Source: Thermoplasmata archaeon
GTDB taxonomy: Archaea > Thermoplasmatota > Thermoplasmata > Methanomassiliicoccales > Methanomethylophilaceae
Direction of reading: 5' to 3'
NCBI GenBank assembly: GCA_015063135.1
Contig: SUTA01000035.1
Coordinates: 1 to 45,027 of the forward strand
DNA: 45,027 nucleotides
The translations under genes were made by a program, and so were the position numbers. This document shows, in pieces, positions 1 through 45,027 of this stretch. Below the pieces are notes generated by a model that was given only the letters and a program-made list of their open reading frames with translations, searched no databases and had not been told where the DNA came from. How positions within the stretch are numbered: the stretch's first letter is position 1; each line of letters starts with the position of its first letter.

Positions 1-146
1 AATAAGTAATTGGATGTGAACACCGGGGCGATGGCCGGGTTCACCAGGAAACTCTTCGATAGGTCGTTGAGCGTATGTCAAACAATCTGGAGGCGATGAA
101 CGGAGGGAAGGCTGGCATCCGTTCATATTCACCGATACGCTGATAA

Positions 147-272
147 CTAGGTACTGGCGATCAAGGTGGCATTAGGGGGAGCTGCAGGATAACCGAGGAC
201 ATCCTGAACGCTTTCCTCGATGATACCAGGTACGCTAACATCAGCCACGAGTTACCTAACACAGTTATATAA
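147..272 (+). other. possible degraded gene end upstream of the island
   Basis: The first 315 bases contain no gene I can support. A short open stretch here lies between in-frame TAA codons and has protein-like composition in its second half (ITEDILNAFLDDTRYANI). This resembles the start of Rpn/YhgA-type nuclease-transposase proteins, but only loosely. It has no start codon with a ribosome site, and its 3' end runs into the TATA box of the next gene. It could be the scar of a mobile gene at the edge of the AT-rich island, or chance. This is a weak call. Confidence 0.15.
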
Positions 273-276
273 TAAA
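264..276 (+). promoter_or_regulatory. TATA box for the glycosyltransferase-glycyl radical enzyme operon
   Basis: The AT-rich element GTTATATAATAAA lies about 45 bases before the ATG at 316. Transcription starting about 25 bases downstream would leave a leader of roughly 20 bases holding the ribosome site GCGGAGG (about 303-309). Its position inside the longer upstream reading frame (from 220) argues that translation starts at 316, not 220. Confidence 0.55.
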
Positions 277-315
277 CTAACTTTACATGAAAATAAATCC
301 CAGCGGAGGAATTGG

Positions 316-3273
316 ATGGAAGTAATTGCAGTGGTGGTAACGCGCGACAGGTTGGATTTACTGAAAGGTTCATTGTCCTGCCTAATGTCACAATCCGTTC
401 CTCTTAAGAAGATAGTAGTTATAGATAATGCCAGCAGTGATGGTACTACTGAATTTTTAAAAGAGAACACCATCGACATCATTGATTGCATATTCAGCGA
501 AACAAATGAAGGCGGTGCAGGGGGATTCTACAGAGGAATCAAAAGAGCATACGAGATTGGGTGTGATGCTGTCTGGATCATGGATGACGATACATACCCT
601 ACACAAACAGCTTTAGAGGAATTAATATCGGATTATCGCTATCTGCAATCTGCAGGAGCTAAAGTTGGATTTATTACAAGCAACGCCTTATTCAAAGACG
701 GCAAACCATGTCTGATGAATGTTTCCAACCCGGAGTTTGTATGGAACGAACACATTAAACATGGCCTGGTCAGAGTAAAACATAGTTCATTCGTTTCAAT
801 GATGATTCCCACTTATGTCGTCGCTGATCTGGGATTGCCTGTCAAAGAATTTTTCATCTGGGGAGATGATGGGGAGTACTCCACTCGCATTGCCGCAAAA
901 TATGAAGGGTACATGAGCGGAAACAGCACAGTCTATCACATGATGAAAGAAAATGTTGGAGTCGATATCTTCACCATTCCGAAAGATCGTATCAACCGCT
1001 TCTATTATTTTTACAGAAATTGGATGTTTACGAGCATGAGCAGAGGAAAGGAAGAGGAGAAAAATTTTGTCAAAGGCGCTGAACATTTGATAAAAATGAT
1101 AAAAAAGAGTAATACACCATATAAGAAAGAAAAAATCGAAACAATTAGAAAAGGAATAGCAGACGGTAGAAAATTCCATGCTAAAATTGAAAAGGTTCAT
1201 CCACTACCAGAAAAAGAATCAGAGGAAAAGGAACATCAGAATCATCAGTCCGAAAATAAGTATATCAAAATCATCGGAAAAAGGGTAATTCAAAAATGGC
1301 CAAACACCGATTATGGATATGTACAATTCCAATTCAACAGATATAAGCGGATTTCGGACAAGGATCGCTCCGACTTCAAATTCCTTAGAGACGGCTTAAA
1401 CCACTCCAAGATATATGATGGTGAAAACAGGTCATCGGCATTCAAATCATTGATGAATGAAATGGATATCAAACCAATCATTCACGGAACATTTGTAACT
1501 TCTATTGATTATTACAAAAATTGGTGCATACTATTCAGACAAATGGATAATGCACCTGTTGATTACGATTTAGTAATAAATTGCGGCATTAAAGAACTAT
1601 ACCTAAACAGCGAAGATGGTTTTTCCAAAGAAAATGACTGCGTATTAGACGGGATCTGCGATTATATAACGCGCTTAAAAGAAGTAATTTCTAAAACCAA
1701 TAATCCCAATAAAGAGACCATTGTCAAAAATCTTGACAATATGCTTCATTCCAAAGCAACTACTATCGAGGATGCATTGCAGAGAATTATCATCATAACG
1801 CAGATTTTATGGCAAACAGGTCATTATTTGGTTGGCATGGGACGTTTAGATTACATCTTAGATGAAATTATTAAATCTGATGCTCGCGACGATGAAACAA
1901 TTACTCAAATCTTAGATGATTTTATTAAAACGATGCATGAATACTACTGGTACAAAAGTTCTGCATTAATGGGAGATACAGGCCAGATAATAATCTTAGG
2001 AGGATCATCTCCCACAGGCGATTATTTTGAAAATCGGTTGACATACCTTTTCATCGATTCTATCAAAAGATGCAAACTTCCAGATCCTAAGATCCTATTG
2101 AGGATCTCTAGCAAGACTCCACGCAATCTGATCAATTCAGCAGTAGAGTGTATAGGCACAGGCATCGGAAGCCCACTTCTTGCCAATGATGATGTAATCA
2201 TTCCCCGGCTTATTAAATTTGGATATGATGCGGTTGATGCATATAATTACACAACCTCTGCTTGCTGGGAGCCAATACCTGGGAATTCATTTGAACAAAA
2301 TAATATTGCTCACATCAATTTCGTTGAACCATTCAAATTGGTTTCAGAAAAGGAAGTACTTAGCGAGATCTCAACGTTTGAAGAATATTTACACCTCTAC
2401 GAGAACCACCTATATGGCCATTCAGAGTTTATTTTCAATTCGTTAAATGGCATTGTTTGGGAATTCGACCCGGTTGTTTCCGCTTTCTTGAAACCATGTC
2501 GCGACAGAAAAACAGATGTTTCTATCGGTGGCGAGAAATACAATAATTATGGCGTATTAACAAACGGGTTATCAAATGCGGTCAATTCGTTGCTAACTAT
2601 GAAAAAATTGGTATTCGTAGACAAGAAATACACCCTGAGAGAATTCGACCAACAATTAATCGAAAATTATCCAGATGATATCTTATACAATGAAGCAATA
2701 AACAATTCGGATTATTTTGGACATGATGACAATGAAATAATTCATTTGACGAATGAGTTGCTTTATGTTGTTTCAGATGCCGCCTCACATTACAAAAATA
2801 AGTTTGGGGGAACGGTAAAAATAGGCACCAGTTCACCATCATACATCTCTTTAGGATCTATAACACGCGCCTCATTTGATGGAAGGAAAGAGGGAGATCC
2901 TTTCGGAGTCCATATCTCTGCCAAAGGGAACACCCCCTATACTGAACTATTCAATTTCGCATCCAAAATCAGTATTTATGATAATACATTCAACGGTAAT
3001 GTTGTAGACGTAGTCGTGACGCCCAATCTAATCAATGATAATAAAGAGACTTTCATCGATTTGATCAAATCAGCATTGGACATGGGATTCTTTGAGACTC
3101 AATTCAATGTTCTCAGTGCAGATGTATTGAAGGATGCTTATGAACACCCCGACAACTATCCAGATTTAATAGTCAGAGTGTGGGGATTCAGTGCATATTT
3201 TATCGATCTCCCCGAGGACTATCAATTGCTGCTGATTCAAAGGGCTGAGGAATGTGAGTCCTGTAGTTACTAA
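316..3273 (+). CDS. fusion of family 2 glycosyltransferase and glycyl radical enzyme
   Basis: A 985-residue two-domain protein. Residues 1 to about 260 are a GT-A family 2 transferase of the rhamnosyl/galactofuranosyl type: VVVTRDR near the start, a GGAGGF segment, a DDD metal motif at 90-92, a later FFIWGDDGEY motif, then a YYFYRNW stretch. A Lys/Glu-rich linker (about 260-310) leads to a glycyl radical enzyme of about 670 residues. Visible are the active-site loop SACWEP (C650, E652), the GGEKYNNYGV and ASFDGRKEGDP segments, and the glycyl loop VRVWGFSAYF with G957 as radical site, 28 residues from the C-terminus as is normal. Cys-x-Glu matches diol dehydratases, choline lyase and arylacetate decarboxylases rather than pyruvate formate-lyase, which has Cys-Cys. 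The substrate is unknown; a modification of the sugar or acceptor is inferred from the fusion. Start chosen for GGAGG at about 305-309. Base composition is much more AT-rich than downstream genes. Confidence 0.9.
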   Translation: MEVIAVVVTRDRLDLLKGSLSCLMSQSVPLKKIVVIDNASSDGTTEFLKENTIDIIDCIFSETNEGGAGGFYRGIKRAYEIGCDAVWIMDDDTYPTQTALEELISDYRYLQSAGAKVGFITSNALFKDGKPCLMNVSNPEFVWNEHIKHGLVRVKHSSFVSMMIPTYVVADLGLPVKEFFIWGDDGEYSTRIAAKYEGYMSGNSTVYHMMKENVGVDIFTIPKDRINRFYYFYRNWMFTSMSRGKEEEKNFVKGAEHLIKMIKKSNTPYKKEKIETIRKGIADGRKFHAKIEKVHPLPEKESEEKEHQNHQSENKYIKIIGKRVIQKWPNTDYGYVQFQFNRYKRISDKDRSDFKFLRDGLNHSKIYDGENRSSAFKSLMNEMDIKPIIHGTFVTSIDYYKNWCILFRQMDNAPVDYDLVINCGIKELYLNSEDGFSKENDCVLDGICDYITRLKEVISKTNNPNKETIVKNLDNMLHSKATTIEDALQRIIIITQILWQTGHYLVGMGRLDYILDEIIKSDARDDETITQILDDFIKTMHEYYWYKSSALMGDTGQIIILGGSSPTGDYFENRLTYLFIDSIKRCKLPDPKILLRISSKTPRNLINSAVECIGTGIGSPLLANDDVIIPRLIKFGYDAVDAYNYTTSACWEPIPGNSFEQNNIAHINFVEPFKLVSEKEVLSEISTFEEYLHLYENHLYGHSEFIFNSLNGIVWEFDPVVSAFLKPCRDRKTDVSIGGEKYNNYGVLTNGLSNAVNSLLTMKKLVFVDKKYTLREFDQQLIENYPDDILYNEAINNSDYFGHDDNEIIHLTNELLYVVSDAASHYKNKFGGTVKIGTSSPSYISLGSITRASFDGRKEGDPFGVHISAKGNTPYTELFNFASKISIYDNTFNGNVVDVVVTPNLINDNKETFIDLIKSALDMGFFETQFNVLSADVLKDAYEHPDNYPDLIVRVWGFSAYFIDLPEDYQLLLIQRAEECESCSY

Positions 3274-4114
3274 CATCCAAAGATTTTCAATACATGATGG
3301 TCCTGGAATCAGGACCACCATTTTTTTTAAAGGGTGTTCTTTGCATTGCCCCTGGTGTGCAAATCCTGAAACTATTTCTCAAAAAATTGAGTATTATGTG
3401 AAACAAGAATGTTGCATGAGATCTTATGATTCTTGTCCGTATAATCCGAATTGTTCAGTATGCAAGAATCGCATAATCACTTCTGCAGATTATATTGATT
3501 GTAAAATCAATGCAATTATCCGTTATGGATATGAAATTTCTAACGAAGAAATAATGGAATTAATTGAAAGAGATTCCAATTATTACAACAATGGCGGCGG
3601 AGTAACTTTTTCAGGAGGGGAGCCATTATTGCAGCTAGGGGAAAACTTAGAACTACTGTCATCAATCCATAACAAATATCATACAGCAATTGAAACTAGC
3701 CTTTCGACCAAAAAAACTGAACTTGAAAAAATCGATGACTTTATCGATTTATATATAATTGATTTAAAAACAATGATCGAAAAAGATTACAGAGACCTGG
3801 TTCATGGTAATCTTGATGTTTACAAAGAAAACATCCACACCCTTACTAAATTGAATCGTGCCAGTGATACAATTTTCAGAATTCCATTCATCGAAGGATA
3901 TACGAATAAACAAGAAAATATCGATAATATCAATAATCTTTTGGAAGAATATTCTCCGATTGAGATGCAAATATTCACCATACATGATTTAGCCAGTAGC
4001 AAATATCGTATTATGGGTCTAGAACAATTTAAATACAGCAGCTATGAGGAAAAAAACCTTCATACCTTCCTCGATTCCATACACCACAATAATAAAAAAA
4101 TATTGAAATTATAA
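3254..4114 (+). CDS. glycyl radical enzyme activating enzyme (radical SAM)
   Basis: A 286-residue radical S-adenosylmethionine protein that should install the glycyl radical on G957 of the upstream enzyme. C28-x3-C32-x2-C35 in GCSLHCPWCANPE binds the 4Fe-4S cluster, and FSGGEPLL is the SAM-contacting motif. HDGPGIRT just before the cluster is typical of the family. The ferredoxin-like insert between these motifs is short and irregular: cysteines at 53, 54, 61, 67, 70 and 83 instead of the usual two evenly spaced four-Cys sets, so perhaps only one auxiliary cluster forms. The GTG start overlaps the preceding gene by 20 bases, with GAGGA just upstream, so the two are translationally coupled. 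It shares the AT-rich composition of its partner. Confidence 0.92.
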   Translation: MSPVVTNIQRFSIHDGPGIRTTIFFKGCSLHCPWCANPETISQKIEYYVKQECCMRSYDSCPYNPNCSVCKNRIITSADYIDCKINAIIRYGYEISNEEIMELIERDSNYYNNGGGVTFSGGEPLLQLGENLELLSSIHNKYHTAIETSLSTKKTELEKIDDFIDLYIIDLKTMIEKDYRDLVHGNLDVYKENIHTLTKLNRASDTIFRIPFIEGYTNKQENIDNINNLLEEYSPIEMQIFTIHDLASSKYRIMGLEQFKYSSYEEKNLHTFLDSIHHNNKKILKL

Positions 4115-4332
4115 TCAAAAAAAATCTACAATCAAATAATAAATGAATCTGAGATCTGTTTACTTATCAATATCACATTCGATAACCTTATCATTTACCC
4201 AAATACTATAAAAATTAGATATTGTCCATCTTACAATTCATTATAAATGATCGTGATAACATGATAGCCATAGATACCATACTATCCCACTGAAAGAAAT
4301 GTAAGCGTCTAGTGACCTACATCTAATTATTG

Positions 4333-4340
4333 TTTTATAT
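4333..4340 (+). promoter_or_regulatory. TATA box for the sugar isomerase gene, in AT-rich spacer
   Basis: The gap 4115-4383 is AT-rich and holds no gene I can support. TTTTATAT here lies about 45 bases before the ATG at 4384; a second candidate is ATTATAAAT near 4240-4248. A GAGATGA ribosome-site-like stretch (about 4373-4379) precedes the ATG. The base composition changes to GC-rich immediately afterwards, so this spacer is the right edge of the AT-rich island. Confidence 0.45.
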
Positions 4341-4383
4341 CCATTAAGCTATTTCAGAACACTTCTATTGAAGAGATGACAAA

Positions 4384-5424
4384 ATGGGGCAATATCAAAC
4401 CCAAGCACTCAACGACATGGCCATCGAAGTCGAAGGATATGCCAACGATATAGAGAACGGCCTCAAGGTCGAAACCAACATCATGCATTATTACAAACAT
4501 GTGATAATCGCAGGCATGGGTGCATCGGCTATCGGTGGTGCAGTCTATAGAGATTCCATGTACTACCAATCTGCAGTCGAAGTCGATATAGCCAAGACTA
4601 TGGCTCTCCCCGAATGCGCTGATGACGACACCCTCTTCGTAGCATGCTCCTACAGCGGAAACACCTTCGAGACGATAGAACTGTACAACAAAGCCATGGC
4701 CGCAGGCCTGGATACGGTCGTGGTCACCTACGGCGGCGAGCTAGAGAGACTAGCAATTGAAAACAACAACATCCTGCTGAAAATAGGCGGGAACAAGATC
4801 CAGCCCCGCTCCGCCATCGGATGGTTCATCGGAATCGTCGGAGGGATAATAGAGGATGCCGGCGGACCCGGTATCCGCTACCAGCTGAGGAAAATGCTCC
4901 CCTGGCTCAGGGCCTCCCAGGAACACATGGAGGCAGACGACTCCTACACACACTGGATCGCCGATGAGATCACCAAAGAATGCTGCGATATCGGCACGAG
5001 GATACCCGTTGTGTACGGAACCCCAGATCTCGAAGCCATCGCCGTCAGGCTCAAGAACCAGCTCAACGAGAACTCTAAGCTCATCGCATTCTCCGGCGTG
5101 ATGCCCGAATTCAACCACAACGAGATTGTCGGGTGGTACGAGGATTCCCACCGCAGCATATTCCTGCCGATAATCCTGAGGGACTACATGGACAAGGACA
5201 TCTGCAAACTGGTGGATTCTACAGTGGATGTCATGAAGAGGAAAGGATTGTCTCCGATCGTAGTCGACATCAAGGGCGACACCCTCCTGGAAAGGATGGT
5301 ATATTCGATCATGTTCGGGGACCACCTGTCGTTCTACGTCGCAGTTAACAGGAACGTCGACCCCCTCAACGTCGACCCCATCACAGACATCAAGAGGACC
5401 ATAAAGGACAGGCTGGAGCGCTGA
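4384..5424 (+). CDS. bifunctional phosphoglucose/phosphomannose isomerase
   Basis: A 346-residue SIS-fold sugar isomerase of the archaeal PGI/PMI family, which interconverts fructose 6-phosphate with glucose 6-phosphate and mannose 6-phosphate. The evidence is the phosphate-binding loops GMGASAIGG (about residues 39-47) and CSYSGNTFET (about 92-101), and the family-typical segment MPEFNHNEIVGW in the C-terminal half, which carries catalytic Glu/His. Length is normal for the family (about 320-350). It supplies hexose phosphates to nucleotide-sugar synthesis, which fits its place just before glf and galE. A hairpin and a new TATA box follow, so it is probably transcribed separately from glf. 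Confidence 0.9.
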   Translation: MGQYQTQALNDMAIEVEGYANDIENGLKVETNIMHYYKHVIIAGMGASAIGGAVYRDSMYYQSAVEVDIAKTMALPECADDDTLFVACSYSGNTFETIELYNKAMAAGLDTVVVTYGGELERLAIENNNILLKIGGNKIQPRSAIGWFIGIVGGIIEDAGGPGIRYQLRKMLPWLRASQEHMEADDSYTHWIADEITKECCDIGTRIPVVYGTPDLEAIAVRLKNQLNENSKLIAFSGVMPEFNHNEIVGWYEDSHRSIFLPIILRDYMDKDICKLVDSTVDVMKRKGLSPIVVDIKGDTLLERMVYSIMFGDHLSFYVAVNRNVDPLNVDPITDIKRTIKDRLER

Positions 5425-5432
5425 CACCTATC

Positions 5433-5450
5433 GCCCTGCCAATGCAGGGC
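5433..5450 (+). terminator. hairpin after the isomerase gene
   Basis: GCCCTGC-CAAT-GCAGGGC gives a perfect 7-bp stem and 4-base loop nine bases after the isomerase stop. No strong T-run follows. It separates the isomerase from the next TATA box. Confidence 0.4.
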
Positions 5451-5492
5451 AATGGTCCCCTCTTCAATTCTCCATCTCCAATTCCAGCAATC

Positions 5493-5499
5493 AATATAT
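5493..5499 (+). promoter_or_regulatory. TATA box positioned for a leaderless glf transcript
   Basis: AATATAT is centred about 28 bases before the ATG at 5524, the archaeal TATA-to-start distance. No ribosome site precedes this ATG, so the messenger probably begins at or next to the start codon. This supports the start at 5524 over the upstream GTG/ATG choices. Confidence 0.45.
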
Positions 5500-5523
5500 C
5501 CGCTCGGACGATATGCACTGCCC

Positions 5524-6633
5524 ATGGGTAGCATACTGATTATCGGCGCCGGCATCTCTGGTGCCGCACTCGCCAATCTTTGCTCGGAAAAGACCGACAA
5601 AATTACCGTCATCGACAGTTCCGACCACATCGCAGGCAACTGCTTCGACTACCGCGACGGGAACGGGATAATGATCCACAGGTACGGCTCCCACATCTTT
5701 CACACCTCCGACAAGAGAGTGTGGGATTACCTCAACAGGTTCTCCGGATTCAACACGTACATGCACAGAGTGGTCGCGATCATCGAAGGCAACGAGATCC
5801 CCATCCCCTTCAACTTCAACTCCATCCGCATGGCCTTCCCCAAGGAATTGGCCGACAGGATCGAGCACAAACTCCTCCAGAGCTACAAGTACGGCACCAA
5901 GATCCCCATCAAGGACTTCATGACGCAGGATGACCCTGATCTGATATTCCTCGCCGAGTACATCTACGAGAACGTCTTCGTCCACTACACCGAGAAGCAA
6001 TGGGGCTCCAGCTCCTCTTCCCTGGACGGCGCCGTCACCGCCCGCGTCCCCGTTTACCTCTCCAGGGACGACAGGTACTTCCAGAACACCTACCAGGGCA
6101 TACCCCTCGAGGGCTATACCGAGATGATCAGGAAGATGCTGGACAGGCCCAATATCGAAGTAAAGCTGAACACCAGCTTCAAGGACTTCGACTCCTCCGG
6201 CTACGACCTCATCTTCTACACCGGCCCCGTCGACGAGCTCATGGACTACTCCCTGGGACCCCTCCCGTACAGGAGCGTCCATTTCAAAATGGAGACCTAC
6301 GACAGGGAGCACTACCAGTCCGGCGCCGCCGTCAACTACCCCAACAACTACGACTTCACCCGGATCCACGAGTACAAGTACTACCTCGATGACAAATCCG
6401 ACAGGACCGTGATCGCCAAGGAGTACTCGGAGGACTTCGTCCCCGGGAAGAACGAGAGGTACTACCCCGTACCATCCGAAGCCAACAGGGAGCTGTATGC
6501 CAGATATCTTAAGATCGCATCCGAGAAGTACCCCAACATGCGCTTCCTGGGCCGCCTTGGCGACTACCAGTACTACGACATGGACAAGGCCGTCGCCAGG
6601 GCATTCCAGGTGTTCGAAGAGGCGATGCAATGA
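5524..6633 (+). CDS. glf: UDP-galactopyranose mutase
   Basis: A 369-residue flavoenzyme converting UDP-galactopyranose to UDP-galactofuranose in the cytoplasm. The N-terminal FAD-binding loop is IIGAGISGAALANL. The family segments are all present: HRYGSHIFHT, the YTEKQWG motif, the substrate-arginine region PVYLSRDDRYF, and the C-terminal GRLGDYQYYDMDKA. Length is normal for prokaryotic mutases (about 370-390). The start at 5524 places the flavin loop at the N-terminus as in homologues; an upstream in-frame start at 5452 would add 24 residues without family support. The stop overlaps the galE start by 4 bases (ATGA), so the two are co-translated. Confidence 0.96.
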   Translation: MGSILIIGAGISGAALANLCSEKTDKITVIDSSDHIAGNCFDYRDGNGIMIHRYGSHIFHTSDKRVWDYLNRFSGFNTYMHRVVAIIEGNEIPIPFNFNSIRMAFPKELADRIEHKLLQSYKYGTKIPIKDFMTQDDPDLIFLAEYIYENVFVHYTEKQWGSSSSSLDGAVTARVPVYLSRDDRYFQNTYQGIPLEGYTEMIRKMLDRPNIEVKLNTSFKDFDSSGYDLIFYTGPVDELMDYSLGPLPYRSVHFKMETYDREHYQSGAAVNYPNNYDFTRIHEYKYYLDDKSDRTVIAKEYSEDFVPGKNERYYPVPSEANRELYARYLKIASEKYPNMRFLGRLGDYQYYDMDKAVARAFQVFEEAMQ

Positions 6634-7634
6634 ACGTCCTGGTGACCGGCGGGGCAGGGTACATAGGCAGCCACTGCGCGCTGGCACTCATGCAATCGGG
6701 ATACGATGTGGCCGTCTTCGACAACCTCAGCACCGGCCATCAGGAGACCGTGGACACGCTGTCCGGATGCAACCTTCCCGGACGCTTCCTAGGCTTCCAG
6801 AAGGGGGACCTCCTGAGCATGGAGGACCTCGACAGGGCCTTCAAAACATTCCAAATCGATGCCGTAATGCACTTCGCAGCCTTCTCCCAAGTGGCGGAAT
6901 CCATGAAGGACCCGGGCAAGTACTACCGCAACAACGTCCTGGGGACCCTCAACCTCCTGGACGGCATGCGCGCCCACGGCGTTAAAAAGATCGTATTCTC
7001 ATCCACAGCCGCCACCTACGGCGAGCCGGAGTACACCCCTATAGATGAGAACCACCCCCAGAACCCCATAAACCCCTACGGGAGCTCCAAGCTCATGATC
7101 GAGAGGATCATGGACGACTACGACATGGCCTACGGCCTCCGCAGCGTCAGACTCAGGTACTTCAACGTCGCCGGGGCTGACTCCGGGGGCCGCGTCGGCG
7201 AATGGCACGAGCCTGAGACGCACCTCATACCCAACATCCTGAAATCCACCTTCGGAGACGGTAAAGAGTTCAGCATGTTCGGCACCGATTACCCCACCCG
7301 TGACGGCACCTGCATCAGGGATTACGTCAACGTGGAGGACCTCGCAGATGCCCACGTGAGGGCGCTGAAATACCTGGAAAACGGCGGAGAAACGGATTTC
7401 TTCAACCTCGGAACCAACAGCGGCTCCTCCGTGAAGGAGGTGTTCGGCTCCTGCGAGAGGATAACCGGGAAGGCCATTCCTCTGAGGGTATGCGGCAGGC
7501 GCCCCGGGGACCCTGCCGTCCTGATAGCCGACAACAAGAAGGCGAAGGAGACCCTGGGATGGCAGCCCGAGAGGGCCCTGGACGACAGCATCCGCACCGC
7601 GTACGGATGGGAGAAGGCCAACAAACAGCACTGA
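6630..7634 (+). CDS. galE: UDP-glucose 4-epimerase
   Basis: A 334-residue short-chain dehydrogenase/reductase interconverting UDP-glucose and UDP-galactose. The NAD-binding loop is VTGGAGYIGSH. The SSTAATYG strand supplies catalytic Ser/Thr, and PYGSSK is the YxxxK active site. Length and C-terminal motifs (DYVNVEDLADAH, RRPGDPA) are those of GalE. It overlaps glf by 4 bases. Together they form the route UDP-glucose to UDP-galactopyranose to UDP-galactofuranose that feeds the transferases downstream. Confidence 0.96.
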   Translation: MNVLVTGGAGYIGSHCALALMQSGYDVAVFDNLSTGHQETVDTLSGCNLPGRFLGFQKGDLLSMEDLDRAFKTFQIDAVMHFAAFSQVAESMKDPGKYYRNNVLGTLNLLDGMRAHGVKKIVFSSTAATYGEPEYTPIDENHPQNPINPYGSSKLMIERIMDDYDMAYGLRSVRLRYFNVAGADSGGRVGEWHEPETHLIPNILKSTFGDGKEFSMFGTDYPTRDGTCIRDYVNVEDLADAHVRALKYLENGGETDFFNLGTNSGSSVKEVFGSCERITGKAIPLRVCGRRPGDPAVLIADNKKAKETLGWQPERALDDSIRTAYGWEKANKQH

Positions 7635-7649
7635 TATTCGGATGGGAGC

Positions 7650-9257
7650 ATGGCTGAAGACGGATAGGTAGCGATTTTCAACATTCTGCCCTCACCGCGC
7701 ATCACAGTGCCGATGGGCTATGCCGCGTACAACGCGGTGCCCATAGGCCGCTACAGGGATTTCTGCGGCCTAAGCACCGTCTGCCTCGGGACCCACGGCT
7801 ATTCCGGCGGGATCAGGCTTGAGTACCTCCACAGGGACGGGTCCGTGACCGAAACATGCACCGAGATCGGCGACGACGGCATAGACGTCGACATCCTCGA
7901 TGCCGACCTGCTCAGGATCACAAAATAGCCAGACGGCGAGATCGATGGCACCCTATATGTCGATGAATCCCTCGTGAACCCGGTCAAAGTCGGACACGTG
8001 GTGTGCACCTACAGAAGGGAAGAGGATATTGCCGAAAAGGTCTCGGAATTCTCAGAGCCCATACCCGGCCACCATCTGTACATCATAGACAACGGGAACA
8101 CGCTGGAACATATAGAAACCGACAACCTCTCCGTAATCGGCTCCCCCAACCTCGGCGGCAGCGGGGGCTTCACCAACGGGATCCTTCACGCCCTGGACGA
8201 CGGATGCACCCACATCATCCTCAACGACGACGACGCCCTCGTATCGAGGGAATCCGTCTTCAGGATGGTTATGTTCGCCGGCATGCTCCGGCCCGAATTC
8301 AGCGATGCATGCATCGCCGGGACCATGCTCGACATCGGGGACCCCTCCATAGTCTACGAATCCGGGGCGCAGGTGGTGAGCGGATGCCTGCAATCCCTCA
8401 AGAAGGGGCTAGACATCTCAAACGACAAGGACCTCATAGAGCTCTTCGGAGACGAGCGCATAGACTACGTCAACTGGACGTTCCTCTGCATCCCGTCATC
8501 CGCCTTCAGGGAGCACGGGCTGCCCCTGCCGCTGTTCATACACGAGGACGATGTGGAGTTCGGCCTCAGGATCAAGAGAAAAACCATCACCCTCCCCGGA
8601 TTGTACATCTGGCACCCCGCATATTCTGACAAGTTCGCCCCCATCAACTATTACTACTACTCCCGCAACCGCATGGTCGTCCTGTCATGCTCCGGCGGCA
8701 TCCCCGAAGGGTACATCGACAGGATCTGCAACGATATGGGCATAGAGGCCGCCGCGTACCGCTACGAATGCTGCGAGGAGATGATCGACGGCATGAGGGA
8801 CTTCCTGAAAGGCCCCGACCACGTCTTCTCCCTGTGCAGGCAGGGCAATCGCAATGCGAGGACGATCGCTCTCCAGGACGTCGATACTCTCAGGGACGGA
8901 TTGAACCTCATAGACCATGCCCCCGCAGCCGACCAGAAGCACCGTAAGCGCACCCTCAACGGCATAACATCCAGAGCTGTAGGCGACATCGAGGCCTCCC
9001 CCTTCGACATGGACACCGCCCATTTCTACAGAATCGGCAAGGTGCTCTACCGCGTCCGCGACGAAGGATTCATCGCCAAAAGGAGCAGGCTCAAAGCGAT
9101 ATCCTGCGCCGTGAGGATCACCTTGCTAAAACGCAAGGTGAAGAAGGCCGTCCCCGCCCTCGTCGAAGAGTACCAGGCATCCATGGATAGGTACACATCC
9201 AGGGAGTCCTGGGAGGAGATGCTCAGGGAACGATATCCAGGATCCGACCTGCATTAG
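7650..9257 (+). CDS. GlfT-like family 2 glycosyltransferase with in-frame amber codons
   Basis: The uninterrupted part (from GTG 7974) encodes 427 residues of a family 2 transferase close to galactofuranosyltransferases: VGHVVCTYRREEDI, NLGGSGGF, the metal motif NDDD, FIHEDDVEFGLRIK and a YYYYSRNR stretch. The same frame continues upstream to ATG 7650, 15 bases after galE, through TAG at 7665-7667 and 7926-7928. The extra stretch looks like the N-terminal beta-sandwich of GlfT2-type enzymes (YAAYNAVPIGRYRDF, then GEIDGTLYV leading into the catalytic domain), so the two halves form one domain series. The terminal stop is also TAG (9255-9257), with TAA two codons later (9264-9266). GTG 7974 has no ribosome site. 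Either UAG is read as an amino acid (pyrrolysine if the lineage call is right), or the N-terminal domain is decayed. The catalytic domain call is firm; the full-length protein is less certain. Confidence 0.75.
7665..7928 (+). other. two in-frame amber codons within the glycosyltransferase frame
   Basis: TAG at 7665-7667 (codon 6 from ATG 7650) and TAG at 7926-7928 (codon 93) are the only stops between galE and the catalytic domain in this frame; there is no TAA or TGA. Both could also have arisen by a single C-to-T change from CAG. Almost every other gene in the window ends in TGA or TAA, so TAG looks reserved or avoided. I see no selenocysteine-like or other recoding element, and none is required for pyrrolysine. 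Confidence 0.6.
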
Positions 9258-9272
9258 GTTCTTTAATGTATT

Positions 9273-10988
9273 ATGCATCCCACAGTCATGGACCCGCCGA
9301 GCGAGGATATCGAGGTCGTATCGCTCGATATCTTCGACACCCTCATCCTGCGGCCCTTCGCCGCCCCCACGGACCTGTTCCTGCTGATGGAGCAGGAGCA
9401 CGGGTGCCCCGGCTTCCGCGATGCCAGGGTGAAAGCGGAGAGGGACGCCAGGTCCGAGTACGGGCGGGAGATCACCCTCGACGAGATCTACGACCATCTC
9501 CCGGCATCCTTCGATCGGGAATCACTGAAGGAATCCGAGTGCAGGATTGAGACGGACCTCTGCTACGCCGACCCGGAACTGAGGTCATGGGTCTCCGAGA
9601 TCCCCGAAGGGAAGAGGGTCGTCATAATAACCGACATGTACCTCCCCAGGGACGTCATCGCCGGCATCCTGGACCGCAACGGCATACGCTACGACAGGCT
9701 GTACGTCTCATCGGAGATAGGGCTCACCAAGCACGACGGTACCCTCTTCCAACACGTGCTCGACGACATGGGGATACAGCCCGACAGGATGGTCCACATA
9801 GGCGACAATCCCCGCGCGGACCTCCGCATCCCCGAGAGGCTGGGCATCCGCACCATGTTCCGCGAGTCCCGCATCAGCTCCTACCTGAGGACCCATCCCG
9901 ACGAGCGCAGGTACCTTAGGAAGCATCATTCCCTCACATCATCAATCATCGTTGCCCTGGACTCCGTGCGCGGAGCGCACGGGGACGTCTGGGAGGACAT
10001 GGGCGACCGTTACGGCGGCCCACTGGCATACTCCTTCGCCAAGCACATCTCCGACCATCACAATCCCGGATCTGCCGTGCTTTTCGCATCCAGGGACGGC
10101 TACACGCTGATCAGGGCGTTCAGAGTGCTTAACGATGAGCGTAACGTGCACTACGTCCATGCGCCCCGGCTGCTCTCATCCATGTTCAGCGGGCATGTGT
10201 CGGATATCGAGGTTCCGAGCAGGTTCCGCGACTACATCGGGTACAAGCGCGCGCTGTACAACATAAGGCTGGCGCTCGCGTTCTACGCATCCGACCTCGG
10301 CCTCGAATCTATCCCCAATAATGCCGATCAAGTCATTTCCCTGTACGACGGGAACAGGGAGAGGATCGAGAGTGCCGGATCCCTGAAGTTCTCCCAATAT
10401 TCCCAGCACCTCTCATCCATCGCCGGCGACAACGTGGAGATAGTGGACTGCACCACTATGAAGATGTCCAGCCAAAAGCTGATAGAAAAGGCCCTGGGGC
10501 GCAGGGTCCGCGCCCACTACCTAGTGGTCCTCAGGGACTCAGACCAATTCGAGTACGACGCCCTGTGCAGATGGCCCTTCCGTTTCATCGGCTGGGAGCG
10601 CGTCGACATCCCCGAATTCCTGCTGTGCTCCCCCGAGCCCCCCATGAGCGGCTGGTCCTACGGGCCTATCTACGACGACCCCCCGGAGTGGGAGAGGGTC
10701 AGGTGCGAGAACTACCAGAAGATGAGCGACTCCGAGCTCGCGTACGTCGAGAGGATGAGAAGGATCTTCGGGGAGCACCTCCCCTCCTTCGACTACATGG
10801 ACGTCAACAGGTGGGTCATGCTCTCCACGGCCAAGGGCACCCGCTACCGCGAGCTGCTCAGCACCATCAAGTGGGCCAGCAGCCCCGACCACAGCGACTG
10901 GCTCCCGATAATCCCCTGGGACGCGCCGATCAAGAGCACCAGGAGGCTAGCCAACCAGGTCGCGTCCGTCATTAGCCGCAAACGGTGA
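9273..10988 (+). CDS. HAD-superfamily protein of glycan loci (COG5610-like)
   Basis: A 571-residue protein. The first 210 residues or so are a HAD hydrolase-like domain: SLDIFDTLILR (motif I; D19 and D22), IITDMYLP (motif II), TKHDGTLFQ with the motif III lysine, and HIGDNPRADL (motif IV). The remaining 360 residues have no domain I can name, including FASRDGYTLIRAF and a Trp-rich C-terminal half. Such two-part HAD proteins occur in polysaccharide loci; their substrate is unknown and a phosphosugar or lipid phosphate is inferred. It starts 15 bases after the previous TAG stop, or 6 bases after the following TAA. No clear ribosome site is visible, and Met 6 (9288) is an alternative start. It is transcribed with the neighbouring transferases. 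Confidence 0.8.
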   Translation: MHPTVMDPPSEDIEVVSLDIFDTLILRPFAAPTDLFLLMEQEHGCPGFRDARVKAERDARSEYGREITLDEIYDHLPASFDRESLKESECRIETDLCYADPELRSWVSEIPEGKRVVIITDMYLPRDVIAGILDRNGIRYDRLYVSSEIGLTKHDGTLFQHVLDDMGIQPDRMVHIGDNPRADLRIPERLGIRTMFRESRISSYLRTHPDERRYLRKHHSLTSSIIVALDSVRGAHGDVWEDMGDRYGGPLAYSFAKHISDHHNPGSAVLFASRDGYTLIRAFRVLNDERNVHYVHAPRLLSSMFSGHVSDIEVPSRFRDYIGYKRALYNIRLALAFYASDLGLESIPNNADQVISLYDGNRERIESAGSLKFSQYSQHLSSIAGDNVEIVDCTTMKMSSQKLIEKALGRRVRAHYLVVLRDSDQFEYDALCRWPFRFIGWERVDIPEFLLCSPEPPMSGWSYGPIYDDPPEWERVRCENYQKMSDSELAYVERMRRIFGEHLPSFDYMDVNRWVMLSTAKGTRYRELLSTIKWASSPDHSDWLPIIPWDAPIKSTRRLANQVASVISRKR

Positions 10989-11034
10989 CGAAGTTATCGC
11001 CAACATCAAATAAGACCTGTACAATCACGCGCCT

Positions 11035-12054
11035 ATGAATACAAGGGAGGGTCCCAAGGTCTCCATAGTGGCCAGCATCTACAACGGCCGCGCCTACCTC
11101 CCCGGCTTCGTCGACTACATCGACCGCCAGACATTCAAGGATTTCGAGCTGATCTTCGTTGTCGACACCCGCTCCGACGACGGCACCCTAGATGCCGTCG
11201 AAGACGTATGCTCCGGGCGCTCCGATTACCATCTGATCATCCAGGACGGCCCCGGCAGGCTCGGCGGCTCCAAGAACCTGGGCCTCGCCGCCTCCAAGGG
11301 GGACCTCATATGGTTCCTGGACGTGGACGACCTCCCATCCCCGCAATTCCTGGACAGGATGGTATCCGCCGCCGACGATACATCCTCGGACATCGCCATA
11401 TGCAACTTCCTGTTCACGGACGACCCCGACTGGCATGTGGAGCACAGCGACGAGATCATCACCATGTCCGGCGAGACCGCCCTCCACGCCAAGGCGCTGA
11501 ACCTCCTGCCGATAACCTCGTGGTCCATGCTCTACAGGCGCAGCCTCATCGAATCCAACGACCTGACATTCCGCGAGATGATGTGCGAGGACATCGCATT
11601 CACCTACAACGCCATCAGGGCCTCCGGGAGGGTGTGCTTCATACCGGAGCCCCTCTACGGCTACCGCATGAACCCCACGTCCTTCTGCAGGCAGGAGGAG
11701 GACGAGAGGGGGCTGCTGGAGCTGGACAACTACATGCTCCTGTCCGACTCGTTCCCCCCGACGGACCGCTTCATGCAGAAGAGGTTCTGCATCATGGGGA
11801 TGAGGTCCATCGTGCACATGACCGCCCCCGGCATCCGCGAGGCCATAAAGGACCCCAGGCTCGAGGACAAGGTGGATAGATACCTGAAGGCGGGCGGGAG
11901 GCTGGAGTACCGCGTTGCAAGGCGGTTCCCGTCGCTCTACCGCAGGTTCGGCGGATGGTACAACCGCCACTTCTACAACAGGTACGGGAAGGTCTACACC
12001 GACCCCAAGAAGCTCCGCACGCTCCGCAGGATCGTCGACGGCGAGCGCCCCTGA
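11035..12054 (+). CDS. family 2 glycosyltransferase
   Basis: A 339-residue GT-A transferase. KVSIVASIYNGRAYLPGFVDYI at the N-terminus, VDTRSDDGT, and the metal motif WFLDVDDLP (near residue 100) are classic for family 2 enzymes that extend surface glycans. MMCEDIAFTYNAI and a basic C-terminus follow, with no membrane span. Donor and acceptor are unknown; with glf upstream, galactose or galactofuranose is plausible. TCAAATAAG about 25 bases before the ATG may be a weak promoter for a short-leader transcript. Its last 263 bases are overlapped in antisense by the open frame of the convergent surface-protein gene. Confidence 0.9.
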   Translation: MNTREGPKVSIVASIYNGRAYLPGFVDYIDRQTFKDFELIFVVDTRSDDGTLDAVEDVCSGRSDYHLIIQDGPGRLGGSKNLGLAASKGDLIWFLDVDDLPSPQFLDRMVSAADDTSSDIAICNFLFTDDPDWHVEHSDEIITMSGETALHAKALNLLPITSWSMLYRRSLIESNDLTFREMMCEDIAFTYNAIRASGRVCFIPEPLYGYRMNPTSFCRQEEDERGLLELDNYMLLSDSFPPTDRFMQKRFCIMGMRSIVHMTAPGIREAIKDPRLEDKVDRYLKAGGRLEYRVARRFPSLYRRFGGWYNRHFYNRYGKVYTDPKKLRTLRRIVDGERP

Positions 12055-14524
12055 GGATGATCACAGCTACCATCGCCGCGATTATCGCGGCTGCTGCGAT
12101 GCCCCCGATCAGCACGATGTTTAGCGAGGATGCGGGCTCCTCCGCGTACTCCAGCCTGAACTCCGAGCCCTCGGAGACGAACGACACGTACCCGTAGCTC
12201 CCGGAGGTGCTCTGGGAGAGCACATCGTACCCGTCCGTGCACCTGACCTCCACGTCCTGGCGCATCACGTCGTACTCGACGGACATCTTTTTCGCGATGT
12301 GGACGGCGGAGCCGTCCGCGGACACGCCGAAGGCGTGTCTGCCGTCCTTGGATGAGTAGGAGAACTCGACGAGGGCCCCCTTCAGGACGTCCAGCGCGGC
12401 AGCGTCGTATATCTCCATCTCCACTCCCTGGGGGAACAGGACGGTTATCGATGTGACGGTCATCCCGGCAAGGTCGGCGGAGCATTCCCCGGTGTCCTCG
12501 GCGTGCAGCACGAGGTCCCCGGGGCCCTTCTCCCTCCAGCCCGCGTGGGCGTCTATGGTGCTGTATACCGCCATGCCGGGTTCGAGGCGCTCGCCCTGGG
12601 GGTCGAACCATCCCAGGAACGCCATGCCCTCCCTCTGGGGCGCCGGAGGCGCCAGGAGGGCGGAGCCGTACTGCACCAGATCCTCGGAGAGGACGTTCCA
12701 GGAGCCGCCCACGAAGTCGCTGAAGGTCACCGTGAGGAGGTCCGCTGTCGCAAGGCCGGAGCCGCCGGCGACCGTCAGGTCGCCGCAGGCGGAGGCCAGG
12801 CCGCCGAAGGCGGCCCTGATGTGGTATATCCCATCGGACAGCCCCCCGATCGCGTAATAGCCGTCCCTCTCCGTCATCCCGCGGACCTCCCCGTCGGGGC
12901 CCTCCAGGCTGACGGCGGCGCCCCGCAGGGGCGCCCCGTCCAGCCTGAGGGCCGCGGCGATATCCTCCCCGGGCGTAAGGGAGGCATCCTCATCCAGAAT
13001 ACCAATATAGGTGTCATCCACGGCCTTGAAGACCCTCCCCTCTTCGCCGTAATACCAGAACCCGTCGCAATCGCTGGATCCGGGCCCGAGCAAGTATACG
13101 CCGCCCTTCTCGACTTCCATCCTGGACCCATTCTCATCATATATCCAGAGCGACAGCTCCCTGGTGGTCAGGCTCGCCCCGGTCCCGTGGTTCACGTACA
13201 TCCCGCCCACCTTCTCGGCGTCGGGATCCACTACTATCATGCCGGTCCCCTCTACCACCCCGGCCGCCTTCGCCCCGGAGCCTATCTCCAGGGTCCCATC
13301 AACGACCAGGCGCCCATGCGCAGAGAACCCATAGCTCTGCAGCAGCTCCGGCCCGGGGTAGTACTTGTCCCTGTAGGGAATATCTACCAGGCCGTCGAAA
13401 GCGATCAGCTGGGAGCCCACCATGAGAACCGCATCCTCCCCCACGTGCATCTCCGACCCCGGCAGGAGCCTGAGCCCCGCATCCATGCGGTAGACCCCGT
13501 CCTCCAGCACATACTCGAAATTGTACGGCACCGAGAACGCCAGCTTCGACGTGTCCACGGTCTGCCCGGAGTAGGATATCCTCAGAGCCCCGAAGGAGGC
13601 CCCGCCGGATATGGTGACGGTGGTCCTCCCCACGTCGTCCCAGATGTTGCTCTCCCATTCGGCCTTCACGTACTTGCTTCCATCATAGGAGAGCACGGCG
13701 GATGCCCCCTGCTCCAGCTCTATCAGCGACTTGGAGCCCTCGGCCCTCAGGCCGATGATGTTGATCTCCGACTCCATGATCCTCTTGTCTGCGTAGAGGG
13801 CCAGCATCCCGATGAGGCGGGAGCCGTGCTGGAACTCCGAGGGGCACATGATGTTGCTGTAGGTGTAGCGGTCGAAGGGGGACTGGTCATCCTCGAAGAG
13901 GCTCCTCATGCGGTCGCCTCCCACATAATCGGTCAGGATCAGCATCTCGCGGACCCTGGACCCGGGCTCCGCCATCATGGACCCGTCGCCGACCACGTAG
14001 CCGTAACAGGCCAGCGACGACCCGTTGCGCATCACCAGGTCCCCATCCACCTGGAGCCTGGCGTGATCCCCCCAGGTGTGTCCCTGGTAGTCGAAGGTGA
14101 ACTCCTCCGAGACTATCCCGCCGACGATGATTTCTCCGTTTACGGCCAGCGTTATCCCCTCTGGGACGGTCATCCTCGTCACGCAGTAGCTGTCCCCGGC
14201 CCTCTTCCTGTACTGCCCGTCCTTCGTCGGGTCCGGGCCGAAAGCCTTCCCGTCCGGGTCCACGTCGCCCATTCCGTCGGTGTACGGCAGCAGCAGGGTG
14301 ACCCCCTCCGGGACCTCCGCATCCCCGTCCAGGACGGAGCCGTCCATGACTATCACGAGATCGCCTGGCACAGATGCCGCGAGGGCGTCGCCGACGTCCT
14401 CGTACAGGACATCCCCGATGCGGGCCTCGCAGCCGCCATCGGCATCGGACGCATCTGCCATGATTATGGCCGCTGATGCTGCTATGAACAGTGCTAGGGC
14501 GAGGATGGTGGCGCTGCGTATCAT
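11792..14524 (-). CDS. membrane-anchored surface protein with B-repeat and carboxypeptidase-regulatory-like domain
   Basis: The open frame codes 910 residues. The signal peptide is IRSATILALALFIAASAA (start chosen at 14524; an upstream in-frame ATG at 14557 would add 11 residues). A long beta-rich region with 'GTLEIGSGA'-like steps suggests a beta-helix or adhesin fold. Around residues 520-590 a carboxypeptidase-regulatory-like beta-sandwich is visible (GYYAIGGLSDGIYHIRAAFGG), then one InlB-type B-repeat ending FLGWFDPQGERLEPG, a further beta domain, and a C-terminal membrane helix (VLIGGIAAAAIIAAMVAVII) followed by arginines. The natural end should be just after these arginines near 12030; instead the frame stays open about 80 more residues in antisense to the glycosyltransferase, producing low-complexity Cys/Arg-rich sequence. 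That tail is probably not a real domain. Confidence 0.8.
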   Translation of the reverse strand: MIRSATILALALFIAASAAIIMADASDADGGCEARIGDVLYEDVGDALAASVPGDLVIVMDGSVLDGDAEVPEGVTLLLPYTDGMGDVDPDGKAFGPDPTKDGQYRKRAGDSYCVTRMTVPEGITLAVNGEIIVGGIVSEEFTFDYQGHTWGDHARLQVDGDLVMRNGSSLACYGYVVGDGSMMAEPGSRVREMLILTDYVGGDRMRSLFEDDQSPFDRYTYSNIMCPSEFQHGSRLIGMLALYADKRIMESEINIIGLRAEGSKSLIELEQGASAVLSYDGSKYVKAEWESNIWDDVGRTTVTISGGASFGALRISYSGQTVDTSKLAFSVPYNFEYVLEDGVYRMDAGLRLLPGSEMHVGEDAVLMVGSQLIAFDGLVDIPYRDKYYPGPELLQSYGFSAHGRLVVDGTLEIGSGAKAAGVVEGTGMIVVDPDAEKVGGMYVNHGTGASLTTRELSLWIYDENGSRMEVEKGGVYLLGPGSSDCDGFWYYGEEGRVFKAVDDTYIGILDEDASLTPGEDIAAALRLDGAPLRGAAVSLEGPDGEVRGMTERDGYYAIGGLSDGIYHIRAAFGGLASACGDLTVAGGSGLATADLLTVTFSDFVGGSWNVLSEDLVQYGSALLAPPAPQREGMAFLGWFDPQGERLEPGMAVYSTIDAHAGWREKGPGDLVLHAEDTGECSADLAGMTVTSITVLFPQGVEMEIYDAAALDVLKGALVEFSYSSKDGRHAFGVSADGSAVHIAKKMSVEYDVMRQDVEVRCTDGYDVLSQSTSGSYGYVSFVSEGSEFRLEYAEEPASSLNIVLIGGIAAAAIIAAMVAVIILRGARRRRSCGACGASWGRCRPSRTCCRSGGCTIRRTCGRATGTALQRGTPASRPPSGIYPPCPRAWGPLWPRGCRGRSCARWTSSP

Positions 14525-14582
14525 GTCTTGGGGTCCCCCGTTCGGCCGGACTAACATCTGGCCTGTTTACAAGGGACAATAG

Positions 14583-14594
14583 TTTAATTAATAT
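14583..14594. promoter_or_regulatory. shared AT element between two divergent surface-protein genes
   Basis: TTTAATTAATAT sits in the 91-base gap between divergent genes. On the plus strand it is about 25-30 bases before the ATG at 14616, implying an almost leaderless message. On the minus strand its complement lies about 60 bases before the ATG at 14524. It is nearly symmetrical, so it could serve both directions. Confidence 0.4.
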
Positions 14595-14615
14595 CTATCG
14601 CCTTGGGTGCTACAC

Positions 14616-16772
14616 ATGAAAGCAAGCAGACTCTATATCGGGGCATTCGCCCTGATCGTATGCGCAATTGCAGCTTTCGCCGTGACCTCCGCGGAACCCG
14701 CGGATGCCGCCCCCGCCGATGTCGATGATTTCGCCGCGGGCATCAACTCCTATTCCGAGGCGGTCCTCGGAACGGACAAGGTCGTCAAGGCGGAAGTTGA
14801 GAACAATGTACTGAAAATCACCGTGGACACGTCCGCGATCGACAGCATGAGCATCGACCTCAAGGGCATCTTCACCGAGAAGTTCACCGCCGCGTTCGCG
14901 GGCATGACCGTCCTGACCACGGACGACACCAGCGCGGACATCACGATCATCGATGCCGGCAAACCCACCAATAACCTCGACGAGTTCGCCGCGAGGGTCA
15001 TTTCCGGCCTCAAGGCCACGTACACCAGTGACACCCCCGAGTACAACGGGGAGGTCAACGTCAACGGCACCGGCTACAAGGCCATGAAGGTCGTCTTCGT
15101 CATGACGAAGGAGTCCAGGGAGGTCGCCGAGGTTCTCTCCTCGATGACCGGCGGAGCCGGATCAATCATCATCAACGGCCAGATTACCGACGGCGTGTTC
15201 AAGGCCTTCGGCATCAGCTACGACGATATCCTGAAAACCACGGTGTCCGATGTGTTCAAGGCCTTCGCCAACGGCAAGGGAGCCTCTTCCTTCTTCAGCA
15301 GCTCCGCCGCGACGTACTTCGACGTCCTGTGCGACAAGATCAACAAGGCCGTCGGACTCGCGGACATCCTCGAGAACAACATCCAGATACCTGACATAAC
15401 CATCGACTCCGTCGAGATTTCCGATAAGTACGGATTCAAAGGCCTGATGGAAACCCTCTCGACCGCCACCGTCAACTTCGGAGTAATCGGAAAAATCACC
15501 CATCACTACGGTGGAGCGCAGTTCTATTACGATACCAACATCAATTTAAGAACCGGACCCGACGGCGAAACACAACTGGACACCATCGAGTTCAGAATGT
15601 ATGTCATCTACTCCGATAAACAGATCACCGTTGAGGTGAAAACCTCCGAGGGCGGTACCGCCACCCTCAACGGCGATAACTCCGTCACCGGATACGCCGG
15701 AACCCCGTTCACCGTCACTGCCACACCCGACAGCGGCTATACCATCGCATCCATCGAATACTACGTCGGAGACAAGAAGGTCGATTCCCTCGGCACCAGC
15801 GACAGGACCAACACCTTCATCCACTTCGGAGGGCTCGCCCACTTCGTCGTCGTGACCTTCAGCGGCGATGCTCCCGCTCCCCCGACCCCCGTCCCGCCCG
15901 CGCCGGACGACCCCGATGAGCCCGAGGACCTCCCCGACGACGGTACCGTCATCAACCCCGACGGATCCACTACCACCACCGTCACCGACGAGGACACCGG
16001 AATCAAGTCCAGCGTCACCGAGAAGGACGGAAAGGTCACCAAGGTCGTCAGCGAGACCGAGTCCGGAACCAAGTACTCCTCCGTAGGAGAGGGCTCCACC
16101 GTCACCACCACCGTCTGGTCCAGCGACCTGAACGGGTTCATGGTCGATGCCCTCACCGAGCAGGCGGCCCTGATCACCGGCGGAAAGACCGCCGATCTCG
16201 TCATCGTCTCCACCGAGGTCAACATCAGCGCCGACGTGGCCGGCGACATCGCCGCTGCCTTCGAGACCGTCACCCTCACCAACGAGGACGCCCGCATGGA
16301 GATCCCCGCCAACGTCGTCAAGAACCTGGCGAAGGACGGCAAGCTGAAGATCACCTCCAAGCAGGCCACCTCCTCGGACATGACCGACAAGCAGAGGTCC
16401 GTGGTCGGGAACAACTACGTCCTCAAGTTCACCGCCACCGCCGGAACCACGGCGGTGCACGAGCTTGGCGACAATGTGACCATCGGGTTCTACTACACCC
16501 CCACCACCTCCCTGAGCGGGAAGCACGTCGTAGTCAAGTACGTCGATGACGACGGAAAGACCACCGACATGCAGACCACCTATGCCAACGGAAGGGTCAC
16601 CTTCGTGACCGACCACTTCTCCGTCTACTTCGTGGACATCGTCGAGGACACCCCCGGCGGCGGCGGAAGCTCTTCCGGCAACAACAACATCCTCTACATC
16701 GCTGTCGCGGCGGCCGCGGTCGCAGCCATCGCCGTCTGCATCGCAGCGATGGTGTACTTCAAGAAGGATTGA
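14616..16772 (+). CDS. membrane-anchored surface protein with B-repeat-like domain
   Basis: A 718-residue secreted, anchored protein. The signal peptide is ASRLYIGAFALIVCAIAAFA. About 330 residues of Asp/Thr-rich ectodomain of no recognised family follow, then a bacterial-repeat/B-repeat-like domain (TVEVKTSEGGTATLNG, with PDSGYTIASIEYYVG) near 330-410. A Pro/Asp linker (PAPPTPVPPAPDDPDEPEDL), a Thr-rich NPDGSTTTTVTDEDTG repeat also found in the convergent gene at 17070-19808, another beta domain (VKYVDDDGKTT), a Gly/Ser spacer, and the membrane helix ILYIAVAAAAVAAIAVCIAA with KKD tail complete it. GGTG at about 14606-14609 decides the ATG at 14616. A strong hairpin plus T-run follows the stop. 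Confidence 0.88.
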   Translation: MKASRLYIGAFALIVCAIAAFAVTSAEPADAAPADVDDFAAGINSYSEAVLGTDKVVKAEVENNVLKITVDTSAIDSMSIDLKGIFTEKFTAAFAGMTVLTTDDTSADITIIDAGKPTNNLDEFAARVISGLKATYTSDTPEYNGEVNVNGTGYKAMKVVFVMTKESREVAEVLSSMTGGAGSIIINGQITDGVFKAFGISYDDILKTTVSDVFKAFANGKGASSFFSSSAATYFDVLCDKINKAVGLADILENNIQIPDITIDSVEISDKYGFKGLMETLSTATVNFGVIGKITHHYGGAQFYYDTNINLRTGPDGETQLDTIEFRMYVIYSDKQITVEVKTSEGGTATLNGDNSVTGYAGTPFTVTATPDSGYTIASIEYYVGDKKVDSLGTSDRTNTFIHFGGLAHFVVVTFSGDAPAPPTPVPPAPDDPDEPEDLPDDGTVINPDGSTTTTVTDEDTGIKSSVTEKDGKVTKVVSETESGTKYSSVGEGSTVTTTVWSSDLNGFMVDALTEQAALITGGKTADLVIVSTEVNISADVAGDIAAAFETVTLTNEDARMEIPANVVKNLAKDGKLKITSKQATSSDMTDKQRSVVGNNYVLKFTATAGTTAVHELGDNVTIGFYYTPTTSLSGKHVVVKYVDDDGKTTDMQTTYANGRVTFVTDHFSVYFVDIVEDTPGGGGSSSGNNNILYIAVAAAAVAAIAVCIAAMVYFKKD

Positions 16773-16781
16773 TTTGAAACA

Positions 16782-16813
16782 GGAGGGGCCCCGCCCCTCC
16801 ACCTTACCTTTTT
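16782..16813 (+). terminator. hairpin with T-run after the surface-protein gene
   Basis: GGAGGGG (16782-16788) pairs with CCCCTCC (16794-16800), followed shortly by TTTTT at about 16809-16813. It lies 10 bases after the stop codon. The rest of the 297-base convergent gap holds only the opposing hairpin; no gene is supported in it. Confidence 0.7.
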
Positions 16814-17034
16814 ATCCCGAATCCGTACCCGCGGTTCCGATCGGACCGCCCCTCCATATTATACGCGGATCCGATGCCTGCGGAACGTGCCATCGGCTTC
16901 GATCCAGCCCCATGCCGGGAGATATGCCAGTTGATCGCATCAGGCCATGCCGGCATCCTATTCGGCCCGCATCCCCCGCTGCATGAACGGATGATCCTGC
17001 GATCCCCGATCGGATTCGGGCAGAAGGAGTAATA

Positions 17035-17062
17035 CGTCCGCCCGCGGCGAAGCGGGCGGACG
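17035..17062 (-). terminator. strong hairpin after the minus-strand surface operon
   Basis: CGTCCGCCCGC (17035-17045), loop GGCGAA, GCGGGCGGACG (17052-17062): a perfect 11-bp GC-rich stem eight bases beyond the stop codon of the gene at 17070. Little T-run follows on the minus strand (TATTACTCCT), so it may stop transcription or protect the 3' end. Confidence 0.6.
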
Positions 17063-17069
17063 CTCGGTT

Positions 17070-19808
17070 TCAGACGCGCCTCAGGACGTAGAACAGGCAT
17101 GCGGACAAACTGACTGCCAGCACGGCCGCGGCGTAGATGTACATGGCAGGGATGCCCTTCCCGCTGTCCTCGGACTGTGGGGACTCGTCAGCGATCTCGT
17201 ATACCGAGAAGTGGGAGAGTTCCATCCAGAAGGTCTCGGCCAGGCGGTCGTACCCCTGCTGGGGCACCTCGGTCTTGGTTCCGTCGTCCCCTATGTGGTA
17301 CGCCACCGGCTCCAGTCCCTCCGTCGGCTGGTGGCTCACGGTGACGGTGACCGTCCCTCCCAGCCGATCGCCGAGGTCGGCGTCGCCCGACATGGCAGCA
17401 ATCGCGATGAGGGTGGAATCCGGGGCGAGAACGCCTCTCTGGGCCTCTGAGAGCTCCGACCTGTCCACCGGCCAGAGCGAGATGGCGAAGCCGCCTTCTC
17501 CCCCCAGGTTGCGCAGCACGGACGCATCGAAGGAGATCGAGCCGCTGCCCGATATCACGGTGACCGCCGAATCCGCCAGGGGGCCGACCGCCCCGTCCCC
17601 GAAGGACAGGGAGAAGCCGTATCCCGGCGATTCGAACCGCAGGGTCAAGGCCTCCAGGGGCTCCCCCGGGAAACGGCCGGCTATGCCGTCGCGCTGGGAC
17701 CGTATCGTCTCCGCCAGCTCCCTGGAGATCCCCATGGACGCATCCGCCATTGGGACCACGGTGGCCAGCGATATGCCGTCGGGGCCGAATTCCGCCAGGG
17801 TCCTGGCGCTGCCGTCCTTGGATCCTGCCTGCGCCGATATCGAGAGCTTCGCCACACCGTCGGGGCCGACGGTCTCGGTCTTGGCGATCCTCAGGATGCC
17901 GGACCCCCTATCCTCGACGGTCTCCCTGGTTGTGACCCTGGTAACCTCCCCGTCGGGGCCGACGGTCTCGGTCACGATGTCCCTGACGGATACCGTGCCG
18001 CCGTCCCGGACCCATGACCTGACGGTCTTGCTCGTAACGGACGTCCTGCCGGAGGAGTCGCCCTCGGTCCTCGTTGTTGACGATTCTGTCACCTCGTTGC
18101 CGTCGGCATCGGTGTAGGTGCGGCCGGGACCCGACTCCTCCGTCCACCAGGAGACGTCGCTGCCGTCGGCATCCCTCAGGACCTCCGATGCCAGGACCAC
18201 GTTGCCATCCCTGTCCCTCTCCTCGCTCCTCACGGTCACCGACAGGATGTTCCCGTTGGGATCCAGGGCCGTCTCGGTGGAGCTTACCGATACGGACCTG
18301 TCCCTGCTGGTGACGGTCTCGGTCTCGGTCCTCACCACGCCCAGGAGGTTTCCGTCGGCGTCCCTGAACGTCGCCTCCTTGTCGGAGCGGTGTATGGTGC
18401 TCCCGGCGCTCCCTCTCGAGGTCTTCACGGTCTCCACGATCACGACGGTCGACCCGTCGGGGTTGGTGACCGTCGTGGTCGTGGTGGTGGAATTGTCCGG
18501 GTTGACGACGATCGTGGTGTTCGAGGGGTCATCGTCCCCGTGGATGTCCGGGTCCACCATCTGGCCGTGCTCGCTGGTGATGCCGTATATGAGGCTGAAG
18601 GACCCCCCGTCGGTGTACCATCCGAGGGTCCAATCGTTGTACCTGCCGTCCTTGTACTGGATCCAGTACTTCCAATCCCCGTTGGAGTACTGGACCTGCT
18701 TCAGGCCCAGTATCTGGTCCACCCAGTACTTTATCTCCCCGCCGCTCCAGAAGCTGCAGGTTATGTTGTTGGCTTTCAGGCACGACTCCAGGGCCGCGCC
18801 AGCGTTCGGGCCGGTTCCGGTGAGCGTGATGCCGCTCAGCATGTCGGCGGCGGTCAGCCCGGATTTCCCGTATGAGGCCCTCTGGGCATCCGCCGCCGAT
18901 ACTATGCGCAGATAGAACGTGTAGGTGCTGTAGACCACGGGCTTCTCCGAGACCGTCACCTCGCAGGTCGCGATGTAGAGGCCGCCGACCACGGCGGTCA
19001 CCGTGGTCTCCCCTACATAAGCACCCTTCACCTTCGCCGTGGGGCCCGAGCCGTCCACGGTCACATGGCCGCTGCTGGATCTCCAGACCACGGGACGCCC
19101 CTCCATTCCCGGGGGGACCTCCACGGTCAGGGTCCTGGAGCTGTCCTGTGCGATCGTCGTGCGGTCGGGGGTCATGGCCGCGGGGGCGTAGTCCACCTTC
19201 ACCATGCATACTGCGCTGACCCCTCCCGCCGTGGCGATCACCTCCACGTATTGGCCGCTGGTGTACAGCTTCGGCGTCAGCCTGCCGTTCTGATCGACCT
19301 CGACGAACCTGGTATTCGAACTGCTCCATGTCACCCTGTCGTCAGAGCCCTCGGGCAGCACCGTAGCGGTGATGACGGTTGCGCTGGCAGCGGTGATCGT
19401 CAGCGATTCGGCGCTCAGCACCAGGCCGGTGGCCGGGACGTGGTCGGAGTGCAGGCTGATCGTAACCCTAGCCGTGCGCACGCCTCCGGCTTCCGCGTTC
19501 TGGAAGGCCACCAGCACGTAGTCCCCGGAATCCAGGTAGCTGACGTCCATGATCCCTTGGAAGGATCCGTCTCTCACCGGATAGGAGTGATAGGGGGTGA
19601 CCCTGGTCCCGAGGCCGTCCTCGACGTAGAGCTTGATCAGGTCGTCGCCGGCCGAGCCCCGGAAGGATAGGGTCCCCTCATCGGGATCGAATTGCACGCC
19701 GTCTATGGATATGTCGGACTGGGCGCCGTCGGCCGCCAGCGACGGGCAGCATACCGCCACCAACGTCAGCATCAGCACGGCCAGCAGGATTCTCTTCGTT
19801 CCGTTCAT
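17070..19808 (-). CDS. anchored surface protein with Ig-like and DUF4430-like domains
   Basis: A 912-residue protein. The signal peptide RILLAVLMLTLVAVCCPSLA is followed by an N-terminal beta domain, and a Big2-like bacterial Ig domain (TGLVLSAESLTITAASATVI, then VTWSSSNTRFVEVDQNGRL), with a second Ig-like domain up to about residue 290. A DUF4430-like (transcobalamin C-terminal-like) domain around 300-410 is recognised from YWVDQILGL, DWKYWIQYKDG and GSFSLIYGI. A long Thr/Ser repeat region follows (NPDNSTTTTTT, NPDGSTVVIVET; repeats of TETVGPDGE), then a beta domain near the cell surface and the membrane helix YIYAAAVLAVSLSACLFYVL with RRV tail. The start lies nine bases after the upstream gene's stop, and the ribosome site GAGGCGG spans that stop, so the pair is co-translated. 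Confidence 0.87.
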   Translation of the reverse strand: MNGTKRILLAVLMLTLVAVCCPSLAADGAQSDISIDGVQFDPDEGTLSFRGSAGDDLIKLYVEDGLGTRVTPYHSYPVRDGSFQGIMDVSYLDSGDYVLVAFQNAEAGGVRTARVTISLHSDHVPATGLVLSAESLTITAASATVITATVLPEGSDDRVTWSSSNTRFVEVDQNGRLTPKLYTSGQYVEVIATAGGVSAVCMVKVDYAPAAMTPDRTTIAQDSSRTLTVEVPPGMEGRPVVWRSSSGHVTVDGSGPTAKVKGAYVGETTVTAVVGGLYIATCEVTVSEKPVVYSTYTFYLRIVSAADAQRASYGKSGLTAADMLSGITLTGTGPNAGAALESCLKANNITCSFWSGGEIKYWVDQILGLKQVQYSNGDWKYWIQYKDGRYNDWTLGWYTDGGSFSLIYGITSEHGQMVDPDIHGDDDPSNTTIVVNPDNSTTTTTTVTNPDGSTVVIVETVKTSRGSAGSTIHRSDKEATFRDADGNLLGVVRTETETVTSRDRSVSVSSTETALDPNGNILSVTVRSEERDRDGNVVLASEVLRDADGSDVSWWTEESGPGRTYTDADGNEVTESSTTRTEGDSSGRTSVTSKTVRSWVRDGGTVSVRDIVTETVGPDGEVTRVTTRETVEDRGSGILRIAKTETVGPDGVAKLSISAQAGSKDGSARTLAEFGPDGISLATVVPMADASMGISRELAETIRSQRDGIAGRFPGEPLEALTLRFESPGYGFSLSFGDGAVGPLADSAVTVISGSGSISFDASVLRNLGGEGGFAISLWPVDRSELSEAQRGVLAPDSTLIAIAAMSGDADLGDRLGGTVTVTVSHQPTEGLEPVAYHIGDDGTKTEVPQQGYDRLAETFWMELSHFSVYEIADESPQSEDSGKGIPAMYIYAAAVLAVSLSACLFYVLRRV

Positions 19809-19817
19809 GATACCGCC

Positions 19818-22800
19818 TCAGGGTTCCTGATCTTCGCCTATGACCGTGATCCGCATAATGACTGACGGGCCGTGGTCGGGATCGTTGGAGTTCGAGACCA
19901 TGGAGTACTTGTAATCGGTTGTGTAGTCGAAAGGTCCCAAGGGGGGCCCTGTGATCGTGAGGCAGAATCTGACATGGTAGCCGTCGGATTCCGGCTCGTC
20001 CGGTATGTTCAGGTCAGCGACCGTCACGGTGTAATCGTCGAGCACAACCGCCTTCCCCATCATTATGTACACGATGCTGACCCAGAGGTTCTCGAACTCG
20101 GAGGCCTGGCGGGGCCTGGGCGAGATGTAATCGACCAGGTAGGTCTGGCCGCTAACGAACTCGTAGACCGTCTCGTTCGATGCGCCGTCGATCACTACAT
20201 GGTCCGGAACCGGCGGTTCCGGATCCTCGCCTATGACCGTGATCAGCATCCTGAACGTGCTGCCGACGTAGGGGTCGTTGGAGTTCGAGACCATGGAGTA
20301 CTTGTAGTCGACCGCGAAATCGTAGGGCCCCAGCGACGGTCCGGTGATGGTGAGGTTGAACGTCATGTGGTACCCGTCGGATTCCGGCTCGTCCGGTATG
20401 TTCAGGTCCGCGACCGTCACGGTGTATTCTTCCAGGACGGTCATTCCGGCCATGAAGTCCAGGACGCTCACCCAGAGGTTCTCGAACTCGGAGGCCTGGC
20501 GGGGCCTGGGCGAGATGTAATCGACCAGGTAGGTCTGGCCGCTAACGAACTCGTAGACCGTCTCGTTCGATGCGCCGTCGATCACTACATGGTCCGGAAC
20601 CGGCGGTTCCGGATCCTCGCCTATGATCTTCGCACGGAACATGTAAATGCCTTCGTTGAAGACGATGTAGCAGTCGTCCAGGGACGGTCCCGTGACCGAG
20701 ATGGTGAAATAGACGTGGTTGTACCCGTCGTCGCCGACGCCTGCCATGACCAGATCGGTGAACGTGAACTCGTATCCATCCGGCCACCACTGCGATTCGT
20801 CGACCTCGTTGAACCCCATGACCTTCGGATCCCTGAGGGGCGTGAGCGTGGAGGGATTTGTCGTCTTGAATTCTACCCTGTAGCTCCTGCCGCTTTCGTA
20901 ATCGTACTTCTCCGCACCTATTCTGTCGCTGTATACGAAGTCGGGCTCTTCCGGAACCGCCGGTTCCGGATCCTCGCCTATGACTTTTGCGTTGAATTGG
21001 ATGCTGCCGTTGCTGAATACACAGGATTCAACCGATTCCCCTGTGACGGTCAGAACGGCATGGATGTGATAATACCCATCCGACAGCCTTCCCTTTATGA
21101 TTTCCACGTTGGCGACGGAAATGAGAACATTATCGATTTCGCAACCGCTGCCGTCCAGGGCTCTGAACGCATGAAGCGCGGCCATCATCGAATCGGAATA
21201 GAAATCGACCCTGTAATCCTGCCCGCATATGAATTCGTAGACCTCATTCTGTAATTCATCGCAGGATATCGCATAATCGGCATCGAAAGAATGGGTATCC
21301 CCCGAAACGTAAAGGTATTGGCCGTGGTTCGCATAGGTGTTCTCCGGAAAACCGTCTACAACCTCTATCGAAACCGTCAGCAGATCCTGATTACTCATCG
21401 CTATCCTCTCGGTCGTCTTCCCGTCTACGAACGGTCCAATCGCCGGACAGACATTGTGGGAGAACCCGCCCTCGTATGTCGAAACGACCAAGAGACGAGC
21501 GTCGTTCAGAGGCTCAGACCCTTCTGCTAGGGAGACGGTCACCTCCATCAGGGTGTCGGTAGCGGAATTGGAAACATCGACGTCTATGGCGTAATCCGAT
21601 TCGCCAACGGGCGTATCCGGTCCTCCCCGAATCATCATGACTCCCGTCAGATCCTTGTCTTCGAGATATGAGCCCAGCACCATCCTTCTTCCATCCTCGG
21701 TATTGAATACCGAGTTCTCATCGGGGGTGTCCCCGTCGGTCAATATGAGGTAGTTGATGGTGCACCCCCCTAACGTGTTGATCTGGGAATAGGCGCCGCC
21801 GGCATCATTGCCGAGATTCGCGTCTCTCGCCAGCGACCATCCGTCTCCGTCCTTGTAATAGTACATCCTGAAATCCTCGATGGTCTCTCCACCGAGGTTG
21901 TAGCTCACTATCTCCTTGTCCACGACGGCGATGTCGCTGTTGCCGATGCCGCGCAGCTGCTGCTCGGTCAGATCGACCCATTTCGCCATGTCGCCCTTCT
22001 CTAAGAGGACATGGTATGTTTTCTGCTGGATGCCGGTGAAACAGACCACCTGGCCCAGGTCACGGTACCATACCAGGCTGCCGTCGGCCGTGGCCCTCAC
22101 GGTTTGCGACGAATAGTTGTATCCTCCGCTGTTGCCTCTGGAGGCCAACGTGAATTTCTGCAGTACCGAGGACGTCTTGCCCGGGTTGTCGTTTATCATG
22201 TACAGGTAGGGGGACCTGGGTATGGCCCCGTCATCGTACGGCACGAAGTAGATGTATACGTTCCCGTCGTCGCTCTCATAGTTCTTGTTGAGGACGATGC
22301 CCCCGTGCGTATATGCGCTCGGCACCCGATACACGGGCTGGCAGCCCTCGCCGAAGGTGTCCATATCGAATACGTAGAACGAAGCCCTCGCTCCCCCTTC
22401 CATTACGAATTTGCTGCAGACGTTGATGTATCCGCGCCCGTTGTGTATCACGAAATTGGAAGTGATCCCCACTTCAGGGAAAGTATAGGAGAATGCCTTC
22501 TGCATACCGCCCGTCCCATCGATCGCTATCGCTGTCACAGACGAGCCTTCGCCATCGCCGCTATCGAACAGGCCCTTGCCGTATGTCGGCAGGTATATGG
22601 TATTCTCATGGTAGGTGAGCCACCCGTCATCGAGATAGCGTTGGTCCAATTCCAAATCGAGAGTCGTCTTCGCGCCCGTGCCTCTGTCCACCGAATTGAG
22701 GAAGACCTTCTCCGGTTTCCCGCTCTGGTCGGTGGCACTGAGATAGTACAGATGCGTGCCCGTGATTACCGGCGATGAGATGTGCCCATACATCCTGAAC

Positions 22801-23408
22801 CATCCCGTCACATCCGCTGTCCATCCGCCGTATTCGGCGTGACGGCCGCTCGCATCCCCTTGGAGCGTGAAGGGCCTCAATTTAAATGATTTATTCTCTT
22901 TGAATATCCCGTAAAAAGCTCCATCCTCACACCAGCAGGCCTTCAGGGATTCTATCTGTCCTATCTTGTTCAGATCCAAATCGAACAGTTCCCCGGCGTT
23001 GTAATCGACGATGGTGCCGTCGCCATACCCCAGGTAATGGTAGAATGTGGGCCTCTCGAACTGCCTTTCGGCTTTGCCGACGCATGCGCCGGAAGAAGCC
23101 TCCAATTTGTATATCGTGTCCCCGCAGGCTATGAAGACGTATTCGCCTACGATCAGGGGCGTGCTCGTTATCGTCCATGTGGTCGCCGAATTCGATGTTT
23201 TCGTGTTCATCGGGGTGTACTGCCAATTGAACACGATCTCGTTTTCATCGGTCGGGAACCCGGACTCGATTACGTATTGCAATCTATTGCTCTCGGAATG
23301 GTACAATCCGCCATTCGAAATATCTTCAGAGCCCTCGACAACGCTCAAAGACATTATCGATGCTGCGAATAACAGCAGAACAAGACAGACCCAGCAGCGT
23401 TTGAACAT
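19818..23408 (-). CDS. secreted beta-propeller protein with four tandem C-terminal repeats and no anchor
   Basis: A 1196-residue protein. Signal peptide MFKRCWVCLVLLLFAASIMS. Residues about 50-550 resemble a PQQ-like (BamB-type) beta-propeller: TSTPLIVGEYVFIACGDTIYKLEASSG is the typical blade pattern, with repeated VITGTHLYY and NTIYLPTYG strands. From about 710 to the end four tandem modules of about 115-130 residues each finish in a VIGEDPEP-like linker; each contains a YEFVSGQTY-like strand and a GYH-rich beta hairpin. The last two copies share a 156-base block that is identical. There is no membrane helix, which is unusual beside the anchored neighbours. It may bind the co-translated anchored protein downstream. 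GAGGGATG upstream supports the ATG at 23408. Confidence 0.87.
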   Translation of the reverse strand: MFKRCWVCLVLLLFAASIMSLSVVEGSEDISNGGLYHSESNRLQYVIESGFPTDENEIVFNWQYTPMNTKTSNSATTWTITSTPLIVGEYVFIACGDTIYKLEASSGACVGKAERQFERPTFYHYLGYGDGTIVDYNAGELFDLDLNKIGQIESLKACWCEDGAFYGIFKENKSFKLRPFTLQGDASGRHAEYGGWTADVTGWFRMYGHISSPVITGTHLYYLSATDQSGKPEKVFLNSVDRGTGAKTTLDLELDQRYLDDGWLTYHENTIYLPTYGKGLFDSGDGEGSSVTAIAIDGTGGMQKAFSYTFPEVGITSNFVIHNGRGYINVCSKFVMEGGARASFYVFDMDTFGEGCQPVYRVPSAYTHGGIVLNKNYESDDGNVYIYFVPYDDGAIPRSPYLYMINDNPGKTSSVLQKFTLASRGNSGGYNYSSQTVRATADGSLVWYRDLGQVVCFTGIQQKTYHVLLEKGDMAKWVDLTEQQLRGIGNSDIAVVDKEIVSYNLGGETIEDFRMYYYKDGDGWSLARDANLGNDAGGAYSQINTLGGCTINYLILTDGDTPDENSVFNTEDGRRMVLGSYLEDKDLTGVMMIRGGPDTPVGESDYAIDVDVSNSATDTLMEVTVSLAEGSEPLNDARLLVVSTYEGGFSHNVCPAIGPFVDGKTTERIAMSNQDLLTVSIEVVDGFPENTYANHGQYLYVSGDTHSFDADYAISCDELQNEVYEFICGQDYRVDFYSDSMMAALHAFRALDGSGCEIDNVLISVANVEIIKGRLSDGYYHIHAVLTVTGESVESCVFSNGSIQFNAKVIGEDPEPAVPEEPDFVYSDRIGAEKYDYESGRSYRVEFKTTNPSTLTPLRDPKVMGFNEVDESQWWPDGYEFTFTDLVMAGVGDDGYNHVYFTISVTGPSLDDCYIVFNEGIYMFRAKIIGEDPEPPVPDHVVIDGASNETVYEFVSGQTYLVDYISPRPRQASEFENLWVSVLDFMAGMTVLEEYTVTVADLNIPDEPESDGYHMTFNLTITGPSLGPYDFAVDYKYSMVSNSNDPYVGSTFRMLITVIGEDPEPPVPDHVVIDGASNETVYEFVSGQTYLVDYISPRPRQASEFENLWVSIVYIMMGKAVVLDDYTVTVADLNIPDEPESDGYHVRFCLTITGPPLGPFDYTTDYKYSMVSNSNDPDHGPSVIMRITVIGEDQEP
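20081..20626 (-). repeat. identical 156-base direct repeats, period 390
   Basis: Bases 20081-20236 are identical to 20471-20626. The repeat unit is 390 bases (130 codons), so copy-number change keeps the reading frame. Flanking parts of the unit differ at scattered positions, and the two more distal modules are much more diverged. This points to recent duplication or local gene conversion among surface repeats. Confidence 0.85.
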
Positions 23409-23448
23409 TTGACATCCCTCAGATTAGCATTCCTTGCTTGGAAAGAGG

Positions 23449-23468
23449 GCCTGGCGATACCGCCAGGC
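23449..23468 (-). terminator. hairpin between two surface-protein genes
   Basis: GCCTGGCG-ATAC-CGCCAGGC is a perfect 8-bp stem seven bases after the stop codon of the minus-strand gene at 23476 and 41 bases before the next start. It suggests the secreted protein upstream is a separate unit from the beta-propeller pair. Confidence 0.55.
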
Positions 23469-23475
23469 ATTATTT

Positions 23476-24552
23476 TCAGGGGGTGTACGCCTGGAACATC
23501 AAGGTGAACGATCCATCCGTCTTCGGGGCGTTGGTCAGGGCGCTGTATGCACCCAGGAGCAACGGGGCGGACACGTTGTTGCTGTCCTGCAGGGTGGTAT
23601 GCTCCGTGTATATCTGCCAGTATATCCATTCGTTAGCGTTCGCGTCATAGTACATGTCCAATCCGAACAGGGTATTCATCCAGCCATACGTTTCGTATCC
23701 TGGAGCCGGAATGGCTGTATCTTCGAAGACGACATTCGCACTTCCGACCGCATCTATCAACGCGAGCATCGCATCCGATCCGTATCCGACGATGCCGTAT
23801 CCGGTCAGAGGCAGAAATTCCACGAGCAGCGGAACCGGGTAGTGGCCCCATGTGGTGGCCCATGAGCCTGAAGCCACGGTCGCCGGCATCCAGTTCAGGA
23901 CCTTCTTGATGAAGAACCTGTGCTCGAATGCGGAACCCGGTGCCTTGATGACCGATGTCAAAGGAATCGTGTCCCTGTCGGAACCGCCCGATATGTACGC
24001 GCTCAGACCGGATGCTATCGCGGAGGAATTGCTCGAATCGCCGTAGTAGAGCGCGATGTTAGCAGTCCCGTATGCTGGCATACGCGCGGCATAATCCTCG
24101 AAGGGCTTGTACCACCCCGTGGCGGCATCCCCGAGCTTCCATGAGGGCGACTGCTCGTCGGAGAGCTGGGTCAGCACCAGCATGTTCCAAGCCGATCCGG
24201 TCACCGTGTCGTTCTCCATCCCCATGAATTCGGTGATGGTCCCATAGGTCGCATCGATGTCGTAATACGTCTCCCCCTGGTACTGGTAGGGGTAATCGTA
24301 GGTCTGGTTAATCGTCGCTGTACTGGACGAGTACTCCGGGCATCCCATTATGGCCAGCATGGCGTTGTACGCCTGGACGTTATGGCATGTCCACGTTCCG
24401 ATGTCGTTCTCTTCCGTGTATATGTACACGTTGAAGTCTCCTGCCGAGCCAGCCGCGGCGTCGGATTCGTCTGCACAAGCCAGTGCTGCGAACCCTCCGG
24501 CGAACATCATCACCGCCGCGATGGCCAAGGCCAGCGTTTTCCTCATTTCCAT
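23476..24552 (-). CDS. secreted protein with two DUF4430-like domains
   Basis: A 358-residue secreted protein. Signal peptide RKTLALAIAAVMMFAGGFAALA; the mature part begins near GDFNVYIYTEEND. Two modules resemble DUF4430, the fold of the transcobalamin C-terminal domain: the first from FNVYIYTEE to IALYYG, the second from VEFLPLTGYGIVGYGSDA to the C-terminal DGSFTLMFQAYTP. Both carry the pattern 'strand, helix with AML or ALI, then Trp-rich strands (NEWIYWQIY)'. There is no membrane anchor. Ligand is unknown; cobalamin-like or glycan binding is inferred from the fold only. GAGGTG upstream sets the ATG at 24552; Met 3 is an alternative. The frame is open further upstream without support. Confidence 0.8.
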   Translation of the reverse strand: MEMRKTLALAIAAVMMFAGGFAALACADESDAAAGSAGDFNVYIYTEENDIGTWTCHNVQAYNAMLAIMGCPEYSSSTATINQTYDYPYQYQGETYYDIDATYGTITEFMGMENDTVTGSAWNMLVLTQLSDEQSPSWKLGDAATGWYKPFEDYAARMPAYGTANIALYYGDSSNSSAIASGLSAYISGGSDRDTIPLTSVIKAPGSAFEHRFFIKKVLNWMPATVASGSWATTWGHYPVPLLVEFLPLTGYGIVGYGSDAMLALIDAVGSANVVFEDTAIPAPGYETYGWMNTLFGLDMYYDANANEWIYWQIYTEHTTLQDSNNVSAPLLLGAYSALTNAPKTDGSFTLMFQAYTP

Positions 24553-24656
24553 TTCATCACACCTCGTGCTGCGAAAGGCCGCCGGCGGCGCAGTCGCTTC
24601 GACGTTTGGTCTCACCACATAGGTACAACGCCCTGTTCCGCTCCCGGAGGCCGCGG

Positions 24657-24665
24657 TCTATATGC
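24657..24665 (-). promoter_or_regulatory. possible TATA box for the secreted DUF4430-like protein
   Basis: GCATATAGA on the minus strand lies about 105 bases before the ATG at 24552, which would give a leader of about 80 bases. The gap 24553-24801 contains nothing else I can identify. Confidence 0.3.
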
Positions 24666-24801
24666 TGTGCGATGGTATAAGCCAAAGCTCACAGTATCTT
24701 CCAACGAACCAATCCAACGGACATTGCTTCCCATCCGGGATCGGAACGTCCGAACGATGGAGGGGAGAGGATGATGCACGGATCATTCGTCGAATGCCGT
24801 A

Positions 24802-26262
24802 TCACTCGTCGCTTCTCTTCCCGATCAACACCACGGCCGCGGCCGAAACGGCCAGCAGCGATATGACGAGCAACCAGCCGGCGATGCGATCGCTCGGTCC
24901 GTCGCATGCCACGTCCAATCCGAAGTCCGACGAGATCCACGAATCCGCGTGCTCGGGCCTGCAGCCCACCGTCGCATCCACGTTGAGGAACACGGTGGAG
25001 TCGCCGGCCGGCGCCGATCCGAGGGCGACGATCCTCTTCAGCCCGATGCAGTCCGCGAAAGCGTAGCGCCCCAGGTACGACACCGTGTCCGGCATGGTTA
25101 TCGCCTCGATGGAGACGCATCCCCTGAACGCGGCCTGCCCGATCGTCTCGGCACGCCCCAGCACCGCCTCCTCCAGCGATGCGCAGTCACGGAATGCTTC
25201 GGAGCCTATGGCCCTGACGTCCTCCAATTCCAGCGCCCTCAGGGAATCGCACCTGTAGAACGCATAGCTCCCGATGGCCTCCGTGCCGTGTAGGGTCACC
25301 CTCTCGAGGCCGCTGCAGTACCCGAACATGCGCTCGGGGATGGCGGAGGCCGACACCTCCGCGGCCTCCATCCCCGTGCACAGGTAGAACGCCCCTGCGC
25401 CGCAGCGTTCCACCGACCCCGGGACGACCAGCTGCCTGATGGCGGCGCAATCGCGGAAGGCCTCGAAGCCTATGGACCTCACCGAATCCAATGCCACGGA
25501 TCCTAGCAGGACGCACCCGCGGAAGGCCTCGTCGTGGATGGCTCCCACCGAATCCGCGAATCCGACGGATTCGATGTCGCTGTAGTAGAACGCCCTCTCC
25601 CCCACGATCTCCACCCCCTCGGATATCCTGACCTCCCTTATGTCCGAACGCCTCTCGACCTCCCCGTCCGGCTGCATTGCGCCTGCGAAGGCATACGGGC
25701 CGATCCTCCTGACCGCGGCGCCCTCGACGACGGGCTCTATGGTCACGGTCCCGTCGGTCGGTTCCCCGCCGACTGCCATGGCGCAGTCCGGCATCATCGC
25801 ATAGACGATCCCGCCGAGGGTGGCGGTCGGGATGGCCTCCGCGTCCTCCCAGCCCAGCCTCCCCGGCATCGCGTGGAATCTCGCCGACCCGTCGAATGCA
25901 CCCTCCATGCGGGGGCGGTCCCCGAGGAAATACACGTCCCGCAGGTAGGGGCAGTCCCCGAACGCCCCCTCCGATATCACCGCGACGGTCTGGGGCACGA
26001 CCGCGCATGTCATGCGGCAGCCGGAGAACGCCCCCTCCGATATCACCGCGACATCGTATCCCTCCAGGACCGCCGGGATGTACACCACATCGCCCACCGT
26101 GTCCGCCAGGGTGATCTCGCAATAATAATCGGGATGCGCGGAGCCGTGCTTCTCATACTCGTACGCCGAGCCGTCCGGCCCCTGCTCCGATGCCGCCCAG
26201 GCCCCTGGCAGGAAGAGGGCGGCGAGCATCACGACCGTCAGGAATATGGCTGTCGGCCTCAT
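24802..26262 (-). CDS. anchored leucine-rich-repeat surface protein (BspA-like)
   Basis: A 486-residue surface protein. Signal peptide RPTAIFLTVVMLAALFLPGAWA, then at least eleven BspA/LRR_5-type repeats of 20-23 residues marked by EGAFSGC, EAFRGC, EAFRDC, GAFYLC, YAFYRC, AAFRGC and YAFADC, and a C-terminal membrane helix GWLLVISLLAVSAAAVVLIG with a charged KRSDE tail. Such repeats mediate adhesion in gut microbes and are common in host-associated bacteria. The start codon overlaps the stop of the winged-helix gene upstream by 4 bases (ATGA), so it is co-translated with two putative regulators; this is odd for a surface protein and suggests dedicated control. Confidence 0.9.
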   Translation of the reverse strand: MRPTAIFLTVVMLAALFLPGAWAASEQGPDGSAYEYEKHGSAHPDYYCEITLADTVGDVVYIPAVLEGYDVAVISEGAFSGCRMTCAVVPQTVAVISEGAFGDCPYLRDVYFLGDRPRMEGAFDGSARFHAMPGRLGWEDAEAIPTATLGGIVYAMMPDCAMAVGGEPTDGTVTIEPVVEGAAVRRIGPYAFAGAMQPDGEVERRSDIREVRISEGVEIVGERAFYYSDIESVGFADSVGAIHDEAFRGCVLLGSVALDSVRSIGFEAFRDCAAIRQLVVPGSVERCGAGAFYLCTGMEAAEVSASAIPERMFGYCSGLERVTLHGTEAIGSYAFYRCDSLRALELEDVRAIGSEAFRDCASLEEAVLGRAETIGQAAFRGCVSIEAITMPDTVSYLGRYAFADCIGLKRIVALGSAPAGDSTVFLNVDATVGCRPEHADSWISSDFGLDVACDGPSDRIAGWLLVISLLAVSAAAVVLIGKRSDE

Positions 26263-26840
26263 CTCATAGCCAGGCCCACGGACGCCGCGATGACGCGGGC
26301 GCGGTTGCGGGAATCCGAGTAGACTATCACCAGGACGTCCCCGTCCTCCATGCCGGCGGACCTGATTGTCGCGGCGAAATCCGGATCGTTGTCATCCACG
26401 TCCCAGGAATCAGGGAAAAATATCCTGCCGCCGCGCATGACGAACACCGATGCCCCGTAGGCGCCGTTCCTGACCGCCATGTCCCTCTGCGCCATGCCGC
26501 TTGTGACCGTATCCGCCGCCCCCTTCACCAGAATCGCCTGCTGATGCCCCCTGGCGCCGTAGGCGGGGCTTCCGATGTCCACGAACCTTATCCCGAAATC
26601 CTCGAAATTGGCCCTTCCGGTCGCTGACAGCGAGACCCCCGGCCGCCTGACGTCGATCCATCTCCACTCCTTCATCACCTTCAGCATGCTCCTGATGCTT
26701 CCCTCGCCGAGGTCCATCTCCTCGGCAAGCACCCTCCTGCTGCAGCAGCCGTTCCTGCTCAGGATGTCCATCGCCACGAACAGATGCGCGTCCGTGTACC
26801 TGGCGACCGGACCGAAGTTGGCCATGTTGATCAGCTTCAT
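26259..26840 (-). CDS. winged-helix protein, DUF4443-like
   Basis: A 193-residue protein. Residues 10 to about 80 form a winged helix-turn-helix: YTDAHLFVAMDILSRNG, RRVLAEEMDLGEGSIRSML as the recognition region, then a wing (KEWRWIDVRRPGVSLSATGR). The C-terminal 110 residues (GHQQAILVKGAADTVTSGMA, ending RNRARVIAASVGLAMR) match my memory of the archaeal DUF4443 family, of unknown ligand. The start at 26840 shares ATGA with the stop of the zinc-ribbon gene upstream, and the stop shares ATGA with the surface-protein gene downstream. A longer frame from 26924 would intrude into the zinc-ribbon gene and has no support. Probable transcription regulator. Confidence 0.8.
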   Translation of the reverse strand: MKLINMANFGPVARYTDAHLFVAMDILSRNGCCSRRVLAEEMDLGEGSIRSMLKVMKEWRWIDVRRPGVSLSATGRANFEDFGIRFVDIGSPAYGARGHQQAILVKGAADTVTSGMAQRDMAVRNGAYGASVFVMRGGRIFFPDSWDVDDNDPDFAATIRSAGMEDGDVLVIVYSDSRNRARVIAASVGLAMR

Positions 26841-27526
26841 CCCGCATTCTCCATGGATTCTGACAGGTCCGTGTAGACCCTGACCACCGCCATCACGTCG
26901 GCCACGGATATGGACATCTCGCATGCTATAGAGGCCGCGGACCTACCGCTGTCGAACCTTGCGATTATGCCCGCGTGCTCATGGGAGAGGCCGTCGCTGA
27001 CCAGGGACAGCGCCTTGAAGTACGGGTCCCCCGCCGAGCGCATCTTGCTGATGATGTCCTCGCTGAGGATGCCCGACTGGTCCTTGGCGCATCCTCTGCT
27101 GGGGGATACCGTCATGCTGTCGCGGTCGCTGTTTCCGCATTCCGGGCATGCCATCGGGGCGCTGGCGCTGACGCGGTCCCTCCAACGGGTTCCGCATCTC
27201 CTGCACCTCACCTCCAGAAAGACGGACCCCCAGGTCCTGCTCCTGCACCTGGGGCACCTGGTGGGGGGCTGGGGGGACAGCCACGAGTACCCGCACCTGA
27301 AGCATTCGTAGCTCCTTATGCCCTCCTCGTCCCAGTATGAGGAACGGCATCTGGGGCATTCGCGCGGATGCGGGTGCCCCGGGTTCGCTTTCCATTTGTG
27401 GCCGCAGATGTTGCAGACGTTGGCCTTCCTGTCCTCCCGCCCCTCGATCTCCATGCATTCCCTGTAGCTGCGGACTATCCTCTCCAACCTCTTCATGCCT
27501 TTCTGGAACTCGGTCTCGTCGATCAC
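26837..27526 (-). CDS. triple zinc-ribbon protein with C-terminal helix-turn-helix-like region
   Basis: A 229-residue protein with twelve cysteines in three CxxC...CxxC zinc ribbons: 38/41/57/60, 75/78/91/94 and 108/111/127/130. Each first knuckle has a CGHKW, CGYSW or CGTRW form. The C-terminal 50 residues (GLSHEHAGIIARFDSGRSAASIACEM) look helical and helix-turn-helix-like. I know no named family with this layout; a nucleic-acid-binding regulator or adaptor is likely. The GTG start is supported by GAGGTGA about eight bases upstream, 21 bases after the ATPase gene, so it may be part of the transport operon. An AT-rich stretch (27572-27600) in the end of the ATPase gene could also be its own promoter. 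Confidence 0.75.
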   Translation of the reverse strand: MIDETEFQKGMKRLERIVRSYRECMEIEGREDRKANVCNICGHKWKANPGHPHPRECPRCRSSYWDEEGIRSYECFRCGYSWLSPQPPTRCPRCRSRTWGSVFLEVRCRRCGTRWRDRVSASAPMACPECGNSDRDSMTVSPSRGCAKDQSGILSEDIISKMRSAGDPYFKALSLVSDGLSHEHAGIIARFDSGRSAASIACEMSISVADVMAVVRVYTDLSESMENAG

Positions 27527-27547
27527 TGCGTCACCTCTTAGGATGGA

Positions 27548-28489
27548 TTATTCGTCCAATGCTTCGACTTGGCCCAATAAATACATTTTTTTACCATTCG
27601 GTAAGTGTTCGGGAGTGGAAAAGGGGCTGCTCACGGCCGGTACCGGCAGCGCATCCCTCCCTGGATCGGAGGGATGCAGCCGATGGCCTCGGACGCAATC
27701 CTCGAGGCATCTCTTAGGGAGCATGTACACCTCCCCGTCGGCATCGAAGCCCACCCTGGCCTCCACCTCGTATACCCGCTTTATCAGCTGCTCGGTGATG
27801 ATGGTCCTCGGGTCGCCGACCGCGACGACCTCCCCCCTCTTCATTATCACGCATACGTCGCAGTACCTGGCCATCAGGGAGATGTCGTGCTCTGCGACGA
27901 CCACTGTCATGTCCGAGCGGGCCATCTTCTGCAGATACTCCATGACCTGCAGTTTGTACTTGATGTCCAGATGGGAGGTGGGCTCGTCCACCAGCATCAG
28001 CTTGGGCTCCTGGACGTACGCCTTGGCGATCAGCGCGCGCTGCCTCTCCCCGGACGAGCAGAGGGCGACCTGCTTCCTCCTCAGATGGTCGATGCCGAAT
28101 GTCCGCAGGGCCTCCCTGGTGATCCGCTCGTCCTCCGGGTTCTCCCACCAGATCCTGTCCACGAACGGGTACCTCCCGAGCATGACCATGTCCATCACGC
28201 TTATCCCGAACGTCTGCCCGGCCTCCGCCGGCACGTTCGCGACGATCTTGGCGACCTCGGATGCCTTCATCGCGGAGATGTCCTTCCCATCGACCTCTAT
28301 CGTCCCCTCCGTCTGGGGGTGGATCCTGGAGATGCACTTCATCATCGTGGACTTGCCGCAGCCATTGGGGCCGATAAGCCCCACCATCAGGCCCTTCCCG
28401 AACTCGAGGTCTATCCCGTTCAGGGCCCTGAAGCCGTCGAAATCCTTCACCAGGCCCGAGATCCTCAGCACCGGCGCGTCATCCGCCAT
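27548..28489 (-). CDS. ABC transporter ATPase, BtuD/FecE type
   Basis: A 313-residue ATPase that powers the adjacent permease at the inner face of the membrane. Walker A is GPNGCGKST (40-48), the signature is CSSGERQRALIAKA (a variant of LSGGQ), Walker B LMLVDEP, the D-loop SHLD, and the H-loop VVVAEHD. The order and length match the iron-chelate/cobalamin importer subfamily, with a C-terminal extension of about 50 residues. Its start lies within the end of the permease gene (11-base overlap). Confidence 0.93.
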   Translation of the reverse strand: MADDAPVLRISGLVKDFDGFRALNGIDLEFGKGLMVGLIGPNGCGKSTMMKCISRIHPQTEGTIEVDGKDISAMKASEVAKIVANVPAEAGQTFGISVMDMVMLGRYPFVDRIWWENPEDERITREALRTFGIDHLRRKQVALCSSGERQRALIAKAYVQEPKLMLVDEPTSHLDIKYKLQVMEYLQKMARSDMTVVVAEHDISLMARYCDVCVIMKRGEVVAVGDPRTIITEQLIKRVYEVEARVGFDADGEVYMLPKRCLEDCVRGHRLHPSDPGRDALPVPAVSSPFSTPEHLPNGKKMYLLGQVEALDE

Positions 28490-29612
28490 AGCTGCGCCCC
28501 CTCTTCATGAGCATGTACGCGAACACCGGGGTGCCTATCATGGCGGTGATGGCCCCGACCGGCAGCTCGGTCGGCGACATGACCGTCCTGGCCATGAGGT
28601 CGGCGAACAGCATCAGCATGGCGCCTATGACGACGGATGCTGGCATTATCAGGCGGTGGTCGCTCCCGAGGGCCATGCGGCATGCGTGCGGAACCACCAG
28701 CCCCACGAATCCGATGATGCCGACGAACGCCACGCACAGGGACGTCAGAACGGACGCCACTATCATCGTCATCCTCTTGAACCTCTTCACATCCATCCCC
28801 AGCTGCGCCGCCTGGTCCTCCCCCATGGAATACAGGTTGAACTCCCTCGCCCACACCATGGCTATCGTCGATATCCCCATCACGGGTATGAACACGATCC
28901 AGGCATCCTCCCACTTGATGTTCGAGAAGCTTCCGTAGAGCCACCACATGATGTCCGTCAGGTAGTCCTTCCCCATGGACATGAACACCGTCTGGATGGA
29001 CGAGAACGCGAATCCCACGATTATCCCCGCCAGGATGTAATTTACGGAAGACCCCCCGGAGCCCTCGGCGACGGTCATGGTTATGGCGAAGGCTATCACG
29101 CCCCCGACGATGGCCATGAACGGGATCACGTACAGCGTGTTGTCCATGAGGAACGGGATGGAGAACCCCAGAGCGGTGGCTGCCATGGCGAGGCAGCCTG
29201 CCCCCGAGGACACCCCGGTGATGTAAGGGTCCACGAGCGGGTTCCTGATGACGGCCTGGTACATGCAGCCGGCTATCGCGAGGCCCGCCCCGACCGCTAT
29301 CGCCGCTATCGTCCTCGGCAGCCTCGCGTTGAAGATGTACATCTCGATCGTGTCGAGATTCCCGTCGCCGTGCAGGGCCTTCCCTATTGACGAGAACAGC
29401 GAGCCGACGGAATCGCTCAGGGGTATGACGCCCCCCGAGGATATCGATATGGATATCAGGAACGCTATGACCGACATGAACAGGCCGAAGATCACTATCA
29501 GCCTGAACCTCCTCTTCTTCAGCCCTATCTCGGACACGTCGGGATCCTCGAGGTCGGACCTCATCCCGTCGTATCCCCTCCTCAATTGGGACAGCAACCC
29601 TGTCTTAGACAT
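28479..29612 (-). CDS. ABC transporter permease, BtuC/FecCD type
   Basis: A 377-residue polytopic permease with a cytoplasmic N-terminus of about 35 residues and roughly nine or ten membrane helices. The family hallmark GLAIAGCMYQAVIRNPLVDP followed by GVSSGAG is present, as are IVGFAFSSIQTVFM and the C-terminal GFVGLVVPHACRMALG coupling-helix region. The family imports vitamin B12, haem or ferric chelates; sequence alone does not choose between them. The start overlaps the upstream beta-propeller gene by 8 bases and its stop overlaps the ATPase by 11, so the stoichiometry is set by coupled translation. Confidence 0.94.
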   Translation of the reverse strand: MSKTGLLSQLRRGYDGMRSDLEDPDVSEIGLKKRRFRLIVIFGLFMSVIAFLISISISSGGVIPLSDSVGSLFSSIGKALHGDGNLDTIEMYIFNARLPRTIAAIAVGAGLAIAGCMYQAVIRNPLVDPYITGVSSGAGCLAMAATALGFSIPFLMDNTLYVIPFMAIVGGVIAFAITMTVAEGSGGSSVNYILAGIIVGFAFSSIQTVFMSMGKDYLTDIMWWLYGSFSNIKWEDAWIVFIPVMGISTIAMVWAREFNLYSMGEDQAAQLGMDVKRFKRMTMIVASVLTSLCVAFVGIIGFVGLVVPHACRMALGSDHRLIMPASVVIGAMLMLFADLMARTVMSPTELPVGAITAMIGTPVFAYMLMKRGRSYGG

Positions 29613-31461
29613 CTATTGTCCTCCTGTACAGCAATGTGAAAATGAAGATCGAAAACGCGACCGCGCCCGCGGCCAGATACCATGACCAGTGGGCGAACCC
29701 CACCGTTTGCAGGGCCTGCACCCTCTCCTCCTCGGTGCCCTCCCCCTGAACGTCGCTCAGGCAGTACACCGCCCCGAAATCGTTGCCGACGTAGATCCTC
29801 CCGTCGACCACCGTCGGCTGGACCATCGAGTACGAGTCCTGGCTGTACGGGGACAGCAGGACCCTCCAGATCTCGCTTCCGTCGGACGAGTCCCATGCGG
29901 TCAGCCCGCCGCCGGTGGGCCAGAACGCCCCTGCGGAGTAGTCCATCCCGTAAAGTATGCCGTCGGCATCCAGCGTCAGGGCCCCCTTGATCATCTGGTA
30001 GTCCGCGGACTTCCATACCGCCCTGCCGTCCCAGTCGAACCTGTACACCGCTGCGGTGGCCTCTATGCTCCCGCCTCCTGCCCCCGCGAACGACTGCGTC
30101 CCCGATAGCGGCGATACGTACGTGTAGAACCCCTCCCCGGTGACCACGGGCGATGTGAACAGCCCGTCGAGCCTCCAATCCGCACCGTCGACCTGCAGCC
30201 TCCTGCCGGTCCCGGGATCGAGCCCTAGGAGATACCCCTCCAGCGAGAACAGCGCGCCGTCAGTGCATCCAACCAGCAGACGGGTCCCGTCGGGGGACAG
30301 GGAGATGGACGCCGCCGAGCCCGGGGTCCCCGGGGCGGCCCTGTTGTCCTCCCTCAGGTCTATGACCCTCTCCGCCCATACAGGCTCCCCAGTATCGGCA
30401 TCGAGCGCGTGCACGTAACCCTCGTAGTTGCCTATGAAGAGCATCCTCCTCCCGCCGACATCGCCGACGGTGGGGGCGTGGAAGTAGAAGCACCCCCTGG
30501 TGCCGGCATACTCGCCCGACGGCCCCCTCTCGGATGGCGGGATGTATTCCCAGCACAGGCCGAACCTCCCCTCGGGCGACAGCTCCAGGCACATGACCGT
30601 CCCGGACGACGTCCCGAGGTATATCCTGCCGGAGTCGTAGACGGGGGTGGTGCCCCCGGTCTGGAAGACCCTCCCGTCCCACACGACGTCGCCGTCGGCA
30701 TCGATGGGCGGGTCCACCCCCGCCGCGACGGTGTCCTTCACGTCGCCGGTGAACCTGTCGAAGCAGACGACTTCGCCGCAGGTGAACGCGACTATCAGGA
30801 AATCCCCGACGATCAGCGGGGTGGTCACCTCGTAGCCTGCCCCCTTCTGCCCGTGGTACTTCCATACCACCGAGCCCGTGAACCTGTCCAGGGCGTACAC
30901 CCACGCATCCTCGTCGCCTCCGGTCGCGCCGTACACCCCGCCCGTGGTGTGGTACAGCATGCCGCCTGCGACCACCAGCCCCGAGTCCACGTATCCCGTG
31001 GTGTACGTGTTGTACCATTCCACCGGCATCCTGGGGTCCCTCTGGCCGTGCGACGCCGTCACGTTGGAGGCCGAGGACGACCCGCCGAGGGAGGTCCAGG
31101 ACGTCGGGTGCTCCGGGGTGCATACCGGAGCGAATCCCTCCGGGTAGAGCGCGAACGCCACCGTCCCGGAGCACGTCCCGCCCAGGTCCGTCGCCCTGTG
31201 CACCCAGCCGCCGTCCCAGACGAAGGTGCGCCACAGGCAGTCGCCGGAGCGCGCCGCCCTGATCCCGTCCACGACAGATTGGTCGTCCACCGAGGACGAG
31301 AGGACTTCGTCGAAGCTGCCCCCTCCGCCGTTCGCATACCACCGGTAGGAGCCGTTGCCGAAATCCACCAGCACCATGTCCCCGGCATCCGCATCGAGCG
31401 GCGCGACCGGGAGCGACAGGAGCGCCGCCATGAGAACGGCGGCGATGGCCATCGCCCTCAT
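29605..31461 (-). CDS. anchored beta-propeller surface protein with N-terminal DUF4430-like domain
   Basis: A 618-residue protein. Signal peptide RAMAIAAVLMAALLSLPVAP. Residues about 27-110 form a short DUF4430-like domain (VLVDFGNGSYRWY, GIRAARSGDCLWRTFVWDGG, GTVAFALYPEGF). Residues about 130-560 are a PQQ-like beta-propeller (WKYHGQKGAGYEVTTPLIVG, FLIVAFTCGEVVCFDRFTGD, GRRMLFIGNYEGYVHALDADT). A C-terminal helix, WSWYLAAGAVAFSIFIFTLLY, anchors it, ending RRTIDV. The ATG overlaps the stop of the binding-protein gene by 4 bases. Placement between binding protein and permease suggests a direct part in substrate capture outside the membrane. Confidence 0.88.
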   Translation of the reverse strand: MRAMAIAAVLMAALLSLPVAPLDADAGDMVLVDFGNGSYRWYANGGGGSFDEVLSSSVDDQSVVDGIRAARSGDCLWRTFVWDGGWVHRATDLGGTCSGTVAFALYPEGFAPVCTPEHPTSWTSLGGSSSASNVTASHGQRDPRMPVEWYNTYTTGYVDSGLVVAGGMLYHTTGGVYGATGGDEDAWVYALDRFTGSVVWKYHGQKGAGYEVTTPLIVGDFLIVAFTCGEVVCFDRFTGDVKDTVAAGVDPPIDADGDVVWDGRVFQTGGTTPVYDSGRIYLGTSSGTVMCLELSPEGRFGLCWEYIPPSERGPSGEYAGTRGCFYFHAPTVGDVGGRRMLFIGNYEGYVHALDADTGEPVWAERVIDLREDNRAAPGTPGSAASISLSPDGTRLLVGCTDGALFSLEGYLLGLDPGTGRRLQVDGADWRLDGLFTSPVVTGEGFYTYVSPLSGTQSFAGAGGGSIEATAAVYRFDWDGRAVWKSADYQMIKGALTLDADGILYGMDYSAGAFWPTGGGLTAWDSSDGSEIWRVLLSPYSQDSYSMVQPTVVDGRIYVGNDFGAVYCLSDVQGEGTEEERVQALQTVGFAHWSWYLAAGAVAFSIFIFTLLYRRTIDV

Positions 31462-32843
31462 GCCATCACCCTCTGGTACGACAGGTACTCCATGTAGTCG
31501 GAGCCCAGGTACTTCGGTATCGCGTCCAGAGGGTCCCTGCCGAGGAACGATCCCGGGTGGAGGGCCTTGCCGAGGAGCTCCACCGCCTGCGACAGCCTGG
31601 GCCCCGGCCTCGACAGCAGGTCGGCGGCCTTGCCCGAGAATATGTAGACGTTGCCGTCCCTGAACGCCGGGGTCTCCCTCCAGACGGGGTCGATGCGTTC
31701 CATTATCGCGTCGTACTCCTCCTGCGAGGAAACCTCCTTGCTGTGCAGTATGATGATGGCCCGGGGCTGCTTCGAGTGTATCTGCTCCTTGGACACCATG
31801 AACCATGACGAGGACTGCGAGTCGAAGACGTTGCTCCCCGACACCTTGGAAATCATGTCGGATGCGAATGTGCCGCTCCCCGACGTCCAGGGGGACGGGT
31901 CCGCCGACAATGCGATGAAAGTCCTCACCGGCGCCTGGTACCCGATCACGCCCGACACCGCGTCCACCGTCCCCCTGAGCGCCTGTATGACGGAATTGGC
32001 GTTCTCGCTCAGCCCCATCGCGGAGGCCACGATCCAGATGTTGTCGTATAGGATGTCCAGGGTGCTCACGTCGTAGGTCACGACGCAGTTGATCCCGGAT
32101 TTGCGGAGCCTGTCCGCCATCGAGACATGCTCCCCGGTCCCTCCCTCGCAGAATACCACGTCCGGCCCCAGCTTCACTATCCATTCGTAGTTGGGGTCCG
32201 AGTATCCCCCCACGTTCCTGATCCTCCCGTCCTCCTTGGCCGCCGCCACGCCGGACGGGTAGTTGCTGTAGAGGTCCGTGCCGATGATGTAATCCAATCC
32301 CCCCACGGAGCATATCGTCTCCGTGACGGACGGCGCCAGGGAGACGACCTTCAGCTTCTCCCCCGTCCTCAGGGAGCGGCCCCCGTCGGCATAGCTGTAG
32401 TACGTGAATCCGGATTGGTCGGTTCCGGGGATGACGTCGTCCGGGCCCGACGCCCTCGCCCATGCCGCTATGTCGCCCTGGCCCAGCATGACCGACCCCG
32501 GATCGTCGCAGCCGACCCAGACATCCCCGTCCAGCAGGTACATCCCCCATATCTTGCCCTGGAGGTTGGACTGGTCGTTCACGGAAAAGACCTTGGTGCG
32601 CTCATCATCCTGATAGACCAGGGGGTACCCCCTGAGCTCGCATGCCTTCTCCAGCGCCCGGTATCCGTCCATGCCGTCGCCGAAGTCCACGCCCACCCAC
32701 GAGGTGCTCCAGTATCCGAAGTCGATGACGACGCCGCTCCTCCCTTCCGCCTCGGCATGGGTGAGCCCCACGGCCGGGGTCAGGACCAGGACGGCCGCCA
32801 GCACTGAGAACGTAATGACCAGCTTGGTCCGGTGGGCGGTCAT
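31458..32843 (-). CDS. ABC substrate-binding protein (BtuF/FepB type) fused to DUF4430-like domain
   Basis: A 461-residue exported protein. N-terminal export helix KLVITFSVLAAVLVLTPAVG without a lipobox cysteine. Residues about 38-150 are a DUF4430-like domain (VDFGDGMDGYRALEKACEL, NLQGKIWGMYLLDGDVW). From about 164 a cluster A-II/class III binding protein begins: KVVSLAPSVTETICSVGGLD, YSNYPSGV, VGGYSDPNYEWIVKLGPDVV and IWIVASAMGLSE, as in BtuF. The C-terminal 50 residues (DPLDAIPKYLGSDYMEYLSY) are a common tail in archaeal members. DUF4430 is related to the C-terminal domain of animal transcobalamins, so its fusion to a BtuF-type domain points to corrinoid capture; this is inference. ATGA overlaps at both ends. 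Confidence 0.9.
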   Translation of the reverse strand: MTAHRTKLVITFSVLAAVLVLTPAVGLTHAEAEGRSGVVIDFGYWSTSWVGVDFGDGMDGYRALEKACELRGYPLVYQDDERTKVFSVNDQSNLQGKIWGMYLLDGDVWVGCDDPGSVMLGQGDIAAWARASGPDDVIPGTDQSGFTYYSYADGGRSLRTGEKLKVVSLAPSVTETICSVGGLDYIIGTDLYSNYPSGVAAAKEDGRIRNVGGYSDPNYEWIVKLGPDVVFCEGGTGEHVSMADRLRKSGINCVVTYDVSTLDILYDNIWIVASAMGLSENANSVIQALRGTVDAVSGVIGYQAPVRTFIALSADPSPWTSGSGTFASDMISKVSGSNVFDSQSSSWFMVSKEQIHSKQPRAIIILHSKEVSSQEEYDAIMERIDPVWRETPAFRDGNVYIFSGKAADLLSRPGPRLSQAVELLGKALHPGSFLGRDPLDAIPKYLGSDYMEYLSYQRVMA

Positions 32844-33877
32844 CTGAGCGCCTCGGGTATCTCCGACGGGACGGGAATCCTCGTCCACAGCCCCTGGTCG
32901 GCATCCATCTCGCTCGTCGTCTGGAGAACGAGCGCGAAGTAACTGTACCTGCTCAGATCGTGCAGGCCGAGTGACAGGGTGTTGTACGTCCACTGCCTGG
33001 CATCGTCGAGGGCCCCGGCATTCGGATTGTACGAGAACTGGGACCAGTAGGTCCAGTCGCCGTTCGCCAGGCTGGTGTCCGTCCAGCCCAGGAAAGTGAC
33101 GAACCAGCCGTACATCCGCTCCTTGACGAGATGGCTGTGCACCAGCTCCCCGTCCAGATAGTACTCGATGACCCCTCTGTCCTCCGCCTTCGATATCGTC
33201 GACCCCGGGTACATACATGATTGCACGGCATCCGCCAGGGCCTCGTTGGCCGTGGATCCCGTCCCCTTTATCCAGAAGCCCCCCTCGACGGAATCCGCGT
33301 CGAGGCCGGCGCGCTCCAGCCAGCCCAGGAGGAGCCCGAACCTCTCCATGGCGGTCAGGCCGCCGCTGTTGGCATCGGGCCTCGCCCCCGAGGAGGCCAC
33401 CGATTCGATCTCCTCCAGCGAGGGTATCTGTATGTAGAAATACGCGTCCTTCACGATCTCCAGCGTCGGGGGGTCGTACGCCGTCCCCCCGTCGGACACC
33501 GTCCTGGTCGACAGCTGGAGCACCAGCTCCATCCCGTTGTGCAGCCTCTCTCCCGCGTAGGCGCTCCAACCGCCCATGCCGTTCCATCTGAACACCACCC
33601 AGGACGCATCCTGGGTGTTCCCGACGCCCTTGTACGACGACACATTGCCGTTGCCGAGGACCACCACGTCCTCGCCCAGGGCGTCCTCCAGCACCTGTCT
33701 GAGGTTGCTGCCCTCGGCGGGGTGGGCGGTATAGCAGCCGTCCTCGCATACGTTCAGGTTCACCGCGTACGTCTCCGACCGGTGCCCCCCTCCGTGGTCC
33801 AGGGCCAGCGCCACGGCCGCCAGGGAGATCGCCGCCACCATGACGGCCAGCACTGCCACCAGGGTGCTCCTGCGCAT
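32840..33877 (-). CDS. exported protein with two DUF4430-like domains
   Basis: A 345-residue protein with an N-terminal membrane/export helix (TLVAVLAVMVAAISLAAVAL). The first DUF4430-like module spans about 35-115 (SETYAVNLNVCEDGCYTAHP, LRQVLEDALGEDVVV, ASWVVFRWNGMGGWSAYAG). The second is larger, about 180-320 (NEALADAVQSCMYPGSTIS, YGWFVTFLGWTDTSL, WTYWSQFSYNPNAG, SRYSYFALVLQTTS). It may be held by its N-terminal helix. The stop overlaps the binding-protein start (ATGA). The ATG is preceded by a run of six G (33886-33891), which can serve as ribosome site, and lies inside the open frame of the upstream gene. Confidence 0.85.
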   Translation of the reverse strand: MRRSTLVAVLAVMVAAISLAAVALALDHGGGHRSETYAVNLNVCEDGCYTAHPAEGSNLRQVLEDALGEDVVVLGNGNVSSYKGVGNTQDASWVVFRWNGMGGWSAYAGERLHNGMELVLQLSTRTVSDGGTAYDPPTLEIVKDAYFYIQIPSLEEIESVASSGARPDANSGGLTAMERFGLLLGWLERAGLDADSVEGGFWIKGTGSTANEALADAVQSCMYPGSTISKAEDRGVIEYYLDGELVHSHLVKERMYGWFVTFLGWTDTSLANGDWTYWSQFSYNPNAGALDDARQWTYNTLSLGLHDLSRYSYFALVLQTTSEMDADQGLWTRIPVPSEIPEALR

Positions 33878-36800
33878 CGGACGCACCCCCCTATCTCCGT
33901 GCCCACGGGGATCCCGAACGACAGCTGGACGCCGCCGTACACCCTCTTCCCGTAGGCCTCGAAGGTAAGCACGCCGTTCTCCACGGTGCCGCTGGTCTTC
34001 TTGACCCCGCCGTGGGAGTAGTAGACGTCCAGGGTCCGGCCGTTGTGCGCATCCCCCACCGCGGCGGATACCCTCAGCGGGAGGTTCGCGTCCACGCCCT
34101 CGCCCTTCACGGTGAGGACCAGGCAGTCGGCCGAGACCGCGTGGTCCCTCCTGCAGGCGTCGACAAGCTCGGCGTACGTGCTCCCGACCTTGCTGACGAA
34201 GGCCGCCTCCAGCGTGGATCCCTCGCCTATCGGCCCGGTGACCGTTATCCCCTTCCCGTTGGACACGGAGCCCTCGGGGTTCTCCGACCATCTCGCCCTG
34301 AGCGTGATGGCGTGATCGTACGGGTACACGGAGCCCTCGGCGAAGGCCTCGTCGCCGTGGTACCATCCGAGGAAGGTGTGCCCGGTCCTCGTCGCCGCCG
34401 GCAGGGGCCCCAGGGGCCTGCCCTCCACGGCGAGGTACCTGCCGTCAACCGGCGCCCCGCCGTTGGGGTCGAAGGAGAGCTCGCTCACCTTGGACCATCT
34501 GGCCACGAGACGGGAGTCGCCGTGGACCGCCGTCTCGTAGGGCACGCATAACGCGTCGCCGAGGTACCACCCGTCGAATTCGAAGCCCTCCCTGACCGGA
34601 TCTGGGATGTACGGCAGCCGGTCCCCCTCGGCGATCGTCCTGACCGTCGTCGCCCCGCCGTTCGCGGGGTTCAGCGTTATCCTCGCGGAATCCGCGTACA
34701 CAGGCAGGAGGACCGTATCGTCCGTTGCTACGAGACCGAAGGACGCCGTTCCGGCGCCCTCCGCCCCCCAGCCCCTCAGATGCTTCCCGTCCGGTGCCGC
34801 CGCGCGGGGCAGGTCCGTCCACGCCCCGCGGGGGACCGTCACGGTGATGTCGCCGGCGTATGCCCTCAGGGTCACGGTGCAGCAGGCCTCCTGCAGGGAC
34901 GCGAAGTTGGGCACTTTGCCCCTTTCCGAGTCCGGGAGCCCCAGGTACCTGTCCACTATCCTCTCGTAGTCCCTCATGTTAACGTTCCCGGCGCGGGCCA
35001 TGGCCAGGAACCTTTCGATTGCCGCCGACACGTCCTCGGCCGTGTACGGGTTCGCGTTCCCGTAGCAGAACAGGGTGGAGTCGTTCCTGATCAGGACGTA
35101 GCCGGACTTGGATATGGTGAAGCTCTGGTAGCAGAACTGCTCCGGGTCAGGCCTGAACTGGGCCGCTATCCGCGGCTTTGCGCCCTTGGAATCCCTTACG
35201 ACGAATACGTCAGCGTACCCGTTGCTGCTGTCCGGATCCTCCCCCTCGTAGACGTGCCCGTACTCCATCATGTAGAGGTAGAGGGCGAAGCCGTTGTCCG
35301 CGGAGGAGTAGGCGGTGGTCAGCATGGGGGTGGACTTGGTCAGGATGTCGAGCTTGGCCCTGGTCCTGATGGACCCGTCGGCGGATATGTCGAGGACCCA
35401 CAGCGGCTCGTCGGTGCCCATGGTCTTCCCGCCGCCCCCTATGTAGATCGTGTCGTTCCATATCACCGCCATGGACTGGGTCGATCCCCACTTGGAATCG
35501 GACTCCCAATACCTGGCCGACTCCCTGTCGAAGCCTTCCGGGGACACCCCGTAGGAGCGGATGACCAGGCGCTGGGCGTCATGCTCGTCGGGGTCCTGGA
35601 CCGAGCGGTCGATGACCCTGGACAGCGGGATGTAGACCCGGCCCTCGTAGAACGTGGCGCCGGACGAGGAGTACTCCCTGTCGAAATGGATCGAGTCCCT
35701 GACGAGGCCCGTGCCCCTCTCCAGCAGGTACGCCGTGGCCCCTCCCGTGGAGAAGCCCTTCTGCACCAGCACCATGGAGTCGCCGAAGAAGGCGGGGGTC
35801 GCGTTGTACCACCCTTCGGACCTCATCATCCATACTGGATCGGCGGACTCGTCGTGCCTGGCTGTGTCCCTGTCCTCCGTGGAGAAGCAGGCGTAGTCCC
35901 CGGAATACGTCCCGAAGAACACCATGCCGTCGAGGTAGGTCACGGTGCCCTGGACCTCTCCCCCGTCCACCGGCGCCCCGACGAACAGCTGCTCCAGCGT
36001 CACCGCGTCATAGGCGCGGAGGACCGTGGTCGTTCCGGTGGATGTGGTGGCGAACAGCTTGCCGTCACCGTACGCCAGGCCCATGTTGAACACCGGCCTG
36101 GACGGGCAGTCCCCCCTGGCGAGGACCTTCCCCGTCTCGATGTCCAGGCGGTAGACGGCGTCGTCCATGCCGTTCCAGTAATAGACCCATTCATCCACGC
36201 ACAGGGCGGATGAGGGGGTCCTCCATACCATCGAGCCGCTCTCCGTCGGATACGAGACCTTCCACTTGAGGGCGAAGCCCCCAGCATCCGTCGGGGTCTT
36301 GGAATCCGTCACGCCGAAGCTCCCCATGTCCCCGCCGAAGTAGGACCACTGGGACGGCGGGGTGCTGGCGGGCTCCCTGTATCCGCCCTGCACATCGCCC
36401 TGTGATCCGCTGCAGCATAGGACGAACTGCGCCAGCTCCTCCGTGGCGAACGCGAATCTGCCGTCCTTGTACACGCCGGGGAGTCTGGCCCCGCCGTTCC
36501 CGACGGCGAGGGCGTAGAGGTCTCCGCCCCTCTCCCCCGCCTTCAGCGCGTAGCGCACGGAGACTTCGCAGCCCCCGGGGACGGCCGCGATCGCCTCCCC
36601 GCCGGCCGTCAGTTCCATGGTGTACCACGGGCGCCCCGCGGCATCGCCGTTCGCGCCGGGATACTCGGACGACTCGACTGCGAAGCGCACCGTCCCCTCA
36701 TCCATCGTCCGCACCGTCCCCTCCGACAGCGTCAAATTGACGTCCCCGACGCCCATCTCGAGCGATCCGCCGGCATCCCTCAGGGCGGCCATGATCTCCG

Positions 36801-37047
36801 CCGGGATGGTCAGCGTCCCGGCGCTCTCGGATATCGCCCTCAGGAGGTATTTCACCCCCTCGTCCTGGGCACCGAGTGCCCCGATCACGTAGGTCCCGTC
36901 CTCCGCCGATATCATGCCGTCCGGATCGGCCCTGACCTCGATCGCTACGGTCTCCTGCCCGCCGCCATCGTATAGCGCAAGCGCGATGCCTGCAACGATG
37001 GCGATGGCCGCAACCATGGCTGCTATCGCTAAGTATCCGCGGTTCAT
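33760..37047 (-). CDS. beta-propeller surface protein with Listeria-Bacteroides-type B-repeats
   Basis: The open frame gives 1095 residues. An N-terminal membrane/export helix (YLAIAAMVAAIAIVAGIALAL) leads to a beta domain (about 30-220) and a PQQ-like propeller (about 230-700) with PSSALCVDEWVYYWNG and KLFATTSTGTTTVLRAYD blades. Then come B-repeats of the InlB type: ITLNPANGGATTVRTIAEGD followed by FDGWYLGDA, and LSFDPNGGAPVDGRYL followed by FLGWYHGDEA. A final beta domain contains VYYSHGGVKKTSG. The real end is probably near 33895; beyond the G6 tract the frame runs 40 more residues of Trp/Arg-rich sequence over the next gene. AGGTGA and a TATA box support the start at 37047, the head of the transport operon. 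Confidence 0.85.
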   Translation of the reverse strand: MNRGYLAIAAMVAAIAIVAGIALALYDGGGQETVAIEVRADPDGMISAEDGTYVIGALGAQDEGVKYLLRAISESAGTLTIPAEIMAALRDAGGSLEMGVGDVNLTLSEGTVRTMDEGTVRFAVESSEYPGANGDAAGRPWYTMELTAGGEAIAAVPGGCEVSVRYALKAGERGGDLYALAVGNGGARLPGVYKDGRFAFATEELAQFVLCCSGSQGDVQGGYREPASTPPSQWSYFGGDMGSFGVTDSKTPTDAGGFALKWKVSYPTESGSMVWRTPSSALCVDEWVYYWNGMDDAVYRLDIETGKVLARGDCPSRPVFNMGLAYGDGKLFATTSTGTTTVLRAYDAVTLEQLFVGAPVDGGEVQGTVTYLDGMVFFGTYSGDYACFSTEDRDTARHDESADPVWMMRSEGWYNATPAFFGDSMVLVQKGFSTGGATAYLLERGTGLVRDSIHFDREYSSSGATFYEGRVYIPLSRVIDRSVQDPDEHDAQRLVIRSYGVSPEGFDRESARYWESDSKWGSTQSMAVIWNDTIYIGGGGKTMGTDEPLWVLDISADGSIRTRAKLDILTKSTPMLTTAYSSADNGFALYLYMMEYGHVYEGEDPDSSNGYADVFVVRDSKGAKPRIAAQFRPDPEQFCYQSFTISKSGYVLIRNDSTLFCYGNANPYTAEDVSAAIERFLAMARAGNVNMRDYERIVDRYLGLPDSERGKVPNFASLQEACCTVTLRAYAGDITVTVPRGAWTDLPRAAAPDGKHLRGWGAEGAGTASFGLVATDDTVLLPVYADSARITLNPANGGATTVRTIAEGDRLPYIPDPVREGFEFDGWYLGDALCVPYETAVHGDSRLVARWSKVSELSFDPNGGAPVDGRYLAVEGRPLGPLPAATRTGHTFLGWYHGDEAFAEGSVYPYDHAITLRARWSENPEGSVSNGKGITVTGPIGEGSTLEAAFVSKVGSTYAELVDACRRDHAVSADCLVLTVKGEGVDANLPLRVSAAVGDAHNGRTLDVYYSHGGVKKTSGTVENGVLTFEAYGKRVYGGVQLSFGIPVGTEIGGCVRCAGAPWWQCWPSWWRRSPWRPWRWPWTTEGGTGRRRTR

Positions 37048-37090
37048 CGACTCACCTTTTTTCCGAAAAGTATGATACCGCTGTGTGCGA

Positions 37091-37100
37091 TAAATAAAAA
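37091..37100 (-). promoter_or_regulatory. TATA box at the head of the surface capture/import operon
   Basis: TTTTTATTTA on the minus strand lies about 45-50 bases before the ATG at 37047; the leader would be about 20 bases and contains AGGTGA about six bases before the start. I see no riboswitch: the leader is too short for a cobalamin riboswitch. The gap 37048-37186 holds nothing else recognisable. Confidence 0.55.
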
Positions 37101-37186
37101 GTCGCAGAATCCGCCCACGAATCCAGCCAAATCGTTGTGCAACGCAGTCCCCAGATGCCCCTCCTGTCATCCGGCACAGGATGGCC

Positions 37187-38023
37187 TCAGAATGCCGATG
37201 CTGGGGAGCACCCCTGCCGCTGCGATCCCCATCGGATGTTGTATGCCAGCACCGCCAACGCGCCGATTATGGCCACCGTCGCGACGATGAGGCTCAGCAT
37301 CAGCATCACATAGCGGAGCACGTCGCTGTCATCCACCCCTTTCCTCTCGAAGAGCCAGGAGAGGAATATCGATGCGAATGAGATACCGCACGACAGCAGG
37401 AAGGGTTTGAAGACCGCAACCTTGCCGCCTATCGCATCCGGGCCCCCGATGCCCCAGTGGTGCACGATGATGTCCGGGAGGACGAGGAACGATACGGTGG
37501 CGATGAGGAGCAGGGTGGCATTGGCCGCCACGACCAGCCATTCTCCCGCCCTCATCCTCCCCATGATGGCGCCGAAGCCGCTACCCTCCATGCCTCCTTC
37601 CTCCAGGTTCCAGCCCGGGACGCTCCGATCGATTCGGATCCTGGCGCATCTGCTCATGTAAACTGATGCCGCCAATATCGAAACGGCCATGACGGCTACC
37701 CCGGCGTACATCCACGGGCCCCCGCATAGCAGGAGACCGACGAACGCCGCCAGGCCCAACATGGCCATCCCGCCCGCCCGGGCCACCTTCCTCCGATTGT
37801 AACGCAGCTTCTCCTCCGGCGACATAGCATTGTATCCGGCCACCGCCCAGGAACCGCTGCCCGTCAGCATGACCGCCGATACCACGGCCAGCACCGGGAA
37901 GACCAGGATCAGCACGTTGTTCGCGGACGGGTCCGGTCCCGTCATCACCAGCGCCAGGACGGCCGCCGCGACCCCCAAGGGCATCACCAGCAGGAACAAC
38001 GCGAGCTTCGCCTCATCTTCCAT
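37187..38023 (-). CDS. membrane protein with DUF3784- and DUF1648-like domains
   Basis: A 278-residue protein with about seven membrane helices. The first half holds an ALFLLVMPLGVAAAVLALVM helix and the DUF3784-like motif GYNAMSPEEKLRYNRRKVAR. The second half contains the DUF1648-like segment VLPDIIVHHWGIGGPDAIGG. Such proteins are found with regulators of cell-envelope stress and antimicrobial resistance in Firmicutes; the function here is unknown. The start at 38023 is preceded by GGAGGTG and by TTAAATAT (38064-38071 on the minus strand); a longer upstream frame would cover the divergent regulator gene and is rejected. It diverges from a TetR-type gene, its likely regulator. Confidence 0.83.
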   Translation of the reverse strand: MEDEAKLALFLLVMPLGVAAAVLALVMTGPDPSANNVLILVFPVLAVVSAVMLTGSGSWAVAGYNAMSPEEKLRYNRRKVARAGGMAMLGLAAFVGLLLCGGPWMYAGVAVMAVSILAASVYMSRCARIRIDRSVPGWNLEEGGMEGSGFGAIMGRMRAGEWLVVAANATLLLIATVSFLVLPDIIVHHWGIGGPDAIGGKVAVFKPFLLSCGISFASIFLSWLFERKGVDDSDVLRYVMLMLSLIVATVAIIGALAVLAYNIRWGSQRQGCSPASAF

Positions 38024-38063
38024 CCTCCGCACCTCCGGGCCGCAGATATCCTTCCCGTTGCGG

Positions 38064-38136
38064 ATATTTAATGGATAGTTACGCGCGCAGTCACCTCCGC
38101 GGAGAAGGTGAGCGCCCGGATACCTCTGCTTTTTAT
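38064..38136. promoter_or_regulatory. divergent promoters with a central palindrome
   Basis: On the minus strand TTAAATAT (38064-38071) serves the DUF3784-like gene. On the plus strand TTTTTAT (38130-38136) lies about 27 bases before the ATG at 38160, predicting a leaderless regulator message. Between them is a perfect 10-bp palindrome CTCCGCGGAG (38095-38104), a possible operator for the TetR-type protein. Confidence 0.4.
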
Positions 38137-38159
38137 CCGCGGACGGCGTGGATTCCACG

Positions 38160-39329
38160 ATGGCGAACAAGAGGAGCGCGATAATCGATGCAACGATAAG
38201 GCGCATAGCTGAGCAGGGAGGCTCCTTCTCCACCGGGCAGGTGGCCTCGGATGTCGGCTGCTCCCAGTCGCTGGTGTTCAAGTACTTCGATTCAAGGGAG
38301 GGGCTCATGGCGGCATGCTTCGACAGGGTGTGCCACGAGCTGAAGCTCGTGCTGAAGGGAGTGAAGATTCCCCCGGAGCTGACGAGGGAGTCGGTGGACT
38401 GCTACATGCTGGACGTATGGGATGCGTACTGCGGCTACCTGGGCTCCAACAGCCACATAGCCAGGGCGTACATGTACTTCGCGAGCACCGGCAGGAGGTA
38501 CCCCCGCGGATACCCATCGGCGGAGGCTGTCCTGAGGGGCATCCTGGGGGCTGACTACGGCCGGATGGAGCAAGTCCATCCCGACTTCGTCTTCGTCGCA
38601 GAGTACATAATCATGTTGTCAAACGCGGTCGCCTCCGGGAAGTTCATCGATTGGAGGGGCGACCCGGATGCGGACGGGAAGCTGGACAGGATCCTCAGGC
38701 ACGGGGTACTGGGACTGTCCAAGGGCGACCGATGCGGGGTGGGCCATGGGCAGCCTGACGGTTACCTACGCCAGGGGCAGGTTCCTGCTGGGAGCGAAGG
38801 AGATATCCATCGAGATCGACGGCATCCTCTACGGCACGATAGTGGGCGGCGGGAGCAGGACGTTCGAGATGCCGGACGGGGAGCACCTTGTCGTGCTCAG
38901 ATACTCGCACGTCACCACGAGGGTGGAGCTCCATCTCTCCGGGGAGGAATCGTTCACGGTGTCCTGGGACAGGACCATGGGAGGGATGCGGATCACGGAG
39001 GAGTTCGAGGGGGACGTGTTCCTCGACCGCCGCGCTTGGAAGTACCTCGCGGCATATTCCATCATGGCCGGCTTCATTGCGGCGCTGGTCGGCCTGGAGA
39101 CCGGGGGGCACATCCCCCGGGGCTGCGTCCTGGCGGGTACGGCCGCAGTGTTGACCATCTCATGTTTGATCCTGGTGCACATCCACCGCAGGATGTCCAA
39201 GACCGTGGTATGGGGCAGGGAGGAGGACCGAGCGCCGGACATGGACGCCCGGACCTGATGCAGATCATAAGAGTTCCATCGGGACATGGGATCCTGCGAT
39301 TATCGTCGAACGACGTCACGCTTGGATGA
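38160..39329 (+). CDS. TetR-type transcription regulator (frame overruns into next gene)
   Basis: The recognisable protein spans about residues 1-195. An N-terminal helix-turn-helix resembles TetR/AcrR: KRSAIIDATIRRIAEQGG, then GQVASDVGCSQSLVFKYFDSR. An all-helical ligand-binding region follows (YMLDVWDAYCGYLGSNSHIA, ARAYMYFASTGRRYP, FVFVAEYIIMLSNAVASGKF). The natural end should be near LGLSKGDR (about 38735). As given, no stop occurs and the frame runs to 39329, giving Gly/Arg/His-rich sequence that is the out-of-frame reading of the membrane-protein gene at 38746. A one- or two-base shift near 38735 would end it at TGA 38756-38758. ATG 38160 fits a leaderless start; GTG 38148 is an alternative. 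Likely represses the divergent gene and itself. Confidence 0.7.
   Translation: MANKRSAIIDATIRRIAEQGGSFSTGQVASDVGCSQSLVFKYFDSREGLMAACFDRVCHELKLVLKGVKIPPELTRESVDCYMLDVWDAYCGYLGSNSHIARAYMYFASTGRRYPRGYPSAEAVLRGILGADYGRMEQVHPDFVFVAEYIIMLSNAVASGKFIDWRGDPDADGKLDRILRHGVLGLSKGDRCGVGHGQPDGYLRQGQVPAGSEGDIHRDRRHPLRHDSGRREQDVRDAGRGAPCRAQILARHHEGGAPSLRGGIVHGVLGQDHGRDADHGGVRGGRVPRPPRLEVPRGIFHHGRLHCGAGRPGDRGAHPPGLRPGGYGRSVDHLMFDPGAHPPQDVQDRGMGQGGGPSAGHGRPDLMQIIRVPSGHGILRLSSNDVTLG
38746..39258 (+). CDS. small membrane protein with N-terminal beta-sandwich-like domain
   Basis: A 170-residue protein. Residues 1-90 are strand-rich (SLTVTYARGRFLLGAKEISI, EIDGILYGTIVGGGSRTFEM, PDGEHLVVLRYS) and resemble DUF2846-like domains in which a short ligand loop precedes a GEH turn. 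Two membrane helices follow (YLAAYSIMAGFIAALVG and VLAGTAAVLTISCLILVHI) and a charged tail. GGGGTGGG just before the ATG is the ribosome site. It overlaps the overrun of the TetR frame by most of its length; codon and residue pattern favour this frame as the real one. Function unknown, possibly part of the same envelope-stress group. Confidence 0.72.
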   Translation: MGSLTVTYARGRFLLGAKEISIEIDGILYGTIVGGGSRTFEMPDGEHLVVLRYSHVTTRVELHLSGEESFTVSWDRTMGGMRITEEFEGDVFLDRRAWKYLAAYSIMAGFIAALVGLETGGHIPRGCVLAGTAAVLTISCLILVHIHRRMSKTVVWGREEDRAPDMDART

Positions 39330-39387
39330 TTGTGATCAAGCTCCATGCTGCGGGAATCCGGATCCCATTTTCAAAATTACAGAAGAG

Positions 39388-39550
39388 TCCGCCCCGAGGG
39401 GCGGTAAGGGGTTTGCGAGGTCCGGCAAGCCGGACCTCGGAGGGGAGATCAGCTCCTCATCATCCTGAGGATGACGACGATCGCCAGGATGACGACCATG
39501 ACCACGAGGACGGCGAGCAGCACCATGATGACGGTGTTGTCCTCCTTCTC
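39388..39550 (-). repeat. repeated 3' end of adhesin gene plus hairpins (copy 1)
   Basis: From about 39388 to 39550 the sequence is nearly identical to 44726-44888 (offset 5338), with only scattered changes. The block covers the twin hairpins after the gene and the code for the C-terminal membrane anchor VIMVLLAVLVVMVVILAIVV. Confidence 0.85.
39389..39439 (-). terminator. twin hairpins after the giant adhesin gene
   Basis: Two hairpins follow the stop at 39449: CGAGGTCCGG-CAAG-CCGGACCTCG (39416-39439, perfect 10 bp) and CCGCCC-CGAG-GGGCGG (about 39389-39404). No T-run separates them. The rest of the 39259-39448 gap has no gene. Confidence 0.55.
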
Positions 39551-42500
39551 CTGCTCGGGGATGTCGGGCTGGTCGACGACGATGTCACCGATGGCGGACA
39601 GGATGACCTGCTTGCCGACCATGTCGGGAGTGACCTCGAAGGTGAGGAGTCCGGACAGGACCTTTCCGTTGAAGGTGATGGTGGCGGTGGTTCCGTCGGC
39701 GTACTTGTAGCCGGGGTCGACGGTCACGGAGACGGTGTGGGCGCCCATCGTTCCAACGATCTCGGCTCCGCTGAAGCGCTTGACGCCGTCGACGTAGATC
39801 GACATTCCGGTACCGACACTGATCACGATTTCAGCTACTCCAGCCTCTCCCTCGAAGAACATGGCCTCTGCGCCGGCAGCACCGATGTTGGGGATGGCGG
39901 CGAACTTCACGCCATTGATGTCCTTCCAATTGGTGACATCGGTCAGTCCGTCCATGTTGTAACCAGGCACGACGATGACGGTGTTCGCGTTGATGACACC
40001 GGTGTCATCGAGGGTGACGGTCCTGATGGCATTTCCTGCGACACCGTAGGCGGTGGCGTAGAGGGTTCCGTTGATGTAGAACTCGGTGGTCTTCAGGTTG
40101 AGCTTCTCTACGATCTGATCATCGACCTCTGCACCCGCGAAGGCGAGGATGTAGTGGGTGGCATCCATGTTCAGGTTCTTTCCGTCGAGAGTGGCGACGG
40201 CTCCGGTGAAGGAGCTCTCGCCGAGCATGACATTGCCGTTGAAGGTGGCGGATGCGGTGCTCTCGGCGTCGTCGTTGATGTACATGGCACCGTAGAGGTT
40301 GAAGGCGCCGATGGCGATCTGTCCGTCGATATAGGCGAGTCCAGAGATGTTGGCTACAGAGGAGGCGGTTCCATTGACAACCATCGCTCCGTCGACATCC
40401 AGGATTCCGTACACGTTGAACTGAGCCTCTCCGTTGGTTGTAACGGTCAGGGTTCCATCGAAAACGGCGAGGGTACCGGCAACGTTTAACGCACCGCGGT
40501 TGGTGATGTTGGTGTTCACGTTGTTGATGAGCTCAGCATCGGTGGCGACGGTGAGGTACTGGTCAGGGGCGACGGTGATGGCCTCAGCTCCGATGACGAG
40601 GGTACCGGATGTGACGGTCAGGGATCCGCTGGTCATGGCGTCGAGGGACATGGTGTAGGCCCCGTTCTTGGCCTTGTCGCTGATGGATCCGGTGAAGGAG
40701 GTGACAGTGACTGTTGCTGCCTCATCCACTCCGTTGGTTCCGTTGATGATGGCGGTGAGCTTTCCGACGTGCTCGCCCTCTCCGAGGATCACGATGGATC
40801 CGCCGGCGACGTCGACGGTTCCGAGGGTGACCTTGGTGTCGGCGTTGATGGTGAGGGTGACTCCGTCGAGCTCGATGGGTGCGGAGGAGTTGTAATCCTG
40901 GGCGATGGTGATCGCGGTGGCTCCCTCCTCGATGGCGTTGTCAAGGGTGGTCAGGACGTTGTAGGTTCCGTCCTTGTAGACGGCTCCGACCAGCTTGGTG
41001 TTGGTGAATTCCTGGGAGGTCTTGTAGATGAAGTTACCGGTGGACTCGATGACCATCTCGTAGTCGGCGACGCCGATGAAGGTAGAGTTGCCAGAGGTGG
41101 CATCGAGGGTTCCGTAGACGGTGACCTTGCTGTTCTTGTTCTGGGCGGTTCCCATGTTGAAGTTTCCGCCGGTGATGAACTTGGCATCGTTGGAGACGAT
41201 GAGGCTCTTCTTGATGGCGAAGGTTCCGGCCTCGATCTCCACGGTGACTCCCGTGGGGACGGTGAGGCTGTCGAGCTCGACATCGCGGACGACGGAGATG
41301 GTCTCTCCGGCGACGGCGTCGTTCAGGGCGGTCTGGAATCCGCAGTACTTCATGTTGCCTGCGGCATCCTCGGAGTAGACGGCGTACAGTTCCTCGGGAA
41401 CATTGTCGCAGACTCCGTCGGCCATGACGATGAGCCTTCCATCGATGGCTGCAAAGACTTCGGGGTCGAGGGTTGCTCCTGCCATGACGGTGAAGGAGAC
41501 GCCCTCGGGGATCACGAAGGAACCGGCGCCAGCAGACTCGATGACGCAGTCGGCGGGCAGGGAGTAGTCTCCGGCGAGGTCGAACTTGTAACCCTCAAGA
41601 CCGACGATAGTAATCGTATAGTCGTCGGCGAGCACGGCGGAGAGAAGTCCTGCGTTGTAGTCGACGATATAGTACACGGGGTTCTCGCTGGCTCCGCCAA
41701 CGATGAAGTGTGCACCGACGATGTTATCGTTGAGGACAAGGAACTTGGAGCTGATCTCACCCTCGACGATGAGGTATGCATCATCATCGACGAGCGCTAC
41801 GATGGCATCGCTGTTGTACGCGAGCTTGTCCTCGGAGTTGATGAAGAAGAATCCTCCCGAGAGGGCGAACGTGGCCTCGTCTTCAACTTCATAACCGGTG
41901 GGCTTGGCCACGGAAGGCACAAGGCTTCCGGAGACCTCGGCGCGCTGGTAGTACATGGAATCTCCGTTCTCATCGATGTATGTGTACTTCACGACCTCGA
42001 TGGTGTAACCAGAGGTTGTGTAGTAGACGGGGATCTCGCCGAGCTTGGAATATTCCCCTGCAAGGGTGTCGATGATAGCAGTGGGGGTTGTGATGGCGAC
42101 ATCGGACAGGAGGTCCTTTCCGGGCTCCGTGACGTAAGCCGCTATCTGTCCGTGGTTGTATTCGATTTCCTCTACTACATCATCAGCACCGCACAGCGTA
42201 CCGGTCACATTGAGGACGGCACCGGCCTTCATCTTGAGGGCGATGACATCTTCTGCGACCTCGCTTTCCACGTCACCGAGGATGACTGTTCCCTTGACAT
42301 CCAGAGTGGAGGACAGGGTGGCGGAGATGATGTTCAGGGTAACGTACTTGGGGACGGTCAGATCCTTGGTGATGGTGGCACCAGCGGTCTCGATGTTCGC
42401 GGGGTACAGGGTATCGGAGATCATGGTAATGTCGCCGGAAAGGTCGATAGCAGAAGAGGAGACGGAGATCCCGAGGCCGTAAACGCCGTTGAGCTCCACG

Positions 42501-44068
42501 TACGAGGTGGCGCTTGTTCCGACGGCAACGGAGAGGTCCTTCCCGAGGGTTCCGTTGTTTACGATCTTACCCTTGCTGCCGACTTTGATTGCGTTGATGC
42601 CTTCACCGATGTCGGTACCGGCATTGGTGCTTCCGATTTGGGCTCCCTCCTCGATGATGAGGGTTCCGTTGACGGTCAGCAGTCCGCCGTTGAGGGCGAG
42701 CATCTTGGTAACGGTGACGGTGGCACCCTCGGGGATGGTCAGGTCCTCCATGAGGACGCCGTTCTCGATGGGGCCGGTAACATTTCCGGACAGCTTGGTG
42801 TAGGTGTTGGTCGCAGGCATGTCCACAACGTTCAGTCCGAGTTTCTCTTCCGGATACTCACCGTACTCATAGTTCCCGATGGACATTCCGGAGAAGGTGG
42901 CACCCTGGCGGATGGTGACGGTAGCCATGTGGTCAGTGTAGTCTGTCTCGTCGTCAATTGAGATCAGGTTAAGCAGACCGACTCCTTTAACGGATGACCA
43001 GACATCCATGCTGGCATCGGGCAGGAGGAGGATGGTCTTGAGTTCGTTCTTGACTCCGAAGGTCAGAGCCTTGCCTACGTAGAGGGTTCCGAGGATTTTG
43101 ATGTCCGTCTGGATCTTCGAGGGCGCGGTGTAGTATCCGCGGATGACATTGGATTCGGCGGTGATGTCCGCGCTGACGACATCGTTGTCAGCGAGGGCTA
43201 AGATTCCTGCAGTGGTTCCGGTGATCATCCCCGCGAGACCAGCTGCGGTCTTGACTGTCATTGATCCGGTCTTGACAGTGATGGAGTTCAGAGCAGCGAG
43301 GGTTCCGGAGACCTTGAGCACGCCCTCAGCATTCTCGAAGACGAGAGCTCCGCCGTTTACTGCGGTCAGAGCGGCCACGGCCTCGTTGGCACCGACTGTA
43401 ACGCTAGCGGTGCCGCTGGTGATGCTCACGGCGTCGCCATCGGCAGCGAGTGCGATGGATTCGGACATGTCGCCGAGGTAGGTGATTTTTCCAGCAGTGG
43501 TGATGACTGCATTGGAGGTGAGGTTCTCAATCACGTTAGCGGAAACCAGCTTGCCATCGGAGGCAATCTTGATCTTTCCGTCTCCGAGCGTGACAACGGC
43601 ACCAGTGACGTTTCCGCTCACGGTGCTGGCGCTCTTGTTGGCGCTGTCCAGCTTCGCGGTGTAGGTCAGGTTCTCGGCGCTTCCGAGATTATCCACAGCT
43701 ATCTTGTCGATGACGATGTTCGCATCGGCAATGGTGCCGTTCACGGGAGCGGCCTTGACCTGGTAGATCGTGATATCGACCAAGTTGCCGGCTGTGCCTT
43801 TGAAGGTGACTTCGGCACCGACGAGAACATAGATCGCAGCAGCGGCATCGGTAGTGCCGTTGACGGTTATGATCATGCTGGTTCCGACATAGTAGTTCCC
43901 AGCCTCGCTGATGGTAGCGGGTGCGGGCGCGACGTTGGTCACGTCAGCGGCATCGACACTCTCAGAGGAGGCCATCACAATGGCGGCTCCTGCAGCAATC
44001 ATCGCGAAGACCGCGACGATGGCCAGCAGGACCGTCTTGTTGTTCGTTTTCATTTCGTTTTTCATCAT
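39449..44068 (-). CDS. giant anchored adhesin-like surface protein
   Basis: A 1539-residue protein. Signal peptide NKTVLLAIVAVFAMIAAGAAIVMA (start 44068; Met 6 at 44053 is an equally good start). The body is a long series of short beta strands separated by turns such as NGTLIIEEGAQIG, DVKGTVILGD, AGTLAVFDGTLTVTTNGEAQ and NVYGILDVDGAMVVNG, the pattern of a parallel beta-helix adhesin. Near the C-terminus a small domain (GMSIYVDGVKRFSGAEIVG, then ATITFNGKVLSGLLTFEV) precedes an acidic linker (DQPDIPEQEKEDN) and the membrane anchor VIMVLLAVLVVMVVILAIVV with RMMRS tail. The last domain and anchor are shared with the paralogue at the window's end. Asn-Xaa-Ser/Thr sites are frequent, so it is probably glycosylated, perhaps by the left-hand glycan system (inference). 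Confidence 0.9.
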   Translation of the reverse strand: MMKNEMKTNNKTVLLAIVAVFAMIAAGAAIVMASSESVDAADVTNVAPAPATISEAGNYYVGTSMIITVNGTTDAAAAIYVLVGAEVTFKGTAGNLVDITIYQVKAAPVNGTIADANIVIDKIAVDNLGSAENLTYTAKLDSANKSASTVSGNVTGAVVTLGDGKIKIASDGKLVSANVIENLTSNAVITTAGKITYLGDMSESIALAADGDAVSITSGTASVTVGANEAVAALTAVNGGALVFENAEGVLKVSGTLAALNSITVKTGSMTVKTAAGLAGMITGTTAGILALADNDVVSADITAESNVIRGYYTAPSKIQTDIKILGTLYVGKALTFGVKNELKTILLLPDASMDVWSSVKGVGLLNLISIDDETDYTDHMATVTIRQGATFSGMSIGNYEYGEYPEEKLGLNVVDMPATNTYTKLSGNVTGPIENGVLMEDLTIPEGATVTVTKMLALNGGLLTVNGTLIIEEGAQIGSTNAGTDIGEGINAIKVGSKGKIVNNGTLGKDLSVAVGTSATSYVELNGVYGLGISVSSSAIDLSGDITMISDTLYPANIETAGATITKDLTVPKYVTLNIISATLSSTLDVKGTVILGDVESEVAEDVIALKMKAGAVLNVTGTLCGADDVVEEIEYNHGQIAAYVTEPGKDLLSDVAITTPTAIIDTLAGEYSKLGEIPVYYTTSGYTIEVVKYTYIDENGDSMYYQRAEVSGSLVPSVAKPTGYEVEDEATFALSGGFFFINSEDKLAYNSDAIVALVDDDAYLIVEGEISSKFLVLNDNIVGAHFIVGGASENPVYYIVDYNAGLLSAVLADDYTITIVGLEGYKFDLAGDYSLPADCVIESAGAGSFVIPEGVSFTVMAGATLDPEVFAAIDGRLIVMADGVCDNVPEELYAVYSEDAAGNMKYCGFQTALNDAVAGETISVVRDVELDSLTVPTGVTVEIEAGTFAIKKSLIVSNDAKFITGGNFNMGTAQNKNSKVTVYGTLDATSGNSTFIGVADYEMVIESTGNFIYKTSQEFTNTKLVGAVYKDGTYNVLTTLDNAIEEGATAITIAQDYNSSAPIELDGVTLTINADTKVTLGTVDVAGGSIVILGEGEHVGKLTAIINGTNGVDEAATVTVTSFTGSISDKAKNGAYTMSLDAMTSGSLTVTSGTLVIGAEAITVAPDQYLTVATDAELINNVNTNITNRGALNVAGTLAVFDGTLTVTTNGEAQFNVYGILDVDGAMVVNGTASSVANISGLAYIDGQIAIGAFNLYGAMYINDDAESTASATFNGNVMLGESSFTGAVATLDGKNLNMDATHYILAFAGAEVDDQIVEKLNLKTTEFYINGTLYATAYGVAGNAIRTVTLDDTGVINANTVIVVPGYNMDGLTDVTNWKDINGVKFAAIPNIGAAGAEAMFFEGEAGVAEIVISVGTGMSIYVDGVKRFSGAEIVGTMGAHTVSVTVDPGYKYADGTTATITFNGKVLSGLLTFEVTPDMVGKQVILSAIGDIVVDQPDIPEQEKEDNTVIMVLLAVLVVMVVILAIVVILRMMRS

Positions 44069-44103
44069 AGGAACATAATGTAAACACTACAACATCGTAT
44101 GAC

Positions 44104-44113
44104 AAATATTAAC
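44104..44113 (-). promoter_or_regulatory. TATA box for the giant adhesin gene
   Basis: GTTAATATTT on the minus strand lies about 40 bases before the ATG at 44068. The leader would be only about 15 bases and lacks a clear ribosome site. Confidence 0.4.
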
Positions 44114-44726
44114 AGAAAAAAACGTCTGACACTTTGACGATAGACAACAAAAGGAGGCCCATAGCATTCCGATCTGATTGACATCGGAGATGTATTTTGC
44201 CATATCAGACGCAATGACGAAAATCATCCAATAAGCGAATAGCCAATAAACCTGACTATTTTAATTGTTACATGGTCCGCCTATCGATCGGTCAGATCCG
44301 GTGTTTCAGTCCAATGGGCCGGTTGACTTACCCATGGTTAACATCGAATGGTGCCCTCTAGTAACTGTCTGCGTTTTTCAGGCGATATATTCAAACGATT
44401 TTGGATTATGGGAAGTTCATCCCATAAACAGGCTGCTGCAAGGAATATCGTTTGGACAGTCACTATGCGGGCCTGTTGGATTACGATGAACATTCAGCGA
44501 TTGAGATGACAATTCCCCTCTCGCCTCTTGGAGGATTCGTATGCCAGTCCTCCAAAGACCGATAAGGCAGACACCAACCCCTGAGGGCCTGCTGAGTCGG
44601 ATCCTCCGTGCTCCATTTCATCTTTCGTTCATGTTCTGCGATGCATCAATATGAGGATGCGATCGCAGGGCGAGAGGTTACCCGCACAGCCACATCACGA
44701 TCCAAGTTCTGAATTGAGAATAGGTT
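44114..44726. other. intergenic stretch between adhesin paralogues, no gene seen
   Basis: About 610 bases of moderately AT-rich sequence, unlike the GC-rich genes around it. A 74-codon frame on the plus strand (44265-44489) has no ribosome site or protein-like pattern I trust. The stretch GACTATTTTAATTG (about 44254-44267) could be a promoter for a small RNA, but I see no clear transcript end. Confidence 0.3.
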
Positions 44727-44888
44727 CCGCCCCAGAGGGCGGTAAGGGGTTTGCGAGGTCCGGCAAGCCGGACCTCGGAGGGGAGATCAGCTCCTCATCA
44801 TCCTGAGGATGACGACGATCGCCAGGATGACGACCATCACAACGAGGACGGCGAGCAGCACCATGATGATAGTGTTGTCCTCCTTCTC
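44726..44888 (-). repeat. repeated 3' end of adhesin gene plus hairpins (copy 2)
   Basis: Near-identical to 39388-39550. Both copies are in the same orientation, so recombination between them would delete the 5.3 kb holding the complete adhesin gene and join the other gene to the first copy's 3' end. Confidence 0.85.
44727..44777 (-). terminator. twin hairpins after the partial adhesin gene
   Basis: CGAGGTCCGG-CAAG-CCGGACCTCG (44754-44777) and CCGCCC-CAGA-GGGCGG (44727-44742) repeat the arrangement seen after the complete adhesin gene. The weaker hairpin keeps its stem despite base changes in the loop, which suggests selection on structure. Confidence 0.55.
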
Positions 44889-45027
44889 CTGCTCAGGGAT
44901 GACGGGCTCGTCGATGACGATGTCTCCGGTGACGGAGAGGACGTACTTGGCGGTGGGTCCGACCATCTCAGGGGTGATCTCGAAGACCATCAGGCCGCTG
45001 AGGACCTTGCCGTTGAAGGTGACCTCG
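44787..45027 (-). CDS. C-terminal end of a second adhesin-like surface protein (partial)
   Basis: The last 79 residues of a gene that runs off the window. It ends with the same small domain (TFNGKVLSGLMVFEITPEMV), acidic linker (DEPVIPEQEKEDN) and membrane anchor as the 1539-residue adhesin, differing at few positions in the anchor. It is evidently a paralogue in a tandem array of surface genes on the minus strand. Confidence 0.88.
   Translation of the reverse strand, partial: EVTFNGKVLSGLMVFEITPEMVGPTAKYVLSVTGDIVIDEPVIPEQEKEDNTIIMVLLAVLVVMVVILAIVVILRMMRS

Follow-up and report, generated by a model that had tools for sequence, protein, structure and literature searches.

What would a glycyl radical enzyme (GRE) do when fused to a glycosyltransferase, and is the pairing real? 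The question is raised by a gene of a gut methanogenic archaeon near the start of a window of 45,027 nucleotides (the whole stretch of DNA analyzed here), whose product an earlier note had described as a family 2 transferase fused to a GRE, with an activase gene beside it and glf, galE, and GlfT-like genes downstream.

The fusion protein and its neighbors

The reading frame at 220–3273 (forward strand, as for every gene and domain given below) is open and has 1017 codons counted from its first ATG; the ATG at 316, with a GGAGG just 5′ of it, gives the 985-residue product (316–3273) on which the residue numbering used throughout is based. In this single protein Pfam recognizes Glycos_transf_2 (1.6e-12), PFL-like (6e-56), and Gly_radical (4.6e-13). 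Residues 1–295 (316–1200) form a GT-A transferase domain whose closest solved fold is GlfT2, carrying the metal motif DDD at residues 90–92 (583–591), which is the same in both other fusions described below, and D184-D185 (865–870) of a WGDD motif, which we take to have the role of WxDD in GlfT-type transferases. By its Pfam match, DDD motif, and fold the domain belongs to family GT2, and it does not pass the GlfT1 galactofuranosyltransferase equivalog (78.3 bits, cut-off 330). It is joined to the GRE domain, residues 340–985 (1333–3270), by a linker of about residues 297–327 (1204–1296), which is modeled with low confidence (pLDDT below 50 at residues 298–315 and 321–327) and is the fastest-diverging part of the protein, residues 281–345 having 23–26% identity between the window and the other two fusions.

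The same fusion is present in two further genomes (L029 and L031), giving three in all with the window, a count that is possibly incomplete, two candidates having been scored per genome among the further matches. The fusion can thus be neither chance nor a frameshift of the window assembly, and a sequencing error was rejected as its origin. Single-protein scans of genome contigs and viral contigs gave no match, as did a second viral scan with an alignment of the window protein and a distant relative, and no fusion was seen in plasmid and phage searches, where none of 226 and none of 13 records, respectively, matched 80% of the query at a single place. With both halves passing Pfam in one open frame, the fusion put forward in the earlier note is real, but it is a rare derived form (three found) within a mostly unfused wider family.

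The next gene (3254–4114), which has a GTG start and overlaps the fusion gene by 20 bases, encodes the proposed radical SAM GRE activase and passes TIGR02494 (228.7 bits, cut-off 174.35). It is followed by a phosphoglucose/phosphomannose isomerase-like gene (4384–5424), by glf, encoding UDP-galactopyranose mutase (5452–6633; TIGR00031, 410.9 bits, cut-off 303.75), by galE (6630–7634; TIGR01179, 432.2 bits, cut-off 262.3), and by a gene for a GlfT-like protein (7974–9257) that scores 28.5 bits against GlfT2_domain3 (cut-off 27, with no stretch passing alone) and 40.9 bits against GlfT1, under the cut-off of 330. These last three genes are located downstream as claimed (Pfam, NCBIfam), and beyond them Pfam recognizes a HAD-domain protein (9273–10988) and a family 2 glycosyltransferase (11035–12054). 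The fusion and activase genes lie in a low-GC cassette with approximate limits of 260–4383 (GC3 of 0.30–0.42 versus 0.71–0.91 in the next six genes); no tRNA gene was found in the window, and its copy of the fusion looks to have been acquired horizontally.

The radical domain

The catalytic Cys-x-Glu loop, C650-W651-E652 (2263–2271), lies in the motif SACWEP that begins at residue 648, and the glycyl radical loop RVWGFSAYF, beginning at residue 953, contains W956-G957 (3181–3186). Both G957 and C650 are kept in 76 of 76 clade rows from the best 80 of 299 loci (six fragmentary or broken rows of 82, namely L033, L046, L060, L061, L068, and L106, were left out of this count and of the tree, their clade being assigned by identity alone), and Cys-x-Glu is kept throughout the clade rows examined. 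With its glycine loop, catalytic cysteine, fold, and activase, the window protein is a member of the GRE superfamily; its radical domain, as had been supposed, is complete, the structural model having a dehydratase-type fold, nearer to dehydratases than to pyruvate formate-lyase (PFL), with the catalytic residues intact. Residues 649–651 read A-C-W, with no adjacent Cys pair of the PFL kind, which agrees with the earlier claim, and Cys-x-Glu would, as far as sequence can tell, place the protein in the dehydratase/eliminase class. The tryptophan of the catalytic loop is indeed unusual: both clades of the family have ACWE and RVWG versus GCVE and RVAG in the GREs compared, W651 having been partly selected for by a scan pattern that included ACW and W956 lying outside that pattern.

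The GRE domain falls short of the solved dehydratase chains used for comparison (746–836 residues) by 100–190 residues, and its N-terminal part has diverged. A loss of the first 130 GRE residues was considered and dropped, as most structural alignments start near dehydratase residue 14–30 (unextended chains), so that the missing length lies internally or is scattered along the domain. H164 and D447, presumably the residues that bind substrate in glycerol dehydratase, give way to N412 and N663 in the window protein; N663 is found in 47/47 and N412 in 46/47 clade rows of the tree set (from the best 80 of 299 loci). Because these residues are replaced, the reaction cannot be read off. The protein passes none of the named GRE equivalogs in NCBIfam (CutC, HypD, HPAD, HpsG, HpfG, IAD, PFL), its best score being 176.6 bits versus a cut-off of 1109, nor the PFL2-3 subfamily TIGR01774 (227.2 bits, cut-off 678.2).

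The wider family

The family was found through a distant relative in a mislabeled phage record, which was aligned with the window protein for a scan that confirmed 299 loci, of which the best 80 were retained. The 35 closest loci among these have 36–46% identity, are mostly stand-alone (approximately 680 residues), and come mostly from Methanobrevibacter and Clostridia; carrier genomes titled as named strains include Lachnospiraceae bacterium NC2008 (L055) and Hungatella hathewayi DSM 13479 (L062). Of 36 loci examined in this set, 34 have an activase gene. Clade 1 was counted over 41 loci, these 35 and six neighborhoods picked from further matches (G686 and G559 among those left out), and the tree took 16 of 45 clade-2 rows and drew on 14 outgroup candidates, 11 of which were obtained. 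Neighboring genes were called with a simple script, and their cluster c0 merges GT2 and GRE owing to the fusions.

Clade-1 GREs often stand beside GT2 or flippase genes, and unfused transferase–GRE pairs recur. A Wzx-type flippase is encoded in 26 of 41 clade-1 loci (35 of them from the best 80 of 299) versus 0 of 46 loci of the sister clade 2, which is found in sugar-catabolic loci, some with GH127 or other arabinofuranosidases, Sugar_tr/ABC transporters, class II aldolase, and FGGY kinase. The surface-glycan setting suggested earlier is borne out by polysaccharide gene neighborhoods across dozens of related loci, and the clade in these clusters of gut archaea and bacteria is apparently an undescribed GRE branch, no description of it or of the fusion having been found in the literature searched. 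Galactofuranose, hinted at by the adjoining glf, has no statistical support as a substrate, Glf over its cut-off showing no genome-level enrichment (30/35 carrier genomes of mixed taxa versus 137/150 genomes of the family of the L031 host). Local Glf is present in 11 of 41 clade-1 versus 0 of 46 clade-2 loci, clade 2 being no control for glycan loci. The neighboring sugar genes differ between loci and name no common sugar.

A proposed role in surface-glycan assembly

We regard it as an evenly balanced proposition that the window protein is a bifunctional surface-glycan enzyme, combining a GlfT-like transferase with a dehydratase-type radical eliminase that acts on a sugar or polyol before export. 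In this model, the N-terminal transferase would attach a sugar to an elongating glycan that is probably membrane-bound. Once activated by the product of the adjoining gene, the C-terminal radical domain would catalyze a radical elimination on the attached sugar, or on a polyol belonging to this glycan, prior to export; the most likely reaction is dehydration of a vicinal diol, of the type known from glycerol and propanediol dehydratases. The membrane-bound substrate, the dehydration, and the order of steps are what we infer; the membrane is indicated by the flippase adjacency and a basic N-terminus. Against the model, no Wzx gene was recognized in any of the three fusions' stretches examined. 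The clade as a whole probably modifies the glycan at one of its sugars or polyols. That this GRE branch is dedicated to surface-polysaccharide assembly, editing a sugar already on the growing (lipid-linked) glycan, is proposed more tentatively, at somewhat less than even confidence. The N-terminal charge itself varies with start-codon choice and may partly mirror the low GC of many carriers.

The leading alternative, a credible but less probable one, is that the GRE domain modifies a small soluble precursor (nucleotide sugar, polyol phosphate, or CDP-polyol) and passes the product to the fused transferase. Fusions of maker and user enzymes are common, the characterized GRE eliminases have, as far as we know, small-molecule substrates, and some loci contain cytidylyltransferase, LicD, or polyol-type genes, including L175 (PF01467, PF04991), L145 (IspD), and L146 (ribulose-phosphate epimerase). 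However, among the 41 clade-1 loci (35 of them from the best 80 of 299), relatives of the L175 cytidylyltransferase occur in one (L175 itself), LicD in three (self included), and the L145 IspD in one, and the flippase adjacency and basic N-terminus indicate the membrane. The CDP-polyol idea arose from L175 and L145 and is kept as a rival only. It is improbable that the protein is a catabolic GRE merely residing in a glycan locus: the arabinofuranosidases, transporters, aldolase, and kinase of some clade-2 loci would suit such an enzyme, but clade-1 loci have glycosyltransferases and flippases instead, Wzx is absent from the 46 clade-2 loci, and three GT fusions exist. Slightly less probable still is a PFL-like C–C lyase or other non-dehydrating GRE, which would fit the Pfam name and the presence of Cys-x-Glu in some decarboxylases also, but not the absent Cys-Cys pair, the Cys-x-Glu kept throughout, or the fold. 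An artefact, in which misassembly or a sequencing error joined two genes or a contig end was misjoined, is hardly credible: the cassette does lie at the contig end with a foreign composition, and the 259 bases upstream of it have, besides self, one 32-base match only in 31 genus genomes (own included), but a misjoin would alter the host assignment and not the fusion, which two other genomes share, dS being saturated and dN low in each half.

Should the glycan-editing reading hold, strict anaerobes would build surface sugars with oxygen-sensitive radical chemistry, and the resulting sugars, overlooked by current pathway annotation, would form part of the surface glycans through which gut methanogens and Lachnospiraceae encounter host and phage. 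We know of no other radical dehydratase of the GRE superfamily that acts on a glycan rather than on a free metabolite; this would be the first, in three genomes fused to the transferase delivering the sugar, and the clade offers clear, testable targets. Passages of a review (PMC11574389) list, as GREs of gut microbes, class III ribonucleotide reductase, pyruvate formate-lyase, eliminases, and decarboxylases; “polysaccharide” appears in its text 0 times.

Compared with the B12-independent glycerol/1,2-propanediol dehydratases (1r8w and 5i2g, 786 and 796 residues), the 646-residue window domain has ACWE rather than GCVE, RVWG rather than RVAG, and Asn at the H164 and D447 positions, and it lies in glycan loci, fused to a transferase. 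The YbiW/PflD anhydrosugar-phosphate GREs (8id7, 8id0) are catabolic, and the PflD-like row, an E. coli plasmid gene labeled PflD from its pflC neighbor, branches apart, its loops reading GCVE and RVAG, YbiW itself being outside the tree. The GlfT2/GlfT1 galactofuranosyltransferases differ in that the window fusion scores far under the GlfT1 cut-off and carries a GRE. The CutC with a long N-terminal extension (9f3w, 1150 residues) is likewise a GRE plus an additional N-terminal part, but there the extension has a weak GRE-like match (127–329) and is not a transferase, and the chemistry is that of choline.

The fusion protein and its activase

The fusion gene sits at one end of a 45 kb contig from a methanogen whose genome also carries MCR alpha; here the frame 220-3273 (+) is open throughout and an ATG at 316, preceded by GGAGG, gives a single protein of 985 residues. 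The earlier note had described this protein as a family 2 glycosyltransferase (GT) joined to a glycyl radical enzyme (GRE), which is borne out by the uninterrupted frame and by Pfam matches to Glycos_transf_2, PFL-like and Gly_radical in the one protein, and every residue position it gave for the GT metal motif and the GRE loops (the latter with C650, E652 and G957) was confirmed in the translated sequence. The next gene (3254-4114, +), which had been read as the radical SAM activase, indeed scores over the TIGR02494 cut-off. The Gly_radical match in the fusion is the sole one in its genome assembly, which is 87.5% complete. No GT-GRE fusion or GRE family of this kind is described in the titles and abstracts listed by searches of mainly open-access literature.

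Rarity and origin of the fusion

The fusion is rare but genuine. When genome_contigs was scanned with the window GRE aligned to one distant relative, 299 loci were confirmed; the best 80 of these 299 contain two other complete fusions, both bacterial and with the same Pfam domains: L029 (989 aa; 54% identity to the window GT and 43% to its GRE) and L031 (a 990-codon frame, 988 aa counted from Met; 51.5% and 42.6%, respectively). Among genome samples that overlap with one another, the fusion was found in the window's family (102 genomes) only in the window's own genome, in the family of L031's host (299 genomes) uninterrupted in that host alone, and in the order of L029's host (392 genomes) in L029's genome alone, the latter two with two candidates scored per genome. 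In the family of a Methanobrevibacter carrier (138 genomes), 19 genomes match the clade GRE and none carries the fusion, and in a phylum sample of 389 genomes the GRE half matches 11 other genomes, with identity of 32% or less. The three fusions form one clade both by their GT halves (support 0.983) and by their GRE halves (two trees, 0.81 and 0.866), which makes a single fusion event likely. Across the three, dS is saturated in both domains, dN is 0.24-0.57, and the linker is the fastest-changing region.

Unfused neighbours occur as well. In genome G711 the GT and GRE share one frame with a single TAA between them, one search match spanning both and 27 bases separating the GT gene end from the first GRE start; at locus L049 they are in one frame with a TAG plus a few codons in between. 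In genome G1111 a GT gene with 54% identity to the fused GT of L029 ends 1 bp ahead of a clade GRE, which is followed by the activase, a PF01943-type flippase gene (Wzx) and LicD. A GT2 gene recognized by Pfam lies directly upstream of the GRE in L032, L042 (assigned via its cluster representative), L048, L049, L053, L055 and L062; the four placed in the GT tree (L049, L053, L055 and L062) fall outside the clade of the fused GT, and a second GT of L055, ∼7 kb downstream, falls inside it. With the GT half alone as the query, 2 of 392 genomes matched at E up to 1e-55. One match is the fusion that served as the seed and the other the abutting GT gene, which leaves one independent case; a clade GRE or fusion match is present in 8 genomes of a same-sized sample (392).

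GC at third positions is 0.42 in the GT, 0.38 in the GRE and 0.30 in the activase, and 0.71-0.91 in the next six genes. The window GRE clusters with those of the two bacterial fusions, and across 31 genomes of the genus the first 259 bases of the contig match, apart from themselves, only one stretch of 32 bases. The fusion was likely gained horizontally from a low-GC gut anaerobe; a contig misjoin could also lie behind the foreign composition, although it would leave the fusion itself untouched. Further along, at 17070-44068, comes a series of large proteins that are probably methanogen surface proteins; one has a periplasmic-binding domain, and repeats of the Big_2, List_Bact_rpt, LRR_5 or PQQ type occur in some.

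Gene neighbourhoods of the two clades

Clade 1 is the GRE branch that includes the window's fusion, and its carriers include Methanobrevibacter, Lachnospiraceae, other Clostridia, Synergistaceae, an Eggerthellaceae assembly and Hungatella hathewayi (names as deposited; best 80 of 299 loci). An activase is present in 34 of 36 clade-1 loci, the window counted, and the two lacking it (L039 and L061) are cut by contig ends. Wzx relatives occur in 26/41 loci and UDP-galactopyranose mutase (Glf) in 11/41, the window being additional, and some loci contain DUF4422, Bac_transf or PS_pyruv_trans joined to FrhB. A flippase model is opposed by the three fusions themselves, as the stretches examined around them hold no recognized Wzx gene. 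A necessary tie of the clade-1 GRE to galactofuranose is not supported.

In the sister clade 2, Wzx and Glf relatives are found in 0/46 loci. The gene clusters shared between its loci are LacI (9/46), ABC sugar transporters (7/46), AraC (6/46), class II aldolase, GH127 and Sugar_tr (5/46 each) and FGGY kinase (2/46), each type occurring in a minority of the 46, and the L026 locus carries arabinofuranosidase genes. From these settings, clade 1 appears to serve glycan building and clade 2 probably sugar use; the latter could represent another sugar GRE that has not been described before. The record of L026 (MT836376) was deposited, as were those of L027 (MT836881) and L028 (MT836857), as unverified bacteriophage from faecal samples; it looks like bacterial DNA, given its GRE, activase, sugar transporter and arabinofuranosidases. 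Matches to the GRE and to the GT half are found in L027 and L028.

Intact catalytic machinery, a dehydratase-type fold, an activase, glycan loci and coupling to a GT were all observed. The GRE product is predicted to be a sugar or polyol of the glycan that has lost water, and the reaction may take place at the membrane, a location suggested by the basic N-terminus of the stand-alone clade-1 GREs, whose first 60 residues have a median net charge of +10 (range -1 to +20, 28 rows); the clade-2 median is +2 (-5 to +16, 45 rows).

Shortly downstream of both bacterial fusions lie mutually related proteins (L029:11910-14651 and L031:10820-13075), of which that of L031 has ferredoxin and FrhB/FdhB domains joined to a polysaccharide pyruvyl transferase and is possibly another oxygen-sensitive partner. 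HMGL-like aldolase-type genes are found beside the GRE within surface-glycan loci at L175:1-1563 and L029:3739-5373, and cytidylyltransferase-type neighbours in L175 and L145.

The GRE family and its loops

Clade 1 consists of the window's GRE, L029-L062 and L068, and clade 2 of the remaining kept loci and L026. The GRE tree comprises 58 rows, 31 from clade 1, 16 from clade 2 and 11 outgroup GREs, including a PflD-like row and CutC. Clades 1 and 2 are each monophyletic (support 0.998 and 0.999, respectively), and their union is a clade (1.0) that excludes the 11 others. Clade-1 GRE genes appear broken, in two pieces or by an internal stop, in L046, L068 and G559:C51, and clade 2 (L063-L108 minus L068, plus L026) has ACWE and RVWGW-type loops.

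A649, C650, W651, E652, R954, W956 and G957 are invariant in 31 clade-1 and 45 clade-2 rows. The 11 outgroup rows have V, I or L at position 651, A or S at position 956 and, in 10 of them, G at position 649. A Trp next to the thiyl Cys and a second one next to the radical Gly are thus a signature of the family; W651 was favoured in part by the scan pattern, which had no such effect on W956. Our guess is that W651 stacks on the sugar.

Position 412 is Asn in 46/47 clade rows and His in 7/11 outgroup rows, and position 663 is Asn in 47/47 and Asp in 3/11, respectively. These positions align with H164 and D447, the substrate residues of glycerol dehydratase; in the window protein both are Asn.
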